Translations under genes and position numbers: made by a program | Notes under the pieces: generated by a model | Seen by the model: only the letters and a program-made list of their open reading frames with translations | Told to the model about the DNA's origin: nothing | The model's database searches: none | NCBI RefSeq assembly: GCF_025244765.1 | Contig: NZ_CP104209.1 | Span: forward strand, 2,238,501-2,302,500 | DNA: 64,000 nt | Source: Empedobacter stercoris | GTDB lineage: Bacteria > Bacteroidota > Bacteroidia > Flavobacteriales > Weeksellaceae | Direction of reading: 5' to 3' | Part shown: positions 1 through 64,000 of the stretch, piece by piece | Layout of the letters: every line of letters starts with the position of its first letter | Numbering within the stretch: the stretch's first letter is position 1

Positions 1-207
1 ATCAATTGCATTTCTACTCGTAAAAATAACTGCAGTAACTTTGCTAAAATCAATCTTTTGTTGTCTAACTTCTTTTGCGTCTATTCCGACAACTTGGATA
101 AATGGTCTAAAATCAATTTTGATTTTATTACTTTTTTCAATCTCGTAGTATGGCGAGTTCTCCGCCTGAGGCGTTGGTTGTGATACTAATATTGATTTAA
201 CTTTCAT
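1..207 (-). CDS. hemD: Uroporphyrinogen-III synthase, N-terminal part (window edge)
   Basis: The minus-strand frame opens with ATG at 207 and stays open to the window edge: 69 codons starting MKVKSILVSQPTP. The early SQP motif, the PYYE segment and the stretch VTAVIFTSRNAID fit the first Rossmann-like half of HemD, which cyclises hydroxymethylbilane to uroporphyrinogen III in haem and sirohaem synthesis. The adjacent DUF4271 gene is its usual flavobacterial neighbour, transcribed in the same direction 7 bp upstream, so both are probably one transcript. The remaining two thirds of the gene lie outside the window. Assignment rests on motif recall and gene order; confidence is good but not absolute. 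Confidence 0.82.
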   Translation of the reverse strand, partial: MKVKSILVSQPTPQAENSPYYEIEKSNKIKIDFRPFIQVVGIDAKEVRQQKIDFSKVTAVIFTSRNAID

Positions 208-214
208 AGTAATT

Positions 215-889
215 TTAGATTACTTTACCAACAATTAACAGCTTTGCTAAAACCATAATAGGTAAAATTTCTAGGGTGCAAAGGTACAAAATATTATAAT
301 ACCAAATTGATTTATTCTTATGAATTTGTTTGGCGTAAATGCTATAAATCTCAAATATTCTATTCAAAAACAACAAAATAAAACCGATGATGATTAAATA
401 ATCTTTGTTAATTTGGGTATAAAAAAATAAAAAGCAAATAACTAATAAAAGCAAAACATTTTTAGCGTTTACATAACTCGAACTTTTCATAAAATAGAGA
501 ATAGAACTAGATTCATAAAATACTTTATAAAAAACGACCTCTATCAATAGTCTGAAAAGCATGATGATACTAATAATTCCAAAGGTTATTCCTAGACGAG
601 ATAAATAATAAAAGTTGAAATTCGGGAGGTGGTTGTAATTAATGTCAAAATAAGAAACCAATAGTAGACTGATCAATAAAACTGTTACAGCATTTACAAT
701 AAAACTAAACAGAGTCGTATTATCGTCCGTAAAATTCATGTATTCGTTTTTATTTGTTAGCGTCTTAAAATTTTTCGCAAACAAATATTTTGTCGCACAA
801 ACCAATAATAAACACATTATCAAAGTAATAAGAATAGTGTCATTGCCAACTGTGTTTTTTCCTATTGAGATTAAATCGTTTGTTTTCAT
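215..889 (-). CDS. DUF4271 multi-spanning membrane protein
   Basis: A 224-residue, strongly hydrophobic protein with about six predicted membrane segments (for example around FSFIVNAVTVLLISLLLVSY and NVLLLLVICFLFF). I start it at the internal ATG at 889 (MKTNDLISIG) because a TAnnTTTG promoter box sits at 898-905, which would put the transcription start inside any longer frame. Size, topology and position between hemD and the divergent mannosyltransferase match DUF4271, a Bacteroidota inner-membrane family of unknown function. No catalytic motif was seen. It probably shares a transcript with hemD. Confidence 0.75.
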   Translation of the reverse strand: MKTNDLISIGKNTVGNDTILITLIMCLLLVCATKYLFAKNFKTLTNKNEYMNFTDDNTTLFSFIVNAVTVLLISLLLVSYFDINYNHLPNFNFYYLSRLGITFGIISIIMLFRLLIEVVFYKVFYESSSILYFMKSSSYVNAKNVLLLLVICFLFFYTQINKDYLIIIGFILLFLNRIFEIYSIYAKQIHKNKSIWYYNILYLCTLEILPIMVLAKLLIVGKVI

Positions 890-897
890 AATTTTTT

Positions 898-905
898 CAA
901 AAATA
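898..905 (-). promoter_or_regulatory. -7 promoter box (TATTTTTG) for DUF4271-hemD
   Basis: On the minus strand the box reads TATTTTTG, an exact match to the Bacteroidota TAnnTTTG -7 consensus. The G is 8 nt before the ATG at 889, so the message would have a leader of only a few nucleotides. I found no TTTG at the expected 17-23 bp upstream. Confidence 0.5.
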
Positions 906-955
906 CAAAACCCTAACAATCTTATAACTATCTTTATGCCCACAAAATTATATTT

Positions 956-1678
956 ATGTCGGACAAATTAGTTATTATCCCGACCTATAACGAAAAAGAA
1001 AACATAGAAGCTATAATCCGCGCTGCTTTAGCGGCTGACGGAGCATTTGATGTATTAATTGTTGATGATAGTTCTCCTGATGGAACAAACGAAATTGTAA
1101 AACGTTTAATTCCTGAGTTTAATGGGCGTTTGCATTTAGAAATTCGAACAACAAAAGATGGTTTGGGGCGTGCTTATGTACATGGTTTTAAATGGGCTTT
1201 AGCCAATAATTACGAATTTATTTTCGAAATGGATGCCGATTTTTCTCATAATCCAAATGATTTGCCACGTTTGTATCAAGCTTTGGCTGATGGTGCTGAT
1301 TTAGCAATTGGTTCTCGCTATTCTAATGGCGTTAATGTTGTTAATTGGCCTATGAACAGAGTTTTGTTATCTTATTTTGCTTCAAAATATGTTCGTGTTA
1401 TTACGCGTTTACCTGTTCATGATGCAACAGCAGGATTCGTAGGTTATCGTGCAAATGTTTTAAAAACATTAGATTTAGATAAAATTAAATTTAAAGGTTA
1501 TGGATTTCAGATTGAAATGAAATACAAAACATGGATCAAGAAATTTAAACTAAAAGAAGTCCCTATTATATTTACGGACAGAACGTTGGGAGAGTCAAAA
1601 ATTAGTTCTGATATTATTGGGGAAGCTGTTTTTGGCGTAATTTCGTTGCGAATAAGACATATATTTGGACAATTATGA
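956..1678 (+). CDS. Polyprenol monophosphomannose synthase-like glycosyltransferase (GT2)
   Basis: A 240-residue GT2 enzyme. N-terminal IPTYNEKENIEAII and VDDSSPDGT bind the nucleotide sugar, and EMDADFSHNP carries the DxD metal site. These are the hallmarks of dolichol/polyprenol-phosphate mannosyltransferases of the DPM1 type, which transfer mannose from GDP-mannose to a lipid carrier for protein or glycan mannosylation at the membrane. There is no C-terminal membrane domain, as in the soluble DPM1 class. It is divergent from DUF4271 and overlaps the DUF4296 gene by 4 bp (ATGA), so the two are translationally coupled. This neighbourhood recurs in flavobacteria. The sugar specificity is inferred from the family. 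Confidence 0.85.
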   Translation: MSDKLVIIPTYNEKENIEAIIRAALAADGAFDVLIVDDSSPDGTNEIVKRLIPEFNGRLHLEIRTTKDGLGRAYVHGFKWALANNYEFIFEMDADFSHNPNDLPRLYQALADGADLAIGSRYSNGVNVVNWPMNRVLLSYFASKYVRVITRLPVHDATAGFVGYRANVLKTLDLDKIKFKGYGFQIEMKYKTWIKKFKLKEVPIIFTDRTLGESKISSDIIGEAVFGVISLRIRHIFGQL

Positions 1679-2055
1679 AGTATTTGTATGTAGCAATTAT
1701 TTTATTTTTAGGAGTATTTAGTTGTGCTCCCAAAAATTATGAAAAACCAAAAGATCTTATCGGAAAGTCTGATATGATAGATATTTTGACAGATTTATAC
1801 ATTAGCCAACAAGGTTTGCAAATGTATCCAATTCAAAATGAAGATCAAAGCCTTGTTTTAGCGAAAGACGCAGTAGACATTTTGAATGCTTATGATGTTT
1901 CAATAAATACTTTCCAAGAAAGTTACAAGTATTATATGATGCAACCAGAAAAAATGAAAAAGATGTTGGATGAGGTTAAAAATAATCTTGAGGATAAATT
2001 ATCCAAAGAAGAAAAAGAACGTCAAAACACTCAAAAAAAGGTAGTATCCCACTAA
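1675..2055 (+). CDS. DUF4296 lipoprotein, C-terminus altered by IS insertion
   Basis: A 126-residue secreted protein with a lipoprotein signal (hydrophobic segment, then VFSCAPK with the lipidated Cys near residue 17). The body is helical with a charged tail. Gene order after a DPM1-type GT2 identifies it as DUF4296, an envelope family of unknown function. An IS256-family element begins at 2040, so the final codons (K-V-V-S-H-stop) come from the IS left end. Joining the frame across the two target-site copies restores codons for N-N-L-E-E-F-K-P-Q and a TAA at 3437-3439. The ancestral protein was therefore four residues longer, and only the extreme tail has changed. It is probably still functional. 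Confidence 0.8.
   Translation: MKYLYVAIILFLGVFSCAPKNYEKPKDLIGKSDMIDILTDLYISQQGLQMYPIQNEDQSLVLAKDAVDILNAYDVSINTFQESYKYYMMQPEKMKKMLDEVKNNLEDKLSKEEKERQNTQKKVVSH
2032..2039. repeat. Left target-site duplication of the IS256 element
   Basis: CAAAAAAA immediately left of the IS end at 2040; an identical 8-mer lies at 3404-3411 immediately right of the other end. Eight bases is within the usual 8-9 bp for IS256-family elements. Confidence 0.8.
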
Positions 2056-2154
2056 CTGTGTAAGTTAAAAAGTTATTCTGATAAATTTTGAGCCCTTAAT
2101 GCTCAAAAAATTTATTGGCAATAACTTTTTATTATTTTTAAACATTATACAGTT

Positions 2155-3357
2155 ATGACTAACAAAGAAGATTTATTAAACAACAAGGATTTTTTAAAAT
2201 CCTTTAAGAATGGTGAAGATTTAACATCTTTCTTCAAAGAACTCCACAAGAAGGCCGTAGAACACATGCTTGATGCAGAACTGGATAGCCATCTGGACAA
2301 CGAAAAACATGATAAAAGCATCGATGGTAATTATCGAAACGGACATGGAACCAAAAAGATAAAATCCTCATTCGGTGAATCCGAGATAAAAGTTCCAAGA
2401 GATCGTGAAGGTAGTTTTGAGCCTGCATTAGTTCCCAAAAGGCACAACATCATTGATGGTTTAGAAAACATCATCATCTCGTTTTATGCCAAAGGAATGA
2501 GTGTTTCGGACATTGAAGAGCAGATTAAAGAAATGTATGATTTTGATGTTTCCACTTCGACAATTTCCAGAATAACAAACGCAGTAGCCAGTGAAGTTGT
2601 AGCTTGGCAGAATCGACCGTTAGACGATGTTTATCTGATTGTTTGGATGGATGGGATTGTTTTTAAGGTTCGCGAGAACTCAAAAGTCATTAACAAAACC
2701 ATTTATTTAGCTGTTGGTTTAAATCGTGAAGGCAGAAAAGAAGTCCTCGGCATGTGGCTTGGAAAGAACGAAAGTTCTAGCTTTTGGATGAGCGTTCTCA
2801 CGGATTTAAAAGCTCGTGGCGTAGAAGACATTCTCATTACAGCTACTGATAATTTGAACGGATTTACAGACACCATCCGCTCGGTTTTTCCTGAATCTCA
2901 AACCCAAATATGTGTGGTTCATCAGATTAGAAACGCTTGTAAATACGTGGTTTGGAAGGATAGAAAAGAGTTTTCTGCAGATATGAAACATATTTATACT
3001 GCACCCAACAAAGACGCTGCCAAAGCCGCTTTAGAAGATTTTGCCACAAAATGGGAAGGGAAATATCTTTACGCAATCCAATCCTGGAGAAACAACTGGG
3101 ACGAACTAACCGTATTTTTTGACTTCCCAATGGAAATCCGTAAAATCATTTATACGACTAATTTAATCGAAAATCTGAACGGAAAAATCAGAAAATATAC
3201 CAAAAACAAAATGTCTTTTCCTACTGACGATGCGGTATTGAAGTCTGTTTATTTAGCACTCAAGGAATCAACTAAAAAATGGACAATGCCTATTCATAAT
3301 TGGGGTATTGTTCTTAACCAATTTATGCTTATTTTTGAAAAAAGGCTCAGATTATAA
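2155..3357 (+). CDS. IS256-family (mutator-type) transposase
   Basis: A 400-residue DDE transposase. The N-terminal region ([30 protein letters not shown], then [11 protein letters not shown]) is the classic start of IS256/Mutator transposases. Catalytic residues are visible in the order of the family: Asp in VWMDGIVFK, Asp in TATDNLNGF, then the C/H motif CVVHQIRNA, and Glu in [13 protein letters not shown]. Length matches the usual 390-420 residues and no frameshift or stop interrupts it. It acts on the flanking 35-bp ends by a copy-out mechanism in this family. There is an 80-bp gap between the left inverted repeat and the start codon. Confidence 0.95.
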
Positions 3358-3368
3358 AATCTAAGCCC

Positions 3369-3403
3369 AACTTTTTAACTTACACACTTTATAGGATAGT
3401 GTC
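3369..3403. repeat. Right terminal inverted repeat of the IS256 element
   Basis: The reverse complement begins GACACTATCC and continues into TGTGTAAGTTAAAAAGTT. It pairs without gaps with 2040-2074, which begins GGTAGTATCC. The right target-site copy CAAAAAAA follows at 3404-3411. Confidence 0.88.
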
Positions 3404-3443
3404 CAAAAAAATAATTTAGAAGAGTTCAAACCTCAATAAAAAA

Positions 3444-3476
3444 AGCCTCAAGTTTAGATGATTTGAGGCTTTTTTT
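3444..3476 (+). terminator. Bidirectional terminator, originally of the DUF4296 operon
   Basis: The 8-bp stem AGCCTCAA / TTGAGGCT is followed by a T-run and preceded by an A-run, so it works on both strands. It lies 5 bp past the ancestral DUF4296 stop codon and directly before the end of the convergent thioesterase gene. Confidence 0.75.
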
Positions 3477-3482
3477 ATGTAA

Positions 3483-4004
3483 TTATTCTGTTATAAATAG
3501 TGATTTCAATTCAAGCGCATCCGCAGGTTGCATACGTCCTGCTAAAATTAAACTTAATTGTTTACGACGCAAAGCTGCTTCGTAACGTTCAATTTCTTGT
3601 TCAGTTTCAGGAATTAATTCAGGTACTTTTACAGGTTTATTGTCGTTATCAACTGCGACAAAAGTGTAAATTCCACTATTTGTTTGGTTGTAAATACAGT
3701 TTTCGTAATCGTATACATAAACATCGACATACACTTCCATCGAAGAATTGAATGCTCGTGTAACTTTAGATTCTAATTTTATTGTACTTCCCATAGGTAT
3801 AGGAATATTGAATGCAACATGGTTCACACTTGCAGTTACAACTAAGAAACTTCCACCATGCATTTTTGCAGAGATTGATGAAATTCGGTCCATAGAAGCT
3901 AACAATTCACCTCCGAACATATTTCCTAAATTGTTGGTTTCATTTGGTAAAACCAAATTTGTCATTACAGCTAATGATTCTTTTGCTGTTTTTGCTTTCG
4001 CCAT
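3483..4004 (-). CDS. Acyl-CoA thioesterase, hotdog fold
   Basis: A protein of about 173 residues from the preferred ATG at 4004 (MAKAKTAKES); a longer frame from 4034 adds ten unlikely residues. LPNETNNLGNMFGGELLASMD is the hotdog active-site helix of the YciA/BFIT acyl-CoA hydrolases, with the catalytic Asn/Asp region in the first third. VTASVNHVAFNIPIPMGS is the CoA-side strand. It should hydrolyse acyl-CoA esters to free acid and CoA in the cytoplasm. It lies downstream of the SPOR-protein gene on the same strand, separated by a long hairpin at 4055-4107, so it may be co-transcribed with partial termination. A second family member lies at 26813-27232. Confidence 0.85.
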   Translation of the reverse strand: MAKAKTAKESLAVMTNLVLPNETNNLGNMFGGELLASMDRISSISAKMHGGSFLVVTASVNHVAFNIPIPMGSTIKLESKVTRAFNSSMEVYVDVYVYDYENCIYNQTNSGIYTFVAVDNDNKPVKVPELIPETEQEIERYEAALRRKQLSLILAGRMQPADALELKSLFITE

Positions 4005-4054
4005 AAACTTTTGTTTGTTGTTTGCAAATTTCAATAAAATAAACGAGTTTCTTT

Positions 4055-4107
4055 ATACCATCAATAAAATAAGCTATCCACAGGATAGCTTATTTTATTG
4101 ATGGTAT
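4055..4107. repeat. 25-bp perfect inverted repeat (very strong hairpin)
   Basis: Arms 4055-4079 and 4083-4107 are exact reverse complements with a 3-nt loop (ACA). It lies between the SPOR gene stop (4121) and the thioesterase start (4004). Neither side has a clear T-run, so it is not a textbook intrinsic terminator. It could be an attenuator, an RNA-processing or stability element, or a terminator of the AT-stem kind. Confidence 0.85.
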
Positions 4108-4120
4108 TTTAAAAGGTAAA

Positions 4121-5275
4121 TTAATTTTCAGTTCTAACCCATGTTCCGGGCGACTTTTTATTTACATCATTCATATATTTTTGTGCATCATCTATATTAT
4201 TAAAGCTATTGTATGTAACATAGTAATAGCGACCTTTTACATAGTTGATTTCAGCATTTTTGTAACCTTGTTTTTTCAATTCGCCCAACAATCTATCTGC
4301 ATCTTCTTGTCTTTTCAAAGAAGCAGCGATAACTTGGTATTTTTTATTTGAAGTTTTTACAGTTGATTTTGTTGTACTATCTTTTTTATCAACATTTTTT
4401 ACATCTTCTTTTTCTGGTGATTCAATCTTCGTTATTTTTTTTGTTTCAGTTTTAACGATTTCTTTTGATGAAGGTTTTTCTTTTACAATTGCAGTTATTT
4501 CCTTATCCGTTTCATTCAGTTTAGTTTCTTTTACAACTGTAATTTCAACTTTTTTTGGTGTTTCAATTGTATCTGTTTTTGTTACTGTTTCAGCAATTTG
4601 ATATTCGACTAAAGAAGGTTCAGTAATCGTTTGTGGCATATTATAAACGTCATATTGCACAGAAACTTTTTCAGTTTGTTTTGTTTCATTTTGGCCAATC
4701 ATTGGCAAAACTAAACCGCTCCATTGTTTATTTACAAATTTTTGTACAGGTTGCGGCGTATTAAAATATAGAAAGCCACCAACTATAATAGGAATTATAG
4801 AGGCTGCTGCTAAAAATTTAGACATGTGTTTGTTTGATGTTTTAGCTTTAGATGAATCTAAAATGTAATTGGCTTGTAGATTTGAAAGCCCATAAGCGGC
4901 AACGAAATAATTTTGAGCATTTTCTGGTTTGAAGTCAATTTTTCCTGCTTCATTAAATTTTAATGAGCCAATATTTTGTAAGGTTAGAATTTTCCCATTT
5001 TTCAAATGTTCTTGCCAAAAATAAACCTGTTCATTCAAAAATGTTTGCGCATTTTCAAAAGACATGGGTTCATCTTGTACAATTTTATTCACCAAAACTC
5101 CATCACTTTTTGTTAAAGTCGAATTGAAAGAAAGTTCTTTTCTTGGTGGAATAAAAGTATTCGTTTTCTCGTCGAATGCTACAGACGCTGCATTTGAAAT
5201 AAACGCACCAAAGTTCGGAACGATTACACAATCGTGCTGAAATAATAATTGACTTATATGCTCTTCTAACCTCAT
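4121..5275 (-). CDS. HU-CCDC81-like / SPOR-domain membrane protein
   Basis: A 384-residue protein. Residues 1-130 (EEHISQLLFQHDCVIVPNFGAFI) match the bacterial CCDC81-type HU-like domain. Residues about 152-172 form one membrane segment (FLAAASIIPIIVGGFLYF). A Lys/Glu/Thr-rich linker spans about 190-305, and the C-terminal 75 residues are a SPOR domain (YQVIAASLKRQEDADRLL ending in TWVRTEN) that binds denuded septal peptidoglycan. The topology puts the HU-like part in the cytoplasm and SPOR in the periplasm, suggesting a DNA-envelope or cell-division link; that role is inferred. It is divergent from dprA, as is usual in flavobacteria. Confidence 0.85.
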   Translation of the reverse strand: MRLEEHISQLLFQHDCVIVPNFGAFISNAASVAFDEKTNTFIPPRKELSFNSTLTKSDGVLVNKIVQDEPMSFENAQTFLNEQVYFWQEHLKNGKILTLQNIGSLKFNEAGKIDFKPENAQNYFVAAYGLSNLQANYILDSSKAKTSNKHMSKFLAAASIIPIIVGGFLYFNTPQPVQKFVNKQWSGLVLPMIGQNETKQTEKVSVQYDVYNMPQTITEPSLVEYQIAETVTKTDTIETPKKVEITVVKETKLNETDKEITAIVKEKPSSKEIVKTETKKITKIESPEKEDVKNVDKKDSTTKSTVKTSNKKYQVIAASLKRQEDADRLLGELKKQGYKNAEINYVKGRYYYVTYNSFNNIDDAQKYMNDVNKKSPGTWVRTEN

Positions 5276-5364
5276 ACTACGAAATTAACATTTTTTTTAA
5301 ATTCTGCAAAAAAATAAATACTTAAAATACTACTTAGTTGGTTTAATATTAATAATTTAACAAA

Positions 5365-6462
5365 ATGAAAACCGATTTACCTTATATTTTAGCACTTTCT
5401 TTTCAGAAAAGAATTGGCGATATCACAGCCCGAAAAATTATTCAATTTTTTGGTTCGGCAGAAGCTGCTTGGAATTGTAAACCAAAAGATTTGATGCAAA
5501 TTTCGGGAATTGGTCAGCAAATAAGCAAAGATTTTGGTCAAAAAAAATGGTTAGAATTGGCTTTTAACGAAATCGAATATTGTGAAAATAATCATATTCG
5601 TATTTTAACTTTTTACGACGATACCTATCCACAGCTGTTAAAAGAGTGTATTGATGCGCCTTTGGTACTTTTTTGTAAAGGAAATTTAGAGTTCAATCAT
5701 TTTAATAATAAAAAGATTTCAATCGTTGGAACTCGAAAAATGACCAATTATGGACGAGGTTTTATTGCTGAATTAATTGAAGGTTTAGCAGATTTTGATG
5801 TAACTATTGTTAGTGGATTAGCGTATGGTTGCGATATAGAAGCGCATACAAATGCACTTAAAAATAAGTTGGTAACTTGGTCAGTGATGGGAACTAATTT
5901 CGAACGAATTTATCCTGCAGCTCACAAGATTATTGCAGTAGAAATGTTACAAAAAGGAGGTTGGATTACTGAACAACCAAGTTTTAAAGCTGGCGCTCCT
6001 GAATCATTTCTTCAACGAAATCGTATCATTGCAGGATTGTCCGATATTACAATAGTAGTAGAATCAGCTTTTAAAGGAGGAAGTTTGGTAACCGCTAAAT
6101 TCGCAAATGAATACAATCGAGAAGTGTTTGCTTTACCTGGAAAAACAACAGATGCATTAAGTGTTGGATGTAATTATTTGATTAAATCTCATCAAGCTTA
6201 TTTAGTGGAAAACTCGAAAGATATTATTGATTATTTTAATTTCAATTCACAGAAAAAATCAAAACAAATAGATCTATTTATTGAAATTTCTGATGATGAA
6301 AAAGTGATTGTAAATTACTTGAAAAAAAACGGAAAGCAACACATCGATAAAATGTCTTTTGAATTGAATATGAAATCGTATGAGTTAATGCCTTTGTTGT
6401 TAGATTTGGAGTTGAAACAAATTATTTCTACACTTCCAGGGAAGTTTTATGATTTATTGTAA
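5365..6462 (+). CDS. dprA: DNA-processing protein DprA
   Basis: A 365-residue protein. An N-terminal helix-hairpin-helix-like region (DLMQISGIGQQISKDFG) is followed by the extended Rossmann fold with VGTRKMTNYG, SGLAYGCDIEAHTNAL, QRNRIIAGLSD and LPGKTTDALSVGCNYLI, and a C-terminal winged-helix domain (DEKVIVNYLKKNGKQHID). These are the order and motifs of DprA/Smf, which binds incoming single-stranded DNA and loads RecA during transformation. The length is normal. It is the first gene of a dprA-porZ-recO run. Competence itself cannot be judged from this window. Confidence 0.93.
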   Translation: MKTDLPYILALSFQKRIGDITARKIIQFFGSAEAAWNCKPKDLMQISGIGQQISKDFGQKKWLELAFNEIEYCENNHIRILTFYDDTYPQLLKECIDAPLVLFCKGNLEFNHFNNKKISIVGTRKMTNYGRGFIAELIEGLADFDVTIVSGLAYGCDIEAHTNALKNKLVTWSVMGTNFERIYPAAHKIIAVEMLQKGGWITEQPSFKAGAPESFLQRNRIIAGLSDITIVVESAFKGGSLVTAKFANEYNREVFALPGKTTDALSVGCNYLIKSHQAYLVENSKDIIDYFNFNSQKKSKQIDLFIEISDDEKVIVNYLKKNGKQHIDKMSFELNMKSYELMPLLLDLELKQIISTLPGKFYDLL

Positions 6463-6506
6463 TAATAAATACAATTTTTATCCAATTATTTTGTTATAAA
6501 TTACAG

Positions 6507-6514
6507 TATTTTTG
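6507..6514 (+). promoter_or_regulatory. -7 promoter box (TATTTTTG) close to the porZ start
   Basis: An exact TAnnTTTG match six bases before the ATG at 6521. Transcription would begin at or next to the start codon, giving a leaderless or nearly leaderless porZ message. No -33 TTTG is visible at 17-23 bp. Confidence 0.45.
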
Positions 6515-6520
6515 TGCATT

Positions 6521-8752
6521 ATGAAGACAAAATTGTTCATTTTCATCACCATGATTTTCACAAGTTTAAACGCTCAAAATGATAAAGCGCGTTGGAACGA
6601 TCTTTTTTCTTACAGCAATGTAAAATTGTTGGAAGAAGTAAATGGTGTAATTTATTGTGGTACCGAAAACGGGATATTCTTATTTAATCCTAAAAATCCA
6701 ACAAATGATTGGATTAAGTTGAATAAAACCAATTTTTTGAATAATGTGGGAGTTTCTGCAATGGCTTATGATAAAGAGTCAGATTCGTTTTTAGTAGGTT
6801 ATGAAAATGGAGGATTAGATTTATTGAAATCTGGTGAATCGACGATGGTGCTGGATATTAAATGGAATGGATTTAACGGAATTAAAAAAATCAACCATAT
6901 TCTTATAAATGACGGAATTGCGTTTATTTCTGGTGCTTTTGGGATTGTTTCCTACGATCTGAAAGATGAAGAATTTAAAGAAACAACACGTACAAATACA
7001 GCTGTTGTAAATGATGCAACAATTAACGGGACAACTCTTTATATTGCAACAGATAAAGGAATCTATTCGAGCGAATTATCGGATAAGAATTTGAATGATC
7101 CGGATTTTACAAGTTGGGGAAGTCCTATTGTTACAGGGGATATTTCGAATATAGAATTGTTTGAAAAAGAGATTTATTATTCAGTAGAAAATGAATTAAA
7201 AACAATTTCTGGAACTCCTGTTTCTGGAGCTTTTAATTTTATTGAAGATTTAAAATTATCAAAAGATCAATTAATCATTACTCAAACGAATCAAGTTTCG
7301 GACTCTAACGGTCAAAATTATACTAAAACAGATCAAGATGGAAATGTTGTAAATTTCAATACTGCTATTTCTATTGGTGATGAAGTTTATGGAGGTTCAG
7401 TAAATCATGGAATTATTAATTTATCTAATCTTGAAGAATTTTATCCCGATGGACCATTTAACAATAAAGCTTGGTCGGTTACAACAAAAAATGGCAAAGT
7501 ATGGATTGCACCAGGAGGAACAGAAGCTTATACGAATGTTTTAAATAATAGAGATGGTTTTTATTACTTTGATATGAAGAAATGGAACAACTTTAGTTCT
7601 AAAGAAATTTTTGATATTAGAGATGTTTTAAGAATAGCTGCTCATCCAGATAAAGACAATAATACCTTTATAGTTTCATCATTTAATAAGTATGGACGTG
7701 ATGGAAATGGACGGACAGATTTATTAGAATTTGATGCAGATTTAAAACCTAAGAAAATTATTAATAATCAGTTTCCAAGTTCAAGAATTTCTGGATTAGC
7801 TTATGATAAATTAGGAAACTTACATATAGGCGCTTCATATCCTGATGGAAAAAGCCCGGATTATAATTCAGCATATTATGTAGAGAGAAGTAAAAATGGT
7901 ACGTGGAAAAGTAATAATGTTGATAAAACTTCTGCTATTGTAGCGCTTTCTCCTGATTTTTCGGATACTTATACCTATTATCCAAGTGGTAGAAATGGAG
8001 GAGGAGTTACAGTTTTAAACAAAAAACATGAAATTGTAACAACTTTGACAACTACCAATAAGTTACCTGTTAATAATGTTTTGACTGTTGCAAATGATAG
8101 ATTAAATAATTTATGGATTGGGACAGAACAAGGTTTAGTCGTTTTATACGGAGCTGATAATGCTGTAAGTTCTAATAATATTATAGCAGAACCAATTGTT
8201 ATTATTCAAGATGGAATTCCAGAAGCCTTATTAACAGATGTGGGTATTTATTCCATAAAAGTTGATAATGCAAACAGAAAATGGATTGCAACAAATGGAG
8301 CAGGCGTATATTATGTTTCGGAGAGTGGAGAAGAAACAAAACTACATTTCACCTCTAAAAATTCGCCTTTACCTTCTGATATAGTGTACGATGTTTCGAT
8401 TGATGAAACCACAGGAAAGGTATTTTTTGCAACCGAAAAAGGTGTGGTTTCTTATAATGGTGATGTTTCGATGGAAACCAATAACTTTAATGATGCAATT
8501 GCATATCCAAATCCGTATCGTCCAGAATATACAGGGAATATTACAATTAAAAATCTTCCAAATAGAGCTTTAGTTAAAATTACAGATATTGTTGGAAATT
8601 TACTTTTTGAGAAAAAAGCAGATGGAGGAGTGATAGAATGGAATACAAACAATTCGAAAGGAAAACCAGTAGCTTCTGGAATTTACTTAGTTTTGATGAC
8701 AAATGCAGATGGTACCGAAACTAAAACATTGAAACTTGCAGTTGTTAGATAA
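6521..8752 (+). CDS. porZ: Type IX secretion protein PorZ (beta-propeller, sorting domain)
   Basis: A 743-residue secreted protein; I start at ATG 6521 (MKTKLFIFITMIF) because the upstream TTG lies inside the promoter box. After the signal peptide come repeated propeller blades of the two-component-regulator type (IYCGTENGIFLFNP, NLWIGTEQGLVVLYG, RKWIATNGAGVYYVS). The last ~85 residues are a type A-like C-terminal domain (AYPNPYRPEYTGNITIKN to LKLAVVR). Propellers plus CTD, and the position between dprA and recO, identify PorZ, a surface component of the T9SS attachment complex that processes cargo and binds A-LPS in Porphyromonas. A generic two-component sensor is excluded by the lack of kinase domains. 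It overlaps recO by one base (TAATG). Confidence 0.82.
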   Translation: MKTKLFIFITMIFTSLNAQNDKARWNDLFSYSNVKLLEEVNGVIYCGTENGIFLFNPKNPTNDWIKLNKTNFLNNVGVSAMAYDKESDSFLVGYENGGLDLLKSGESTMVLDIKWNGFNGIKKINHILINDGIAFISGAFGIVSYDLKDEEFKETTRTNTAVVNDATINGTTLYIATDKGIYSSELSDKNLNDPDFTSWGSPIVTGDISNIELFEKEIYYSVENELKTISGTPVSGAFNFIEDLKLSKDQLIITQTNQVSDSNGQNYTKTDQDGNVVNFNTAISIGDEVYGGSVNHGIINLSNLEEFYPDGPFNNKAWSVTTKNGKVWIAPGGTEAYTNVLNNRDGFYYFDMKKWNNFSSKEIFDIRDVLRIAAHPDKDNNTFIVSSFNKYGRDGNGRTDLLEFDADLKPKKIINNQFPSSRISGLAYDKLGNLHIGASYPDGKSPDYNSAYYVERSKNGTWKSNNVDKTSAIVALSPDFSDTYTYYPSGRNGGGVTVLNKKHEIVTTLTTTNKLPVNNVLTVANDRLNNLWIGTEQGLVVLYGADNAVSSNNIIAEPIVIIQDGIPEALLTDVGIYSIKVDNANRKWIATNGAGVYYVSESGEETKLHFTSKNSPLPSDIVYDVSIDETTGKVFFATEKGVVSYNGDVSMETNNFNDAIAYPNPYRPEYTGNITIKNLPNRALVKITDIVGNLLFEKKADGGVIEWNTNNSKGKPVASGIYLVLMTNADGTETKTLKLAVVR

Positions 8753-9471
8753 TGAAAATTTTAGAGACCAAAGCAGTAGTCCTTTCAAGCATAAAATATG
8801 GTGACACGAGTTTAATAATTCGTTGTTATACCCAAAATTTTGGCTTAAAATCATTTATAGCAAAAGGCGTTTTCTCTAAAAAAAAGCGAAATACATCTTT
8901 GTATTTTCCACTTGCAGAAATAGATCTTAGTTTTCAACCCAAATCAAGTGAACAACAATTGGTTTTCTTAAAATCGGTTCAAACTTCCTATTATTACGAA
9001 ACCTTGCATTTTCATCCAATCAAATCGGCGATTGTTTTTTTCTTGGCTGAAATTCTAAATTTAGTGTTGAAAGAAGAAACCGACAATCCAGATTTATACC
9101 TATATATCGAACATTCACTAAAAGAATTTGATCAAAAAAAAGAAGATTTTGCAGATTTTCATTTGATTTTTTTGATTCAATTGACACATTTTTTAGGGTT
9201 TTATCCCAATTTAGAATTAGACGGAAATCTATTCGATTTAGAAAATGGTTTTTTTACAAATTCCAATTCATCCATCAACATGTTGAAAGCAGATGAAACC
9301 GTTTTGTTCAAAAAACTATTAGAACTTAATTTTACAGCAGATTCAAAAAATATATTTAACCAATCACAACGTTCTTTATTGCTCGAAATTTTGGTGAAAT
9401 ATTATCAAATTCATACCAATAATTTTAAGAAACCAAAATCATTACAAGTTTTACATGAATTGTTTAGTTAA
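8752..9471 (+). CDS. recO: DNA repair protein RecO
   Basis: A 239-residue protein beginning MKILETKAVVLSSIKYGDTS, the N-terminal OB-fold of RecO, followed by GLKSFIAKGVFSKKK, which contacts DNA, and an all-helical C-terminal domain. RecO works with RecR to load RecA on SSB-coated single strands. The length is typical for flavobacteria. I saw no four-Cys zinc module, which many homologues also lack. The start codon shares its A with the porZ stop (TAATG), implying coupling and a dprA-porZ-recO unit. Confidence 0.92.
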   Translation: MKILETKAVVLSSIKYGDTSLIIRCYTQNFGLKSFIAKGVFSKKKRNTSLYFPLAEIDLSFQPKSSEQQLVFLKSVQTSYYYETLHFHPIKSAIVFFLAEILNLVLKEETDNPDLYLYIEHSLKEFDQKKEDFADFHLIFLIQLTHFLGFYPNLELDGNLFDLENGFFTNSNSSINMLKADETVLFKKLLELNFTADSKNIFNQSQRSLLLEILVKYYQIHTNNFKKPKSLQVLHELFS

Positions 9472-9526
9472 ATCTCTGGAAATAATTTCTAACAAATCTT
9501 TAAAACAGAGAATAAAGAAAACTCCA

Positions 9527-9534
9527 TATATTTG
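9527..9534 (+). promoter_or_regulatory. -7 promoter box (TATATTTG)
   Basis: An exact TAnnTTTG match 20 bp before the start codon of the PLP-enzyme gene; the predicted transcription start is near 9541. No -33 TTTG is seen at the expected spacing. Confidence 0.5.
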
Positions 9535-9554
9535 CTATAGTTAAAACATTCACA

Positions 9555-10706
9555 ATGAAATTCAATACAAAAGCTATACACGGTGGTCAACAACACGATC
9601 CATCTACAGGAGCCGTTATGACTCCAATTTATCAGACATCAACTTTTGCACAACGTTCACCTGGAGATTATAAAGGATACGAATATTCTCGTGGTGCAAA
9701 CCCTACTCGTACTGCTTTAGAAAATGCATTAGCTTCTATCGAAGGTGGAGTTGCAGGTTTTGCATTTGGTTCTGGTTTAGCAGCAATTGATGGCGTTTTG
9801 AAATTATTCAAACCAGGAGATGAAATTATCGCAATGGACGATTTATATGGTGGTTCTTATCGTTTGTTTACGCGTGTTTACGAGAAATTTGGATTGAAAT
9901 TCCATTTCGTAGATATGACAAATGTTGAGGCTGTTGTGGCGTTGATCAATGATAACACAAAAATGGTTTGGATTGAAACACCAACAAACCCTTTGATGAA
10001 GGTAGTTGATATCAAAGCGGTAAATGATGCGTCAAAAGCAAAAAAAGCAGATGTTTTAGTTGCGGTTGATAACACATTTGCGTCGCCATATTTGCAACGT
10101 CCTATTGAGTTAGGTGCTGATATTGTGATGCATTCAGCAACAAAATATTTAGGAGGTCATTCTGATTTAGTGGCTGGAGCAATTGTCGTTAATTCGGAGC
10201 AATTGGCAACAGATGTTCACTTCAATTTATTTGCAACGGGTGGAATTTTAGGCCCACAAGACTCTTATTTAGTTCTTCGCGGAATCAAAACATTGGCTGT
10301 TCGTATGGATCGTCATTGTTCTAATGGAATGAAAGTGGCTCGATTTTTAGAAGCTCATCCAAAAGTTGCGCATACGTATTATCCAGGATTAGAAAATCAT
10401 CCACAGCACGAAATTGCCAAAAAACAAATGAAAGATTTTGGTGGAATGGTCACATTTACGTTGACTTCTGGAAAAAAAGAAGATGCGTTCAAAATTTTAG
10501 AAAATTTGAGCGTTTTTACTTTGGCCGAATCGTTAGGTGGAGTAGAATCGTTGGCAAACCACCCAGCTACGATGACGCATGCGTCTATTCCAGCAGAAAA
10601 ACGTGCTGAAATTGGGATTACAGATGATTTAATTCGTTTGTCTGTTGGGATCGAAGATATTGACGATTTATTAGAAGATTTAGAACAAGTTTTGAACTTG
10701 ATATAA
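9555..10706 (+). CDS. Cystathionine gamma-synthase/lyase family PLP enzyme
   Basis: A 383-residue fold-type I PLP enzyme. It opens with FNTKAIHGGQQHDPSTGAVM. YEYSRGANPTRTALE, then the glycine-rich GFAFGSGLAAID, and the Schiff-base Lys in SATKYLGGHSDLVAGA (about residue 198) are diagnostic of the Cys/Met metabolism family. The C-terminal SLGGVESLANHPATMTHA is typical of cystathionine gamma-synthase (MetB) and gamma-lyase. It would interconvert activated homoserine, cysteine, cystathionine and homocysteine in the cytoplasm. Sequence alone does not separate synthase from lyase. It is transcribed alone, between a -7 box and a strong terminator. Confidence 0.88.
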   Translation: MKFNTKAIHGGQQHDPSTGAVMTPIYQTSTFAQRSPGDYKGYEYSRGANPTRTALENALASIEGGVAGFAFGSGLAAIDGVLKLFKPGDEIIAMDDLYGGSYRLFTRVYEKFGLKFHFVDMTNVEAVVALINDNTKMVWIETPTNPLMKVVDIKAVNDASKAKKADVLVAVDNTFASPYLQRPIELGADIVMHSATKYLGGHSDLVAGAIVVNSEQLATDVHFNLFATGGILGPQDSYLVLRGIKTLAVRMDRHCSNGMKVARFLEAHPKVAHTYYPGLENHPQHEIAKKQMKDFGGMVTFTLTSGKKEDAFKILENLSVFTLAESLGGVESLANHPATMTHASIPAEKRAEIGITDDLIRLSVGIEDIDDLLEDLEQVLNLI

Positions 10707-10723
10707 TCGAGTAATAATATAAT

Positions 10724-10753
10724 AAAAAGTCTGAATTTAGTTTCAGACTTTTT
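10724..10753 (+). terminator. Intrinsic terminator after the PLP enzyme gene
   Basis: A 12-bp stem AAAAAGTCTGAA / TTCAGACTTTTT with a 6-nt loop (TTTAGT), 17 bp past the stop codon. Confidence 0.8.
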
Positions 10754-10764
10754 ATTTTTATATA

Positions 10765-11358
10765 ATGAAATTCATCATTTTATTTTTACTTTCTACGTTG
10801 AGTTTTGCTCAACAATTGGATACGATTAATCTCAATCAAGTTGAGGTGGTAAATTATTCTAATTATAAGCAATTTCGTCCAAAATTTAAGCAAGTTCTAC
10901 GACTTACAGATCATACAAGTTTTGGTCTTAAAATATTTTCAAATTTATTGCTACCAAAAGAAAAGGAAATTGAGATTGTCGCAATTGAGATTTTGTTCGA
11001 ATCAAAAGTCATAAAGAAGAATTATTGCAACGAATTTTATTATTTTAAACCAATAATTCTACAATCGATTCATCATAAACAAAGTTTGATTGGTGAAAAA
11101 TGGTTTGAAGTTGATAAAGATTATCAAGGAAAATATATTTTTCCAGTTCATTTAAAACTCAATATTTCAGAAGCAAAAAACTATTTTATTGGTGTAGAAA
11201 CTTCTTACGAAAATCCTTTTTGTCCCGAAGGAAATGGTTATTTTGATTTGATAAAAACGAAACAAGCAGTTGATTTGTATGTTGAAATTAATTCAGAAAT
11301 GATAAAACAAGATGTTTTAAAAAATTATTCATTAAATTATATCATCTATTATAAGTAA
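10765..11358 (+). CDS. Secreted protein of unknown function
   Basis: A 197-residue protein with a clear signal peptide (MKFIILFLLSTLSFAQQ). The mature part is beta-rich, with LRLTDHTSFGLKIFSNLLLP, a central basic/aromatic stretch and two Cys (EFYY region and NPFCPEGNGYFD). I do not recognise the family. The start codon lies only 12 bp after the preceding terminator T-run, so the promoter must overlap that terminator. It is followed by its own terminator at 11357-11390, so it is monocistronic. Composition resembles neighbouring genes and there is no sign of transfer. Confidence 0.7.
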   Translation: MKFIILFLLSTLSFAQQLDTINLNQVEVVNYSNYKQFRPKFKQVLRLTDHTSFGLKIFSNLLLPKEKEIEIVAIEILFESKVIKKNYCNEFYYFKPIILQSIHHKQSLIGEKWFEVDKDYQGKYIFPVHLKLNISEAKNYFIGVETSYENPFCPEGNGYFDLIKTKQAVDLYVEINSEMIKQDVLKNYSLNYIIYYK

Positions 11359-11390
11359 AAAGGATATTATTTTGCAACAATATCCTTTTT
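11357..11390. terminator. Bidirectional terminator
   Basis: A 12-bp stem AAAAAGGATATT / AATATCCTTTTT between two convergent genes, with A- and T-runs on both flanks. Confidence 0.8.
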
Positions 11391-11405
11391 AACATTTAAA
11401 TCAAA

Positions 11406-12863
11406 TTACTTCACAATAATTTTAGAAGAAGTTTGATTCGTTTTAAAAATATAAACTCCTTTTGGTAAATTGGTCTGAATAGAATTTTGTCCTATTTTTA
11501 ATTCACCTTGATGAATTAATTTACCATTTACATCAAAAATTTGATAAGGTGATTTTTCTTTTGTATCAACAGTAAAGTTGCCGTTGGTTGGATTTGGATA
11601 AAGAGAAAATTTCTTAGAATTCACTTCGGAAGTTGCTAAATTACTACACAAGAAATCAGAATAATCTACCAATCCTAAAGTCGGATCATCTTTTTGGTGA
11701 ACAATAACATTTTCTACTTGTTGTTCCGATGATTTTTGATTTTCTATCCAGCAATTTCCAACTGCAGACACATCGTTGACAGAATTATTGTATAAAGCAT
11801 AATTAATTCCGCCATTTCCATTGTTCGAGAAAATATTATTACCAGGGCGTTCAGCAGTACCTAAGTTGATAAAAGCACCTTTCTCTATATTCGTAATTCC
11901 CCATAAACTTCCACGAATTTGATTGTCGAAAATATCAATGACATTTGTTGTAGGATTTGAAGCAAGATAAATTGAAATTCCGCTTCCACCATTCGTAGGA
12001 TTTGTTTCTGTATTATTATCTTCGAGAATATTTCCGATGATTTTTCCTTTCGAGTTTCCTCCAGAAATGGTAATTCCATATCGGTTGTCGCGAATTGTAT
12101 TATTTTCGATAATTGCTTCGTTCGTTACACCTAATAAACTTGAAACGGAAATTCCTCCAACTCGAGTTTTTTCTCGATCTCCAATAATTGTATTTCCACG
12201 AATAATCGTAGGATTGTTGCCACTTGGTCCCATATTAATTTGAGGACGATTAGAATTGTCTTGATTGTTGCCTTCTAAATGATTATTTTCAAACGTTAAA
12301 GCAACAGATTGATTGGCTCCTGAACCGACAACGGGAGTTTTATTGAATTTGAACGTTGAGTTCTTAATGATAGGATTTCCACGAGAAAAATTAATTGCTC
12401 CTCCGGTAGAAATTCCACCATATTGATAAGAAATTTCAGAGTTGTTCATGATAAAAGATTCGTTTAGAGAACGAATTCCTCCACCATAAACCATTTTGAA
12501 ATGATTGAAACTGGCAGTTGCACCTTCTTCTATTCGAATTCCTTTAAAATAAGTAGTTCCTGGATTGTCGGATGTAAACAACACTTCTTTTGGCGCATTA
12601 ACATCTATTGTTCCGGCAATGGTTATAAGTTTCCCATCAGCAATAACTAAGGTATAGTCTGTATCAGATAAAAATGTGTCATTTACAGAAATCGTTAAAT
12701 CATCTGTTAATTCATAACGATTTGTTGTTTGATCGAAAGTGATGACATCTGTTAAAGCATCAAGATCAGCAATACGGTATGTTTTTCCATCGTTTGGTGT
12801 AGCATATTGAGCAAAAATCATCTGCCCAAGCAGCGCTAAGGAAAGTGTAAAAGATTTCTTCAT
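11406..12863 (-). CDS. Secreted right-handed beta-helix protein with T9SS type A sorting domain
   Basis: A 485-residue protein. The signal peptide (MKKSFTLSLALLGQMIFAQ) is followed by a long region of Asn-rich parallel beta-helix repeats (IIENNTIRDNRYGITISGG, IIGNILEDNN, IDIFDNQIRGSLWGI) as in pectate-lyase-like/PbH1 proteins. The last ~70 residues are a Por secretion tail: SLYPNPTNGNFTV, YQIFDVNGKLI, LPKGVYIFKT and a final basic KIIVK. It is therefore exported by the type IX system, consistent with porZ nearby, and either released or anchored at the surface. No catalytic residues could be assigned, so polysaccharide binding or cleavage is only a possibility. Confidence 0.88.
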   Translation of the reverse strand: MKKSFTLSLALLGQMIFAQYATPNDGKTYRIADLDALTDVITFDQTTNRYELTDDLTISVNDTFLSDTDYTLVIADGKLITIAGTIDVNAPKEVLFTSDNPGTTYFKGIRIEEGATASFNHFKMVYGGGIRSLNESFIMNNSEISYQYGGISTGGAINFSRGNPIIKNSTFKFNKTPVVGSGANQSVALTFENNHLEGNNQDNSNRPQINMGPSGNNPTIIRGNTIIGDREKTRVGGISVSSLLGVTNEAIIENNTIRDNRYGITISGGNSKGKIIGNILEDNNTETNPTNGGSGISIYLASNPTTNVIDIFDNQIRGSLWGITNIEKGAFINLGTAERPGNNIFSNNGNGGINYALYNNSVNDVSAVGNCWIENQKSSEQQVENVIVHQKDDPTLGLVDYSDFLCSNLATSEVNSKKFSLYPNPTNGNFTVDTKEKSPYQIFDVNGKLIHQGELKIGQNSIQTNLPKGVYIFKTNQTSSKIIVK

Positions 12864-12948
12864 AATTTCACTAAGTATTAATTAGGAATGAAATTAGAAA
12901 GAAAAAGCGATTTTTGAAATTATTTATCAATAAAATAGTTCAAAATAA

Positions 12949-12975
12949 AATAGTCCTCAAAAAATGAGGACTATT
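12949..12975 (-). terminator. Terminator downstream of ppa
   Basis: An 11-bp stem AATAGTCCTCA / TGAGGACTATT with a 5-nt loop, between ppa and the T9SS protein gene on the minus strand. Confidence 0.65.
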
Positions 12976-12999
12976 GATATGAAAATAATAATTTATTTC

Positions 13000-13482
13000 T
13001 TAGTGAGCAGGAACGAAACGATCTTTTGCTTCTTGTAATAATTGTTCAGCTTGCGCTTTATCACCATATCCTTCTACGATACAAGTTTTATTTTCTAAAT
13101 CTTTGTAAGTTTTGAAGAAATGCTCAACCGCTTTTAATGTATGAGGGTTCATATCATCTAAACTTTCTAATTGGTTCCAAGTTGGATCAGCAACTGGTAC
13201 ACAAATTAATTTTTCGTCAGGACCTTTATCGTCAGACATGTTTAAAACACCAATTGTTTTAACTTCGATAACACAACCTGGTACAGTTGGCTCAGTTAAG
13301 AAAACTAATACATCAATTGGGTCACCATCCAATGCTAAAGTATTTTCAACAAATCCGTAGTCTGCTGGGTAAAACATTGGTGAATACAAAACGCGATCAA
13401 AACGAATTCTTCCTGTTTCGTGATCCATTTCGTATTTATTACGAGATCCTCTTGGGATTTCTATAATTGCATCAAAAGTCAT
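13000..13482 (-). CDS. ppa: Inorganic pyrophosphatase, family I
   Basis: A 160-residue soluble pyrophosphatase. The family I signature is present as DGDPIDVLV, with the metal-binding Asp residues. The substrate-binding IEIPRGSRNKYEMD near the N-terminus and FYPADYGFVENT are also typical. It hydrolyses pyrophosphate to phosphate in the cytoplasm and so pulls biosynthetic reactions forward. Length is slightly below the E. coli enzyme (about 175). It is transcribed away from DUF5686, which lies 29 bp upstream on the same strand, so co-transcription is possible. Confidence 0.95.
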   Translation of the reverse strand: MTFDAIIEIPRGSRNKYEMDHETGRIRFDRVLYSPMFYPADYGFVENTLALDGDPIDVLVFLTEPTVPGCVIEVKTIGVLNMSDDKGPDEKLICVPVADPTWNQLESLDDMNPHTLKAVEHFFKTYKDLENKTCIVEGYGDKAQAEQLLQEAKDRFVPAH

Positions 13483-13511
13483 TGTAATATTCTTTTTTTA
13501 TTATTTATTCT

Positions 13512-16052
13512 CTAAAAACTCCAATCTAAACCGATTGTGACGCCAAATTTACGAACATCTGGCAAAATATTATAATTTCCACGCCAATTAAAATCAACTC
13601 GAATAGGTCTAATGTTTCCAAAACCAATGTTTTCGATTCCAAACCCGTATTCATAGTAGATTTGTTGATTAGGTGCAAAGTATTCTATTGTCGAATGATT
13701 GATTGCTTTACTTTTTTCGGAAATATCTCCGTATGCTGCACGTAAGAAGCCAACTTCTCTTAATTTTAATTTTTTGATTAAGGGAACTTTGTTCAAAATC
13801 CAACCATTAAAGTGGTGCTCCCAGTTCATTGTCGCATATTGATCAGTTACAAATTCATAATAATCTAACTGAGAAAACGTTCCATACACTTGTCCATAAC
13901 TTTCATTACCGGGAATTGCACTCATTAATGAGAGTGGAACACCTTGAAATGTTTTTCCTGCTTCTACTGTTACCAACGATTTACCAAATGATCCAATCAA
14001 AATAGGTTGTGTATATAAGAATTGTAATTTATCGTATTCAAAATCTGAATTGATGACACCTTTTAAACCTTTTGTGTAACGTAACATCAACGTTGGTGCA
14101 AGTGTAGTCATTTCGTAACGATCAATTCCATATTGCGAATATTTAGCACCTGGACGAGCAATAATCGAAACACTCACACTTGAGTTTGTCAAGGTTTCTT
14201 TTAGTTGACCATTCTTTTCGTAAGCTATCGAAAATTGTTGCGCATCCGCAGGCTTTATCAGTTGATAATTTCCATCAACACGAAATGTAACGTTTTTCCA
14301 TGGCTCTATCGAAGTATAGATGTTTGTCAAATTATTATTACTCAAAAAAGTATTGTCTCCTTGATTAATAATAGATGAAGAAGCAAAACTACGCGTCATA
14401 ATTCCATCAGATGAGGTTAAAGAAGCAGCCAACTGTTCTACATCTCGCTTTGTTCCAATTCCGACTTGAAAACGATTGTATTTGTTAAACATATAACGGA
14501 AATCGGCTCCGTATTTGAATTTATTATCTCCAAAACCATAGGCCATAAATCCTTGTGCACGCCACATATCATTTTGCGAAAAATAAGTACGAGCACCAGC
14601 TCTTAATCGAAAACCTTCGATTTGGTTGTATCCAAAAGAAGAATATAAATTTCCGATATCAATCGCATTTCCGACATTGTAATAACCAGATCCAAAAATT
14701 TCTATCGCTTTTACAATATTATTAAATTTTGGAACTTTATTTAATTGTTCTAATGTTTCGTAAATTCCTTCTTGATCTTTTGTTAAAGTCTCAGGACGAC
14801 TTTCTGCCCAAAATTGATTATCTTTTTCGTTTAAAGAAGCTTTTGCAGGATCTAATCTTTCGTAATAATATGCTTCGGGATGCGTTGTATTGAAATCGTA
14901 GTTGTAATAATTAACCGTTTTATGCGCAAAAATTCCTTTTGCACTTTCCTTTTTACTCAACAAAGACATGTCTAACATCGCATATTCTTTCTTTGGATAG
15001 AAAATAGAGTCGTTTGGAATGTCGTATTGCAGATTCATGAAAATATTGCGTACAAAATTTACATTGATTTCTTTCGTCGTTTCCATCACAACTTCTTTTA
15101 CTGCGTAAGCATCTTTCGAAATAAATAATTCACCTTTGAACGTTAGTTCACCTTCTCGACGTGGATAATATTTGATTCGATAAGATTCTACACCGTCAAC
15201 GTCTACAGTATCTTTCAGTTCATAATCGTACACAGCAAAACCATCAGTGGCAATGGGACTCACAAATTTGATATCTAAAATATTAACTCGATTATCGTAA
15301 ATATCTACATCACGGAAAAGATTTTTTACTGTTGATGCTACAATTTCATTGTTCTCGAATCCAGATGTTTTATTGGCAATTAATTCGCGACGCTCTTTTG
15401 TAGAAGGTTGATTGATACCAGCTATTTTATAAATTGATTCATTCAGAAAAGCGGGTAAATATGTTTTTCCATTAATAGAAGATGTATCAATTTTTTCAAA
15501 TACAAATTCCATTCCTTTGAAAATCTTACGCTTCATAAAACTTGAGTCGATATTGCTGATATCAAATTGCAACTTCTCATATTCATCATATTGATAATGT
15601 GGCGTTAGCTTTAAACCGTTTTTCTTTTTACGTTTCCAAACCTCTCTTAAAATAGCGTAGGCAGGGTTTTCTTTCTTTTTAAGACGCTTTTTCTTTGCCG
15701 AAACAACAGCTTCTTGTAAATCAACTGATTGATTATTATCAATTTCTTGTCCTTCTTCTTCCGCTAAAAATAATTGCGCAATGAAATTATAATCGATTTT
15801 ATTTTCGATGATATAATCCGAAATTTCATAACCACTTTTCGAAATGACTATTTTTTCTGCATTAGAAGTAGATTCGATATAAAATGTACCATCAGAATTT
15901 GATGTTGCACTAACCTTTAGTTCAGGTAATCGAATATCTGCATAAGGAATTGGCTTCAAGGTTTCAGCATCTATTACTTTTCCTTGAATTTTTACTTGTG
16001 CCTGTAGAGAGGCTAGAACAACTATAAAAAAAGCTGTTATATAACTTTTCAT
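13512..16052 (-). CDS. DUF5686 outer-membrane protein with carboxypeptidase-regulatory-like domain
   Basis: An 846-residue exported protein. The signal peptide (MKSYITAFFIVVLASLQAQ) precedes a carboxypeptidase D regulatory-like beta-sandwich at residues about 20-100 (KIQGKVIDAETLKPIPYADIRL). A middle region with NPAYAILREVWKRKKKNG and a long C-terminal beta-barrel ending GVTIGLDWSF complete it. This matches DUF5686, a Bacteroidota outer-membrane barrel family related in layout to TonB-dependent proteins but without a plug. Its role is unknown. It is flanked by a terminator at 16077-16107 upstream. Confidence 0.85.
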   Translation of the reverse strand: MKSYITAFFIVVLASLQAQVKIQGKVIDAETLKPIPYADIRLPELKVSATSNSDGTFYIESTSNAEKIVISKSGYEISDYIIENKIDYNFIAQLFLAEEEGQEIDNNQSVDLQEAVVSAKKKRLKKKENPAYAILREVWKRKKKNGLKLTPHYQYDEYEKLQFDISNIDSSFMKRKIFKGMEFVFEKIDTSSINGKTYLPAFLNESIYKIAGINQPSTKERRELIANKTSGFENNEIVASTVKNLFRDVDIYDNRVNILDIKFVSPIATDGFAVYDYELKDTVDVDGVESYRIKYYPRREGELTFKGELFISKDAYAVKEVVMETTKEINVNFVRNIFMNLQYDIPNDSIFYPKKEYAMLDMSLLSKKESAKGIFAHKTVNYYNYDFNTTHPEAYYYERLDPAKASLNEKDNQFWAESRPETLTKDQEGIYETLEQLNKVPKFNNIVKAIEIFGSGYYNVGNAIDIGNLYSSFGYNQIEGFRLRAGARTYFSQNDMWRAQGFMAYGFGDNKFKYGADFRYMFNKYNRFQVGIGTKRDVEQLAASLTSSDGIMTRSFASSSIINQGDNTFLSNNNLTNIYTSIEPWKNVTFRVDGNYQLIKPADAQQFSIAYEKNGQLKETLTNSSVSVSIIARPGAKYSQYGIDRYEMTTLAPTLMLRYTKGLKGVINSDFEYDKLQFLYTQPILIGSFGKSLVTVEAGKTFQGVPLSLMSAIPGNESYGQVYGTFSQLDYYEFVTDQYATMNWEHHFNGWILNKVPLIKKLKLREVGFLRAAYGDISEKSKAINHSTIEYFAPNQQIYYEYGFGIENIGFGNIRPIRVDFNWRGNYNILPDVRKFGVTIGLDWSF

Positions 16053-16076
16053 TTATGAGATTTGGTTAAAAAAAAT

Positions 16077-16107
16077 AAAGCCTAGCAAAATGTATGCTAG
16101 ACTTTAC
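16077..16107 (-). terminator. Terminator downstream of pdhB
   Basis: The stem AAAGCCTAGCA / TGCTAGACTTT (one mismatch) lies between the pdhB stop and the DUF5686 start on the minus strand. Confidence 0.6.
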
Positions 16108-16130
16108 AAATATAGTTGATAATCTTAATA

Positions 16131-17108
16131 TTATTTATACATAACTGATTTTACAGCTTCAATAACATCTTTTGCATTTGGAATCCAAGATTCGTACAAG
16201 TTAGGAGCGTAAGGTGCTGAGGTATCTTTAGTTGTAATACGTTTGATCGGCGCATCTAAATAATCGAATGCTTTTTGTTGAACCATATAGGTAATTTCTG
16301 AAGCAACTGAAGCGAAAGGCCATGCTTCTTCTAAAACAACCAAACGATTTGTTTTCTTCACCGATTTGAAAATCGTATCATAATCTAATGGACGAACTGT
16401 ACGCAAGTCAATAACTTCTACACTAATTCCTTCTTTTGCTAATTCATCAGCAGCAATATAAGCTTGCTTAATAATTTTACCGAAAGAAACCAATGTTACG
16501 TCTGTTCCTTCTCGTTTGATTTCTGCTTTACCAATTTCGATTGTGTACTCTTCATCTGGCATTTCCATTTTATCTCCATACATCTGTTCAGATTCCATAA
16601 AAATAACTGGATCGTTGTCACGAATTGCAGATTTTAATAACCCTTTTGCATCATAAGGATTAGAAGGGACAACCACTTTAAGACCTGGTACATTGGCATA
16701 CCAATTTTCAAAAGCTTGTGAATGCGTTGCACCTAATTGTCCTGCAGAAGCAGTAGGTCCTCTAAATACAATTGGACAGTTAAATTGCCCTCCTGACATT
16801 TGATAAATTTTAGCGGCGTTATTGATAATTTGGTCAATACATACTAATGAAAAGTTGAACGTCATGTATTCTACGATTGGACGGCATCCTGTCATTGTAG
16901 AACCAATTGCAATTCCAGAAAAACCAGCTTCTGCGATTGGTGCATCTATTACACGTTCTGGACCAAATTCGTCTAACATTCCTTTCGAAGCTTTGTAGGC
17001 GCCGTTATACTCTGCTACTTCTTCTCCAATTAAAAATACAGATTCATCGCGACGCATTTCTTCACTCATTGCCTCTGCGATTACTTCTCTAAATGTTTTT
17101 ATAGCCAT
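16131..17108 (-). CDS. pdhB: Pyruvate dehydrogenase E1 component, beta subunit
   Basis: A 325-residue protein from ATG 17108 (MAIKTFREVIAEAMSEEM); a longer frame to 17195 adds an unlikely Lys/Tyr-rich leader. The transketolase pyrimidine-binding domain is recognisable by FLIGEEVAEYNGAYKASKG, RVIDAPIAEAGFSGIAIG and EYMTFNFSLVCIDQIINNAAK. The C-terminal transketolase domain has VEVIDLRTVRPLDYDTI and VVLEEAWPFASVASEI. As E1-beta it forms a heterotetramer with PdhA and decarboxylates pyruvate with thiamine diphosphate. PdhA and the E2 subunit are not in the window, so the complex is encoded at separate loci, as is common in this group. Confidence 0.92.
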   Translation of the reverse strand: MAIKTFREVIAEAMSEEMRRDESVFLIGEEVAEYNGAYKASKGMLDEFGPERVIDAPIAEAGFSGIAIGSTMTGCRPIVEYMTFNFSLVCIDQIINNAAKIYQMSGGQFNCPIVFRGPTASAGQLGATHSQAFENWYANVPGLKVVVPSNPYDAKGLLKSAIRDNDPVIFMESEQMYGDKMEMPDEEYTIEIGKAEIKREGTDVTLVSFGKIIKQAYIAADELAKEGISVEVIDLRTVRPLDYDTIFKSVKKTNRLVVLEEAWPFASVASEITYMVQQKAFDYLDAPIKRITTKDTSAPYAPNLYESWIPNAKDVIEAVKSVMYK

Positions 17109-17315
17109 TTTATGCGATTTCGTTCTTTTATTATATTTTTTCCTAAAGCAAATGTAATAAAAAACTTGTGAATTATTTAAAACGAATTTATTCAATAAAA
17201 AATCCCAATAAATCGAGTGACAATTTGGGACAGAAAATAATTGAAAAAGTATTCAATTATTGATTTGATTTTAATGATTTAACAATCACGTATTCATATT
17301 TCAAGCACTTTTCTT

Positions 17316-17323
17316 TACATTTG
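17316..17323 (+). promoter_or_regulatory. -7 promoter box (TACATTTG) of the cobalamin locus
   Basis: An exact TAnnTTTG match that would start transcription at about 17330, exactly where the conserved cobalamin riboswitch fold begins. Confidence 0.55.
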
Positions 17324-17330
17324 CACAAAA

Positions 17331-17482
17331 TGGTGCTCAACGAGTGAGTTAAAAGGGAATTTGGTTCAATTCCAAAACTGTCCCCGCAAATGTAAATTCT
17401 CCCTATCTTTTTACTACAAATCCACTGAGAAATCGGGAAGGATATAAAAAATGAGAACAAGTCAGGAAACCTGCCATTGATA
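17331..17482 (+). promoter_or_regulatory. Cobalamin (AdoCbl) riboswitch
   Basis: The conserved elements of the cobalamin class appear in order: AAAAGGGAA near 17351, the GGT...CC hairpin, CTGTCCCCGCAA at 17378-17389, GTAA, then CCACTG at 17422-17427, GGGAAGG at 17435-17441, and the B12 box GTCAGGAAACCTGCC at 17461-17475. It lies 53 bp before the TonB-dependent receptor gene. In the class, adenosylcobalamin binding represses downstream expression, so the receptor and the next gene should be on when B12 is scarce. Exact boundaries need covariance-model alignment. Confidence 0.94.
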
Positions 17483-17527
17483 ACGAATGAATAGAAAATG
17501 TTTTCGGAGGAAAAACAGCTTTTTAAT

Positions 17528-19336
17528 ATGAAAAAATTTTTTCTTTGTTTTAATTTGATTGCAGGAATTGCTTTCGCACAGACAGATACCATTAGTTTGA
17601 AGCCTTTGATTATGAATGATGTTTTTCTCAAAAATCATTATAAATCGCAAAGTGTAATCAAACTCAATGATAGTATTTTAGAGCAAAATCCGAATCAACT
17701 TACCCAAGTTTTGCAAGCGCAAACACCGCTGTATTTTAAAGAAAATGGTAGAGGAATGGTTTCTTCTCCCTCTTTTCGTGGAACTTTGGCTTCGCACACC
17801 GCTGTTGTTTGGAATGGAATTAATGTTAATTCGCAAACAACTGGACAAACTGATTTTAATTTATTTACGAGCAATTCTTTTGACGGAATGATTGTAAAAC
17901 CTGGTGGCGGAAGTATCGCATATGGAACAGGGGCAATAGGTGGAACAATTCACTTGCTGAATAAGACTGAATACAATAAAGGTCTTAATCAAAAAATAAG
18001 TTTGGGTTATGGAAGTTTTGATACATGGTCTGGAAAATATAAACTCAACTATAGTACAGAAAAATTAAGTTCTTCTTTAGCTTATGTAAGAAGTCAATCG
18101 GATAACGATTATTCGATTCCAAATTTTATGAAGAAGAACTTGAACGGAAAATATTATTTCAATACGATAAATGCCAATTTTGGGTATAAAATCGATTCGA
18201 AAAATGAATTAAAACTATATTCGATGTTTAATTTTGGTAGCCGAGAATTTCCATTGGTTGATATAGGTTCTACGCCTTCGGGTTACGACAATAACGATTA
18301 TCGTGTGATGACGGAATGGAATTTTAATCCAACTGAAACGTGGCAATCGCAATTAAAGTTGGCTTATGTAAGAGAAGAAAGTAGTTTTTTCAACAACATT
18401 CACCATACATATTCTGACGATTTAGAGGTTGATAATTATGTATTGAAATATTATTTGAATCATCAATTGACATCTAATTTTGAAGTAGCGATTTCATCCG
18501 AAGCAAATTATAATCAAGGAAGTGGAAATAATTTGAGCAAAAGTGATCAAAATTCACTCAATTTTGCGTTGATTGCAAAACATAAATTATCGGATCATTT
18601 TGCGTATGAAGCGAGTGTTCGCCAAGATTTTTCTAACCAATATCAAAATCCTTTTATTTATTCTTTAGGCTTCAATTATCGTCCTATCAATTCCTATCAA
18701 TTAAGAGGAAATATTTCGAAAAATTTCAGAAATCCAACCTACAATGATTTGTTTTGGAAAACGGGAGGAAATCCAGATTTGAAATCAGAATCGGCTTATC
18801 AATTCGAAATTGGGAATGATTTTATCAGTAAAAATTTAAACATTCAAACCAATATTTTTTACAATAAATTGAGTGATATGATTCAATGGATTCCGAGTCA
18901 ATCGAACTCTTCGTATTGGATTCCTCGAAATGTTAACCGAGCCGAAACATATGGTTTTGAATTGATAGGAGATTACAAATGGAATGCTTTTACATTTAAT
19001 ACAACTTACGGATTCACAAGAACAAAAGACAAATCGAAAAACAAAGAACTAATGTATTCGCCTCGTCACAAATGGACGTCAAGTGCACAATATACGTACA
19101 AACAGTTATCTGCTTTTGTTCAAAACAGTTACACAAGTAAAGTCTTTTCTGATTCGGAAGAAGAAAAAATAATTGATAATTTTTGGGTAACTAATTTAGG
19201 GTTAAGTTATACGATTTCACCACTTTATAGCGTTTTTATTAGAGTGAATAATGTGTTTAATCAACATTACCAAACACAAGAAAACCGTTGGCAACCAGGC
19301 ATAAATTATACTTTACAAATACAAATAAAATTTTAA
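17528..19336 (+). CDS. btuB: TonB-dependent vitamin B12 outer-membrane receptor (BtuB-like)
   Basis: A 602-residue protein started at ATG 17528 (MKKFFLCFNLIAGIAFAQ), which yields a clean signal peptide; an ATG at 17498 would add ten residues without improving it. The plug domain shows LTQVLQAQTPLYFKENG, SPSFRGTLASHTAVVWNGI and GSIAYGTGAIGGTIHL. The remainder is a beta-barrel ending LQIQIKF with the terminal aromatic residue of outer-membrane proteins. The size (~600) equals BtuB rather than the ~1,000-residue SusC class. Specificity for corrinoids is inferred from the riboswitch directly upstream. The next gene follows after 4 bp, so they form one operon. Confidence 0.9.
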   Translation: MKKFFLCFNLIAGIAFAQTDTISLKPLIMNDVFLKNHYKSQSVIKLNDSILEQNPNQLTQVLQAQTPLYFKENGRGMVSSPSFRGTLASHTAVVWNGINVNSQTTGQTDFNLFTSNSFDGMIVKPGGGSIAYGTGAIGGTIHLLNKTEYNKGLNQKISLGYGSFDTWSGKYKLNYSTEKLSSSLAYVRSQSDNDYSIPNFMKKNLNGKYYFNTINANFGYKIDSKNELKLYSMFNFGSREFPLVDIGSTPSGYDNNDYRVMTEWNFNPTETWQSQLKLAYVREESSFFNNIHHTYSDDLEVDNYVLKYYLNHQLTSNFEVAISSEANYNQGSGNNLSKSDQNSLNFALIAKHKLSDHFAYEASVRQDFSNQYQNPFIYSLGFNYRPINSYQLRGNISKNFRNPTYNDLFWKTGGNPDLKSESAYQFEIGNDFISKNLNIQTNIFYNKLSDMIQWIPSQSNSSYWIPRNVNRAETYGFELIGDYKWNAFTFNTTYGFTRTKDKSKNKELMYSPRHKWTSSAQYTYKQLSAFVQNSYTSKVFSDSEEEKIIDNFWVTNLGLSYTISPLYSVFIRVNNVFNQHYQTQENRWQPGINYTLQIQIKF

Positions 19337-19340
19337 AACT

Positions 19341-20417
19341 ATGATAAAATTTAAATCTATTGCGTTTATCGCTTTAGCTGGAGTTTTTTTACAATCGTGT
19401 TCAAATGATGATGATGGACCAAGCAACGACCCTGAAAATGGGAACTATTCGAAGGGAGTTTTTGTTTTGAACGAAGGAAATATGAACTCGTCTAATTCGG
19501 ATATTACTTATTTTGATCCAACTAAAGATGTAAGTACAACAAATCCAATTCAAGATATTTTCAAAACTGCAAATGCAGGGGCTCAATTAGGATCAGTTGG
19601 ACAAAGTATTTTTTTTAAAGGAAATAAAGCATATATCGTTGTTAATGCATCGAATAAAGTAGAAATTGTTGATCATACAACGTTTAAAAAGGTAAGTACG
19701 ATTCCTTCTTCTTCAACAATGAACAATCCTCGTTACGTGGTTGCTGATAATGATTTCTTGTATATTTCTAATTGGGGAGATCCAGCTGTTTCTACTGATG
19801 ATTTTATTGCAAAATATAAGATGAGTGATTTATCTTTTGTTGAAAAATATTCGGTGGATGAAGGTCCAGAAAAGATGATTCTTGAAAATGGAAAATTGTA
19901 CGTTGCACAAAAAGGAGGTTGGGGAATTGGTAAAACAGTTTCAATTATTGACCTTAAAACATCAGATAGAAAAACAGTTAATGTTGGAGAAGTTCCGACT
20001 GATTTAACGATTCAGAACGGAAATTTATATGTGCTTTCGCAAGGTGTTTCTTGGGGGACACCATCAAAAGGGAAATTAGTTCGATACAATCTTGCAAGTG
20101 AAGACAAATTAGAAATGAATTTCCCTGAAGGAGAACATCCAGATTTCTTGGTCGCGAAAAATAATAAATTGTATTATATTTTGAATAATTCTGTTTATTC
20201 AATGGCTTTAAATGCAACAAATTTACCAACGAAAGCAGACTATATTACAGGTGCAGATAATGTGTATGGATTTAATGTAGAAGGCGATACGTTCTATATT
20301 TTAGATGCAAAAGATTTCAAATCAAGTGGTCGTTTGTTAATTCAGAATGCGCAAGGAGGTCTTAAGCATCCAGCGATTACAACAGGTGTTGGACCAAATT
20401 CTGTTTACATCAAATAG
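19341..20417 (+). CDS. Surface beta-propeller lipoprotein, BtuG-like (DUF5074/YncE-type)
   Basis: A 358-residue lipoprotein: signal peptide and lipobox FLQSCSNDDDG. The acidic SNDDD just after the lipidated Cys resembles the export signal of surface-exposed Bacteroidota lipoproteins. The body is made of YVTN/YncE-like propeller repeats (KVEIVDHTTFKKVSTIPS, VSIIDLKTSDRKTVNVGEVPTD). It lies 4 bp behind the receptor, under the cobalamin riboswitch. In Bacteroides, BtuG is a surface propeller lipoprotein that captures B12 and sits on BtuB. The context and architecture make this a functional counterpart. Orthology itself has not been tested. Confidence 0.8.
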   Translation: MIKFKSIAFIALAGVFLQSCSNDDDGPSNDPENGNYSKGVFVLNEGNMNSSNSDITYFDPTKDVSTTNPIQDIFKTANAGAQLGSVGQSIFFKGNKAYIVVNASNKVEIVDHTTFKKVSTIPSSSTMNNPRYVVADNDFLYISNWGDPAVSTDDFIAKYKMSDLSFVEKYSVDEGPEKMILENGKLYVAQKGGWGIGKTVSIIDLKTSDRKTVNVGEVPTDLTIQNGNLYVLSQGVSWGTPSKGKLVRYNLASEDKLEMNFPEGEHPDFLVAKNNKLYYILNNSVYSMALNATNLPTKADYITGADNVYGFNVEGDTFYILDAKDFKSSGRLLIQNAQGGLKHPAITTGVGPNSVYIK

Positions 20418-20435
20418 TTACTTCTTTATAGTAAT

Positions 20436-20467
20436 AAAAAATCCGAAAGCTAAGCTTCGGATTTTTT
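20436..20467. terminator. Bidirectional terminator ending the B12 operon
   Basis: A 12-bp stem AAAAAATCCGAA / TTCGGATTTTTT with an 8-nt loop. Its right half overlaps the 3' end of the convergent permease gene. Confidence 0.82.
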
Positions 20468-21355
20468 TATGTTTTTTAATTTAAAAATTGTTTTCGAATT
20501 GAAAACGATAATTGCTAAAAGAATTAGACTATAACCAATCATTTGCATTGGAGATACAACTTCATTATAATAAAAAATTGCCAAAGCGAAATTCATAATT
20601 GGATTCAAGTAAATTAAAATGCCGACCGTAGAGGAATCGATTCCTTTCAAAGCAAAATTATTCAAGAACATAGGAATAATTGTGAATAACACAACAATCA
20701 TCAGAATGCATTGGTAAAAAATTGTTTCGGTCGGAATAGGTCCTGAAAAAATGAAAACCAACGGCAACATCAAAATTGCAACGATTAATAATTGGGTCAT
20801 TAAAAGATTGAAACTATCGAAAACATTCAAACTTCGTTGAATAATAATATATAATGCAAAAGTACAAGCTACAATTAAGCTATAAACTAAGTCTAATAAA
20901 TGACCTATAGAAAGGATTAAGCACGCTAAAAGACTAATTCCAACAGCAATCCATTTTATTTTGGTCAAATGTTCTTTCAGAATGATAAAAGCTAATACGG
21001 TGGTTATAATTGGACAAACCAAGTAAGAAAGCGAGGCTGCTTGTACGCTAATATGATTCATCACGATGATAAACATCAACCAATTAGTCATTAAAATTAC
21101 AGAACCACCAACAATTAAGCTTCCTAATTTTTTTTGTTTCTTTTTGTCAAAAGATTTGAACAAATTCCAGTCAGCTTTCATTTTACTTCGTCTAAAACCA
21201 ACGTTTATTAGCACTAAAAAGAAAACCGAAACGTATAATCTAAAAAATAGAATATCCAAAGGAGGATAATCCGCAATAGGTTTTAAACCAAAACTAAAAA
21301 AGCCCCAAATAAAGTAAGTTATAATGGCTGCGATGATATATTTTGATTGATTCAT
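20450..21355 (-). CDS. EamA-family permease, RarD-like
   Basis: A 301-residue protein from ATG 21355 (MNQSKYIIAAIITYFIWG); a longer open frame upstream has no membrane or coding character. About ten hydrophobic segments in two EamA repeats are visible. YFIWGFFSFGLKPIADYPPLDILFFR is the RarD-type N-terminus, and AASLSYLVCPIITTVLAFIILKE and GILIYLNPIMNFALAIFYYNE are the conserved ends of each half. It is likely a drug/metabolite exporter or permease in the inner membrane; the substrate is unknown. It is divergent from tadA with 78 bp between the start codons. Confidence 0.85.
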   Translation of the reverse strand: MNQSKYIIAAIITYFIWGFFSFGLKPIADYPPLDILFFRLYVSVFFLVLINVGFRRSKMKADWNLFKSFDKKKQKKLGSLIVGGSVILMTNWLMFIIVMNHISVQAASLSYLVCPIITTVLAFIILKEHLTKIKWIAVGISLLACLILSIGHLLDLVYSLIVACTFALYIIIQRSLNVFDSFNLLMTQLLIVAILMLPLVFIFSGPIPTETIFYQCILMIVVLFTIIPMFLNNFALKGIDSSTVGILIYLNPIMNFALAIFYYNEVVSPMQMIGYSLILLAIIVFNSKTIFKLKNIKKSEA

Positions 21356-21408
21356 AATTGGAGTCTTCAATTTGTGCAAATGTATCGAATATCCAAGTTG
21401 GAAATGAT

Positions 21409-21416
21409 TAATTTTG
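21409..21416 (+). promoter_or_regulatory. -7 promoter box (TAATTTTG) for tadA
   Basis: An exact TAnnTTTG match 17 bp before the tadA start codon; the expected transcription start is near 21423. Confidence 0.45.
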
Positions 21417-21433
21417 CGTTTAAATTTAATCAA

Positions 21434-21874
21434 ATGGAAAATCTTTTTACCGACGAATATTTTATGCGAATAGCCTTTAACGAAGCTGTAACAGCTTTCG
21501 AAAGAGACGAAATTCCAGTTGGAGCTGTCATTGTTTGCAACAATAAAATTATAGCAAAAGCACATAATTTAACCGAAACGTTAACCGATGTTACGGCTCA
21601 TGCCGAAATGCAAGCGATAACTTCTGCAGCGAATTATTTGGGTGGAAAATATTTACAAGATTGTACTTTATACGTTACTTTAGAACCTTGTGTGATGTGT
21701 GGTGGCGCTTTGTATTGGAGTCAAATCTCGAAAGTTGTGTATGGTGCTTCTGATGATAAAAGAGGTTTTAAAGCAAAGATTGGAGAGCTACATCCAAAAA
21801 CTGAAATCGTAGCTGGAGTTATGGAAGATGAATGTAGCCAATTGATGAAAGAGTTTTTTATGCGAAAACGCTAA
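21434..21874 (+). CDS. tadA: tRNA-specific adenosine-34 deaminase
   Basis: A 146-residue cytidine-deaminase-fold enzyme started at ATG 21434 (MENLFTDEYFMRIAFNEA), just downstream of a promoter box. The zinc site is complete: TAHAEMQAI supplies His and the catalytic Glu, and LEPCVMCGGAL the two Cys. EIPVGAVIV is the usual preceding strand. TadA converts A34 to inosine in tRNA-Arg(ACG), expanding wobble decoding. The gene is convergent with the alpha/beta hydrolase and overlaps it by 4 bp at the stop codons. Confidence 0.93.
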   Translation: MENLFTDEYFMRIAFNEAVTAFERDEIPVGAVIVCNNKIIAKAHNLTETLTDVTAHAEMQAITSAANYLGGKYLQDCTLYVTLEPCVMCGGALYWSQISKVVYGASDDKRGFKAKIGELHPKTEIVAGVMEDECSQLMKEFFMRKR

Positions 21875-22617
21875 ATTGATTTTAAGAGTGATAAAACTTC
21901 TTCATAATTTTCGATAAAAGCCATGTGTCCACCATCTAATTTAGAAAGATGAATAGTTGGTAAATCAGGTATTCGTGTTAGAAATAGTTCAGGATTAACT
22001 GTTTCATCATTTAAACCGACCATAATATAAATTTCACCTTTAAAATCGTATAAAATTGAAGAACGATCTGGTCGCTCTCGCATTCCTTTCAAAGCCGCAC
22101 AAACACCTTCGATAGAGGTTGTTAAAGCTATTTCTTTTACAAATTTTAAATCCTCTCTAAATTTATCTCGATGATGAGCGGCAAATAAAGAGGGCATACT
22201 AAAATTAACCAATGTGTTAAAATTTCTTTTCGCTGTATTACATGCTTTCAATCGTTGATTTTTCTTAGCTTCATCATCCGCTAATGTAGAAGAATTAATC
22301 AAAACGATATTCTCTGTTCGTTCAGGAAAAAGTTCAGCCAAAGCACAAGTTACATAACCACCCATCGAATGCCCAACAAAAGTTGCTTGTTCAATTTTTA
22401 GCTCATCTAAAACAGCAATCACTTCTTCTGCCATTTCTTCCATAGTGTTCACTTCACCAATGTTTTCAGAATTTCCATGACCGGGTAAATCAATTGTAAT
22501 GATTTGGAAATGTTCTATCAAATCATTTTTTAATCGATTCCATATTTTATGATTTTCTAAAAAACCATGTAAAAAGACAATTGCTTTTCCGTCTCCATTA
22601 TTTTCGTAAAACAACAT
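21871..22617 (-). CDS. Alpha/beta-fold hydrolase
   Basis: A 248-residue protein. FLHGFLENHKIWNRL forms the oxyanion region, GHSMGGY is the nucleophile elbow with the catalytic Ser, GLNDETVNPE carries the acid, and DGGHMAFIEN the catalytic His. The size and the cap region resemble the small esterase/MenH/BioH-like hydrolases, but no substrate can be named. It is cytoplasmic (no signal). It is convergent with tadA. Confidence 0.85.
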   Translation of the reverse strand: MLFYENNGDGKAIVFLHGFLENHKIWNRLKNDLIEHFQIITIDLPGHGNSENIGEVNTMEEMAEEVIAVLDELKIEQATFVGHSMGGYVTCALAELFPERTENIVLINSSTLADDEAKKNQRLKACNTAKRNFNTLVNFSMPSLFAAHHRDKFREDLKFVKEIALTTSIEGVCAALKGMRERPDRSSILYDFKGEIYIMVGLNDETVNPELFLTRIPDLPTIHLSKLDGGHMAFIENYEEVLSLLKSI

Positions 22618-22664
22618 AAGTTTGGTTCAGAATTTGTAATTTGTTAAAATACAAATTTACAATA

Positions 22665-23144
22665 ATGAAAAAATATACTCCTATTATCCTCCTATCATTA
22701 GCTATTGCTGCTATTGTTTTTTATTGCATGACTAAAAATGAACCTATTAAAGTGGGACAACCTGTCCAGAAAGAAGGGAAAAATAGTTCTTTTGTAAAAG
22801 AAATTGCATTAAGAATTCCAGAAATTTCAGATCATTCAGAATTAAAACTTATGAATGGAAAAGGCGATTTTGAGATAGAAAAACATGCAAATGAAAATCA
22901 AATATTTAGTTTTCGTAATGATTCTTCTCAATCAGTATTTATTCAAATTATTCCACAAAATAATCAAGCAAATATTCGAATCAACCAAATTATTTCACCT
23001 AATAACGAAAGTGATGGACCTTTTGGAAAAGAAATCAATTATGATTTGACAGAAAAAGGTTTGTACCAAATTAGAATTGGAGAAAGTTTAATGCAAGGAG
23101 ATCCTTTTGAAGGAAATTATACCTTGAAATTGCAGTTAAAATAG
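22665..23144 (+). CDS. Small exported protein, paralogue of the next gene
   Basis: A protein of about 159 residues from ATG 22665 (MKKYTPIILLSLAIAAIVFYC), with an N-terminal hydrophobic segment ending at a Cys; lipidation is uncertain because the lipobox is poor. The C-terminal half (QANIRINQI, GPFGKEINYDL, GLYQIRIGE, PFEGNYTLKLQLK) aligns closely with the same region of the next gene, so the two are tandem duplicates. The fold looks like a small beta-sandwich. I do not recognise the family. Spacing to the next gene is 27 bp, and they are probably one unit. Confidence 0.72.
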   Translation: MKKYTPIILLSLAIAAIVFYCMTKNEPIKVGQPVQKEGKNSSFVKEIALRIPEISDHSELKLMNGKGDFEIEKHANENQIFSFRNDSSQSVFIQIIPQNNQANIRINQIISPNNESDGPFGKEINYDLTEKGLYQIRIGESLMQGDPFEGNYTLKLQLK

Positions 23145-23171
23145 TTACTTTTACAACAGAATTTTGCTGTT

Positions 23172-23753
23172 ATGAAATGGAATTTTATTGCTTTTATTGC
23201 TTTATTGTGTTTTTATAGTTGTGATGACAAATCTACGCCGACAATTTATCCAAGCAAAATAGGGATTGATTCGGCATACAAGGATTTAGCTAAACAAGAT
23301 AAACCAATTGTAGAGGATATGATGAAAGAGGAAGAAAAAACTCTAAAAAACTCTAATAAAATAGTTGAAAAACCGAGCCGAAAAACTATTTCAAATACGG
23401 ATAAAATTGTTCCGTTAAGTCTCAATAATACAACCGAAGATTTGGTTATTAGTTATGCAAAAGCAAATGCAGAACCTACTAAAGTAGCGGGTCAAACGAA
23501 TACATTTACGTTTAATTCGGATTCAGCCAAAAAAGTTTGGATTAAAGTATCAGCACAAGATTCAATGGCTAATATTCGGATTAATCATATCAAAGGACCT
23601 GCAGATTCTATAAAAGGAGGACCTTTCGGAAAAGAAACGATTTTCGAGTTACCTGCACGTGGTGTTTATCAATTTTCTATTTCAGAAAAGCCTACAAATG
23701 CAAAACCTTATGCTGGACAGTATAAAGTTGAATTGAAATTATTGTGGAAGTAA
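23172..23753 (+). CDS. Small lipoprotein, paralogue of the preceding gene
   Basis: A 193-residue protein with a good lipobox (FYSCDD, Cys at about residue 17) followed by an acidic start, then a Lys/Glu/Ser-rich linker to about residue 95. The C-terminal domain repeats the partner's motifs: ANIRINHIKGP, GGPFGKETIFELPARGVYQF, PYAGQYKVELKLLW. The linker is longer than in the partner, as if the domain is held away from the membrane. Function is unknown; the shared domain looks like an envelope beta-domain rather than an enzyme. Confidence 0.75.
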   Translation: MKWNFIAFIALLCFYSCDDKSTPTIYPSKIGIDSAYKDLAKQDKPIVEDMMKEEEKTLKNSNKIVEKPSRKTISNTDKIVPLSLNNTTEDLVISYAKANAEPTKVAGQTNTFTFNSDSAKKVWIKVSAQDSMANIRINHIKGPADSIKGGPFGKETIFELPARGVYQFSISEKPTNAKPYAGQYKVELKLLWK

Positions 23754-23843
23754 TGATCTATCTTTCAAAATAAAATAAAAATTTTAGTTAATTTTTATCA
23801 ATTATTTTCCAAAACATTTTTAAGTTTATGGAAATACTCACAC

Positions 23844-25277
23844 ATGAAATCGAAATTATTATTCTCACTTGGCTTAATTACTGCAACTATGAGTTTATCA
23901 GCTCAAACGAATGAACAAATTTTAACGTTGATAAATAACGAAGTAAAACAAAATTCGGAGGCTTATCAACAATTAAAAAAAGCAACCGAAACGATTGGGC
24001 ATCGTGCAACAGGAACAGAAAATGGAAAGAAAGCAGAAGAATATGCTGCAAATTTATTGCGTTCTTATGGTTATGATATTGTTTTTCAGGAATTTACTTT
24101 TAATGGGTGGAATCGTAAGAGTTTAGATCTTAAAGTTAATCATCAATCAATCGAAGCGGTTGCGTTAGCACATTCGCCTGCAAAAGTCAAACTTTCTGGT
24201 GAATTGATTGATTTGGGAAATGGTCTACAAGATGATTACAAACAAATTGGTGATCAAGTAAAAGGTAAAATTGTTTTCGCTGCACTTGGTTTATTAGAAG
24301 GGACACCAAAAGAAGTTGAGAATCTGCATCGCTCCGAAAAAACTGCTTTAGCAGAAAAATATGGAGCAAAAGGAATTATTTTGTTTAATCGTGCTCCAGG
24401 AGAAATTTTATTAACAGGTACTGCTTCGGTTACGGGAGAAATTATCAAGATTCCTGCACTTAATATCAGTTTAGAAGCCGGATTGAAAATCAAAGAAAAT
24501 TTAAAGAAAGGAAAGGAAGTTGCAAAAATAGAAATGAAAAATGATGTTGGACAAATGAAAGGTCGCAACATTATTGCCACGAAAATTGGAACTAAATATC
24601 CAGACGAAAAAATTGTTTTAGGAGGTCATTTAGATAGTTGGGATTTAGCTACGGGAGCTATAGATAATGGAGTGGGAAGTTTTTCTGTGATTGATGTAGC
24701 AAGAACGTTCAAAAAACTTCAATTGAAAAATGAGCGAACAATAGAGTTTGTTCTATTTATGGGAGAAGAAGTTGGATTGATTGGTTCTAAACATTATGTG
24801 AATCAAGCAATGAAAGATGGTTCAATTCATCAAATAAAAGTGATGTCAAATATGGATATGACAACTAATCCAAAATCCTATTATTCGACAATGGAAAGCA
24901 GTTTGCCAATTTTATCAGCATATGCGAAAGATGTCCAAAAAGTAATTCCAGATTTTAAATCGAGTACATATGTAAGTATCGGTTTACATTCGGATCATCA
25001 GCCTTTTATGTTACAAGGTGTGCCAATTATAGGTTTGTCAGATAGTCAATTTACAAAAGGTGCTTTAGATTGTTACCACGCCAATTGTGATACGTTTGAT
25101 TATGTAGAAGAAGTTGGCTTAAAAAATAATGTCATTTTAGAAACCTATTTGTTATACCAATTAAGTAATCTTGATCAAATACCTTCTAATCATTGGTCTG
25201 AACTTGAAATAAAAGAAGCTTTAATCAAAGGAAATTTAAAAACTCCACTTCGTATTTCAGGCGATTGGAGATGGTAA
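23844..25277 (+). CDS. Secreted M28-family metallopeptidase with PA domain
   Basis: A 477-residue enzyme with a signal peptide (MKSKLLFSLGLITATMSLSAQ). An inserted protease-associated domain occupies roughly residues 110-245 (GKIVFAALGLL, YGAKGIILFNRAPG). The zinc site of M28 exopeptidases is complete: His in GGHLDSWD (~261), bridging Asp in GAIDNGVG (~274), Glu pair in MGEEVGLIGS (~308), Asp in SNMDMTT (~336) and His in CYHANCDTFD (~412). It should act as an amino- or carboxypeptidase in the periplasm or outside, releasing amino acids. Tryptophanase, converging next to it, uses one such product. It is closed by a terminator at 25283-25315. Confidence 0.9.
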   Translation: MKSKLLFSLGLITATMSLSAQTNEQILTLINNEVKQNSEAYQQLKKATETIGHRATGTENGKKAEEYAANLLRSYGYDIVFQEFTFNGWNRKSLDLKVNHQSIEAVALAHSPAKVKLSGELIDLGNGLQDDYKQIGDQVKGKIVFAALGLLEGTPKEVENLHRSEKTALAEKYGAKGIILFNRAPGEILLTGTASVTGEIIKIPALNISLEAGLKIKENLKKGKEVAKIEMKNDVGQMKGRNIIATKIGTKYPDEKIVLGGHLDSWDLATGAIDNGVGSFSVIDVARTFKKLQLKNERTIEFVLFMGEEVGLIGSKHYVNQAMKDGSIHQIKVMSNMDMTTNPKSYYSTMESSLPILSAYAKDVQKVIPDFKSSTYVSIGLHSDHQPFMLQGVPIIGLSDSQFTKGALDCYHANCDTFDYVEEVGLKNNVILETYLLYQLSNLDQIPSNHWSELEIKEALIKGNLKTPLRISGDWRW

Positions 25278-25282
25278 TATCA

Positions 25283-25315
25283 AAAAAATCCTTCAGAATT
25301 TCTGAAGGATTTTTT
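25283..25315. terminator. Bidirectional terminator
   Basis: The stem AAAAAATCCTTCAGA / TCTGAAGGATTTTTT lies between the convergent M28 peptidase and tryptophanase genes. Confidence 0.82.
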
Positions 25316-25317
25316 GT

Positions 25318-26694
25318 TTATTTCTTTTTTAATTTAACGGTAAAATGTCGTAAGATTTCTGATTCCCACGAAATTTCATAACCTGAATTAATCTCATTTC
25401 GGCGATCGAAAATATTCTTCAATGCTACTGCGATATAATCCATGTGACTTTGGAAATAAGTACGCCTTGGAATGGCTAAACGCAACAATTCTAACTTTGG
25501 ATAACGATTTTCTCTTGTTTCAGGATCACGATCAGCCAAAATAGTTCCAATTTCTACACCTCGAATTCCAGCTTCCTTATACAATTCAATTCCTAAAGTT
25601 TGTGCAGGGAATTCTTCGCGCGGGACGTTTGGCAAGAATTTTACAGCATCTACAAAAATAGCATGTCCTCCAATTGGCTGTTGAATCGGAATTCCATATT
25701 CGATTAATTTATTTCCTAAATATTCGATCTGTTTGATACGAGATTGTAAGTACGAATATTCTGTTGATTCTTGTAAACCTTGTGCTAAGGCAGCTAAATC
25801 GCGTCCAGCTAATCCTCCATAACTTAAATATCCTTCGTATATAATTCCAAAATTTCCACAAATTTTATATAGCTCTTCGTTATTCAGTGCAATAAATCCA
25901 CCGATATTTACCAAACCATCTTTTTTTGCAGACATCGTCATTCCATCCCCAAAAGAAAACATTTCCAAAACAATTTCTTTAATTGTTTTCTGCTTAAATT
26001 CTTCTTCTCTTTCTTTGATGAAGTATGCATTTTCAGCGAAACGAGCACCGTCAAAAAAGACAGGAATTTCATACTGATTAGATAGTTCACGTACTTGACG
26101 AATGTTCTCCATAGATACAGGTTGACCACCAGAAGAATTACACGTTACCGTGATTAAAGTAAATGGAATTTTTTCTTTGCCATATTCTTTGTAGACATTT
26201 TCAAGCTTTTGTAAATCGATATTTCCTTTGAATGGATGAATCAATTCGCTATCAAATGCTTCGTCAATTGTACAATCAATGGCATGTGCTTTTCTAAATT
26301 CAATGTGTCCTTTTGTTGTGTCAAAATGTGAATTTCCAGGAACCACATGACCTTCTTTAACAAGTGCCGAAAATAATACATTTTCCGCTGCACGACCTTG
26401 ATGAGTAGGTAAAAGAAATTTGAAACCTGTAATTGTATTGATTGTTTCTTTTAGTTTCAAGAATGATTGAGAACCTGCGTAACTTTCGTCTCCAGTCATC
26501 ATCTCAGACCACTGTTTATCCGACATAGCTCCAGTTCCTGAATCGGTTAATAGATCGATAAATACTTTATGGCTTTCAAGATTAAATAGGTTGTAGTCTT
26601 TTTCTTCGATCCACTTTTCGCGCTCTTCTGGAGTAGATTGATAAATTTCTTCGACCATTTTTATACGAAATGGTTCGGCAAAAGGTAATTTCAT
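25318..26694 (-). CDS. tnaA: Tryptophanase (indole-forming)
   Basis: A 458-residue PLP beta-eliminating lyase. IDLLTDSGTGAMSDKQWSEM, LPTHQGRAAE and GGLAGRDLAALAQGL define the tryptophanase/tyrosine phenol-lyase family; the PLP Lys is in MSAKKDGLVNIGG. Specificity residues favour tryptophanase: Asp in HFDTTKGH where tyrosine phenol-lyase has Thr, and His in the C-terminal ILRHFTVKLK where that enzyme has Phe. It converts tryptophan to indole, pyruvate and ammonia. No tnaC-like leader peptide or tnaB permease adjoins it, so regulation differs from E. coli. Indole production fits Weeksellaceae. Confidence 0.92.
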   Translation of the reverse strand: MKLPFAEPFRIKMVEEIYQSTPEEREKWIEEKDYNLFNLESHKVFIDLLTDSGTGAMSDKQWSEMMTGDESYAGSQSFLKLKETINTITGFKFLLPTHQGRAAENVLFSALVKEGHVVPGNSHFDTTKGHIEFRKAHAIDCTIDEAFDSELIHPFKGNIDLQKLENVYKEYGKEKIPFTLITVTCNSSGGQPVSMENIRQVRELSNQYEIPVFFDGARFAENAYFIKEREEEFKQKTIKEIVLEMFSFGDGMTMSAKKDGLVNIGGFIALNNEELYKICGNFGIIYEGYLSYGGLAGRDLAALAQGLQESTEYSYLQSRIKQIEYLGNKLIEYGIPIQQPIGGHAIFVDAVKFLPNVPREEFPAQTLGIELYKEAGIRGVEIGTILADRDPETRENRYPKLELLRLAIPRRTYFQSHMDYIAVALKNIFDRRNEINSGYEISWESEILRHFTVKLKKK

Positions 26695-26762
26695 TTTTTT
26701 GTGTTTAGTGTAAAACTAAGAAACCTTAAGAATATTATCAATTATATAATTAAAAACGAAAA

Positions 26763-26793
26763 AAAATCCTTTATCTCTTAGATAAAGGATTTT
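26763..26793 (-). terminator. Terminator after the thioesterase gene
   Basis: A 14-bp stem AAAATCCTTTATCT / AGATAAAGGATTTT with a 3-nt loop, between the thioesterase stop and the tnaA start on the minus strand. Confidence 0.75.
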
Positions 26794-26812
26794 AGCTTTT
26801 TATAGTTCGTTG

Positions 26813-27232
26813 TTAGTCAATAACAGGAACTGGTCTTTTGTTTTCGTTAATAGCAACTAACGTAAATGTTCCAGTAATCGCTTTTTCGCGGCCATCTCTG
26901 TACATACTTTCGATGAATATATCAATTTGTACATCCAAACTTGTACGACCAACACGAACAACTTTACCAACCATTTCGACAATAGTTCCGGCAGGAATAG
27001 AATGTTTAAAATCAATTTTATCACTACTTACTGTAACAATAGGTTTACGACAAAAACGAGTTGCTGTCATAAAAGCAATTTCATCCATCAGATACATGAC
27101 TGATCCGCCAAACATGGTGTTGTGATGGTTTGTATCTCCTGGAAAAACAGCTTTGAAAATACGAGTTTCAGAATTGATGATACGTTGTTCGATCAACTCT
27201 TCTCTTGGGGTTTTTTCCACTTCCATTATCAT
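26813..27232 (-). CDS. Acyl-CoA thioesterase, hotdog fold (second copy)
   Basis: A 139-residue single-hotdog protein; an alternative ATG at 27226 would remove two residues. FPGDTNHHNTMFGGSVMYLMDEIAFM is the active-site helix region of the YciA-like acyl-CoA hydrolases, and DKIDFKHSIPAGTIVEMVGKV the following strands. It hydrolyses acyl-CoA in the cytoplasm, probably as a hexamer by family analogy. It is shorter than the copy at 3483-4004, which has an additional C-terminal helical tail. It sits between terminators and looks monocistronic. Confidence 0.87.
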   Translation of the reverse strand: MIMEVEKTPREELIEQRIINSETRIFKAVFPGDTNHHNTMFGGSVMYLMDEIAFMTATRFCRKPIVTVSSDKIDFKHSIPAGTIVEMVGKVVRVGRTSLDVQIDIFIESMYRDGREKAITGTFTLVAINENKRPVPVID

Positions 27233-27568
27233 AATATTACACGTTACTTTTTCTTAAAATTAATTTTGTGACAATGTTTTTGTGGTGTTTTAATAATTTC
27301 ATAGAACATAATTTTTGAACCTTTTTCGCGAAAGTTTATTATAAATTAAAATTTCAAAATTGGCATTCTGGCTTATCAAATTTGTTGATTTACAGTTGCG
27401 CGACAGCTCGTGAGTTACACACGATTTCCCTATATTTTGAAATGAAACAAGGTGCAAAGATAGATGAGAAAAATGAAATTTTTATATTTATTGGATCGAA
27501 TTCGTTGGTTTGGAATAATTCGTGTAAATTCATTTTCTCAATTTTTTTAATCATTTTAAAAGAAACCA
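27233..27568. other. Intergenic stretch, no convincing gene
   Basis: 336 bp between divergent genes. It contains one exact TAnnTTTG box (TAATTTTG, 27261-27268) just before a 14-codon reading frame beginning ATG at 27274 (MFLWCFNN...). An open frame at 27382-27579 has no recognisable protein character. The LOG-gene promoter must lie here. No RNA or repeat was recognised. Confidence 0.4.
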
Positions 27569-28732
27569 ATGAAAATTAAACCAATAAAAGACTTAGTTCA
27601 TAATATTAATGAGTGGGAAGAATTAGTTGCTCAAACCAAAGATTTAACAAATAAAGTTATTCAGGATATTAATTTTATTCGTCACGAGATCAATTGGGAA
27701 GAATATAATTTGTGTAATACTTCTTTCTTGGGATGTAAGTTTAGACAACATCATGCAATTCATTTAATAGAGCGCGGAGCTTTTATATATCCAAAGTTTG
27801 AAGCTGTTCCTTATAATCCTTATCGAGGAAAATTATACACATGGCAAGAGTTGATGGAAGGTTACGATCCAAATAATGACCAAAGTATTGATCTAAAAAT
27901 CTATAAACATTTCAAAAAACATAAATATAATCCTTCTGTTTCTGAAGCTTTAGCTCAACGTTTGCATGATTTATCAATTGATGATGGTTTGCGAAGAATC
28001 TTAGAGTATGATGATGAGGGAATGACAAAACGAAAAGTCGTTGGGTTTATGGGCGGACATTCTACAGCGCGCAATTCAGAGTTCTATAATGAAACAGCGA
28101 AAGCCGCAAAATTAGCAACATCGAAAGGATATTTTGTAGTTTCTGGGGGAGGTCCAGGGATTATGGAAGCTGCAAATTTAGGAGCTTATATGGCAAATTA
28201 TTCAGACGAAGATCTAATGAATGCAATTCATATTTTAGCAGATTTAGATTTTGTAGATGAAAATAAAACAGAGTATTTAGCCAAGAATTATATGACAAAT
28301 GCTAAGAAAGTTTTGGATCTTTACCCAAATGGTGCTGAAAGTTTAGCTATTCCAACTTGGTTTTACGGACACGAGCCAAGTAATTTGTTTGCAACAAATA
28401 TTGCAAAGTATTTTTCGAATAGTATTCGTGAAGATATGTTGTTAACCATTAGTTTGTTCGGATTGGTTTATGCGCCAGGAAGTGCAGGAACTACTCAAGA
28501 AATTTTTCAGGAAGCAGCGCAAAACCATTACGGAACATCAGGGTATTACAGTCCAATGATATTTTTGAGCAAAAAAAGGTATGTAGAAGATACTTCGATT
28601 TATTCTGTATTGCATCAATTATCAACAGGAAGACCTTATAAAGACTTATTATTTTTGACAGATTCGTCTGATTTAGCGATTGATTTTATTGAAAAGCATC
28701 CACCAATCAAAGTAGATAAAAAAAATAATTAA
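27569..28732 (+). CDS. LOG-family protein, large type (PpnN/lysine decarboxylase-like)
   Basis: A 387-residue protein. The Rossmann core has VVGFMGGHSTARNSEFY, GYFVVSGGGPGIMEAANLGAY (the GGGPGxME phosphoribohydrolase motif) and APGSAGTTQEIFQEA. The last corresponds to PGGxGTxxE of LOG enzymes with the second Gly replaced by Ser. The long N-terminal part (~150 residues) and the insertion around residue 220-250 make it a large LOG protein akin to nucleotide-5'-monophosphate nucleosidases rather than small cytokinin LOGs. It probably cleaves a nucleoside monophosphate to ribose-5-phosphate and base. The substitution does not touch the catalytic Glu or Arg as far as I can see. Confidence 0.83.
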   Translation: MKIKPIKDLVHNINEWEELVAQTKDLTNKVIQDINFIRHEINWEEYNLCNTSFLGCKFRQHHAIHLIERGAFIYPKFEAVPYNPYRGKLYTWQELMEGYDPNNDQSIDLKIYKHFKKHKYNPSVSEALAQRLHDLSIDDGLRRILEYDDEGMTKRKVVGFMGGHSTARNSEFYNETAKAAKLATSKGYFVVSGGGPGIMEAANLGAYMANYSDEDLMNAIHILADLDFVDENKTEYLAKNYMTNAKKVLDLYPNGAESLAIPTWFYGHEPSNLFATNIAKYFSNSIREDMLLTISLFGLVYAPGSAGTTQEIFQEAAQNHYGTSGYYSPMIFLSKKRYVEDTSIYSVLHQLSTGRPYKDLLFLTDSSDLAIDFIEKHPPIKVDKKNN

Positions 28733-28836
28733 AATATTTTTAATTATTTTTAAGTAATTAAAGTGTTGTTAGATAAATATTTAAATCTTGTTTTCTTTAG
28801 ATTTTTCTGAATAAAATAAAATAAATTGGAATAATA

Positions 28837-28867
28837 TTTGGTATTTTAAATAATGAACGTATATTTG
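28837..28867 (+). promoter_or_regulatory. Full Bacteroidota promoter (TTTG-N19-TATATTTG) for the tRNAs
   Basis: The -33 TTTG at 28837-28840 and -7 TATATTTG at 28860-28867 are separated by exactly 19 bp, the consensus spacing. The predicted transcription start is about 28873, six bases before the first tRNA. Confidence 0.8.
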
Positions 28868-28878
28868 CAGTCCAATAA

Positions 28879-28951
<73 letters not shown>

Positions 28952-28957
28952 CTAAAT

Positions 28958-29029
<72 letters not shown>

Positions 29030-29030
<1 letters not shown>

Positions 29031-29145
29031 CTACAAAGAGAGTTTCTAACAAGAAACTCTCTTTTTTTATATCTTAACTTCTCGAATTAATTTGGATAAA
29101 CTATTTTTGTATGATGAATGTAGAAGAATATAAAAAACAATATAA
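29030..29145 (+). repeat. 116-bp direct repeat, left copy
   Basis: Identical base for base to 31278-31393. It contains the tRNA terminator hairpin (29035-29064 plus T-run), a TATTTTTG promoter box at 29102-29109 and the first 11 codons of the SUFU gene. Its first base is the last base of tRNA-fMet copy 2. Confidence 0.95.
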
Positions 29146-29194
29146 CGCTAAACAGCAAAAACTGAATAGCGTTTTTATCATTTGTAAACAATAG
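29111..29194 (+). pseudogene. Truncated 5' stub of the SUFU-domain gene
   Basis: ATG at 29111 opens a 27-codon frame whose first 11 codons (MMNVEEYKKQY) equal the start of the intact gene at 31359. It then diverges at the repeat border and stops at TAG 29192-29194. It has its own promoter box in the repeat, so the stub may still be transcribed. An interrupted-palindrome hairpin (29144-29173, arms AACGCTAAACAG / CTGAATAGCGTT) followed by Ts lies inside it and would terminate transcription. Confidence 0.75.
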
Positions 29195-29270
29195 TTAAAA
29201 GCATGCATTTTTTAACCCATTTTTACACCTATTTTTATATCGTTTTTTACGATGGATTTTTGACAAGAAT

Positions 29271-29483
29271 TTAATAGTTTTCACCTTCCTGCATTTTTAT
29301 TTTTTTCCCATTTCTAAAATTAAAAACTTCGCCTGTCTTTTTATCTAATACCAAAGGATATTTATTATTAAAAACATATCTTTCATTACTGTTATTTTTT
29401 ATTAAATAATAAGTAAAACAAAACAACAAAGCAATTATTATTGCAGTTGCAGAATATATTATTTCTTTATTTTTCATCATCAA
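29271..29483 (-). CDS. Small single-pass membrane protein, unknown
   Basis: A 70-residue protein with one hydrophobic segment near the N-terminus (IIYSATAIIIALLFCFTYYLI) and a short polar tail with a beta-hairpin look (YPLVLDKKTGEVFNFRNGKK). It overlaps the end of the lipoprotein gene upstream by 17 bp, which suggests translational coupling. It is the last gene of the island cluster. No family is recognised, and an immunity-type role would be guesswork. Confidence 0.6.
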   Translation of the reverse strand: MMMKNKEIIYSATAIIIALLFCFTYYLIKNNSNERYVFNNKYPLVLDKKTGEVFNFRNGKKIKMQEGENY

Positions 29484-30030
29484 ATTCAGTTATATTATTA
29501 CAGATATCTCCATAAGAACTAAAATCACCATCCCAAATAGTAAGGTATTCTAATTCATCTACTTCTTTTCCATTTTTATCAAAAATTTTAGCAGTCATTT
29601 CTAAAGGAACTGGATATTTATAATTATTTTGATAACCATAATCATCAATATTATTCGAGTAGTAAAAGACTTGATTGTAAATAAAAAATTGATTGTTTTT
29701 TAAATTCTCAAAATGAGTAGAAATAACAATTAATTTATTATAACCATTTGTTCCTTTTACTTCTAACGATTGATTAATAAAATCCCAATCAGTGTTTAGA
29801 TTAAACTGTTTTCTAAAACCATTTATATATATTTTTTTTGATTTTTCATCTCGGTTTTCAAAACCATCTTTTTTACTAATAAATTTTTCATTGATAGAAT
29901 AATTATCACTATACCAATTATTAATATCATTTAATTGAATTAATTCAATTTCTATTTCATTATTATTGCTTGAATCTCCACAAGCTATTAAAATAAAAAA
30001 GCAAGTAACAATAAGTAAAATTTTCTTCAT
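29467..30030 (-). CDS. Predicted lipoprotein, unknown (island gene)
   Basis: A 187-residue protein with a signal peptide and clear lipobox (FFILIACGDSS, Cys at about residue 17). The mature part is acidic and aromatic (SSYGDICNNITEFDDEK at the end), without known motifs. It is very AT-rich with many Asn codons, unlike the housekeeping neighbours. It lies 6 bp after the four-segment membrane protein gene and overlaps the 70-residue gene, so the island genes form one transcription unit. Confidence 0.65.
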   Translation of the reverse strand: MKKILLIVTCFFILIACGDSSNNNEIEIELIQLNDINNWYSDNYSINEKFISKKDGFENRDEKSKKIYINGFRKQFNLNTDWDFINQSLEVKGTNGYNKLIVISTHFENLKNNQFFIYNQVFYYSNNIDDYGYQNNYKYPVPLEMTAKIFDKNGKEVDELEYLTIWDGDFSSYGDICNNITEFDDEK

Positions 30031-30036
30031 ATTTAT

Positions 30037-30462
30037 TTAATTTACAGTCGAATTAAGTTTCTTTTTATCAGTTAAAAATTTACATCCTATAATAAAACTC
30101 GATAATGAACCTATAATTGTTGCATAATTCCCTAACAATCTGTAAAATACTGGTAGTTTTTGAATTTCATAATAATAACTACCCAAAATAAAAAAAATTA
30201 TAAAACATACAGATATTAAACCCATTATTATTCTACCTTTTTGACCTATAGAAATTTTCATTACTACATAAGTGTAAATAAAACCTTTTATAAATGGCAT
30301 TACATAATTCCCTAATAAAATTTCTAATGATTGTGGTGATATTTTTTCTATAAATAGAATATCTAAAAAAGAAATTAATAAAAAAACAACTCCTCCCAAT
30401 ATTAATGCAAGAATATAGCGTAATATTCTCTGTACTATCCATATATCATTATTACTATTCAT
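30037..30462 (-). CDS. Four-segment membrane protein, unknown (island gene)
   Basis: A 141-residue protein with four predicted membrane helices (YILALILGGVVFLLISF, VMPFIKGFIYTYVVM, IMGLISVCFIIFFILGSYY, NYATIIGSLSSFIIGCKFL). There is no signal peptide and no recognised motif. It is spaced 7 bp from the upstream gene and 6 bp from the downstream lipoprotein gene, as in an operon. Confidence 0.62.
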   Translation of the reverse strand: MNSNNDIWIVQRILRYILALILGGVVFLLISFLDILFIEKISPQSLEILLGNYVMPFIKGFIYTYVVMKISIGQKGRIIMGLISVCFIIFFILGSYYYEIQKLPVFYRLLGNYATIIGSLSSFIIGCKFLTDKKKLNSTVN

Positions 30463-30469
30463 AATTTAT

Positions 30470-30868
30470 TTAACTTACTTTAAAACCCTTTTCTTCTAAC
30501 AAAGAACAAAATTTATCATATACATTATCTTTATTAGCCACAATGAACAACCAATTAATTATACAACAAATTAGTATTACAAAAACTATAATATACCTAT
30601 CAATGAATTCAAGATATTTTTGACTATGAGAAACTTCTTCAATACTTTTCTCCAAAAAATAATCTACAAGTATGTTGAAAGAAACTATAAACAATGCGAT
30701 AAAAATAGCACGTAACCAAAAATTTACATAAGGCAACACTTTTATATTGTTATTGTTTTTTTTTATTTTAAATTTACTCTTTTCAAATTCATACTTATAC
30801 CATTTTTTATCCTCTAATGATTCAATTTCATTATACATAATATCATCCAATTTGTCAACATTATTCAT
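30470..30868 (-). CDS. Two-segment membrane protein, unknown (island gene)
   Basis: A 132-residue protein. A charged N-terminal cytoplasmic part of about 50 residues is followed by two membrane helices (WLRAIFIALFIVSFNILVDY and YIIVFVILICCIINWLFIV) separated by a short acidic loop, then a short tail. No family is recognised. The domain order (soluble N-terminus, helical hairpin) is common in small sensory or immunity-type proteins, but nothing here proves such a role. Confidence 0.6.
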   Translation of the reverse strand: MNNVDKLDDIMYNEIESLEDKKWYKYEFEKSKFKIKKNNNNIKVLPYVNFWLRAIFIALFIVSFNILVDYFLEKSIEEVSHSQKYLEFIDRYIIVFVILICCIINWLFIVANKDNVYDKFCSLLEEKGFKVS

Positions 30869-30893
30869 AATTAGCGTTTTATAATATTTTTTT

Positions 30894-31049
30894 TTAAAAA
30901 GTTCGTTTTATAATATAGAAGATCCGGTACACATCATTTAGATTAATCGTAAAATCTTCACATTTAGGATTTCTCGAATGCAAAGTCAATTTTCCATTAT
31001 AAGGATTATAACCTACAATATCTTTATGATAGATATTATTTTTTGTCAT
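30894..31049 (-). CDS. Small protein (51 residues), first gene of the island cluster
   Basis: ATG at 31049, TAA at 30894-30896. The peptide has protein-like composition (VGYNPYNGKLTLHSRNPKC, then DFTINLNDVYRIFYII) that looks like a small beta-strand domain rather than random frame. A TACTTTTG -7 box lies upstream on the minus strand (31121-31128), giving a leader of roughly 65 nt. It could also be the remaining end of a longer gene. No homologue is recognised. Confidence 0.4.
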   Translation of the reverse strand: MTKNNIYHKDIVGYNPYNGKLTLHSRNPKCEDFTINLNDVYRIFYIIKRTF

Positions 31050-31277
31050 CAAGAATCCTCATTTATATTATCACCTTCTATAATGAGTTTTTTTCTTTTC
31101 TTGAATATTACGAAATAGTACAAAAGTAACCAAAACGTAACTCAGTAAAAATAGGAAAAATTACCTATTCAATAATAGTTTATGATCAAAAAATATTTTT
31201 CTAAAATCGTAAAAGATCAAAGAAAAGTATAAAGAAGTCATAAGTACTTGGTAAAACATTTTGTGCTCTTCAAAACG

Positions 31278-31393
31278 ACTACAAAGAGAGTTTCTAACAA
31301 GAAACTCTCTTTTTTTATATCTTAACTTCTCGAATTAATTTGGATAAACTATTTTTGTATGATGAATGTAGAAGAATATAAAAAACAATATAA
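31278..31393 (+). repeat. 116-bp direct repeat, right copy
   Basis: Exact copy of 29030-29145. Here it leads into the full-length SUFU-domain gene. It contains a terminator hairpin (31283-31312 plus Ts) and the TATTTTTG promoter box at 31350-31357. Confidence 0.95.
31350..31357 (+). promoter_or_regulatory. -7 promoter box (TATTTTTG), leaderless SUFU-gene start
   Basis: An exact TAnnTTTG match. The box ends one base before the first ATG (31359) and four before the second (31362), so the message should start on the initiation codon. Confidence 0.5.
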
Positions 31394-31997
31394 ATCAGAT
31401 CAGGCTGTTGGTGCGATTGCAATCGAAAATCGTTTAAAAGAAGTCTATGGAACTTTAGAACCAAGATTTTATTCGCCACAAGTAATGTCGTTTCAAGGTG
31501 GAGATGATCCAATTGATGGAGTGGCTGTATTTGATGTGAACGGTTATTATCATTTGGTGAGCTATGGAATGTCGCATTTATATTATTCGGAAGAAAGTGT
31601 AGGAGCAGAATTTAGTAAATGGGGATTTGAATTTTCGTTTCGTGTAAAACCTGTAAAAGATGACAATGGAGAAGATCCTTTCTGGGTAGTTCAGCTGATG
31701 AATAACTTGGGTCGATTTGTCAATGAAACTAAAGTTTGGTTTGATGAATATCAATATTTACCATTAGGAGGTCCTATTCGAACAGATACGGACACGGATA
31801 TTGTTGGTTTAGCTTTTATAAAAGATGATGATTTAAATGAGATAAACACACCTCACGGTAAAGTGACTTTTTTACAAATGGTTGGTTTAAATTCAGATCA
31901 ATTGAAAAGACTAGAAGCGAATTCAACAAAAGAAGAAATAATGTCAGTGCTAACTGAAATAAAGTCAGTTAATCCAAAATTTGTTTGCGAATTGTAA
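31359..31997 (+). CDS. Suppressor-of-fused (SUFU) domain protein
   Basis: A 212-residue protein. QGGDDPIDGVAVFDVNGYYHLVSYGMSHLY and the following EFSKWGFEFSFRVKP are the core of the bacterial SUFU domain, followed by the conserved WVVQLMNNLGRFV. In bacteria many SUFU proteins act as immunity proteins of polymorphic toxins, others are of unknown function; no toxin gene adjoins this one. Start is at ATG 31359 or, more likely with the leaderless promoter, 31362. Its first codons are duplicated 2,248 bp upstream in the left direct repeat, so this locus has undergone insertion or recombination. Confidence 0.85.
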   Translation: MMNVEEYKKQYKSDQAVGAIAIENRLKEVYGTLEPRFYSPQVMSFQGGDDPIDGVAVFDVNGYYHLVSYGMSHLYYSEESVGAEFSKWGFEFSFRVKPVKDDNGEDPFWVVQLMNNLGRFVNETKVWFDEYQYLPLGGPIRTDTDTDIVGLAFIKDDDLNEINTPHGKVTFLQMVGLNSDQLKRLEANSTKEEIMSVLTEIKSVNPKFVCEL

Positions 31998-32049
31998 CAA
32001 TTAATTTTCAAATAGAGCTATTTACGTAAGCTTATTTCTTAAATTTTGT

Positions 32050-32205
32050 TAAATGTAATAAACAGATTATCAATATATTAAAATTGGTATTTGATTTGAT
32101 TATACTAAAGCGTTAGTAGCACTAATAGTAGAATAAATTTTTCATAGGTTAGGTTAATAATTAGTAAAGCTAATTATGAGGCACTCTTTCGGGAGTGCTT
32201 TTTTT
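32050..32205 (+). ncRNA. Possible small RNA or thioredoxin leader with terminator
   Basis: The 235 bp between the SUFU stop and the thioredoxin start have no gene. They contain a palindromic TAATTA...TAATTA segment (about 32157-32175) and a strong hairpin GCACTC/GAGTGC (32181-32198) followed by seven Ts ending at 32205, only 27 bp before the thioredoxin ATG. A terminator 185 nt past the SUFU stop and directly before another gene suggests either an independent small RNA or a transcription-attenuated leader. The 5' end is unknown. Confidence 0.3.
32181..32205 (+). terminator. Terminator-type hairpin upstream of thioredoxin
   Basis: A 6-bp GC-rich stem GCACTC / GAGTGC with loop TTTCGG, followed by seven Ts. 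Confidence 0.7.
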
Positions 32206-32232
32206 AGAATATTTATAGAAAAAAATATCACA

Positions 32233-32589
32233 ATGTTTAGAAATTTATTCAATCGAAATAAAGAGAAACCAAATAACGAACAAGAATCAAAAACAATGAC
32301 TTTCGAAGAAATTATTAATTCAGATAAACCCGTTCTTTTAGACTTTTTTGCGACTTGGTGTGGACCTTGTCAAATGATGGGACCTGTGTTGCAGCAAGTA
32401 AAAGAGGAATTGGGAGATGATGTCAAAATTCTAAAAGTGGATGTTGATAAATATCAAGATTTAGCGGCACGTTATCAAGTGCAAGGTGTTCCGACTTTTG
32501 CTATTTTCAAGAATAGCGAATTGCTTTGGAAAGAAAGTGGTGCGCGACCAAAAGAACAATTGGTTGAGGTGATTAAAAAGTATATTTAA
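32233..32589 (+). CDS. trxA: Thioredoxin
   Basis: A 118-residue protein with a single thioredoxin domain: VLLDFFATWCGPCQMMGPVL holds the redox pair WCGPC, and VQGVPTFAIFK the cis-Pro loop. The preferred ATG 32233 adds a short Asn/Lys-rich N-terminal extension before the fold at MTFEEI; an upstream frame to 32176 passes through the terminator hairpin and is rejected. It is a cytoplasmic disulfide reductant. It is followed by a terminator at 32620-32648. Confidence 0.9.
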   Translation: MFRNLFNRNKEKPNNEQESKTMTFEEIINSDKPVLLDFFATWCGPCQMMGPVLQQVKEELGDDVKILKVDVDKYQDLAARYQVQGVPTFAIFKNSELLWKESGARPKEQLVEVIKKYI

Positions 32590-32619
32590 AATAGGTTTGC
32601 TTTGCAGCCAAAGTCGATT

Positions 32620-32648
32620 AAAAAATCCGCTTATTGAGCGGATTTTTT
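32620..32648 (+). terminator. Terminator after thioredoxin
   Basis: The stem AAAATCCGCT / AGCGGATTTT lies in the intergenic gap before the convergent permease gene, with A- and T-runs on either side. Confidence 0.78.
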
Positions 32649-32663
32649 TTGTGTTTATAAATT

Positions 32664-34091
32664 TTATTTCTTTTTATTTGATTTTACAATTCGATAAGAA
32701 ATGTATAGAAAGATTAACCATATTGGAATTAATTCTACCGAAATTTTAAGTCCAGTAAACCACATGATGATTAAAATACCAAATAAGAAAATTAAACAAA
32801 GGTAATTGCTTATCGGGTACAGAAGCGAAGGGAATAATGTTTTTACGTTTTCTATATCTTTCTGTTTTCGATATTTAAGGTGTGTTATCGAGATCATAAT
32901 CCAGTTGATAACTAATGTTGAAACAACTAATGACATTAGAATATGAAAAGCATCTTCTGGAATTACTTTGTTGATGAAAATACAAATTGCTGCAAAAATA
33001 GAAGATACTGCAATGGCCATCACTGGAACGTGATTTTTATTTAATTTCTTCAAAAATTTTGGCGCATTTCCCTGTTCAGCCAAACCGTATAACATTCTAC
33101 TATTACTATAAACAGAGCTGTTATAAACTGATAAAGCAGCAGTTAGAACGATAACATTTAGCGCATTAGCGATTAATCTTGAAAAATCAATTGTATGACC
33201 AAAAAGATCGAGTTTTAAGTGATTTAAGTTTTGAAAAACCATTACAAATGGACTACTTTTATCTGTAATTGTTTCCCAAGGAGCCAAAGAAAATAAGATA
33301 ATTAATGCCCCTACATAAAAAATTAAGATTCGATAAATAACTTGATTCGTTGCTTTTGGAATTGTTTTTTCTGGATTTTTAGCTTCTGCAGCTGTGATTC
33401 CAATTAATTCCAAGCCTCCAAAAGAGAACATAATTAGAGCCATAGCGGCTAATAATCCGCTGAAACCACCTTCACTATTCCCAGAGAGCCATCCTTTTGG
33501 AAAGAAACCTCCGTTGTTCCAAAGATTTTGAACAGTCGCTTGTTCGCCTCCAGTTCCACTAATTAATAAGTATGCTCCGAAAATAATCATTGCGATAATG
33601 GCAACAACTTTAATGATTGAAAACCAAAATTCGGCTTCACCAAACATTTTAACTGAGCCTAAATTCAACGCATTGATAACGATAAAAAAGAATAAACTTG
33701 AAGCCCATAAAGGAATTTCGGGCCACCAGAATTGCACATAAATTCCGATTGCTGTCAATTCAGACATACTTACTAAAACGTAAAGAATCCAATAATTCCA
33801 ACCAGAAGCAAATCCAGCAAATGAACCCCAATATTTATAAGCAAAATGGCTAAAACTTCCAGAAACAGGCTCGTTAACCACCATTTCTCCTAATTGTCGC
33901 ATGATAAAAAAGGCTATAATTCCAGCGATTGCATATCCTAAAATAACAGATGGTCCAGCTAGAACTGCAGCTGGTCCAATCCCTAAAAATAGACCAGTTC
34001 CAATTGCACCTCCTAAAGCGATTAATTGAATATGTCGGTTTGTAAGACCTCTTTGCAATTCTTTTTCTTCGGTATTTTTTATTTGACTCAC
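32664..34091 (-). CDS. Amino-acid permease, APC superfamily (AAT family)
   Basis: A 475-residue protein with twelve predicted membrane segments. The N-terminal LQRGLTNRHIQLIALGGAIGTGLFLGIG and FFIMRQLGEMVVNEPVSGSFSHFA are the signatures of the AAT family (AroP, PheP, ProY, GabP, AnsP). ELIGITAAEAKNPEKTIPKA is the conserved loop after segment 6. It imports an amino acid with protons; the substrate cannot be fixed from sequence. AroP-like uptake of aromatic amino acids would suit the tryptophanase in this window, but they are not adjacent. Confidence 0.88.
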   Translation of the reverse strand: MSQIKNTEEKELQRGLTNRHIQLIALGGAIGTGLFLGIGPAAVLAGPSVILGYAIAGIIAFFIMRQLGEMVVNEPVSGSFSHFAYKYWGSFAGFASGWNYWILYVLVSMSELTAIGIYVQFWWPEIPLWASSLFFFIVINALNLGSVKMFGEAEFWFSIIKVVAIIAMIIFGAYLLISGTGGEQATVQNLWNNGGFFPKGWLSGNSEGGFSGLLAAMALIMFSFGGLELIGITAAEAKNPEKTIPKATNQVIYRILIFYVGALIILFSLAPWETITDKSSPFVMVFQNLNHLKLDLFGHTIDFSRLIANALNVIVLTAALSVYNSSVYSNSRMLYGLAEQGNAPKFLKKLNKNHVPVMAIAVSSIFAAICIFINKVIPEDAFHILMSLVVSTLVINWIMISITHLKYRKQKDIENVKTLFPSLLYPISNYLCLIFLFGILIIMWFTGLKISVELIPIWLIFLYISYRIVKSNKKK

Positions 34092-34238
34092 GTGTGATGT
34101 ATTAATTTGTTAAATATATGTAAAAAGTATTTTTAAAAAGAACATTTTAAAGAATTGTCTTGTTTAGATTAATATTCAATAATCGTTGAATTAGGTTAAT
34201 TAAATATATTTTACATTTATCCTTAAAATAACAAAAAG

Positions 34239-35141
34239 ATGAAATCAATTTATTTTTTAGGACTTGGTGCATTAGGTGCAAAATATGCGGCAAGTTTTTA
34301 TGATTATAATTCAGAGAATGTAAAAATAATCGTTAATCAAGATCGTAAAGAAAAGTACGCAGCTGAAGGGGTGTTTGTGAATGAAAAAAGATATAATTTT
34401 GATTATATCACAGGGATAGAAAATGAAATTTATCCTGATTTTATTTTTGTTGCTGTAAAAAGTAATCAACTAAAAGAGGCGATTGTTGATTTAATACCTT
34501 TTGTAGGAGAAAACACATTGATTATTAGTTTGTTGAATGGAATATCTTCTGAACGAATTTTAGCTGATACCTTTGGTTGGGACAAAGTGATTAATGCTGT
34601 GGCGTATATGGATGCTGTGAAAGTTGAAAATCGGGTAACATACGGAAGTATTGGTAAGATTATTTTTGGACATATTGAGAATAAGTTTCAAGAACGTTTA
34701 CATTCGTTGAGTGAGTATATGAATGGTGCAAAAATTCCAAATATGGTAACGGATGAAATTCAAGATGCGCAATGGGCGAAGTATTTGGTTAATGTTGTTG
34801 CGAATCAATTAACGTTCTTATTGGAGTTTCCGTACGGGGCATTCAAAACAAATCAACATCTTGATAAATTGATGGATTTACTATCGGAAGAAGTTATTGC
34901 AGTAGGAAATGCACATGGTGTACAGATTGGGGATAAGGAAGTAGATCGAATGAAAGCGACTCTAAAAATAGTCGATGAGCAAGGGAAAACATCAATGTTG
35001 CAAGATCGTGAAGCAAAACGATATTCTGAAGTTGATGAATTTTCTGGTGAAATAATTGCGTTAGGAAAACAATATGGAATTTCAACACCTTATAATGAGT
35101 TGGTGTACAATATGGTAAAAGCAATTGAGGAAGCGTATTAA
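34239..35141 (+). CDS. 2-dehydropantoate 2-reductase-family protein
   Basis: A 300-residue protein. The N-terminal Rossmann fold has IYFLGLGALGAKYAASF (GxGxxG), FVAVKSNQLKEAI and SLLNGISSERIL. The C-terminal helical domain has AQWAKYLVNVVANQLTFLLEFPYG with the catalytic Lys, then SMLQDREAKRYSEVDEFSGEII. This is the order of KPR/PanE enzymes that reduce ketopantoate with NADPH in pantothenate synthesis. Many paralogues have other substrates, so I leave the symbol empty. It ends at a terminator shared with the tRNA cluster. Confidence 0.85.
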   Translation: MKSIYFLGLGALGAKYAASFYDYNSENVKIIVNQDRKEKYAAEGVFVNEKRYNFDYITGIENEIYPDFIFVAVKSNQLKEAIVDLIPFVGENTLIISLLNGISSERILADTFGWDKVINAVAYMDAVKVENRVTYGSIGKIIFGHIENKFQERLHSLSEYMNGAKIPNMVTDEIQDAQWAKYLVNVVANQLTFLLEFPYGAFKTNQHLDKLMDLLSEEVIAVGNAHGVQIGDKEVDRMKATLKIVDEQGKTSMLQDREAKRYSEVDEFSGEIIALGKQYGISTPYNELVYNMVKAIEEAY

Positions 35142-35147
35142 AATAAA

Positions 35148-35177
35148 AAAAACCTTTGTAGTTCTACAAAGGTTTTT
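35148..35177. terminator. Bidirectional terminator of panE-like gene and tRNA cluster
   Basis: A 14-bp stem AAAAACCTTTGTAG / CTACAAAGGTTTTT with a 2-nt loop, between the reductase gene and the convergent tRNA cluster. Confidence 0.82.
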
Positions 35178-35178
35178 G

Positions 35179-35253
35179 TCGGGGTGGCAGGATTCGAACC
35201 TGCGACCTCCTGCTCCCAAAGCAGGCGCGATGACCGGGCTACGCTACACCCCG
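35179..35253 (-). tRNA. tRNA-Pro (TGG), copy 1
   Basis: Read on the minus strand: acceptor CGGGGTG/CACCCCG, anticodon loop TTTGGGA (anticodon TGG), T-loop TTCGAAT. No CCA is encoded. Identical to copies 2 and 3. Confidence 0.95.
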
Positions 35254-35277
35254 ATTTGGTCATCAAATGAAATAAAG

Positions 35278-35361
35278 CGGAGAGACAGGGACTCGAACCC
35301 TGGCATCGGTTACCCGATGACAGATTAGCAATCTGCTCCATTACCGCTCTGGCACCTCTCC
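35278..35361 (-). tRNA. tRNA-Ser (GCT)
   Basis: An 84-nt class II tRNA on the minus strand with acceptor GGAGAGG/TCTCTCC, anticodon GCT in loop TTGCTAA, and a long variable arm (CATCGGGTAACCGATG). Confidence 0.94.
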
Positions 35362-35383
35362 TAATTTATTTCAAATAAATTTG

Positions 35384-35457
35384 TGATCCAGTCAGGATTC
35401 GAACCTGAGACCTACTGCTTAGAAGGCAGTTGCTCTATCCAGCTGAGCTACTGGACC
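35384..35457 (-). tRNA. tRNA-Arg (TCT)
   Basis: Minus strand: acceptor GGTCCAG/CTGGATC, D-arm AGCTCAGCTGGATAGAGC, anticodon loop CTTCTAA (TCT), T-loop TTCGAAT. Confidence 0.94.
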
Positions 35458-35481
35458 GATCCAAAAATTCGTTGAATTTTG

Positions 35482-35556
35482 TCGGGGTGGCAGGATTCGA
35501 ACCTGCGACCTCCTGCTCCCAAAGCAGGCGCGATGACCGGGCTACGCTACACCCCG
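35482..35556 (-). tRNA. tRNA-Pro (TGG), copy 2
   Basis: A 75-nt copy identical to 35179-35253, with the same anticodon TGG. The spacer sequences on both sides differ. Confidence 0.95.
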
Positions 35557-35603
35557 ATTCGGTCTTCTTATCGTTAATGAAATCTTTTCGGATGAAAATT
35601 TTG

Positions 35604-35678
35604 TCGGGGTGGCAGGATTCGAACCTGCGACCTCCTGCTCCCAAAGCAGGCGCGATGACCGGGCTACGCTACACCCCG
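35604..35678 (-). tRNA. tRNA-Pro (TGG), copy 3
   Basis: The third identical 75-nt copy and the first in transcription order. It begins 61 bp after the trpB stop on the same strand, with no clear terminator between, so trp read-through into the tRNAs is possible. Confidence 0.95.
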
Positions 35679-35738
35679 ATAGATTTCATTATCGTGGGTG
35701 CAAATGTAAGGTGATTTTTGAAAATTAACCAAATATTT

Positions 35739-36923
35739 TTAAGAATATTTTTCGGAAACTTTCATATAGGTTTCTAAATCCTTGTCCCCTCGACCCGAAA
35801 GGTTCAGAACCACAATGTCTTGCGGTTTAAAATTAATTTTCTCTAAAGCCGCTAAAGCATGCGAAGATTCTAAAGCAGGGATGATTCCTTCCTCTTTTGT
35901 CAGCATAAAAGCTGCTTTTAAGGCTTCATCATCGGTTGCATTTAAGAATTCTGCGCGACCAGTTTTGAACAAATGCGCATGTAATGGTCCAACTCCAGGA
36001 TAATCTAATCCAGCAGAAATAGAATAGGGCTCTACAATTTGACCGTCCTTATCTTGCATCAATAACGTACGGCTACCGTGTATAATACCTTCTGTACCTT
36101 TGATTGTTGTCGCAGCAGTTTCTCCAGATTCTACACCTAATCCAGCAGCTTCCACAGCAATTAATTTCACCTCTTCGTTATTTAAAAAATGAAAAAAAGC
36201 TCCAGCAGCATTACTTCCTCCTCCTACACAAGCAATCACATAATCAGGGTTTTCTTTTCCATATTTTTCTTTCATTTGCGCTTTAATCTCTTCTGAAATA
36301 ATTGCTTGAAATTTCGTAACCATAGCCGGATATGGGTGAGGTCCAACAACAGAACCAATGATATAAAATGTTTCTGGATGATTAATCCAATAACGAATCG
36401 CTTCGTTTGTCGCATCTTTCAAAGTTTTACTTCCAGAAGTTGCGGGAATTACTTGTGCACCCAACATTTTCATACGTGCAACATTAGGTGCTTGACGAGC
36501 AATGTCTACTTCACCCATAAAAACGATACATTCTAATCCCATCAACGCACAAACCGTTGCCGTTGCAACACCATGCTGTCCCGCTCCTGTTTCGGCAATA
36601 ATTTTGGTTTTACCCATTCGTTTTGCTAAAAGCGCTTGACCAATCGCATTGTTGATTTTATGTGCTCCTGTGTGATTTAAATCCTCACGTTTCAGTAAGA
36701 TGTTTGCCTTGTGTTTTTTCGAAAGATTTGGCGCGTAATACAATGGACTTGGACGTCCAACGTAATCTTTTAATAACAAATTAAACTCATCTTTAAATTC
36801 TTTTGTATCTGCATAATCTTCTAAAGCTTGTGATAATTCTTCACAATTATGATGCAATAATTCTGGAATAAAAGCTCCTCCAAATTCACCATAAAACCCT
36901 CTTTCGTCAACTTCGTATTTCAT
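35739..36923 (-). CDS. trpB: Tryptophan synthase beta chain
   Basis: A 394-residue PLP enzyme from ATG 36923 ([21 protein letters not shown]), 10 bp after trpF; a longer frame would overlap trpF. The PLP Lys is in [15 protein letters not shown]. The catalytic Glu lies in [13 protein letters not shown], the phosphate loop is [10 protein letters not shown], and [12 protein letters not shown] is also typical. TrpB condenses indole with serine to tryptophan. It is the last gene of the operon here; the trpA gene that normally follows is absent and a tRNA cluster takes its place. Length is normal for TrpB1. Confidence 0.96.
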
Positions 36924-36933
36924 TTTATTTTTT

Positions 36934-37605
36934 TTAATTTTGTTCAATTCGTCCATCAATTGTATCGATGAACTGTTTTACTTCGTCAGCTTTTTTAATT
37001 CCTGGTGCTGACTCGAAACCACTGTTAATATCAAATCCAATACATCTTGGATGTTGAAAATTTTTCAAAAGTAATGCATCTTCAAGTTCTATTCCTCCAC
37101 TTAATAAAAAGGGTGTTGATAACTGATAGTTTGTTAACAGTTGCCAATTGAATTTACGTCCTGTTCCACCGTAATCAGAAGATTTTGTGTCGAATACAAA
37201 GCTATCAACAACTTGTTGATAAGTGGTTAATTGTTGAAAATCATCTTTTGATTGAATTCCTACAGCTTTCCAAATTTTAAAATCTAAAAAGTTTTCATCT
37301 GTTATCAATCGTTGGTGTTTTTGATTAATTAATTTTTCACAAAAATAAGCTGTTTCATCGCCATGTAATTGCACAACATCTAATTGATATTGTTCAACTT
37401 TTTTGAGTATATTTTCAATCGAATCATTCACAAAAACGCCAACTTTTTCGGCATTCGGAAAAATGTCAAAAATCGCTTTATCTTTTACAAATCGTTTTGA
37501 TTTGGGATAGAAAATAAAACCAACATAATCTGGTTCGATTGCAGCAATTTCTTTAAAATTCTCAAGATTATTATTTCCACAAACTTTTACTTGAAATCGT
37601 TTCAT
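36934..37605 (-). CDS. trpF: Phosphoribosylanthranilate isomerase
   Basis: A 223-residue TIM barrel. [12 protein letters not shown] supplies the catalytic Cys near residue 8, [15 protein letters not shown] and DVVQLHGDE are the usual strands, [19 protein letters not shown] carries the catalytic Asp, and [12 protein letters not shown] plus [16 protein letters not shown] bind phosphate. The canonical KICG motif reads KVCG here. It converts phosphoribosylanthranilate to CdRP. The start codon overlaps the trpC stop by 4 bp (ATGA). Confidence 0.94.
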
Positions 37606-38387
37606 TTTGATGCTTTTACAAATTGTTCAAATGCTTGAGAAGGATTATCTGCCTTCATAAAATTTTCTCCAATCAAAAAAGCTTGAAAACCTGCTTGTCG
37701 CAATTCTTTTACCGTTTCAGGATCCGAAATTCCACTTTCCGCAACTTTAATTAAATTTTGTGGTAATTGTTTTAAAATCTGTTTCGATTTTTGGATATCT
37801 ACTTCAAAGTTTTTTAGATTACGATTGTTGATTCCAATCAAATCAATAAACTCATTTATTTTTTCCATTTGATCTTCAGAATGTAATTCCAATAATACCT
37901 CCAATCCAATTTCCTTTGCTGTTTTCGCTAAATTGTAGACTTCATCTTTTGTTAAACATTCTGCAATCAACAACATCAAATCGGCGCCAATTGCTTTTGT
38001 TTCGTACACTTGAAACTCATCAACAATAAAATCCTTTCTTAAAATTGGTATATTCAAGATTTCTTTAGCTTGTTGTAAATCTTCAAAACTTCCACCAAAA
38101 AATTGTTCATCCGTCAAAACAGAAACTACTGAAGCGCCAAACTTTTCGTAACCAACGACGACATCTTTTACCAATACATCTTTGTTAATAAACCCTTTTG
38201 AAGGTGATTTACGTTTAAATTCGGCAATAATTCCTGATGTTGATTGATCCAAAATTGAAGCTTTTGCAGATAAAATAGGAGAATTAAAATGTTCTGAATT
38301 TTTAAAACTATTGATTGATTGAGTTTTCTTTTTTTCTAAAATTTCTTTGCGTTTTTGCGCGACAATTTCATCTAATATCGTTTTCAT
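37602..38387 (-). CDS. trpC: Indole-3-glycerol phosphate synthase
   Basis: A 261-residue TIM barrel. ILDEIVAQKRKEILEKKK is the N-terminal helix. IAEFKRKSPSKGFI carries the catalytic Lys, VSVLTDEQFFGGSFEDL and ILRKDFIVDEFQVYE the second Lys, and LLELHSEDQM, IGINNRNLKNFEVD and KVAESGISDPE follow. It closes the indole ring, producing IGP, the substrate of TrpA. It overlaps trpD and trpF by 4 bp each. Confidence 0.95.
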   Translation of the reverse strand: MKTILDEIVAQKRKEILEKKKTQSINSFKNSEHFNSPILSAKASILDQSTSGIIAEFKRKSPSKGFINKDVLVKDVVVGYEKFGASVVSVLTDEQFFGGSFEDLQQAKEILNIPILRKDFIVDEFQVYETKAIGADLMLLIAECLTKDEVYNLAKTAKEIGLEVLLELHSEDQMEKINEFIDLIGINNRNLKNFEVDIQKSKQILKQLPQNLIKVAESGISDPETVKELRQAGFQAFLIGENFMKADNPSQAFEQFVKASK

Positions 38388-39370
38388 GGTCTTATTAGTT
38401 TTTGGAATACATTCAATGCTTTTTTACTGTCTAAACTTTCGTTCGCAATTGCTACACATTCGATTAAATCTTTGGTTGGATAAATTGTTTTAAGCGCTAA
38501 AGCAGCATTTGCTAAAACCACTTCTTTTTGTGCTTGAGTTGAATTACCTTCTAAAACACTTAAAAATATTTTCGAATTTTCTTCGATTGATTTTCCACCT
38601 TTTATATCATTTGGCTGAAGAGAATTTAGTCCAAAATCTTTACTTTCTAAAATAAATTCTCCTTCGTTGTTATACACTTTTGTTGGCGAAGTCAATGAAA
38701 TTTCATCATAACCAGCTAAAGCTGTTGAAATGGAATAATGAACACCCGAATTTTGCATCACATAATGATAAAGTCGAGCTGTTCTGATGTCATATGTTCC
38801 TAAATTTTGAAAATCTGGTTGGATAGGGTTTACCAAAGGTCCCATCAAATTGAAGAATGTTTTTACAGCTAATCCTTTTCTGATTGGGGCTACTTTCGCT
38901 AAAGCTGGATGAAAAAGAGGTGCATGCAAAAATGTAATTCCAACTTCTTCAAATTCGTGTTTTAACTTATCTTGATTGGTCGAAAATTCGTATCCAAAAC
39001 TATCCAACATATTCGAAGAACCACTCACAGAAGACGCTCCATAATTTCCTTGTTTGATAATTTTTTCGCCAGCTCCTGCTAAAACAAAACAACTCAATGT
39101 CGAAATATTGAACGTGTCTTTTCCGTCTCCACCTGTTCCTACAACATCAATGGCTTGTTTTGGTAAATCAATTTTTACACACAAATCCAGTAAAGCTCGT
39201 CGATAACCTTTCAGTTCGTCCAATGTTATATTTCGCATGTTGAAAATAGTTAAGAACGATGCTAATTCTACTTGCGAATATTTTTCTTCAGAAATATCAA
39301 CCATAATTTGATAGGCTTCTTTTTCTGAAAGTGTATAATTTTCGAATAATAAATTTAATAACTTTCTCAT
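38384..39370 (-). CDS. trpD: Anthranilate phosphoribosyltransferase
   Basis: A 328-residue enzyme started at ATG 39370 (MRKLLNLLFENYTLSEKEA), 2 bp after the trpG stop. DVVGTGGDGKDTFNIST is the PRPP loop. KQGNYGASSVSGSSNMLDSFGY and the MGPLVNPIQPDFQNLGTYD segment complete the anthranilate site. It transfers phosphoribose to anthranilate. It is separate from trpG, not fused as in enterobacteria. Confidence 0.95.
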   Translation of the reverse strand: MRKLLNLLFENYTLSEKEAYQIMVDISEEKYSQVELASFLTIFNMRNITLDELKGYRRALLDLCVKIDLPKQAIDVVGTGGDGKDTFNISTLSCFVLAGAGEKIIKQGNYGASSVSGSSNMLDSFGYEFSTNQDKLKHEFEEVGITFLHAPLFHPALAKVAPIRKGLAVKTFFNLMGPLVNPIQPDFQNLGTYDIRTARLYHYVMQNSGVHYSISTALAGYDEISLTSPTKVYNNEGEFILESKDFGLNSLQPNDIKGGKSIEENSKIFLSVLEGNSTQAQKEVVLANAALALKTIYPTKDLIECVAIANESLDSKKALNVFQKLIRP

Positions 39371-39372
39371 GT

Positions 39373-39936
39373 TTAATTTTCTAACCAATTTTTAATCATT
39401 TGATCTCCTTCTGGCGTTAAAATAGATTCTGGATGAAACTGAACTCCTCGCACATCATACGTTTTGTGACGTAAGGCCATTATTTCTTCGTTTGGCCCGA
39501 TTGCGGTAATTTCTAAATCGTCTGGAAAATTTTCATTCGAAACAACCCAAGAATGGTAGCGTCCAACTTCTAAACTCTCTTGTAAATTCTTGAATATGAT
39601 ATCATCTTTAATGACTTTTATGGTTGATTTAACACCATGAAATACTTCTTGCGTGTTTAATAATTTCCCTCCAAAAACTTCTCCAATTGCTTGTTGACCA
39701 AGGCAAACTCCGAAAATAGATTTGGTTGATGCATATTTTTTAATAATAGGTTTCAGTAAATTAGCTTCGTCAGGAATTCCTGGACCTGGAGAAAGTAATA
39801 TTTTATCATACAAATTCACTTCTTCTAAAGAAATTCCATCGTTGCGAACAACAGTGATATCGGTTGCATATTTTTTCAATGAATGCACTAAATTATAAGT
39901 GAACGAATCGTAATTATCGATGACTAAAATTTTCAT
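39373..39936 (-). CDS. trpG: Anthranilate synthase component II (glutamine amidotransferase)
   Basis: A 187-residue class I amidotransferase. The nucleophile is Cys in IFGVCLGQQAIGE, the His/Glu pair is in VQFHPESILT, and LSPGPGIPDEA is the oxyanion strand. It supplies ammonia from glutamine to TrpE. In some bacteria the same subunit serves PabB in folate synthesis; linkage to trpE argues for tryptophan here. It is separated from trpE by 3 bp. Confidence 0.93.
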   Translation of the reverse strand: MKILVIDNYDSFTYNLVHSLKKYATDITVVRNDGISLEEVNLYDKILLSPGPGIPDEANLLKPIIKKYASTKSIFGVCLGQQAIGEVFGGKLLNTQEVFHGVKSTIKVIKDDIIFKNLQESLEVGRYHSWVVSNENFPDDLEITAIGPNEEIMALRHKTYDVRGVQFHPESILTPEGDQMIKNWLEN

Positions 39937-39939
39937 AGT

Positions 39940-41334
39940 TTATAGATTTTGAGCGATTTCGATAGAGCGACGAAGTGCGCCTAATTTATGATTGACTTCT
40001 TGTAATTCATTTTCTTCAACCGATTTGGAAACAACTCCAGCACCAGCCTGAAAATATAAGGTATTTTGTTTGCTAACAAACGTGCGTATGGCAATTGCCA
40101 TGTTGATATCACCATTGAATCCTAAATAACCAATAGCTCCTCCATAAACACCACGATTTTGATTTTCATAGGTATCTAACAATTCCATTGCCTTGAATTT
40201 TGGTGCCCCAGAAAGTGTTCCAGCAGGAAAAGAATCTGCGAATATTTTCATGGTATTGACACTTGTATCCAATTGAGCAGTTACTTTTGAAACCATGTGA
40301 ATCACATGAGAAAAATATTGAATTTCTTTGTATTCAGCCACTTCAACATTTGCAGAATTTCTACTCAAATCATTTCGAGCTAAATCAACTAACATTACGT
40401 GTTCTTCGTTTTCTTTCGGGTCTGCAATTAATTTTTCGGTTAATTCTTTATCCAAATTTGGGTTTCCAGTTCTACGAACTGTTCCTGCGATTGGATGAAT
40501 CTCGGCGTGATTATTATTGATGATTATTTGTGCTTCTGGTGAAGAACCAAATATTTTAAAGTTGCCATAATCGAAATAAAATAAATATGGCGAAGGGTTT
40601 ACAGAGCGTAAAATGCGGTAAACATTAAATTCATCGCCCGAAAATTTTTGTTTGAATTGTCTTGATGGAACAATCTGAAACACATCACCACGAAAACAAG
40701 ACTGTTTGCATTTTGTAACCATTTTTTTGAATTCTTCATCCGTTAAATTTGATTCAATTTCACTTTCCACATTAAATGGATATTCAATGATTGACTTGTT
40801 GTTGATGACACTTTTAATTTCTGCAAATTTTGAAATAGTTTCCTCATTTTGAAATTCGATGAATTGAATTTCGTTGTGAAAATGATTAAAAACCACTATA
40901 TTTTGATAAAATGAATAAGAAAATTCTGGAATTGTCGCTTCATTTCCTTGAGCAGAAAATTTTACCGTTTCGAAATGCGGAATAGCATCCCAAGCAATGT
41001 ATCCAAACAAACCATTGACAGGTAAATCTTCTCCATTTTGGATATTGAATTGAGCGGTAAATTCCTTGAACTTTTCAGTTAAATTCTGACCTTTTAATTC
41101 ATACTCTTTCGTCTTACCATTTTTGTAAGTTTCATTTACGATTCCTTTCGTTACCTTGAAAGTCGCGATCGGATTTAGGCAAATAAATGAATTTGCATCC
41201 GTCTTCGAATGGTAGTCTGAACTTTCTAATAATAATGCATTTGGATAAATGTCTCTCAGCTTCAAATAGAGTTGAACAGGAGTCGTTAAATCAGCTAAAA
41301 CAGTTTCTTTCTGTATGTTAAAAGTTAAATTCAT
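39940..41334 (-). CDS. trpE: Anthranilate synthase component I
   Basis: A 464-residue chorismate-utilising enzyme. The C-terminal catalytic domain has CFRGDVFQIVPSRQF, IHPIAGTVRRTGNP, DPKENEEHVMLVDLARND, FPAGTLSGAPKFKAMELLD and GVYGGAIGYLGF. The N-terminal LLESSDYHSKTDANSFI corresponds to the LLES feedback site that binds tryptophan, so allosteric inhibition is likely retained. It is the first structural gene of the operon, 26 bp downstream of the leader terminator T-run. Confidence 0.95.
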   Translation of the reverse strand: MNLTFNIQKETVLADLTTPVQLYLKLRDIYPNALLLESSDYHSKTDANSFICLNPIATFKVTKGIVNETYKNGKTKEYELKGQNLTEKFKEFTAQFNIQNGEDLPVNGLFGYIAWDAIPHFETVKFSAQGNEATIPEFSYSFYQNIVVFNHFHNEIQFIEFQNEETISKFAEIKSVINNKSIIEYPFNVESEIESNLTDEEFKKMVTKCKQSCFRGDVFQIVPSRQFKQKFSGDEFNVYRILRSVNPSPYLFYFDYGNFKIFGSSPEAQIIINNNHAEIHPIAGTVRRTGNPNLDKELTEKLIADPKENEEHVMLVDLARNDLSRNSANVEVAEYKEIQYFSHVIHMVSKVTAQLDTSVNTMKIFADSFPAGTLSGAPKFKAMELLDTYENQNRGVYGGAIGYLGFNGDINMAIAIRTFVSKQNTLYFQAGAGVVSKSVEENELQEVNHKLGALRRSIEIAQNL

Positions 41335-41360
41335 TTGCTAAATATTTAGGTTTAGAGCAC

Positions 41361-41393
41361 AAAAAAAGGCTTGTCGGTTACGACAAGCCTTTT
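41361..41393 (-). terminator. trp attenuator terminator
   Basis: On the minus strand, the stem AGGCTTGTCG / CGACAAGCCT (10 bp, loop TAAC) is followed by a T-run, between the leader peptide and trpE. The segment 41416-41425 can pair instead with 41376-41387, the terminator's 5' arm and loop, forming an antiterminator. Confidence 0.92.
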
Positions 41394-41416
41394 CTACATA
41401 TAATTGCATAGAGGTC

Positions 41417-41479
41417 TTACGAACCAACGTTTTGTTGTTCGATTAACCACCACCAGTTATTTGTAAATAATGTATTCAT
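41417..41479 (-). CDS. trpL: trp operon leader peptide (three consecutive Trp codons)
   Basis: A 20-residue open frame, ATG at 41479 and TAA at 41417-41419, with codons 9-11 all TGG (NNWWWLIEQQ). It lies directly in front of an attenuator terminator and trpE. A ribosome stalled at the Trp codons (41447-41455) would leave 41416-41425 free to form the antiterminator. One that reaches the stop codon would cover it and permit termination. The promoter box ends five bases before the ATG, so the leader message is itself probably leaderless. This is ribosome-mediated attenuation by tryptophan-tRNA level. Confidence 0.93.
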   Translation of the reverse strand: MNTLFTNNWWWLIEQQNVGS

Positions 41480-41484
41480 TGAGG

Positions 41485-41515
41485 CAAATTTAGAAATGAT
41501 TTTGAAACCAACAAA
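41485..41515 (-). promoter_or_regulatory. trp promoter (TTTG-N19-TAAATTTG)
   Basis: On the minus strand, -33 TTTG (41512-41515) and -7 TAAATTTG (41485-41492) are spaced exactly 19 bp. The transcription start is predicted at about 41479, the A of the leader-peptide ATG. Confidence 0.82.
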
Positions 41516-41587
41516 TTATTTTTTGATAAATTTTTTAGTTCTTTCAACAATTGATATTTTTGAGAGAATAATAAAAACACAAATAAA

Positions 41588-42364
41588 ATGGAAAATAATT
41601 ATGACAATCTTATTGTTGAAGTAGAAAATAAAATTGCATTGGTAACTTTAAATCGTCCACAAGCATTAAATGCCTTGAACAAAGATTTATTAGAAGATCT
41701 TTCTAATTTTTTGACTAATGCAAACTCAAACGATGAAATTCGAGCGATTATTTTGACAGGTTCTGGAGAAAAATCTTTTGTAGCAGGTGCAGATATCAAA
41801 GAGTTTGCAAATTTCGATGGTCATCAAGGAGAACAATTGGCTGCGAAAGGACAAGAAAATGTATTTGATAAAGTAGAAAACTTAACAAAACCTGTTATTG
41901 CGGCTGTTAACGGTTTCGCTTTAGGTGGAGGATTAGAATTGGCGATGGCTTCACATTTTCGTATCGCATCTACAAATGCAAAGTTAGGATTGCCAGAGGT
42001 TACTTTAGGTTTAATTCCTGGTTATGGTGGAACGCAACGTTTACCAAAATTAATTGGAAAAGGTCGTGCTATGCAGGCAATTATGACGGCAGATATGTTT
42101 ACGGCAGATCGTGCGTATGAGATGGGATTGGTAAACGAAGTAGTGGAACAAGCAGAATTAATAAATCGTGCGAAAGAAATTGCAGGTAAAATTGTAAAGA
42201 ATTCTTCTGTTGCTATTCGTCACGCGATAAAAGCAATAAATGCATCGGATAAAGACAATGGTTTTGAAATTGAAATTCAGAGTTTTGGAAATTTATTTGA
42301 TGAAGATGATTTCAAAGAAGGAACAACAGCTTTTATAGAAAAAAGAAAGCCGAATTTTAACTAA
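41588..42364 (+). CDS. Enoyl-CoA hydratase/isomerase-family protein
   Basis: A 258-residue crotonase-fold enzyme. VALVTLNRPQALNALN-type N-terminus, AFVAGADIKEF-type loop (FVAGADIKEF), AVNGFALGGGLELAMA oxyanion hole and LPEVTLGLIPGYGGTQRLPKLIGKGRA with the two catalytic Glu positions (E in GLPEVTLG and in the ELAMA helix). It most likely hydrates enoyl-CoA in fatty-acid or butyryl-CoA metabolism. It is a single gene with a terminator behind it. Confidence 0.9.
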   Translation: MENNYDNLIVEVENKIALVTLNRPQALNALNKDLLEDLSNFLTNANSNDEIRAIILTGSGEKSFVAGADIKEFANFDGHQGEQLAAKGQENVFDKVENLTKPVIAAVNGFALGGGLELAMASHFRIASTNAKLGLPEVTLGLIPGYGGTQRLPKLIGKGRAMQAIMTADMFTADRAYEMGLVNEVVEQAELINRAKEIAGKIVKNSSVAIRHAIKAINASDKDNGFEIEIQSFGNLFDEDDFKEGTTAFIEKRKPNFN

Positions 42365-42386
42365 TTTTAGTTTAAAATAAATCAAC

Positions 42387-42416
42387 AAAAAGCTTCAAGA
42401 TTTCTTGAAGCTTTTT
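42387..42416 (+). terminator. Terminator after enoyl-CoA hydratase
   Basis: A 14-bp stem AAAAAGCTTCAAGA / TCTTGAAGCTTTTT with a 2-nt loop, 12 bp before the next start codon. Confidence 0.8.
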
Positions 42417-42427
42417 AATTTTACATC

Positions 42428-43204
42428 ATGAAAAAAATAATTTTTGGATTCTTTCTGGTGATGAGTTCAATTGCGTTTTCGCAAGAAATTTATCAAGTTA
42501 TTGCACAAGAAGGATTGACGATTAGAACTGCTCCAAATGGCAAACGTGTCGGAAAAATTCCATATGGTTATCCTGTTAAAATTTTAGAAAAAGGAGAAGC
42601 TTTTTCTATCAAAGATAGTGGAAAAGCGAAAAGTGGAAATTGGGTAAAAATTGATATCAGTTCTTCTAAATTAATTTTGGACGAAGGAGTGAATGAAGCC
42701 GTTTTACAAAATGATTTGTACACATTTAGTGGCTATTTGATTACACAACAAAATTTTATCAATCAGTTCGAAACAGAGATTGCTACACATCCTGCATTTA
42801 ACGAATTTTATTTGGCAACTGCTTACAAATGTTTTGCGATAAAAGGTGATTTTTTTGGCGATGGTGTGGTTGATTATTTATATCGAATGATTGATAAAAA
42901 GGGATATACGCGTCTGTATATAGTCAATAATTTGAAAAAAGGGAGTCAGATTTATGGATTAGGAGGAGAAAAAGATCCGTTCAAAATTAAAAATTATGAT
43001 TTCGGAACGTTGATGATGATTCCAAAAGGAACGTCTCTTTATTCTAATTACAAAGATGGAATAAAGCGTAATTTAAATGGCGTTTCTAAAAATGAAATTG
43101 TAACTTTAGAGTATGATGCAATTTATGTACATCAAGAAAATGCAAAAGAAGGCGGTTATATTTACCGAAAAGATGGCAAATGGAATTGGTTAAATCAAAA
43201 ATAA
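42428..43204 (+). CDS. Secreted protein with N-terminal SH3-like domain
   Basis: A 258-residue protein with a signal peptide (MKKIIFGFFLVMSSIAFSQ). A bacterial SH3-like domain spans about residues 22-80 (YQVIAQEGLTIRTAPNGKRVGKIPYGYPVKIL), followed by a unique C-terminal domain containing FFGDGVVDYLYRMIDKKGYTRLYIV, which resembles repeat-in-secretion phrases but has no catalytic motif. Such SH3 domains usually bind peptidoglycan or ligands in the periplasm. It lies 5 bp before the SDR gene and may be co-transcribed. Confidence 0.75.
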   Translation: MKKIIFGFFLVMSSIAFSQEIYQVIAQEGLTIRTAPNGKRVGKIPYGYPVKILEKGEAFSIKDSGKAKSGNWVKIDISSSKLILDEGVNEAVLQNDLYTFSGYLITQQNFINQFETEIATHPAFNEFYLATAYKCFAIKGDFFGDGVVDYLYRMIDKKGYTRLYIVNNLKKGSQIYGLGGEKDPFKIKNYDFGTLMMIPKGTSLYSNYKDGIKRNLNGVSKNEIVTLEYDAIYVHQENAKEGGYIYRKDGKWNWLNQK

Positions 43205-43209
43205 TTATA

Positions 43210-43914
43210 ATGCAAAATATAGAAAATAAAGTCGCGTATATTACAGGCGCAACAAAAGGAATTGGGTTAGGAATAGCAAAAGTTTTAGTTGAAAATGGAC
43301 TTAAAGTTGCTAATTCAGGAAGAAACATAAATGATGTCGAAAAAGCACGCGAATACTTAGGAAAAGATAATGTTTTGGCTATTCAGTCAGATGTTAGACA
43401 TTTCGAAGATGAGCAAAATGCTGTAGAACAAATTATTTCTGCTTTTGGTCGTTTGGATATCGTCATCGCGAATGCTGGTTTAGGGAAATTTGCACCAGTA
43501 GATGAGCTTTCTTTAGAGGATTGGAACGCAATGATAGACACTAATTTAACAGGTGTTTTTCATACAATAAAAGCTTCTGTTGAGGCTTTGAAAGTGTCAA
43601 AAGGTTATTATATTTCGATCGCATCTTTAGCAGGAACTAATTTTTTTGCCAATGGTGCTGGATATAATGCTTCAAAATTTGGAGTAGTAGGGTTTACACA
43701 AGCAGCGATGTTAGATTTAAGAAATTATGATATCAAGTGTACAACGATCATGCCTGGTTCTGTAACATCTCACTTCAATGATCATGTCCCAAATTCTGAA
43801 GATGGATGGAAAATTCAGCCCGAAGATTTAGGACAAATGATAGTTGATTTATTAAAAATGAATTCAAATGTTTTACCAAGTAAAATAGAAGTTCGTCCAA
43901 CGAAGACAAAATAA
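43210..43914 (+). CDS. Short-chain dehydrogenase/reductase
   Basis: A 234-residue classical SDR from ATG 43210 (MQNIENKVAYITGATKGIG); an earlier start would overlap the SH3 gene. The cofactor motif TGATKGIGLGIA (TGxxxGxG), the NAG motif VIANAGLG, catalytic Ser in YISIASLAG, and YxxxK (YNASKFG) are all present. It is an NAD(P)-dependent oxidoreductase; the substrate is unknown, and FabG-like 3-ketoacyl reductase activity is one possibility. A terminator follows at 43918-43949. Confidence 0.88.
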   Translation: MQNIENKVAYITGATKGIGLGIAKVLVENGLKVANSGRNINDVEKAREYLGKDNVLAIQSDVRHFEDEQNAVEQIISAFGRLDIVIANAGLGKFAPVDELSLEDWNAMIDTNLTGVFHTIKASVEALKVSKGYYISIASLAGTNFFANGAGYNASKFGVVGFTQAAMLDLRNYDIKCTTIMPGSVTSHFNDHVPNSEDGWKIQPEDLGQMIVDLLKMNSNVLPSKIEVRPTKTK

Positions 43915-43917
43915 TGC

Positions 43918-43949
43918 AAAGGCCTCTAAAATGAGGTCTTTTTTTTTGA
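43918..43949 (+). terminator. Terminator after the SDR gene
   Basis: A 9-bp stem AAAGGCCTC / GAGGTCTTT (one G-T pair) and a long T-run. Confidence 0.75.
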
Positions 43950-44038
43950 AAAAAATAGTTGTAATTACCGATAGTTTACATAGTTTCGTGAAATATTTTA
44001 GATTGCAATATATGTAATCTTCAAACTAACATTCTTTA

Positions 44039-45097
44039 ATGAGTTTTAAGAAATCAATCAATCATTTTCGACGTACAATAATGCGTGGATTAACTGGAGG
44101 TATTGGCGATGGAAATTTGCCAAAAATAGAAAAAGATGAACTTCTTGAATTAAGAAGAGTATTGATAAACAGACCTAACCAACGTTTAGGAAATTTATTG
44201 TTAATAACACCTTTAGTACAAGAAATTATAAAAGATTTTCCAGAGGTGAAAATCGATTTATTTGTAAAAGGAAAGGTTGCTCCAATTATTTTCGAAAATT
44301 ATCCACAAGTTGATCAAATAATAGAATTACCCAAAAAACCTTTTAAAGAATTAATTAACTACGCGAAAGTGTGGATGAAAATCAAACAAAAAAAGTACGA
44401 TTTAGTCATTAATGTTGATAAAAATTCTTCTTCGGGTCGACTTTCTACTTCTTTTGCGAATTCTAAATATAAAATTTTTGGGAGTGAATTTGAACTTGAT
44501 ACAACTCAAGAAAATCAACTTCATCAAGCACAATATCCAGTTTATCAATTGAGAAAATTTAAAGAATTATTTAAAAATAAGCATGATCATTCTCCCATTC
44601 CATCTTTAGATATTCAGTTAACAGAAAAAGAGGTTCAAATAGGAAAAGAAACGCTTGATCATTTGACTAAAAATAAAGCAAAAAAAACATTAGCATTTTT
44701 CACCTATGCAACAGGTACGAAATGTTATGTAGCCGATTGGTGGACTGAATTTTATGAGGTTTTCTATCCAAAATATTCAGAAGAATATAATTTAATTGAG
44801 ATTTTACCTGTCGAAAACATTTCAATGTTAACACATAAACTTCCTACTTTTTATAGCAAAGATGTAAGAGAAATTGCTGCAGTAATGAAAAATTGTGAAT
44901 TTGTAATTGCTGCTGATTCTGGAATGATGCATCTAAGTTGTGCTGCTCCAACAAAGACAATCGGATTATTTAAAAGTGAAAGTTTTTTGAAACGCTATAA
45001 ACCTTACGGAGAAGGAAATGCAGTAGTTTTAGTAAGTGAGGGCGATAAAGATAAGAATCGTATAATTCAAGAAATGGATAAACTACTTTCTGTTTAA
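44039..45097 (+). CDS. Glycosyltransferase family 9 (heptosyltransferase-like)
   Basis: A 352-residue GT-B enzyme. NQRLGNLLLITPLVQEIIKDFPEVKIDLFVKG is the N-terminal GT9 motif (as in ADP-heptose:LPS heptosyltransferases). VREIAAVMKNCEFVIAADSGMMHLSCAAPTKTIGLF is the C-terminal donor site with the conserved DSGMMHL phrase. It likely adds a heptose or related sugar to LPS core. It opens the glycan gene group and is separated from the GT2 gene by 105 bp. Confidence 0.87.
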   Translation: MSFKKSINHFRRTIMRGLTGGIGDGNLPKIEKDELLELRRVLINRPNQRLGNLLLITPLVQEIIKDFPEVKIDLFVKGKVAPIIFENYPQVDQIIELPKKPFKELINYAKVWMKIKQKKYDLVINVDKNSSSGRLSTSFANSKYKIFGSEFELDTTQENQLHQAQYPVYQLRKFKELFKNKHDHSPIPSLDIQLTEKEVQIGKETLDHLTKNKAKKTLAFFTYATGTKCYVADWWTEFYEVFYPKYSEEYNLIEILPVENISMLTHKLPTFYSKDVREIAAVMKNCEFVIAADSGMMHLSCAAPTKTIGLFKSESFLKRYKPYGEGNAVVLVSEGDKDKNRIIQEMDKLLSV

Positions 45098-45202
45098 TAA
45101 TCAATATATTTAAATAATTGACAATAAACAAGTTGGTCTAAGCATTAATGTCTTATTTTTTATTTAATATTTCATAGCTTTGAACTTTGAAATATTAAAT
45201 AA

Positions 45203-45916
45203 ATGTCAACAGAATTCACAATTATTATTCCAATCTATAACGAAGAAGATAATTTGTTACGTTTGGAAAATGAGATGAATAAGTATGTAAAAACCGCTGT
45301 AAAATCAACTGAAATTTTACTGATTAATGATGGTTCTAAAGATAAAAGTTTACCATTAATCAAAGAAATCTGCCAAAGAAACGAGAAGTTTCACTACATA
45401 TCTTTTGATAAAAATTATGGATTGTCAGCTGCAATAAAAGCTGGTTTTGATTCTGTACATTCGAAATGGGTAGGTTATATTGATGCAGATTTACAAACAG
45501 CTCCCGAAGATTTCAATAAGCTTTTAGGTTTAGCAGATCAATATGATTTGGTTACGGGTGTTCGTGCAGATCGTAAAGATTCTTTTGTGAAAAATATGTC
45601 ATCTAAAATTGCAAATTCAATCCGAAGAGCTTTTACAAATGACGGAATGGATGATACCGGTTGTCCATTAAAAGTTATCAATGCTGATAAAGCGAAAAAG
45701 ATTCCAATGTTCAAAGGGTTGCATCGTTTTTTACCAGCTATGATTCTACTTCAAAACGGAACTGTAACTCAAGTTCCCGTAAAACACTTTCCTCGAATTG
45801 CAGGCGAATCGAAATTCAATTTATGGAACCGTCTATTAGGTCCTTTGATGGATTGTTTTGCATTTGTTTGGATGAAGAAAAAATACATCAATTATAAGAT
45901 TCAAGAAGGAGCATAA
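45203..45916 (+). CDS. Glycosyltransferase family 2, polyprenol-phosphate sugar transferase-like
   Basis: A 237-residue GT2: IIIPIYNEEDNLLRLE, LLINDGSKDKSL, the metal site YIDADLQTAPEDF, GVRADRKDSFVKN and KHFPRIAGESKFN with the ArnC/DPM-type QxxRxG-like motif (here FPRIAGESKF). No C-terminal membrane hairpin is present, unlike ArnC. It would load a sugar on undecaprenyl phosphate for the membrane transferase encoded two genes downstream. It overlaps the LAB_N gene by one base (TAATG). Confidence 0.87.
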   Translation: MSTEFTIIIPIYNEEDNLLRLENEMNKYVKTAVKSTEILLINDGSKDKSLPLIKEICQRNEKFHYISFDKNYGLSAAIKAGFDSVHSKWVGYIDADLQTAPEDFNKLLGLADQYDLVTGVRADRKDSFVKNMSSKIANSIRRAFTNDGMDDTGCPLKVINADKAKKIPMFKGLHRFLPAMILLQNGTVTQVPVKHFPRIAGESKFNLWNRLLGPLMDCFAFVWMKKKYINYKIQEGA

Positions 45917-46551
45917 TGTCAAATTGGATTATAATTAGCATTGGATTTATTGCGCAAACGCTTTTTTCAAGTCGGCTAATTTTGCAATGGATTGTTTCCG
46001 AAAAAAATAAAAAAGTACTTACACCAAAATTGTTTTGGGAAATTAGTCTTTTTGCCTCTGTACTTTTATTTTTATATGGTTATTTGCGTCATGATTTTTC
46101 GATTATGTTAGGTCAAACGCTAACATATTACATTTATATCAGAAACATACAGTTGCAAAATCATTGGCACGAATTCCCGAAAATTGTCCGTATTTTCTTG
46201 TATATTTTTCCTGTGTTAATTGTTTTGTATGGATTTAATAACGGTATTTTTGATGTAGATTTACTATTTAAAAACGAAAAAATTCCGACATGGTTGTTAT
46301 CATTAGGGATTGTTTCTCAGGTTCTTTTCACCTTTCGGTTTATCTATCAATGGCTTTATTCTGAAAGAAAAAATGAATCACAATTACCAATGGGATTTTG
46401 GTTAATTAGTTTATCTGGATCCTTATTGATTTTAATTTATGCAATTATCCGAAAAGATCCCGTTTTATTTGTTGGGCATTTTATGGGATTCATTGTTTAT
46501 GCTCGAAATATATTAATCAAACGAAAAGAAAAAAATGGTTCAGTGGATTAA
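45916..46551 (+). CDS. Double LAB_N-domain membrane protein (lipid-A disaccharide synthase N-terminal-like)
   Basis: A 211-residue protein built of two copies of the LAB_N module. Copy 1 (~residues 5-80) has FIAQTLFSSRLILQWIVSEK; copy 2 (~120-200) has VSQVLFTFRFIYQWLYSERK. Both then continue with FWxISL, a hydrophobic segment and a Y-ARN/IRN end (YIYIRNI, YARNILI). About six membrane helices are predicted. LAB_N proteins accompany lipid-linked sugar transferases. Position between a GT2 and an ArnT-like transferase suggests a lipid-carrier flipping or handling role, which is inferred. It overlaps the next gene by 17 bp. Confidence 0.85.
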   Translation: MSNWIIISIGFIAQTLFSSRLILQWIVSEKNKKVLTPKLFWEISLFASVLLFLYGYLRHDFSIMLGQTLTYYIYIRNIQLQNHWHEFPKIVRIFLYIFPVLIVLYGFNNGIFDVDLLFKNEKIPTWLLSLGIVSQVLFTFRFIYQWLYSERKNESQLPMGFWLISLSGSLLILIYAIIRKDPVLFVGHFMGFIVYARNILIKRKEKNGSVD

Positions 46552-48166
46552 ACAAAATTCAGTTTTATTTTTAATCATTGTGACAATCTTGATGTTGTTT
46601 GTCAACTTAGATGTTCTACAAACCAACATTATGGAAGCGAGAAATATAATTTCTGCGAGAGAAATGGTGAATAATGGAAATTGGATTTTTACTACACTTA
46701 ATGGTTTACCTCGATACGAAAAACCACCTTTACCAACATGGATTACAGCTGTATTTGGAAATGTTTTTGGTTTCGAAAATTTCTTTTGGTTACGCGTTCC
46801 AGTTGTTTTAATTACCATTTTATTAGTTATTTGGTTTTATAAAACGTTAACAAAATTCGATTTAACAAAACAGCAAGTTGTAAATTCTTCATTGGTTTTG
46901 ATTACGTCGTTTTACGTTTTTTTCTCAGGAAGAGATAACAATTGGGATATGTACACGCATAGTTTTATGATGGGTACAATTTTCTTTTTAGTGAAGGAGT
47001 TTCAAGTAACTAAATTTAATTTATTCAATTTTATAGTTGCATTTTTCTTCTTAGGATGTTCGATCATGAGCAAAGGTCCAGTTTCGTTGTATGCCTTATT
47101 TTTGCCATTTTTAATTGCTTATTTTTTAGTTTTTAGACAGAAATTAGGTAGAAATTTAAGCATCGCTTTATTGACGATTATATTGGGTTGTGTTGTAGGA
47201 TTTGCTTGGATGTTGTATGTAAAATACTTTGATGCTGAGCACTTTTTAGCAGCTTCTACAAAAGAAGTAAACAATTGGCACAGTTACAATACTCGCCCAA
47301 TTTATTATTACTGGAGCTTTTTTACACAATCTGGTTTGTGGACAATTCCAGCTTTGGTAAGTTTAATTTATCCTTATCTGAGACATAAAGTAACCAATAA
47401 AAGAACCTATCAATTTGCATGGTTATGGACGGTTTTTTCTGTGGTTTTATTATCGTTAATTCCAGAAAAAAAATCAAGATATTTATTACCAGTTTTGATT
47501 CCATTAGCGATGAATATTGGTTTTTATATCGAATATTTAAGATTAGAATTTAAAAACTTTAGCAATAAAGTTGAAAAATATTTTACAAATTTCGCTTTTG
47601 GTTTATATGGTTTAATTGGAATTGTAATCGCTGTAGGAGTTTTTATTTATACAAAAGATCGGTTATCAGAATTTTTGGTTTGGTCGATTCCGTTTGCGGT
47701 TGTTGGATTAGTTTTAGGTCTATCAATACTCAAAGGATTAAAAATAAAGTCTTTCGAACAAGTATTTTATTCCACCGTATTATTGATGTGTACAGTTGTT
47801 GCATTTGGCTTTCCACTTTCAAAATTAACGTTTTCCGAGGAACTGTATTCATCAGCTAAAAATCTTCATAGATTAGAAAAACAATATCAGATTAAAACAT
47901 ACGAAACGCAAAGTTTTGTACCAGAAATAGTGTTAGATTATGGCACTTCTATTCCGGCAATTTATGATGGAAAGAAGCTAAATTTTCCGAAAGAAACGAA
48001 GTTTGGAATGTTAGCAAATCAATCCGATTCAATTTTGATAGCAGAACAATTTAAGAATTATTCGTTTCAAAAAATTGGCGTTGTCGATTTAAATCATTCG
48101 TCAAAAAATCAAAAAAATTATAATGATCGTATTCAAAAGGATTATTATTTAGTTCAAAAAAAGTGA
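46535..48166 (+). CDS. ArnT/PMT-type membrane glycosyltransferase (GT39/GT83)
   Basis: A 543-residue protein with about 11-12 membrane segments. The first periplasmic loop has the ArnT/PMT pattern: EARNIISAREMVNNGNWIF followed by YEKPPLPTWI, where the acidic and catalytic residues lie. FLGCSIMSKGPVSLYALFLPF is also typical. It should transfer a sugar from undecaprenyl phosphate to lipid A or a protein/glycan at the periplasmic face. With the GT2 and LAB_N genes it is translationally coupled, so the trio forms one modification module; the sugar is unknown. Confidence 0.87.
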   Translation: MVQWIKQNSVLFLIIVTILMLFVNLDVLQTNIMEARNIISAREMVNNGNWIFTTLNGLPRYEKPPLPTWITAVFGNVFGFENFFWLRVPVVLITILLVIWFYKTLTKFDLTKQQVVNSSLVLITSFYVFFSGRDNNWDMYTHSFMMGTIFFLVKEFQVTKFNLFNFIVAFFFLGCSIMSKGPVSLYALFLPFLIAYFLVFRQKLGRNLSIALLTIILGCVVGFAWMLYVKYFDAEHFLAASTKEVNNWHSYNTRPIYYYWSFFTQSGLWTIPALVSLIYPYLRHKVTNKRTYQFAWLWTVFSVVLLSLIPEKKSRYLLPVLIPLAMNIGFYIEYLRLEFKNFSNKVEKYFTNFAFGLYGLIGIVIAVGVFIYTKDRLSEFLVWSIPFAVVGLVLGLSILKGLKIKSFEQVFYSTVLLMCTVVAFGFPLSKLTFSEELYSSAKNLHRLEKQYQIKTYETQSFVPEIVLDYGTSIPAIYDGKKLNFPKETKFGMLANQSDSILIAEQFKNYSFQKIGVVDLNHSSKNQKNYNDRIQKDYYLVQKK

Positions 48167-48220
48167 TTTACATTCGAGTAAAATTTTTAACCAAAAATAT
48201 CGTTATTTATTAAAAATCTT

Positions 48221-51200
48221 TTGCAGTTTCGCGTTTTATTCTTTCTGAGTTTTTGGTTAGCAAACAGTTTTGTTTTTGCTCAAAATTTTGGTTGGAAAAA
48301 TCCAAATTTCAGACAAGATTCTGTTCTAATTTCAGATACCATAAAACTTCAGTATAAAGGAATTTTAACCGAAAAATTTCAAGTTTTAGATTCTGCTGGT
48401 CATGCAATTCCAAAAGATCATTATTCAATTAATTTTGATCGAAACGAAATTTATTTCACAACTTCGTTAGCAAGACAAATGGTGAGAATTCAATATTTCG
48501 TCAATCCGAAATTGGTCGAATCAGTTTTCTACGCAAAGAATCCGTCGATTATTGTGAAAGATGACAAACCTGTTAACATTTTTTATCAACTCGAACCCGA
48601 TTCAAAGCAAGCAACCAAAGATATTTTTGAAGGATTAAATAGCAAAGGGTCGATGGTTCGTGGAATTCGTTTTGGGAATAACCAAAGTGGCTCTGTACAA
48701 TCTTCGTTAGACTTGGAGCTGTCTGGTAAATTATCGGATGACATTACAGTAAGTGCGGCAATAGCGGACAATAATGTTCCGATAGAATCTGATGGTTATA
48801 CGCAGAATTTACAAGAATTTGATAAAGTTTACATCGAATTAGCCAATAAAAATTCTAAAATTAGAGCAGGACATATTGATATTAACACCAATCAAGAACG
48901 AGATTTTTTCAATCCATTCAATCAAAAAGTAACAGGTTTACAATTATCCACGCAATTAAAAGGTGAGAAATCTTCGACAACTATTTTTGCTTCAGGAAGT
49001 ATTACACGAGGCGAATTTATGCGTGTTAATTTTGTAGGACAAGACGGAAATCAAGGTCCTTACCGCCTTTCAGGAAAGAACAATGAGCTGTATGTGATAA
49101 TTATTTCGGGAAGTGAAAAAGTTTACATTGATGGTGTTCAATTAGAGCGAGGAGAGCAAAATGATTACGTTATTAATTACAATACGGGAGAAATTTCGTT
49201 TACGTCGAACCGATTAATTACTGCAAACACGCGTATTAATGTCGAGTATTTATATAATTCGCGCAATTATTCCCAAGTTTTACTTTACGGTGGAGCTGAG
49301 TATGAAACAGAACGATTAAAACTGTCAGGTTTTTTCTTTTCTCAAGGTGATTCGAAAAACAATTCGCTTGGAAATGATTTAACAGATGATGAAAAACAAA
49401 TTTTGGCCAATGCAGGAAATGATCCAGCTAAAATGTACACTGTTTCTGCTGAAAGAACAAGTTATGATTCGAACCGAATTTTATATCGAAAAGTGAACTT
49501 AAATGGCTTAGATATTTTTGAATATTCGACTGATCCAAATGACGAATTGTATCAAGTTGCGTTTACGTATGTCGGTGCTAATCAAGGAAATTATCGTCAA
49601 ATAAATGCAAACCAGAACGGAAAAGTTTTTCAATTTACTGAACCTGTTACGGGTGTTTTACAAGGCGATTACGAACCAATTAAGCAATTGATTTCCCCAA
49701 AGAAATTACAGATTTATACACTAAATGGTCAATATCAGTTGAAAGATAATGGAAATATTGGTTTTAATGTAGGACTGAGTAATTATGATCAAAATTTATT
49801 TTCTTCGATTGATGATAACGCTAATTCTGGATTAGCAACCCGTGTTTATGGTGAAAAAACATTTTCTTTTAACGATTGGAAAATTACACCTTATGCAGAA
49901 TGGAATTTTATCAACAAAAACTACAAGAGTGCCGAGCGTTTGCGTGCGGTAGAATTTGCGCGTGATTTTAACTTGGAACAAGAATTAAGTGGCGTAAATC
50001 AGAATTTTATCACAGCAAAAATCAATTCAACTTGGAAAGAAAAATTTAACGCACAATACACATTTGATTATCTTGAAAATACAGGCCTGTACAAAGGTTT
50101 GAGAAATCAAATAGATGCGAATTATAAAACAGAAAAGGATGAGATTGTTGCGCAAGCCAATATTTTATCAACTAATGCAACGCTTCAAAATACCAATTTT
50201 GCACGCTACATGATTGATGGAAAACGAAAAATTGGATCTAAATTTTGGGTTGGTACGCGTGTTTGGGGAGAAAATAATGATATCGATGATTTGGTACAAA
50301 ATGAAAAATCGAATTTGAGTTTTAAATGGAATGAGTTTCAGTTGAAAGGAGGTTTTGCAGATTCTATTGGGCGAAAAATAGACTTAACGGTTTATCAACG
50401 TCAAGATGATTCGGTTCGTTTAGGGACTTGGCAAAATATTCAACAAAGTAAAGGACTAATTTTTAATTCATCTCTAATTCAAAAACAAAATCATCAATTA
50501 GGCATAAATTTTCATTATCGACGAGTAAATTATCAATTTTTGGATGCGGCAAACGAAGATTTTATGACGGGTAATGTGAAATGGTACAAAGCTTTTTTCA
50601 ATCAAGGATTGCAGTTAAATGTAGATTATGAAGTGGGGAGTGGAGTAGAGCCGCAGCGAGAATTTCAGTATGTAAAAGTTTCGGATGGAATGGGGATTTA
50701 CAAATGGACGGATTATAACGGAGATGGAATAGAGCAAATTGATGAGTTTGAAGTGGCAGAATTTATCGATCAAGCAAATTATATTCGTGTATATACGAAT
50801 ACAATAGAGTATTTAAAAACAAATAAAAATCAATTCAATTTTACGTTACGTTTTCGTCCAAAACAGGTTTTCAATACGGAGAATGAATTCTGGAATCGTT
50901 GGATGTTTCAACAAAATATTTCGGCAGGTAATTCTTTACGCAAAGAAGGTTCGACGTTAGAATGGAATCCTTTTACAAAATCTGCTTTGATTTTAGGGAA
51001 AACAAGAAGTATTCGTTCATCGATTTTCTTTAATCAAGGCACACAATATAAATGGTCGACGAATTTTATTTATAATCAACAACAATCCCAAACCTATGTT
51101 TATACAGGTTCTGAATACCGCGATTCGGATAGTTATTTGTTGCAAACACGTTACAAGATTTTAAAAGATTTGATTGCGAGTTTTGACACAGAATATATGG

Positions 51201-51643
51201 TAATTAATAGCGATTCGGAGATTTTTGCAAGTCGTCGTTACAAGTTAAACAATCTTCGTTTATTGCCAAAAATCAGTTATCAAACGGAGAAATCAATTGT
51301 AGCTTCGTTGTTTTATAATTATCAGAATAAGAAAAATGTTTCTGGAGAAGAGCAATTAAATCAGTCTGATTTGGGTACAGAATTGCAATGGAATAGTTCG
51401 GAAAAGATGAGTTTGTTGGGAAGTTTTAGTTTTATCAACAATCAATTTGTGGGTAATCAAGAATCAATTGTAGGAAATCAAATGATGGAAGGTTTACGAG
51501 CAGGAAATAATTTTGTTTGGCAATTGCAATTGCAACGACAAATCACAAGTTTTCTGCAATTAAATATTTCGTATGATGGACGAAAAACGGAAGAGAATAA
51601 ACCGATACATACCGGAAGCGTACAAGTACAGGCGAGGTTTTAA
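48221..51643 (+). CDS. Large outer-membrane beta-barrel protein, unknown, TTG start
   Basis: A 1,140-residue exported protein. No ATG exists between the preceding in-frame stop (48188) and the hydrophobic signal segment, so the start is TTG 48221 (QFRVLFFLSFWLANSFVFAQ follows). The N-terminal ~250 residues show beta-domains and MVRGIRFGNNQSGSVQSSLD, VTVSAAIADNNVPI-like segments and AGHIDINTNQ. The rest is alternating aromatic/polar barrel strands to a terminal RF. It has no TonB plug, so it is neither SusC nor BtuB-like. I know similar long flavobacterial proteins only as uncharacterised. It follows the ArnT-like gene by 54 bp and may belong to that unit. Confidence 0.75.
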   Translation: MQFRVLFFLSFWLANSFVFAQNFGWKNPNFRQDSVLISDTIKLQYKGILTEKFQVLDSAGHAIPKDHYSINFDRNEIYFTTSLARQMVRIQYFVNPKLVESVFYAKNPSIIVKDDKPVNIFYQLEPDSKQATKDIFEGLNSKGSMVRGIRFGNNQSGSVQSSLDLELSGKLSDDITVSAAIADNNVPIESDGYTQNLQEFDKVYIELANKNSKIRAGHIDINTNQERDFFNPFNQKVTGLQLSTQLKGEKSSTTIFASGSITRGEFMRVNFVGQDGNQGPYRLSGKNNELYVIIISGSEKVYIDGVQLERGEQNDYVINYNTGEISFTSNRLITANTRINVEYLYNSRNYSQVLLYGGAEYETERLKLSGFFFSQGDSKNNSLGNDLTDDEKQILANAGNDPAKMYTVSAERTSYDSNRILYRKVNLNGLDIFEYSTDPNDELYQVAFTYVGANQGNYRQINANQNGKVFQFTEPVTGVLQGDYEPIKQLISPKKLQIYTLNGQYQLKDNGNIGFNVGLSNYDQNLFSSIDDNANSGLATRVYGEKTFSFNDWKITPYAEWNFINKNYKSAERLRAVEFARDFNLEQELSGVNQNFITAKINSTWKEKFNAQYTFDYLENTGLYKGLRNQIDANYKTEKDEIVAQANILSTNATLQNTNFARYMIDGKRKIGSKFWVGTRVWGENNDIDDLVQNEKSNLSFKWNEFQLKGGFADSIGRKIDLTVYQRQDDSVRLGTWQNIQQSKGLIFNSSLIQKQNHQLGINFHYRRVNYQFLDAANEDFMTGNVKWYKAFFNQGLQLNVDYEVGSGVEPQREFQYVKVSDGMGIYKWTDYNGDGIEQIDEFEVAEFIDQANYIRVYTNTIEYLKTNKNQFNFTLRFRPKQVFNTENEFWNRWMFQQNISAGNSLRKEGSTLEWNPFTKSALILGKTRSIRSSIFFNQGTQYKWSTNFIYNQQQSQTYVYTGSEYRDSDSYLLQTRYKILKDLIASFDTEYMVINSDSEIFASRRYKLNNLRLLPKISYQTEKSIVASLFYNYQNKKNVSGEEQLNQSDLGTELQWNSSEKMSLLGSFSFINNQFVGNQESIVGNQMMEGLRAGNNFVWQLQLQRQITSFLQLNISYDGRKTEENKPIHTGSVQVQARF

Positions 51644-51651
51644 ACAATAAA

Positions 51652-51684
51652 AAAAAACGTTTTGAGCTATTCAAAACGTTTTTT
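51652..51684. terminator. Bidirectional terminator
   Basis: The stem AAAAAACGTTTTGA / TCAAAACGTTTTTT lies between the convergent outer-membrane protein and MG2-like genes. Confidence 0.82.
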
Positions 51685-51689
51685 TATTC

Positions 51690-54053
51690 TTATTCAATTT
51701 TACCTTCGTAGAAAACAGGGTTTCCTTTTTCGTCAAAACCAATTATGGTTAATTTATAATTCCCTGGACTATCGTTGTTAAAATATTCGATGGATGTATT
51801 TTCTCCTGGTTCAATATATAAGTTTGGATTCCAAAATAAAGTACTTCTAATGTCATCTGGAACTTCGGAGTATAGAGATTCATAATCATCAAGACTAAAG
51901 TATGGGAGCGAATTGTTGTATCCACCTAATTGAATCAAATTATTCGTTAACATTGGTGTGTTGTCAATTGGCGCATCACTTCCTCTTTTGGTGTAAATAG
52001 CGATTGCATTTCCTAATAAACCTGCACCTTTGAATACTTTTACCATGGCAATATCTCGAATGTTTATTCCGTTTAGGTTGTCTGGAGAAATTTTCATTTC
52101 ATTTAGATAAATATTAACTTCAGCATTTCTAATTTTTGGAATACCGTTAGAAACCGTAAGTCCAGCAACTCTTCCAGCTAAAAAATCAACCACGTTATAA
52201 TAACCTTCGATGGGTTGAGGTTCGTTTACAAAATCAATTACTGTTTCGTTAATATTCTTAAACATTCCACTGCTCAATTCTTCGTTTAGCTTTATTGTTT
52301 TAGATTTACTATCGGCTTTTACCACAACTTCTTTTAATCGAATACTTTTATCATTAATGATTTTTATATTCTTCTTATAGGTATGTTGTTTTTCAATCTC
52401 TTTACTGTTTGCTGCATCCGATATTTCTTCTAACACATAAGGTGTAGCAGGTAATTTAGCTTTATACGCTTTTGTTTTATAATTTGGAGCAACCGATATA
52501 GTCAATGTTCCATTATTAGCGGGTTTAGAATTTTCCGAATTCAAAAAATAATTCATCGCCATAGGACCATAATAGAATAAATTATTCATTTCGAAACTTC
52601 CTTCGTAATCAGTGGAAAGTGTAGCAAAATTCTTCGGACTATCTTGCATTTTGTAGATAATACTCAATTCAGCATCGCTTAATTCTCTTCCATTCATGTA
52701 CGCCTTTCCTTTATACGATAAATAACGTTTATCTGTTTCAAAATCAGGTTTTACAATGTTTCCTACGATGATATCTTCCCATGTGAATCTTCTCCATTTT
52801 TCTGTAATAAGTAGGGCATCCAAATTTTCAGAATATTCATTGTTCTTGAAATATTGAGCAGGATTGCTGATGTTTGAGGTGAAATCTCGCGACAACCAAA
52901 TAGCCGAAAGTAAATTGTCTTCATCATTCTCTTTTTGATCTTTAATGACTGAAGCGAAGTTGATTTCTTGATCAGATTCAAGTTGTATTGTATTTAATTC
53001 GCGTGGACGAGTAGTTGTTTCGAAAGTAATGGCGGGTTTTTTATACAAATCATTGCGATTAATAAAGAGTAATCGATTGGCAATTTCTTGATCATTTTCA
53101 TTGAAAACGGTAATGTTGAGAACTCCTTTATCATTCTCTAAAACTTCATTTGGGACAAGTGTAGATGCGGTTTCGATACTTTTTATAATCTGAGAACTCA
53201 TCACAAGTTCATTGTTTATTGTACCAATAATTTTATGGTTTAACAAGGGATTTTCTTGATTAATACTTTTCAGTTGTATCATAATATCCTTGCTGTTACG
53301 CACAACTTTTAATAATACGCCTTCTTTTTTCGGTTCAGGTAAATCAATAATTTGTTGAATTCCTTTGTCATCAGTTATTTGTACTTGATAGAGTTTACCT
53401 TCTTCTGCTCTCAATGAAAATGTAGCCACGTTTTCATCTAAATTTTCAAATGTTGATAGTTGGTTGGTTGGATTGTCTTTCTCGAAAACAATTCCACGCC
53501 ATTTTTTAGGTAACTTTCCGTCAGATTTTAATCGTACAGCGAATTTTGTCGTTTGATTTTGAATAAAATTTCCTCCTTCAGCGTGCGCTTTTGCATTCCA
53601 TTTTAGGTTTTGATTTGGAACGATTTTTAATTTAGAATTTGGATTGAAAATCTTGATTTGATTAATGTATTGAAATTGCTCAGGAAAAAAAGTCATGTGA
53701 GTTGTGTACGCTCTCACAAAATAAATTCCTTCTTCATGTTCAGCTTTTGTGTTTAATGTTCCATCACTTTCTCCATTTATAATCGGCACCAATTTTCGGT
53801 TCAATAAGTTTTTATCTTTATCATATAATTCTACGATTAGATTGGTAGAGATCAAACTTGGTTGATATCCATTTAGTGTATAAGCTTTGAACCATATATT
53901 GTCTCCAGCAATGTAGTCTTGTTTATCAAATAATAAATAAACTTTTTCTTGTGCATAATTTGTCTGAAGACTTTTTATGGCTGTTTCTAATTTGGATTGC
54001 GCAAAAGTTGTAACTGTAATTAAGTATAATGCGAGTAAATAAAAATATTTCAT
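51690..54053 (-). CDS. Secreted MG2-like / TonB-plug-like multidomain protein
   Basis: A 787-residue exported protein (MKYFYLLALYLITVTTFAQ). Residues ~30-130 (EKVYLLFDKQDYIAGDNIWFKAYTL) form the macroglobulin MG2-like domain used by many Bacteroidota envelope proteins. A carboxypeptidase-like segment follows in the middle (MNGRELSDAELSII). A plug-like domain lies near the C-terminus (PIEGYYNVVDFLAGRVAGLTV and VFKGAGLLGNAIAIYTKRG), which resembles TonB-receptor plugs without a barrel. Its role is unknown; an envelope scaffold or partner is most likely. Its promoter region lies in the following gap. Confidence 0.8.
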   Translation of the reverse strand: MKYFYLLALYLITVTTFAQSKLETAIKSLQTNYAQEKVYLLFDKQDYIAGDNIWFKAYTLNGYQPSLISTNLIVELYDKDKNLLNRKLVPIINGESDGTLNTKAEHEEGIYFVRAYTTHMTFFPEQFQYINQIKIFNPNSKLKIVPNQNLKWNAKAHAEGGNFIQNQTTKFAVRLKSDGKLPKKWRGIVFEKDNPTNQLSTFENLDENVATFSLRAEEGKLYQVQITDDKGIQQIIDLPEPKKEGVLLKVVRNSKDIMIQLKSINQENPLLNHKIIGTINNELVMSSQIIKSIETASTLVPNEVLENDKGVLNITVFNENDQEIANRLLFINRNDLYKKPAITFETTTRPRELNTIQLESDQEINFASVIKDQKENDEDNLLSAIWLSRDFTSNISNPAQYFKNNEYSENLDALLITEKWRRFTWEDIIVGNIVKPDFETDKRYLSYKGKAYMNGRELSDAELSIIYKMQDSPKNFATLSTDYEGSFEMNNLFYYGPMAMNYFLNSENSKPANNGTLTISVAPNYKTKAYKAKLPATPYVLEEISDAANSKEIEKQHTYKKNIKIINDKSIRLKEVVVKADSKSKTIKLNEELSSGMFKNINETVIDFVNEPQPIEGYYNVVDFLAGRVAGLTVSNGIPKIRNAEVNIYLNEMKISPDNLNGINIRDIAMVKVFKGAGLLGNAIAIYTKRGSDAPIDNTPMLTNNLIQLGGYNNSLPYFSLDDYESLYSEVPDDIRSTLFWNPNLYIEPGENTSIEYFNNDSPGNYKLTIIGFDEKGNPVFYEGKIE

Positions 54054-54352
54054 GCGAGTATAAAATTATTTCGATTCAATAAATCTTAATCTTTAAAATT
54101 ATTATTAACTTGACAGATAAAAAAATAAACATTTGTTAATTTTTTTTAATTGATAAAATCGATTTTATTTAATGAGTTGTTGAAAGATTTTTTATAAATA
54201 AACAAGCTGTTAGAATCCTCAAAAAAAAACAGTCAAATCTATTTAAGACACGAAATTTTATTTTATTTTTTACTATTGCATATCATTTCAAATGAATGAA
54301 TTATTGATGAATTTTACTATAGAAAAGTTAATCAATTTAAATAATTAAGAAA
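54054..54352. other. Intergenic stretch, no gene seen
   Basis: 299 very AT-rich bases between two divergent genes, with several A and T runs. No exact TAnnTTTG box, hairpin with stem above 8 bp, RNA gene or repeat was recognised. It must hold both divergent promoters. Confidence 0.5.
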
Positions 54353-54766
54353 ATGAAACAAAGAGTACCAGTAAATCAGATTATGGCAAAAGTTTTAATT
54401 GCAGTTCCAGCAAATAAGAAATTAAGCGTAGTGAATGAATTGTTCAAGGAGTATAATATTCGACATATTCCTGTAACTGAAGGAACTAAGTTGGTAGGAG
54501 TTGTAAGTAAAAATGATGTTTCGAGATTAGGATATGGAGTGGGTGATGTTGATACGAATGCATTGAATGCTTTGTATGATACATACGAACTGAAAGATGT
54601 GATGGTAAAAGAGCCTGTAACTGTTTCTTCTGAAACAAACATTAAGGATGTTGCAGAGATTTTATCACAACAAAGTTTTCACTCTTTGCCAGTTGTAGAT
54701 AATAACGAGGTTGTTGGGATTGTGACTTCTACAGATTTGGTTAAATATCTTTTAGAGCAATATTAA
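54353..54766 (+). CDS. Two-CBS-domain protein
   Basis: A 137-residue protein made only of a CBS pair: VNQIMAKVLIAVPANKKLSVVNELFKEYNIRHIPVTE with VGVVSKNDVSRL, and VMVKEPVTVSSETNIKDVAEILSQQSFHSLPVVD with VGIVTSTDLVKYLL. Such stand-alone Bateman modules bind adenine nucleotides and regulate a partner. The partner is not obvious here. It is followed by a terminator shared with the convergent icd gene. Confidence 0.9.
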   Translation: MKQRVPVNQIMAKVLIAVPANKKLSVVNELFKEYNIRHIPVTEGTKLVGVVSKNDVSRLGYGVGDVDTNALNALYDTYELKDVMVKEPVTVSSETNIKDVAEILSQQSFHSLPVVDNNEVVGIVTSTDLVKYLLEQY

Positions 54767-54777
54767 AAGTAAAACAT

Positions 54778-54809
54778 AAAAAAAGCCTCCAAATTTGGAG
54801 GCTTTTTTT
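54778..54809. terminator. Bidirectional terminator
   Basis: The stem AAAAAAAGCCTCCAAA / TTTGGAGGCTTTTTTT is perfectly symmetrical and lies between the convergent CBS and icd genes. Confidence 0.85.
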
Positions 54810-54831
54810 ATGTTTAGTTGTTTTCGAAATC

Positions 54832-57395
<2,564 letters not shown>

Positions 57396-58343
57396 TTGAA
57401 ACAAAATCTAGTGACAATCGCATTTTATAATGTCGAAAATTTTTATTCTAAATCTTCAGACGAATCTTTTTTGCCCAGTAATTTTATCAAATGGAAAGAT
57501 AATCGTTATGATACAAAGGTGAAAAAGATTGCATTCTGCATCTCTAAAATTGGAAAATTAGAAACAAATGAATTACCATGTTTGGTTGGTTTGGCTGAGG
57601 TTGAAAATGAAGAGGTTTTGCAAGATTTGATTCAAAATGATTTTTTGAAAGATGGTGATTATAAAACACTTTTATATAAATCATTAGACGAAAGAAAAAT
57701 AAATGTTGGATTAATTTATCGTCAACAATTTTTTGAAGTTATAGAAAGCGAACCAATTAGATTTATCTTTAAAGATCAGTATGATACAAAATCTTATACA
57801 CGAGATATTTTATATGTGAAAGGAAATTTAATTGGCGAAATTATTCATATTTTTATTGTTCATTTGCCTTCTAAAATTGATAAAGAAGTCAATCAATTAA
57901 AACGTCAACATATTTTAAAAACGATTCGAAAAAGAATTAACGATTTGTTAACCGAAAATTATTCGGCAAAAATTGTTGTGATGGGAGATTTTAATGATTC
58001 TCCAACAAATTCTGACTTAATTGATGAATTGGATACTCGTTCTAAACAAGAAGAAATAAGCAGAAAAGAATTATTCAATCCAATGGTCAGTCTACAATCG
58101 TATAAAAGAGGTTCTATGATCTTTAAAAAGCAATGGATGTTATTTGATCAGCAACTTTTCTCGCAAGGATTTTTAACTTCACAATCAAATTTAGAATACA
58201 TCAAAACAGCTATTTTTGATGCGAATTTTCTGAAGAATAGTGGCGGGAAATCAAGCGGTTTGCCATTTAGAACTTTTGTTGGTGGAAAATATTTCGGTGG
58301 ATATAGCGATCATTTTCCCGTTTATACCATTTTAAAATATTAA
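57396..58343 (+). CDS. Endonuclease/exonuclease/phosphatase-family protein, TTG start
   Basis: A 315-residue cytoplasmic protein. The fold's markers are AFYNVENFY, VGLAEVENEEVLQDL (catalytic Glu), IVVMGDFNDSPTNSDL (GDFND) and GGYSDHFPVYTIL (SDH). It is likely a phosphodiesterase or nuclease of the DNase I/exonuclease III superfamily; substrate unknown. The start is TTG 57396, because no ATG lies before the first strand and the promoter box is just upstream; GTG 57411 is an alternative. It is followed by the Lrp-type regulator after 27 bp. Confidence 0.85.
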   Translation: MKQNLVTIAFYNVENFYSKSSDESFLPSNFIKWKDNRYDTKVKKIAFCISKIGKLETNELPCLVGLAEVENEEVLQDLIQNDFLKDGDYKTLLYKSLDERKINVGLIYRQQFFEVIESEPIRFIFKDQYDTKSYTRDILYVKGNLIGEIIHIFIVHLPSKIDKEVNQLKRQHILKTIRKRINDLLTENYSAKIVVMGDFNDSPTNSDLIDELDTRSKQEEISRKELFNPMVSLQSYKRGSMIFKKQWMLFDQQLFSQGFLTSQSNLEYIKTAIFDANFLKNSGGKSSGLPFRTFVGGKYFGGYSDHFPVYTILKY

Positions 58344-58370
58344 ATTTGTAGCGGTTTAATTTTAGAAAAG

Positions 58371-58844
58371 GTGAGAATCCACGAAAATGGTCAAGTAGAG
58401 ATTGATGGAATTGATAAATTGATTCTGAATGCTTTTATGGATGACGCTAATATTCCTGTGTCACAATTGGCAAAAGAATTAGGAATATCAAATACAGCGG
58501 TTCATCAACGTATAAAGAAGTTAGAAAATTCGGGTGTGATTAATTCGACAAAAGTTATCGTTAATCCATCTATTTTAGGATATTCTACAATGTCTTTTGT
58601 TGGGGTTTTTATGGATAAACCTTCATCTTATAAATTAGTCGTTAAAGCTTTGGAAGAAATTCCAGAAGTGGTCGAAGCTCATTTTACAACGGGAAATTAT
58701 GGAATTTTCTTGAAAATTCTGAGTCGTGATAACCTTCATTTAATGAATGTTTTGAACAAGAAAATTCAGCAAATTGATGGTGTAACGCGAACAGAAACAA
58801 TAATTTCGTTGGAGCAACCGATAGATAGACAAATAAAACTTTAA
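58371..58844 (+). CDS. Lrp/AsnC-family transcriptional regulator, GTG start
   Basis: A 157-residue protein. The N-terminal winged HTH has IDKLILNAFMDDANIPVSQLAKELGISNTAVHQRIKKLENSG-type content (VSQLAKELGISNTAVHQRI). The C-terminal RAM domain has VVEAHFTTGNYGIFLKILSRD and the ligand-site strand. The start codon is GTG at 58371; the nearest in-frame ATG lies inside the HTH. It probably senses an amino acid and forms an octamer, as family members do. Its target is unknown; deoC lies 9 bp downstream. Confidence 0.9.
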   Translation: MRIHENGQVEIDGIDKLILNAFMDDANIPVSQLAKELGISNTAVHQRIKKLENSGVINSTKVIVNPSILGYSTMSFVGVFMDKPSSYKLVVKALEEIPEVVEAHFTTGNYGIFLKILSRDNLHLMNVLNKKIQQIDGVTRTETIISLEQPIDRQIKL

Positions 58845-58853
58845 TATACAAAG

Positions 58854-59597
58854 ATGAATATTAATCAATATTTAGACTCGACGTATCTTAAAACGCCTGA
58901 ACAAGCAGGTATTTCGAATTCTGATACATTAGATATGGTGCACCAATTGGCGCAAGAAGCCATAGATAATCAGATTTATGCGGTGATGATTCGTCCTGAT
59001 TATGTACGATCAGTTCGTGAATTATTGGATGAGAAAAAATCGAAAGTTGTTTTGGGAACTGTAATTGGTTTTCCAGAGGGAACTTACGATTTGAATGAAA
59101 AGTTGAGAGAAGCGCAAAAAGCGATTGCAGATGGAGCTGATGAATTAGATTTTGTAGTGAACTACGAAGCGTTCAAAAAAGGTGAAATTGATAAAGTAAG
59201 AGAGGAAGTAGAATCTGCTACTTCAGTAGCTTTACGTGAAGGTAAAGTTGTAAAATGGATTATAGAAACTGCTGCTTTATCGGACGAACAAATTGTTGAA
59301 ATTACGCAACTTATTCGTGATATTGTTTTGAATAAAATTGGAGATGAATACGCATCAAAAGTATTCGTTAAATCTTCGACTGGTTTTTATAAAACAGACA
59401 ATGGAGAACCAAATGGTGCAAACGAACATGTGATTAAGTTAATGCTTGAGAACGCTGGTTCTTTACCCGTTAAAGCTTCTGGAGGAGTTCGTACAACAGA
59501 AGAAGCAAAAAAGATGATTGATTTAGGTGTGAAAAGAATAGGCACTTCATCTGCTTTGGCGATTGTAAAAGGAGATCAAGGAGCAGAAGGTTATTAG
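58854..59597 (+). CDS. deoC: Deoxyribose-phosphate aldolase
   Basis: A 247-residue TIM-barrel aldolase. DSTYLKTPEQAGI, VLGTVIGFPEGTYDLNEKLREAQKAIADGADELDFVVN-type strand (GADELDFVVNY), VFVKSSTGFYKT with the Schiff-base Lys, and PVKASGGVRTTEEAKKMIDLGVKRIGTSSALAI with the second Lys. It cleaves 2-deoxyribose-5-phosphate to glyceraldehyde-3-phosphate and acetaldehyde. It is the last gene of the endonuclease-Lrp-deoC unit. A terminator follows. Confidence 0.94.
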   Translation: MNINQYLDSTYLKTPEQAGISNSDTLDMVHQLAQEAIDNQIYAVMIRPDYVRSVRELLDEKKSKVVLGTVIGFPEGTYDLNEKLREAQKAIADGADELDFVVNYEAFKKGEIDKVREEVESATSVALREGKVVKWIIETAALSDEQIVEITQLIRDIVLNKIGDEYASKVFVKSSTGFYKTDNGEPNGANEHVIKLMLENAGSLPVKASGGVRTTEEAKKMIDLGVKRIGTSSALAIVKGDQGAEGY

Positions 59598-59622
59598 AAA
59601 ATTTCTACATTATAATACATTT

Positions 59623-59650
59623 AAAAGTCTCAATATTTATTGAGACTTTT
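59623..59650 (+). terminator. Terminator after deoC
   Basis: The stem AAAAGTCTCAATA / TATTGAGACTTTT (loop TT) is followed by more Ts. Confidence 0.78.
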
Positions 59651-59746
59651 TTTATTCATTAAAAATAAGCTTCCTTTTTTAGTTAATTTCTAAAAATACT
59701 TAAATAGCATATTGTATTTTATTATTTTTGGAGCCCTAAAATTATA

Positions 59747-59792
59747 ACTTGATTTATATCAAGTGATTTGATTAAAAATGGTCGTAATTTTG
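59747..59792 (+). promoter_or_regulatory. Operator-like palindrome and -7 box upstream of the AraC gene
   Basis: The inverted repeat ACTTGAT-TTAT-ATCAAGT (59747-59764) lies 21 bp before the TAATTTTG box (59785-59792), in the -33 region of the AraC-gene promoter. It is a candidate site for autoregulation or another regulator; its ligand is unknown. Confidence 0.5.
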
Positions 59793-59824
59793 CATAGATA
59801 ACATTGATAAAATAGTATAGACTT

Positions 59825-60688
59825 ATGTTGTTGAATAGTCGTAATGTTTATAATAATTTGATTTTTGATGTAGGTATAACTGCATTTGAATTGAATGATA
59901 TCCTACAAATAGAGGAATTGAGAAAAGAGTTATCCGTTGATGAGTATTTTGGAATAATCTGGTCTGGTTCTAAAAAATTTGTTCATAAAATAAATGGAAA
60001 AGAATATTCGATTCCCAAAAATCATTTTCTTTTTATAGCTCCCAATATCTCCCAAGATTTTGTGAAACAAACTACTCGTACTGATGCTTATTATATTGTT
60101 TTTAAACAAGAGTTTTATTCGAAATCAATCGAAGAGAACTTGAAGTTAGAAAATTCTACACTTTTTTCGCGAGATATTATAAATATTGTTGAGAATAGAA
60201 TTTGTTCTGCTCCAATTTTTGAGGCTAATTATTTGCAATATTTCTTTACTGCATTCGAAAATGAATTAGATATGAAGCTTGCTCATAATCTTTTGGAACG
60301 TATTATTATCAATGGTCAAATGGAAACATTTGATATGCAAAGCCAATTTATACAAGATGATTTTGATGTAGAACTTGCGACAAAATTCAAAAAACTTTTG
60401 CAAGAAAATGTCAAGGAAAATAAACAAGTATCTTTTTACAGTGATAAACTTTTTATTACAAAAAGAAGGTTAGATAAAGCAACTCAAATCGTTTTTGGAA
60501 AAACAGCAAAAGAAATGATTGTTGAAGAATTGATGAAAAATGCAAAGATTTTATTAGTCAACTCAAAAATGTCAATAAAAGACATTGCGCTGGAACTCAA
60601 TTTCCTTCAAGAAACCAATTTTACTGCGTTTTTCAAGAAAAACACGGGGATTTCTCCGACTAAATTCAGACAAAGCACTCCGAATTAA
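59825..60688 (+). CDS. AraC-family transcriptional regulator
   Basis: A 287-residue protein. The N-terminal ~170 residues are a cupin-like ligand/dimer domain (NGKEYSIPKNHFLFIAPN). The C-terminal two-HTH AraC domain has KLFITKRRLDKATQIVFGKTAKEMI, SIKDIALELNFLQETNFTAFFKKNTGISPTKFRQ. It lies 170 bp upstream of the fimbria-like genes on the same strand, so it is the most likely local regulator of them. No signal or ligand can be named. The palindrome upstream suggests feedback control. Confidence 0.9.
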   Translation: MLLNSRNVYNNLIFDVGITAFELNDILQIEELRKELSVDEYFGIIWSGSKKFVHKINGKEYSIPKNHFLFIAPNISQDFVKQTTRTDAYYIVFKQEFYSKSIEENLKLENSTLFSRDIINIVENRICSAPIFEANYLQYFFTAFENELDMKLAHNLLERIIINGQMETFDMQSQFIQDDFDVELATKFKKLLQENVKENKQVSFYSDKLFITKRRLDKATQIVFGKTAKEMIVEELMKNAKILLVNSKMSIKDIALELNFLQETNFTAFFKKNTGISPTKFRQSTPN

Positions 60689-60757
60689 ATAGTTAGAAAT
60701 GTCGTTTTTCATCATCTTTTGGTATGATTTAATCTTTTAAGAATAAAAAACAACTTC

Positions 60758-60765
60758 TACATTTG
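60758..60765 (+). promoter_or_regulatory. -7 promoter box (TACATTTG) for the pilin-like gene
   Basis: An exact TAnnTTTG match 93 bp before the pilin-like start codon. It gives a leader of about 85 nt, unusually long beside the leaderless genes in this window. Confidence 0.45.
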
Positions 60766-60858
60766 CAATCGCATTTGAGAATAACCAATCTTAAATATAC
60801 AAACTACCAGATTGTTTAACAAATATTTTTTAATAAATTTTTAACAAATTATAAAATC

Positions 60859-61425
60859 ATGAAAAAATTAGCATTTTTTTTAACAATTTTCTGTGGATTA
60901 GTTTCTGGAACAGCTTTTGCACAAGAGGCAGTGGGACCTAAAACAGCTTCAGCAACATTGAATGTAAAATTATACCCAATTCAAACAATTTTAATTGGAG
61001 GTGATAATATTGTAAACTTAGAATATCAAACAAAAGAAGATTATTCTAATGGTGTTACATCAAACATGAACGACCACTTAATTGTATATAGTACTGGTGG
61101 TTTTGCTGTAAAAGTGAAATCTGATAACGAAAATTTAGAATATACATCTAAAGATGGTAAAGATCATAAAATTGCTGTAAGTACAATTAATTTACAAGCA
61201 AGTTTAGGAACAGGGAATGAATTAACAAAGGCTAAGTTTCCTGAAGTTAAAAATTTAACTAATTCTGATAAAAATTTAATTTCTAGTGCAGTTGGTGGTA
61301 CAGATTTAAAATTCAACGTTGCGTATAAAGGAAGAGGAAACAATGCTTATCTAAATAAATACTACAATGTTGAGAATCCTAATGTTTATACAACTACTGT
61401 AACTTATACAATTGAGGCACAATAA
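60859..61425 (+). CDS. Secreted pilin-like subunit (fimbria-type)
   Basis: A 188-residue protein with a signal peptide (MKKLAFFLTIFCGLVSGTAFAQ). The mature part is an all-beta protein starting ASATLNVKLYPIQTILIG and ending in alternating strands YTTTVTYTIEAQ. It is a lipobox-free periplasmic or exported subunit, unlike type V pilins. Part of it (YQTKEDYSNGV, DHLIVYSTGGFAVKV) resembles the C-terminal half of the two-domain protein at 62272. A terminator at 61439 should make it the most abundant product of the locus. Pilin identity is inferred from context and sequence style. Confidence 0.65.
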   Translation: MKKLAFFLTIFCGLVSGTAFAQEAVGPKTASATLNVKLYPIQTILIGGDNIVNLEYQTKEDYSNGVTSNMNDHLIVYSTGGFAVKVKSDNENLEYTSKDGKDHKIAVSTINLQASLGTGNELTKAKFPEVKNLTNSDKNLISSAVGGTDLKFNVAYKGRGNNAYLNKYYNVENPNVYTTTVTYTIEAQ

Positions 61426-61438
61426 TATAAAAAAACAG

Positions 61439-61471
61439 GAAGTGGTATTGAAAAATATCACTTCTTTTTTT
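61439..61471 (+). terminator. Intercistronic terminator between pilin-like and chaperone-like genes
   Basis: A 10-bp stem GAAGTGGTAT / ATATCACTTC (one G-T) with a 6-nt loop and seven Ts, ending 4 bp before the chaperone start codon. Read-through must supply the downstream genes, giving high subunit-to-assembly ratios. Confidence 0.78.
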
Positions 61472-61475
61472 GCTT

Positions 61476-62282
61476 ATGAAAGTTCTTCGTTTTTTAACAA
61501 TCGTTTCTTTTTTAGCATTAATCATTTCAACTAAGATTAGTGCACAATCAGGTATTTCTGTAAGTCCACCAAGGACTTATTTTGCGTTAAATCCTGGTGA
61601 GTCTGAGCGTAAAAAGATTTTGGTAACCAATGTAAGTGATGCACATACATTAGAGTTGTCTGTTTCTTTTAATGATTGGAAGTATGATGAGTTTGGAGGT
61701 AATGTAGTCTCTGAACCTAATACTTTACCAACAAGTAATGCAAACTGGATCACAGTTTTACCAAGTAATACATTTACACTTTTGCCAAGAGAATCGAAAG
61801 AAATAGAAGTTCTGATGCAAGTTCCTGAAAAGATAAATGCAGAGAGTGTGCATACAGCAATGATGTACATCACGCAAACAAATCCGATCGATGGACAAAA
61901 CAAAAGTGGAGAAAATATTAAAATCTCGATTCGTACAGGTGTCAAAATTTATCAACGGTTAAATATTGCACGTGATACAAATGTAGAGTTTACAAATTTT
62001 GTTTACGATAAAACTGAAAACCGTTTGGTGCTTAATATTTCCAATGAAGGAAATGTTTGGAGCGAAGGAACGATTAGAAATGAAATCATTAATCAAGAAA
62101 ATGGTCAACAAATAAAATTGCAAGATGCAGTTTTTTATAGTTTACCAACTGATAAAAGAATTGTATATATACCATTGCCAAAGGATTTGCCAAAAGGCTC
62201 GTATATTGTTACCTCAACTTTAAGTTTTGAGAAAGATGATCAATTGAAAATTGCTGAATTGACGTTCTCAAATGATAAATAA
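61476..62282 (+). CDS. PapD-like periplasmic chaperone
   Basis: A 268-residue protein from ATG 61476 (MKVLRFLTIVSFLALIISTKISAQ). Two Ig-like domains are suggested: the first with ISVSPPRTYFALNPGESERKKILVTNVSD and FTLLPRESKEIEVLMQVPE, which is the G1-strand/PapD pattern (basic residue, then alternating hydrophobics). The second has IRTGVKIYQRLNI and IYIPLPKDLPKGSYIV. It is longer than classic PapD (~220) and would bind subunits by donor-strand complementation. It overlaps the adhesin gene by 11 bp, so translation is coupled. Confidence 0.72.
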   Translation: MKVLRFLTIVSFLALIISTKISAQSGISVSPPRTYFALNPGESERKKILVTNVSDAHTLELSVSFNDWKYDEFGGNVVSEPNTLPTSNANWITVLPSNTFTLLPRESKEIEVLMQVPEKINAESVHTAMMYITQTNPIDGQNKSGENIKISIRTGVKIYQRLNIARDTNVEFTNFVYDKTENRLVLNISNEGNVWSEGTIRNEIINQENGQQIKLQDAVFYSLPTDKRIVYIPLPKDLPKGSYIVTSTLSFEKDDQLKIAELTFSNDK

Positions 62283-63297
62283 TAATTTGTTTCAGAAAAT
62301 AGTTTCAACAATTACATTATTGTTGACAATGGCAGTGTCTGCTCAGTTTACGTTAAATGCCCACAATAATGGTTGGGTGCAAGTAAATGGAAGTAGTGGA
62401 GTTACGGTGACTAATGTTGTAGCTGTAGAAATGCACATGTCTGGTGCTTTAAATTATAAAAATTGGTCTTTAGTTGCGCGTGTTGTCTCGCCTATTGTAA
62501 ATTCTCAGAAAAAAGAATTTCCTGTCGAAAAACTGAAGCTAAAATTTAATAATTATACAACTTCTCAATATTATTCAGAGAATTATCCTACGCTAAATCA
62601 ATTAGGAGTTATTCAGAATAACATCGCGATGAGTTTTTCTCCAAATTATTTTATCCGAAATTCTCCTTTGACTATTGCTACAACTACAGGAAAATATGGT
62701 GCAATTGTCTTGAATTATGATATTGTGATAGATGCAGGAACATATCTAAATGCTCTGAAATCATGGAACAATTATTCAATTCAATTCGAGTTTTCTTTAT
62801 TGAATGAATTTGGAACCCTGATTGGTAAAAGTCTTTTTCCGATTGAAATGCAAATTAGTCCAAACGGAAATTACGAATCAGCTCCGACGTTTTCTATTGC
62901 GGTCGATGGTTCTGCTGTAAATGCAGAATTGGTTTTCAATACAATACAAGATTATAGAAATGGTGTGAAGAAAGAATATCAAAACGGCTTAATAGTTTCT
63001 TCTGATACTGCTTACGATATTCAAGTTTCGTCGCTTAATCAATATTTACAATCGAGTGATGCACAGAATTTGGAATTAAATTCAATCAATGTTCAGATAA
63101 AAGACATCGAAACAAATAATCTTTCTAAGGTTATAAAACTTTCGAATTACAATCAATCATTGATGACGAATAGTTCTAAAACAGCTTCAAAAAAATACAA
63201 TATTATTTATTCTACAACTCCGTCGGATAATAAAATTTTGAATAGCAAACCTGGGAATTATTCAACTTCTTTGCTGTACACGATTACACCTTTGTAA
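62272..63297 (+). CDS. Two-domain adhesin-like secreted protein with pilin-like C-terminus
   Basis: A 341-residue protein with a signal peptide (SIVSTITLLLTMAVSAQ region). The N-terminal ~180 residues are a unique beta domain (FTLNAHNNGWVQVNGSSG, EMHMSGALNYKNWSLVARV). The C-terminal ~150 residues repeat pilin features: FNTIQDYRNGVKKEYQNGLIV beside the pilin's YQTKEDYSNGV...HLIV, and an ending NYSTSLLYTITPL beside the pilin's VYTTTVTYTIEAQ. A receptor-type domain plus a pilin-type domain is the layout of tip adhesins such as FimH. Binding target unknown. Confidence 0.65.
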   Translation: MINNNLFQKIVSTITLLLTMAVSAQFTLNAHNNGWVQVNGSSGVTVTNVVAVEMHMSGALNYKNWSLVARVVSPIVNSQKKEFPVEKLKLKFNNYTTSQYYSENYPTLNQLGVIQNNIAMSFSPNYFIRNSPLTIATTTGKYGAIVLNYDIVIDAGTYLNALKSWNNYSIQFEFSLLNEFGTLIGKSLFPIEMQISPNGNYESAPTFSIAVDGSAVNAELVFNTIQDYRNGVKKEYQNGLIVSSDTAYDIQVSSLNQYLQSSDAQNLELNSINVQIKDIETNNLSKVIKLSNYNQSLMTNSSKTASKKYNIIYSTTPSDNKILNSKPGNYSTSLLYTITPL

Positions 63298-63303
63298 AAC
63301 AAT

Positions 63304-64000
63304 ATGTTCTTTTCAATTAATTATTTTCGAAGCGTATTTTTTATTCTGCTTTTCCTTGTTAGCGGACAAAACTTACTTGCTCAAACAATAAATAACGGAT
63401 TGAAATTTAGTACAATAAAAGAAGTTAAATTAGAAGATAGCAACAACTTTTCTGTTATTCTTCAATTAGAAAATACAACCAATGATACGATAAATGCTCG
63501 TCTGGGACTTAAAATTCCTTCGGCTATAAGATCGTATTCGCAAGATAATCTTCAAATTAAAATCAATCCAAACAAGAAGGCTTTTATTCCAATGCAATTT
63601 ACGGTGAGTAAATCGCAAATGGCTGGGAAATTAGATTTAGAATTCAATATTATTGATTTTTTAAGTAAAAAAGAAATAGGAAAATCTGTTACTTCAGTTG
63701 TTGTTTTGCAAAAGAGAAACATCAAAATTTTTCCTGTCCAGAGTAATATTTTTTACCGTCAAGAAGGAGATTCTATTCATTATGAATTAAAAGTAATGAA
63801 TATGGGAAATCAAGCCGAAGAAATTTTGTTAACCAATGTACTTCCTGATTTCAGAGGAAGTTATACTTATAATAACAAACGACTTATAGTTGAAGCTTTT
63901 CAAGAAAAAATTGTTCGATTTTCTAAATATGTAGACCGAGATATGATTAAAATTGAAAGTTTTCAGGCAAATGTTTCGGGTTATACAACGACCAAAGATT
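63304..64000 (+). CDS. Large exported protein in the usher position (cut by window edge)
   Basis: ATG at 63304, open for 232 codons to the window end. A signal peptide (SVFFILLFLVSGQNLLAQ) precedes two or more Ig-like/NEW3-type domains (NFSVILQLENTTNDTINARLGLKIP; HYELKVMNMGNQAEEILLTNVLPDF). By position after chaperone and adhesin it could be the outer-membrane usher, with these domains as its periplasmic front, but the barrel, if any, lies beyond the window. Spacing to the adhesin gene is 6 bp. The usher call is an inference. Confidence 0.55.
   Translation, partial: MFFSINYFRSVFFILLFLVSGQNLLAQTINNGLKFSTIKEVKLEDSNNFSVILQLENTTNDTINARLGLKIPSAIRSYSQDNLQIKINPNKKAFIPMQFTVSKSQMAGKLDLEFNIIDFLSKKEIGKSVTSVVVLQKRNIKIFPVQSNIFYRQEGDSIHYELKVMNMGNQAEEILLTNVLPDFRGSYTYNNKRLIVEAFQEKIVRFSKYVDRDMIKIESFQANVSGYTTTKD

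Follow-up and report, generated by a model that had tools for sequence, protein, structure and literature searches.

A probable chaperone-usher pilus locus in Empedobacter stercoris, of a divergent type spread across Bacteroidota

Chaperone-usher pili are among the best-studied surface filaments. In classical systems, the chaperone grips the C-terminus of the pilin through an Arg8/Lys112 pair, the usher carries a plug domain of about 80 aa inserted in its barrel, and non-pilus fibres are found among the products. In Bacteroidota, type V pili are the usual kind. Archaic and alternative chaperones are described with a different anchor in the accessible part of one source (PMC4654587). Furthermore, in those portions of the literature available to us, the phyla reported for archaic pili are Proteobacteria, Cyanobacteria, and Deinococcus-Thermus, and published distributions of chaperone-usher systems name these same phyla, Bacteroidota not being among them; likewise, the available sections of two papers describe no ushers or fimbrial chaperones in P. 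gingivalis (PMC4789730, PMC5789003).

We analyzed a stretch of 64,000 nucleotides of the E. stercoris genome (positions 2238501-2302500 of contig NZ_CP104209.1; hereafter, the window), in which an operon encodes a regulator, a pilin, a PapD-like chaperone, an adhesin of two domains, and an exported barrel protein of 937 aa. The gene of the latter, the usher, extends past the window end (64000); the flanking genome supplied the rest of it, up to 66117 when counted in window positions. Very probably, the locus is a complete chaperone-usher pilus system of a divergent, Bacteroidota-wide superfamily, of which a sister clade assembles the TLP proteins (PDB 9IKJ/9IKK). Its features are as follows:

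59825-60688, + strand: AraC-family transcription regulator, likely regulator of the operon (HTH_18, E 1.1e-15)
60859-61425, + strand: major pilin, 188 aa, signal peptide without lipobox (profile homology to the C-terminal half of the adhesin)
60925-60978, + strand: N-terminal segment of mature pilin, candidate donor strand with an alternating hydrophobic pattern (...SATLNVKLYP)
61437-61466, + strand: terminator-like hairpin between the pilin and chaperone genes, probable attenuator (13-bp stem, T tail)
61476-62282, + strand: PapD-like periplasmic chaperone, 268 aa (hhalign with E. coli chaperones, conserved residues)
62272-63297, + strand: two-domain tip adhesin, 341 aa (AlphaFold2, Foldseek, C-terminal half homologous to the pilin)
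63304-64000 (full gene 63304-66117), + strand: usher-like protein, first 232 aa within the window (AlphaFold2, Foldseek)

With the classical pili of E. coli (type 1, P), the locus shares a PapD-like chaperone with equivalents of Arg8 and Lys112, an N-terminal extension of the pilin, a two-domain tip adhesin, and an usher whose large barrel is followed by a pair of beta-sandwich domains at the C-terminus; it differs in gene order (pilin-chaperone-adhesin-usher), in phylum, in pilins that are mostly cysteine-free and give no detectable sequence match, and in an usher that carries two Ig-like domains at its N-terminus and has no match to Pfam Usher and, as modeled, no plug-sized insertion. Archaic pili (Csu, CupE) have in common with it few subunits, a two-domain tip, and pilins giving an N-terminal strand (here a candidate one), whereas their anchor residues, so far as the available text describes them, differ from those of the window clade, as do mostly those of TLP-type chaperones. 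By the same partial sources, alternative fimbriae (CFA/I, ECP) are set apart by the classical Arg/Lys anchor that the window chaperone retains. Type V pili (FimA, Mfa1) share the phylum and, probably, the donor-strand principle, but are built from lipoprotein precursors and matured by a protease.

The open reading frames, gene order, overlap, and signal peptides described in the initial annotation were all recovered, with 11 nt shared between the chaperone and adhesin genes, and of 80 related Bacteroidota loci, 76 have the order pilin-chaperone-adhesin-usher, far beyond chance. The four exceptions are all cut by contig ends, the contig starting immediately ahead of the chaperone (L080, L132) or stopping inside the adhesin gene (L074, L121). 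An AraC-like reading frame lies upstream on the same strand in 54/72 loci with at least 4.5 kb of upstream sequence. For the chaperone reading frame, an alternative TTG start at 61470 is open too. As also stated in that annotation, the three complete secreted proteins lack a lipobox; on reading, the signal peptides of the window's proteins end in A-x-A-Q. Among the related loci (pilin-labeled frames >165 aa, ushers >850 aa), a lipobox-like pattern near the N-terminus was seen in 2/93 pilin-labeled frames (one of which, in L121, is an adhesin fragment), 1/80 chaperones, 2/78 adhesins, and 3/75 ushers. A sigma-70 scan gave no excess of promoter-like sites (31 vs. 37.4 in shuffles), and a search of PLSDB plasmids with the window's chaperone found none at E 1e-5.

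The chaperone profile aligned with ten E. coli K-12 PapD-family chaperones over 191 columns and both domains (hhalign 96.0%, E 4.7e-9), against 4.2% for a control with pilins; with sister clades added, the values were 96.4% (E 1.4e-9) and 4.1%. The equivalents of FimC Arg8 and Lys112 are Arg33 and Lys157; R33, R153, G155, and K157 are each present in 80/80 window-type chaperones. Judged from sequence, the protein appears to be a PapD-like chaperone, as had been proposed, of the two-domain periplasmic kind and with a classical-type anchor. No chaperone-usher entry turned up when the PDB was searched by sequence with the profiles of the chaperone and the adhesin.

The adhesin, comprising an N-terminal domain (about 62344-62871) and a pilin domain (about 62884-63294), was modeled by AlphaFold2 with a mean pLDDT of 93.6, and its nine best Foldseek matches in the PDB were all CfaE, CfaB, or FimH chains, in agreement with the two-domain adhesin-like protein first suggested. 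The pilin profile A3 aligned with its C-terminal half (hhalign 99.2%), and across the genome, the pilin and the adhesin were the sole proteins matched by a pilin profile. In the predicted model, the last element of the pilin domain is a strand (residues 334-340 of the 341), and in alignments the domain lacks the N-terminal segment of the pilin. With no such candidate donor strand in its pilin domain, the adhesin would have to be the tip. In the pilin, the N-terminal segment is a candidate donor strand, its pattern being present in pilin alignments and having its counterpart at the very start of the TLP chain. Cysteine is absent after residue 22 in 90/93 pilin-labeled frames.

The pilin gene is followed by a terminator-like hairpin in 57/75 loci, compared with 4.3 expected in mononucleotide shuffles, which preserve base composition only, and with 2/80 in control segments taken from within the chaperone gene; the other five of the 80 loci had no pilin-labeled frame >165 aa within reach. 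This hairpin is probably an attenuator that would give pilin in excess of the assembly proteins.

The large exported protein that the initial annotation had placed in the usher position yielded, once extended past 64000, a predicted large barrel. The AlphaFold2 model, computed on the E. falsenii orthologue (mean pLDDT 86.0), begins with two Ig-like domains, continues in a barrel region of 27 strand segments, and ends with two prealbumin-like domains, and FimD/PapC chains made up the whole top 11 of its Foldseek matches in the PDB. This predicts a barrel platform in the outer membrane, with periplasmic domains at both termini. Neither this prediction nor the chaperone alignment contradicts the fimbrial reading of the initial annotation, which they support. 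Between residues 267 and 731 of this model, the longest gap between consecutive strands is 18 residues, so that an insertion of plug size appears to be missing. Pfam Usher (PF00577) did not match the protein at E up to 10 and exceeded its cut-off in 0/395 genomes of the phylum (four below cut-off), with a positive E. coli control. The C-terminus is SpaA/SdrD-like, with SpaA just above cut-off, and a PDB sequence search with the usher profile found no chaperone-usher entry, its sole clear match being NOMO2, to the C-terminal domains.

Profile alignment with E. coli ushers failed for the window clade (hhalign 3.7%), the TLP type (2.8%), and all ushers pooled (14%). A match to them came solely from a five-usher set, with four members of family f38 and one of f62 (92.7%, E 4.2e-7); including a single f29 usher lowered it to 76.2%. 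Because these five are linked to the window-type ushers through the C-terminal domains alone (96.8%, columns 729-890), we do not claim barrel homology with FimD as proven. Moreover, the usher profile matched 73/395 genomes of the phylum, most through the common C-terminal fold only, and in 11 genomes, the window's own included, one match spanned at least 600 of 930 positions.

The pilins of a sister clade match TLP-1 and TLP-2 (PDB 9IKJ/9IKK) end to end (E ~1e-54). These proteins, which we take to be pond-water filaments, were deposited as 16-chain assemblies solved by electron microscopy; according to a 2026 review, filaments from pond-water-type samples could not be conclusively identified by sequence. 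Eighteen of 20 TLP-type loci encode this chaperone and usher beside the pilin, and the other two encode one of them before the contig ends. TLP-1 and TLP-2 were also the best PDB sequence matches of the window's pilin profile (A11), although weak ones (TLP-2, E 0.0076; TLP-1, E 0.021), and ranked first with a small alignment; a single-sequence search gave no match. The TLP type differs from the window clade in its pilin of about 240 aa, its operon, usually ordered chaperone-pilin-small subunit-usher, and its chaperones, mostly without the Arg/Lys pair (R33 in 3/19, K157 in at most 1/19; L159 and L218 included, pieces of 200 aa or less, two of L208, excluded). Hence, within this superfamily, a sister clade appears to assemble the TLP proteins, probably into filaments.

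An alternative is that chaperone-usher-like export makes a thin fibre, a capsule-like mat, or a surface-bound adhesin rather than a long pilus. A single pilin-like gene in 41/76 complete loci would fit this, as would an usher that may work differently without a plug-sized insertion and the non-pilus fibres of classical systems, but the 16-chain assemblies matched by sister-clade pilins and the hairpin, which suggests a need for many pilin copies, make such a product unlikely. Far less probable is an Ig-like surface-protein complex (e.g., Gram-positive WxL/WxLIP) around an unrelated outer-membrane barrel, with no donor-strand assembly. In its favor, 2/8 chaperones match WxLIP_PGBD (best E 2.7e-6) and two match PapD_N only weakly (best 0.03), and VIA-align found many large barrels about equally similar to the usher barrel, without singling out ushers; against it stand the Arg33/Lys157 pair in FimC register, the chaperone-usher tip type of the adhesin fold, the operon logic, and the TLP link, and it was set aside. 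We also set aside, as hardly credible, a lipoprotein pilus of type V (FimA/Mfa1-like), the usual kind in Bacteroidota, accompanied by unusual accessory genes, given the near absence of lipobox-like patterns, the lack of a FimA/Mfa family Pfam match in the window's pilin or adhesin, P_gingi_FimA nowhere above cut-off in the whole genome, and the presence of a chaperone and an usher-like protein.

In a chaperone-usher pilus of this kind, Sec would export the pilin and the adhesin, and signal peptidase I would release both. In the periplasm, the chaperone would lend its G1 strand to each subunit, with Arg33 and Lys157 clamping the subunit C-terminus, and the usher barrel would gather the chaperone-subunit complexes and secrete the adhesin first, as the tip. 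Pilins would follow, the N-terminal strand of each being inserted into the preceding subunit to give surface filaments, with attenuation at the hairpin supplying the surplus of pilin.

The phylum-wide spread, the usher without a plug-sized insertion or Pfam Usher match, and the TLP link lay beyond the sight of the initial annotation. On balance, we consider it likely that Bacteroidota have their own superfamily with plug-less ushers and at least two clades, that of the window having an Arg/Lys anchor of the classical type and the TLP-type one mostly lacking it, and that it is the source of the pond-water TLP filaments. A divergent chaperone-usher version across Bacteroidota would add a pilus type to the phylum and show a classical-type chaperone anchor outside Proteobacteria, and its plug-less usher would offer a comparison with FimD/PapC. 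In this context, the TLP proteins, known from cryo-EM entries, would gain genes, likely hosts, and an assembly route.

The end of the window carries a five-gene operon, encoding an AraC-type regulator, a pilin, a PapD-like chaperone, an adhesin of two domains and, in the usher position, a large exported protein:

59825-60688, + strand, AraC-type regulator
60859-61425, + strand, pilin
61476-62282, + strand, PapD-like chaperone
62272-63297, + strand, two-domain adhesin
63304-66117, + strand, usher-like exported protein

This is the gene set and order claimed in the initial annotation, and the order pilin(s)-chaperone-adhesin-usher was kept on a single strand in 76/80 loci, taken as the best 80 of 109 chaperone relatives (one genome scanned per species). 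Neither the pilin nor the chaperone nor the adhesin reached the cut-off of any Pfam or NCBIfam model; in the usher, SpaA at the C-terminus was the sole Pfam match above cut-off (23.4 bits vs. 23.1), with SdrD_B, CarboxypepD_reg and FixG_C all below their respective cut-offs.

The chaperone profile aligned with those of ten E. coli K-12 chaperones at 96.0% (E 4.7e-9 per single comparison, not database-wide; 191 columns), against 4.2% for E. coli pilins as a control. In the alignment with the E. coli chaperones, Arg33 and Lys157 of the window chaperone correspond to FimC Arg8 and Lys112 (mature numbering), the classical pair holding the subunit C-terminus, and both residues, as well as Arg153 and Gly155, occur in 80/80 chaperones of the window-type clade. 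Pfam PapD_N was reached weakly (2/8 chaperones, best E 0.03), and the best WxLIP_PGBD match among eight chaperones tested had an E-value of 2.7e-6. The E. falsenii chaperone shares 96% identity with the window's, and named relatives put the host within or beside Empedobacter.

Extended past 64000, the last gene, which is broken by the window end, has a full length of 937 aa in the genome sequence. A model built from the E. falsenii orthologue and 48 relatives (mean pLDDT 86.0, pTM 0.61) predicts two N-terminal domains (~32-134 and ~138-249) that may be read as Ig-like, followed by 27 strand segments across 267-731 and C-terminal beta-sandwich domains; the longest gap between predicted barrel strands is 18 residues, which would leave no room for a plug domain. 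FimD/PapC chains occupied Foldseek ranks 1-11 (E 1.1e-14 to 1.8e-11). VIA-align is non-selective for ushers, scoring MtrB at 20.3, PapC at 15.3 (rmsd 5.0, 368 aligned), FimD at 14.7 and other barrels at 14-15. No sequence method tried linked the window-type usher barrel to E. coli ushers, and the protein is therefore named an usher by role and architecture, outside the Pfam family; the Pfam Usher model was above cut-off in 0/395 genomes of the phylum sample.

Hosts of the chaperone relatives include Empedobacter, Algoriella, Chishuiella, Elizabethkingia, Chryseobacterium, Kaistella, Cloacibacterium, Flavobacterium, Myroides, Arenibacter, Mesonia, Pedobacter, Parapedobacter, Sphingobacterium, Niabella, Leadbetterella, Dysgonomonas, Proteiniphilum and Fermentimonas, genera that span five orders. 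The chaperone occurs in 64/197 genomes and 10/33 genera of the window's family. The usher was found in 13 of a set of 60 relatives that includes the window's own genome. Among the 76 loci, 41 have one pilin-like ORF, 34 have two and one has three, some of the extra ORFs being weak matches. Exceptions to this gene order exist: in a second Chryseobacterium locus the adhesin comes last, and another locus (L029) has pilin and usher with no chaperone recognised. The former, a divergent second copy (L028, genome G032), reads pilin-chaperone-usher-adhesin, with four near-identical pilin ORFs and a chaperone without the lysine of the anchor pair. The locus is optional, since a conspecific genome lacks the chaperone. 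Of six relatives without the operon, two have deoC and the hydrolase gene, which flank it elsewhere, ~90 nt apart; the hydrolase was not found in three and was far off in one. In the window's own genome, the stretch 3' of the usher (66157-69330, window numbering; L002:8657-11830) begins with the conserved hydrolase gene, which encodes only 135 aa vs. 243 aa in L017, and beyond it two regions hold ORFs that read like transposases, which suggests insertion-sequence activity beside the operon. The Empedobacter sedimenti usher gene (L067:10826-13639; same gene in L021) contains an internal TAA stop, leaving ORFs of 407 and 521 aa.

A hairpin with a T tail lies 3' of the pilin gene, and one recurs at this position in 57/75 loci vs. 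4.3 expected from shuffles and 2/80 for stretches inside the chaperone gene. This recurrence suggests attenuation, which may favour the pilin.

When a profile of 72 pilins was compared with PDB sequences, the top two matches were TLP-2 (9IKK, E 0.0076) and TLP-1 (9IKJ, E 0.021). Each entry has 16 identical chains, 9IKJ is titled a cryo-EM structure, and both reportedly form helical filaments recovered in the CryoSeek study of pond water. A review describes pond-water filaments from the group behind that study as lacking conclusive identification because no proteomic or metagenomic sequences matched (PMC12967142). A 61-residue piece of TLP-2 (E up to 0.01) retrieved TLP-like pilin genes in 31/395 genomes of the window's class (22/197 genera). 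One such pilin matched TLP-2 along the entire length (E 3.4e-54); the start of the TLP chain falls near the predicted signal peptidase I site of the matching pilin. The exact source species of TLP is inferred. Among 20 TLP-type loci compared, 19 had a chaperone-profile ORF, 19 an usher-profile ORF and 18 both; two (L199, L214) are broken by contig ends, and in L208 the chaperone is divided between two ORFs. The order chaperone-TLP pilin-secreted ~210-aa protein-usher held in 16 of 17 loci detailed, the remaining one (L202) having the chaperone beyond the usher; outside these, L218 reads usher-chaperone-pilin. The conserved ~210-aa protein (e.g., L201:6866-7519), in which a cysteine frequently lies close to the C-terminal end (..FCL.E), is probably a single-domain tip or initiator subunit.

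Window-type and TLP-type ushers aligned by hhalign at 100% (E 6e-47, 867 columns). A 54-row chaperone tree, with long branches flagged and E. coli rows cohering weakly (74/46), placed TLP-type rows in one group (100/99) and window-type rows in a separate one (98/96) that includes one further Bacteroidota row. The anchor arginine occurs in 3/19 chaperones of TLP-type loci and the lysine in at most 1/19. The only ushers matching those of E. coli by hhalign came from operons of two families of the phylum, f38 (L152-L155) and f62 (L157). The f38 operons combine a chaperone and a long usher with four small secreted pilin-like proteins (one in L154). Two of these ushers match Pfam Usher weakly, and four genomes of the phylum sample have matches to it below cut-off; a SPOR domain occurs in one usher and a sub-threshold TPR in one, and DUF4402 is matched by one pilin.

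Published accounts report archaic pili from Proteobacteria, Cyanobacteria and Deinococcus-Thermus, with a similar range in PMC10104325, note that neither ushers nor fimbrial chaperones are described for P. gingivalis (PMC4789730, PMC5789003), and exclude the chaperone-usher pathway from a secretion-system survey (PMC4793230). Titles and abstract openings among the matches listed reported neither a Bacteroidota chaperone-usher system nor a TLP assembly route; subscription papers fall mostly outside this coverage, and prior notice is possible. Elsewhere in the window's genome, a sub-threshold P_gingi_FimA match (17.4 bits, cut-off 21.4) lies inside a 985-aa open frame (G000:C1:1635094-1635534).

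The PapD-family profile alignment and the usher-like architecture of the predicted model thus uphold the chaperone/usher-like fimbrial reading of the locus, so that both the observation and the interpretation of the initial annotation hold, with donor-strand exchange as the step that we infer. The system is a divergent chaperone-usher variant, spread across Bacteroidota, and it works like a chaperone-usher pilus, in which strand exchange would build a filament in this organism.
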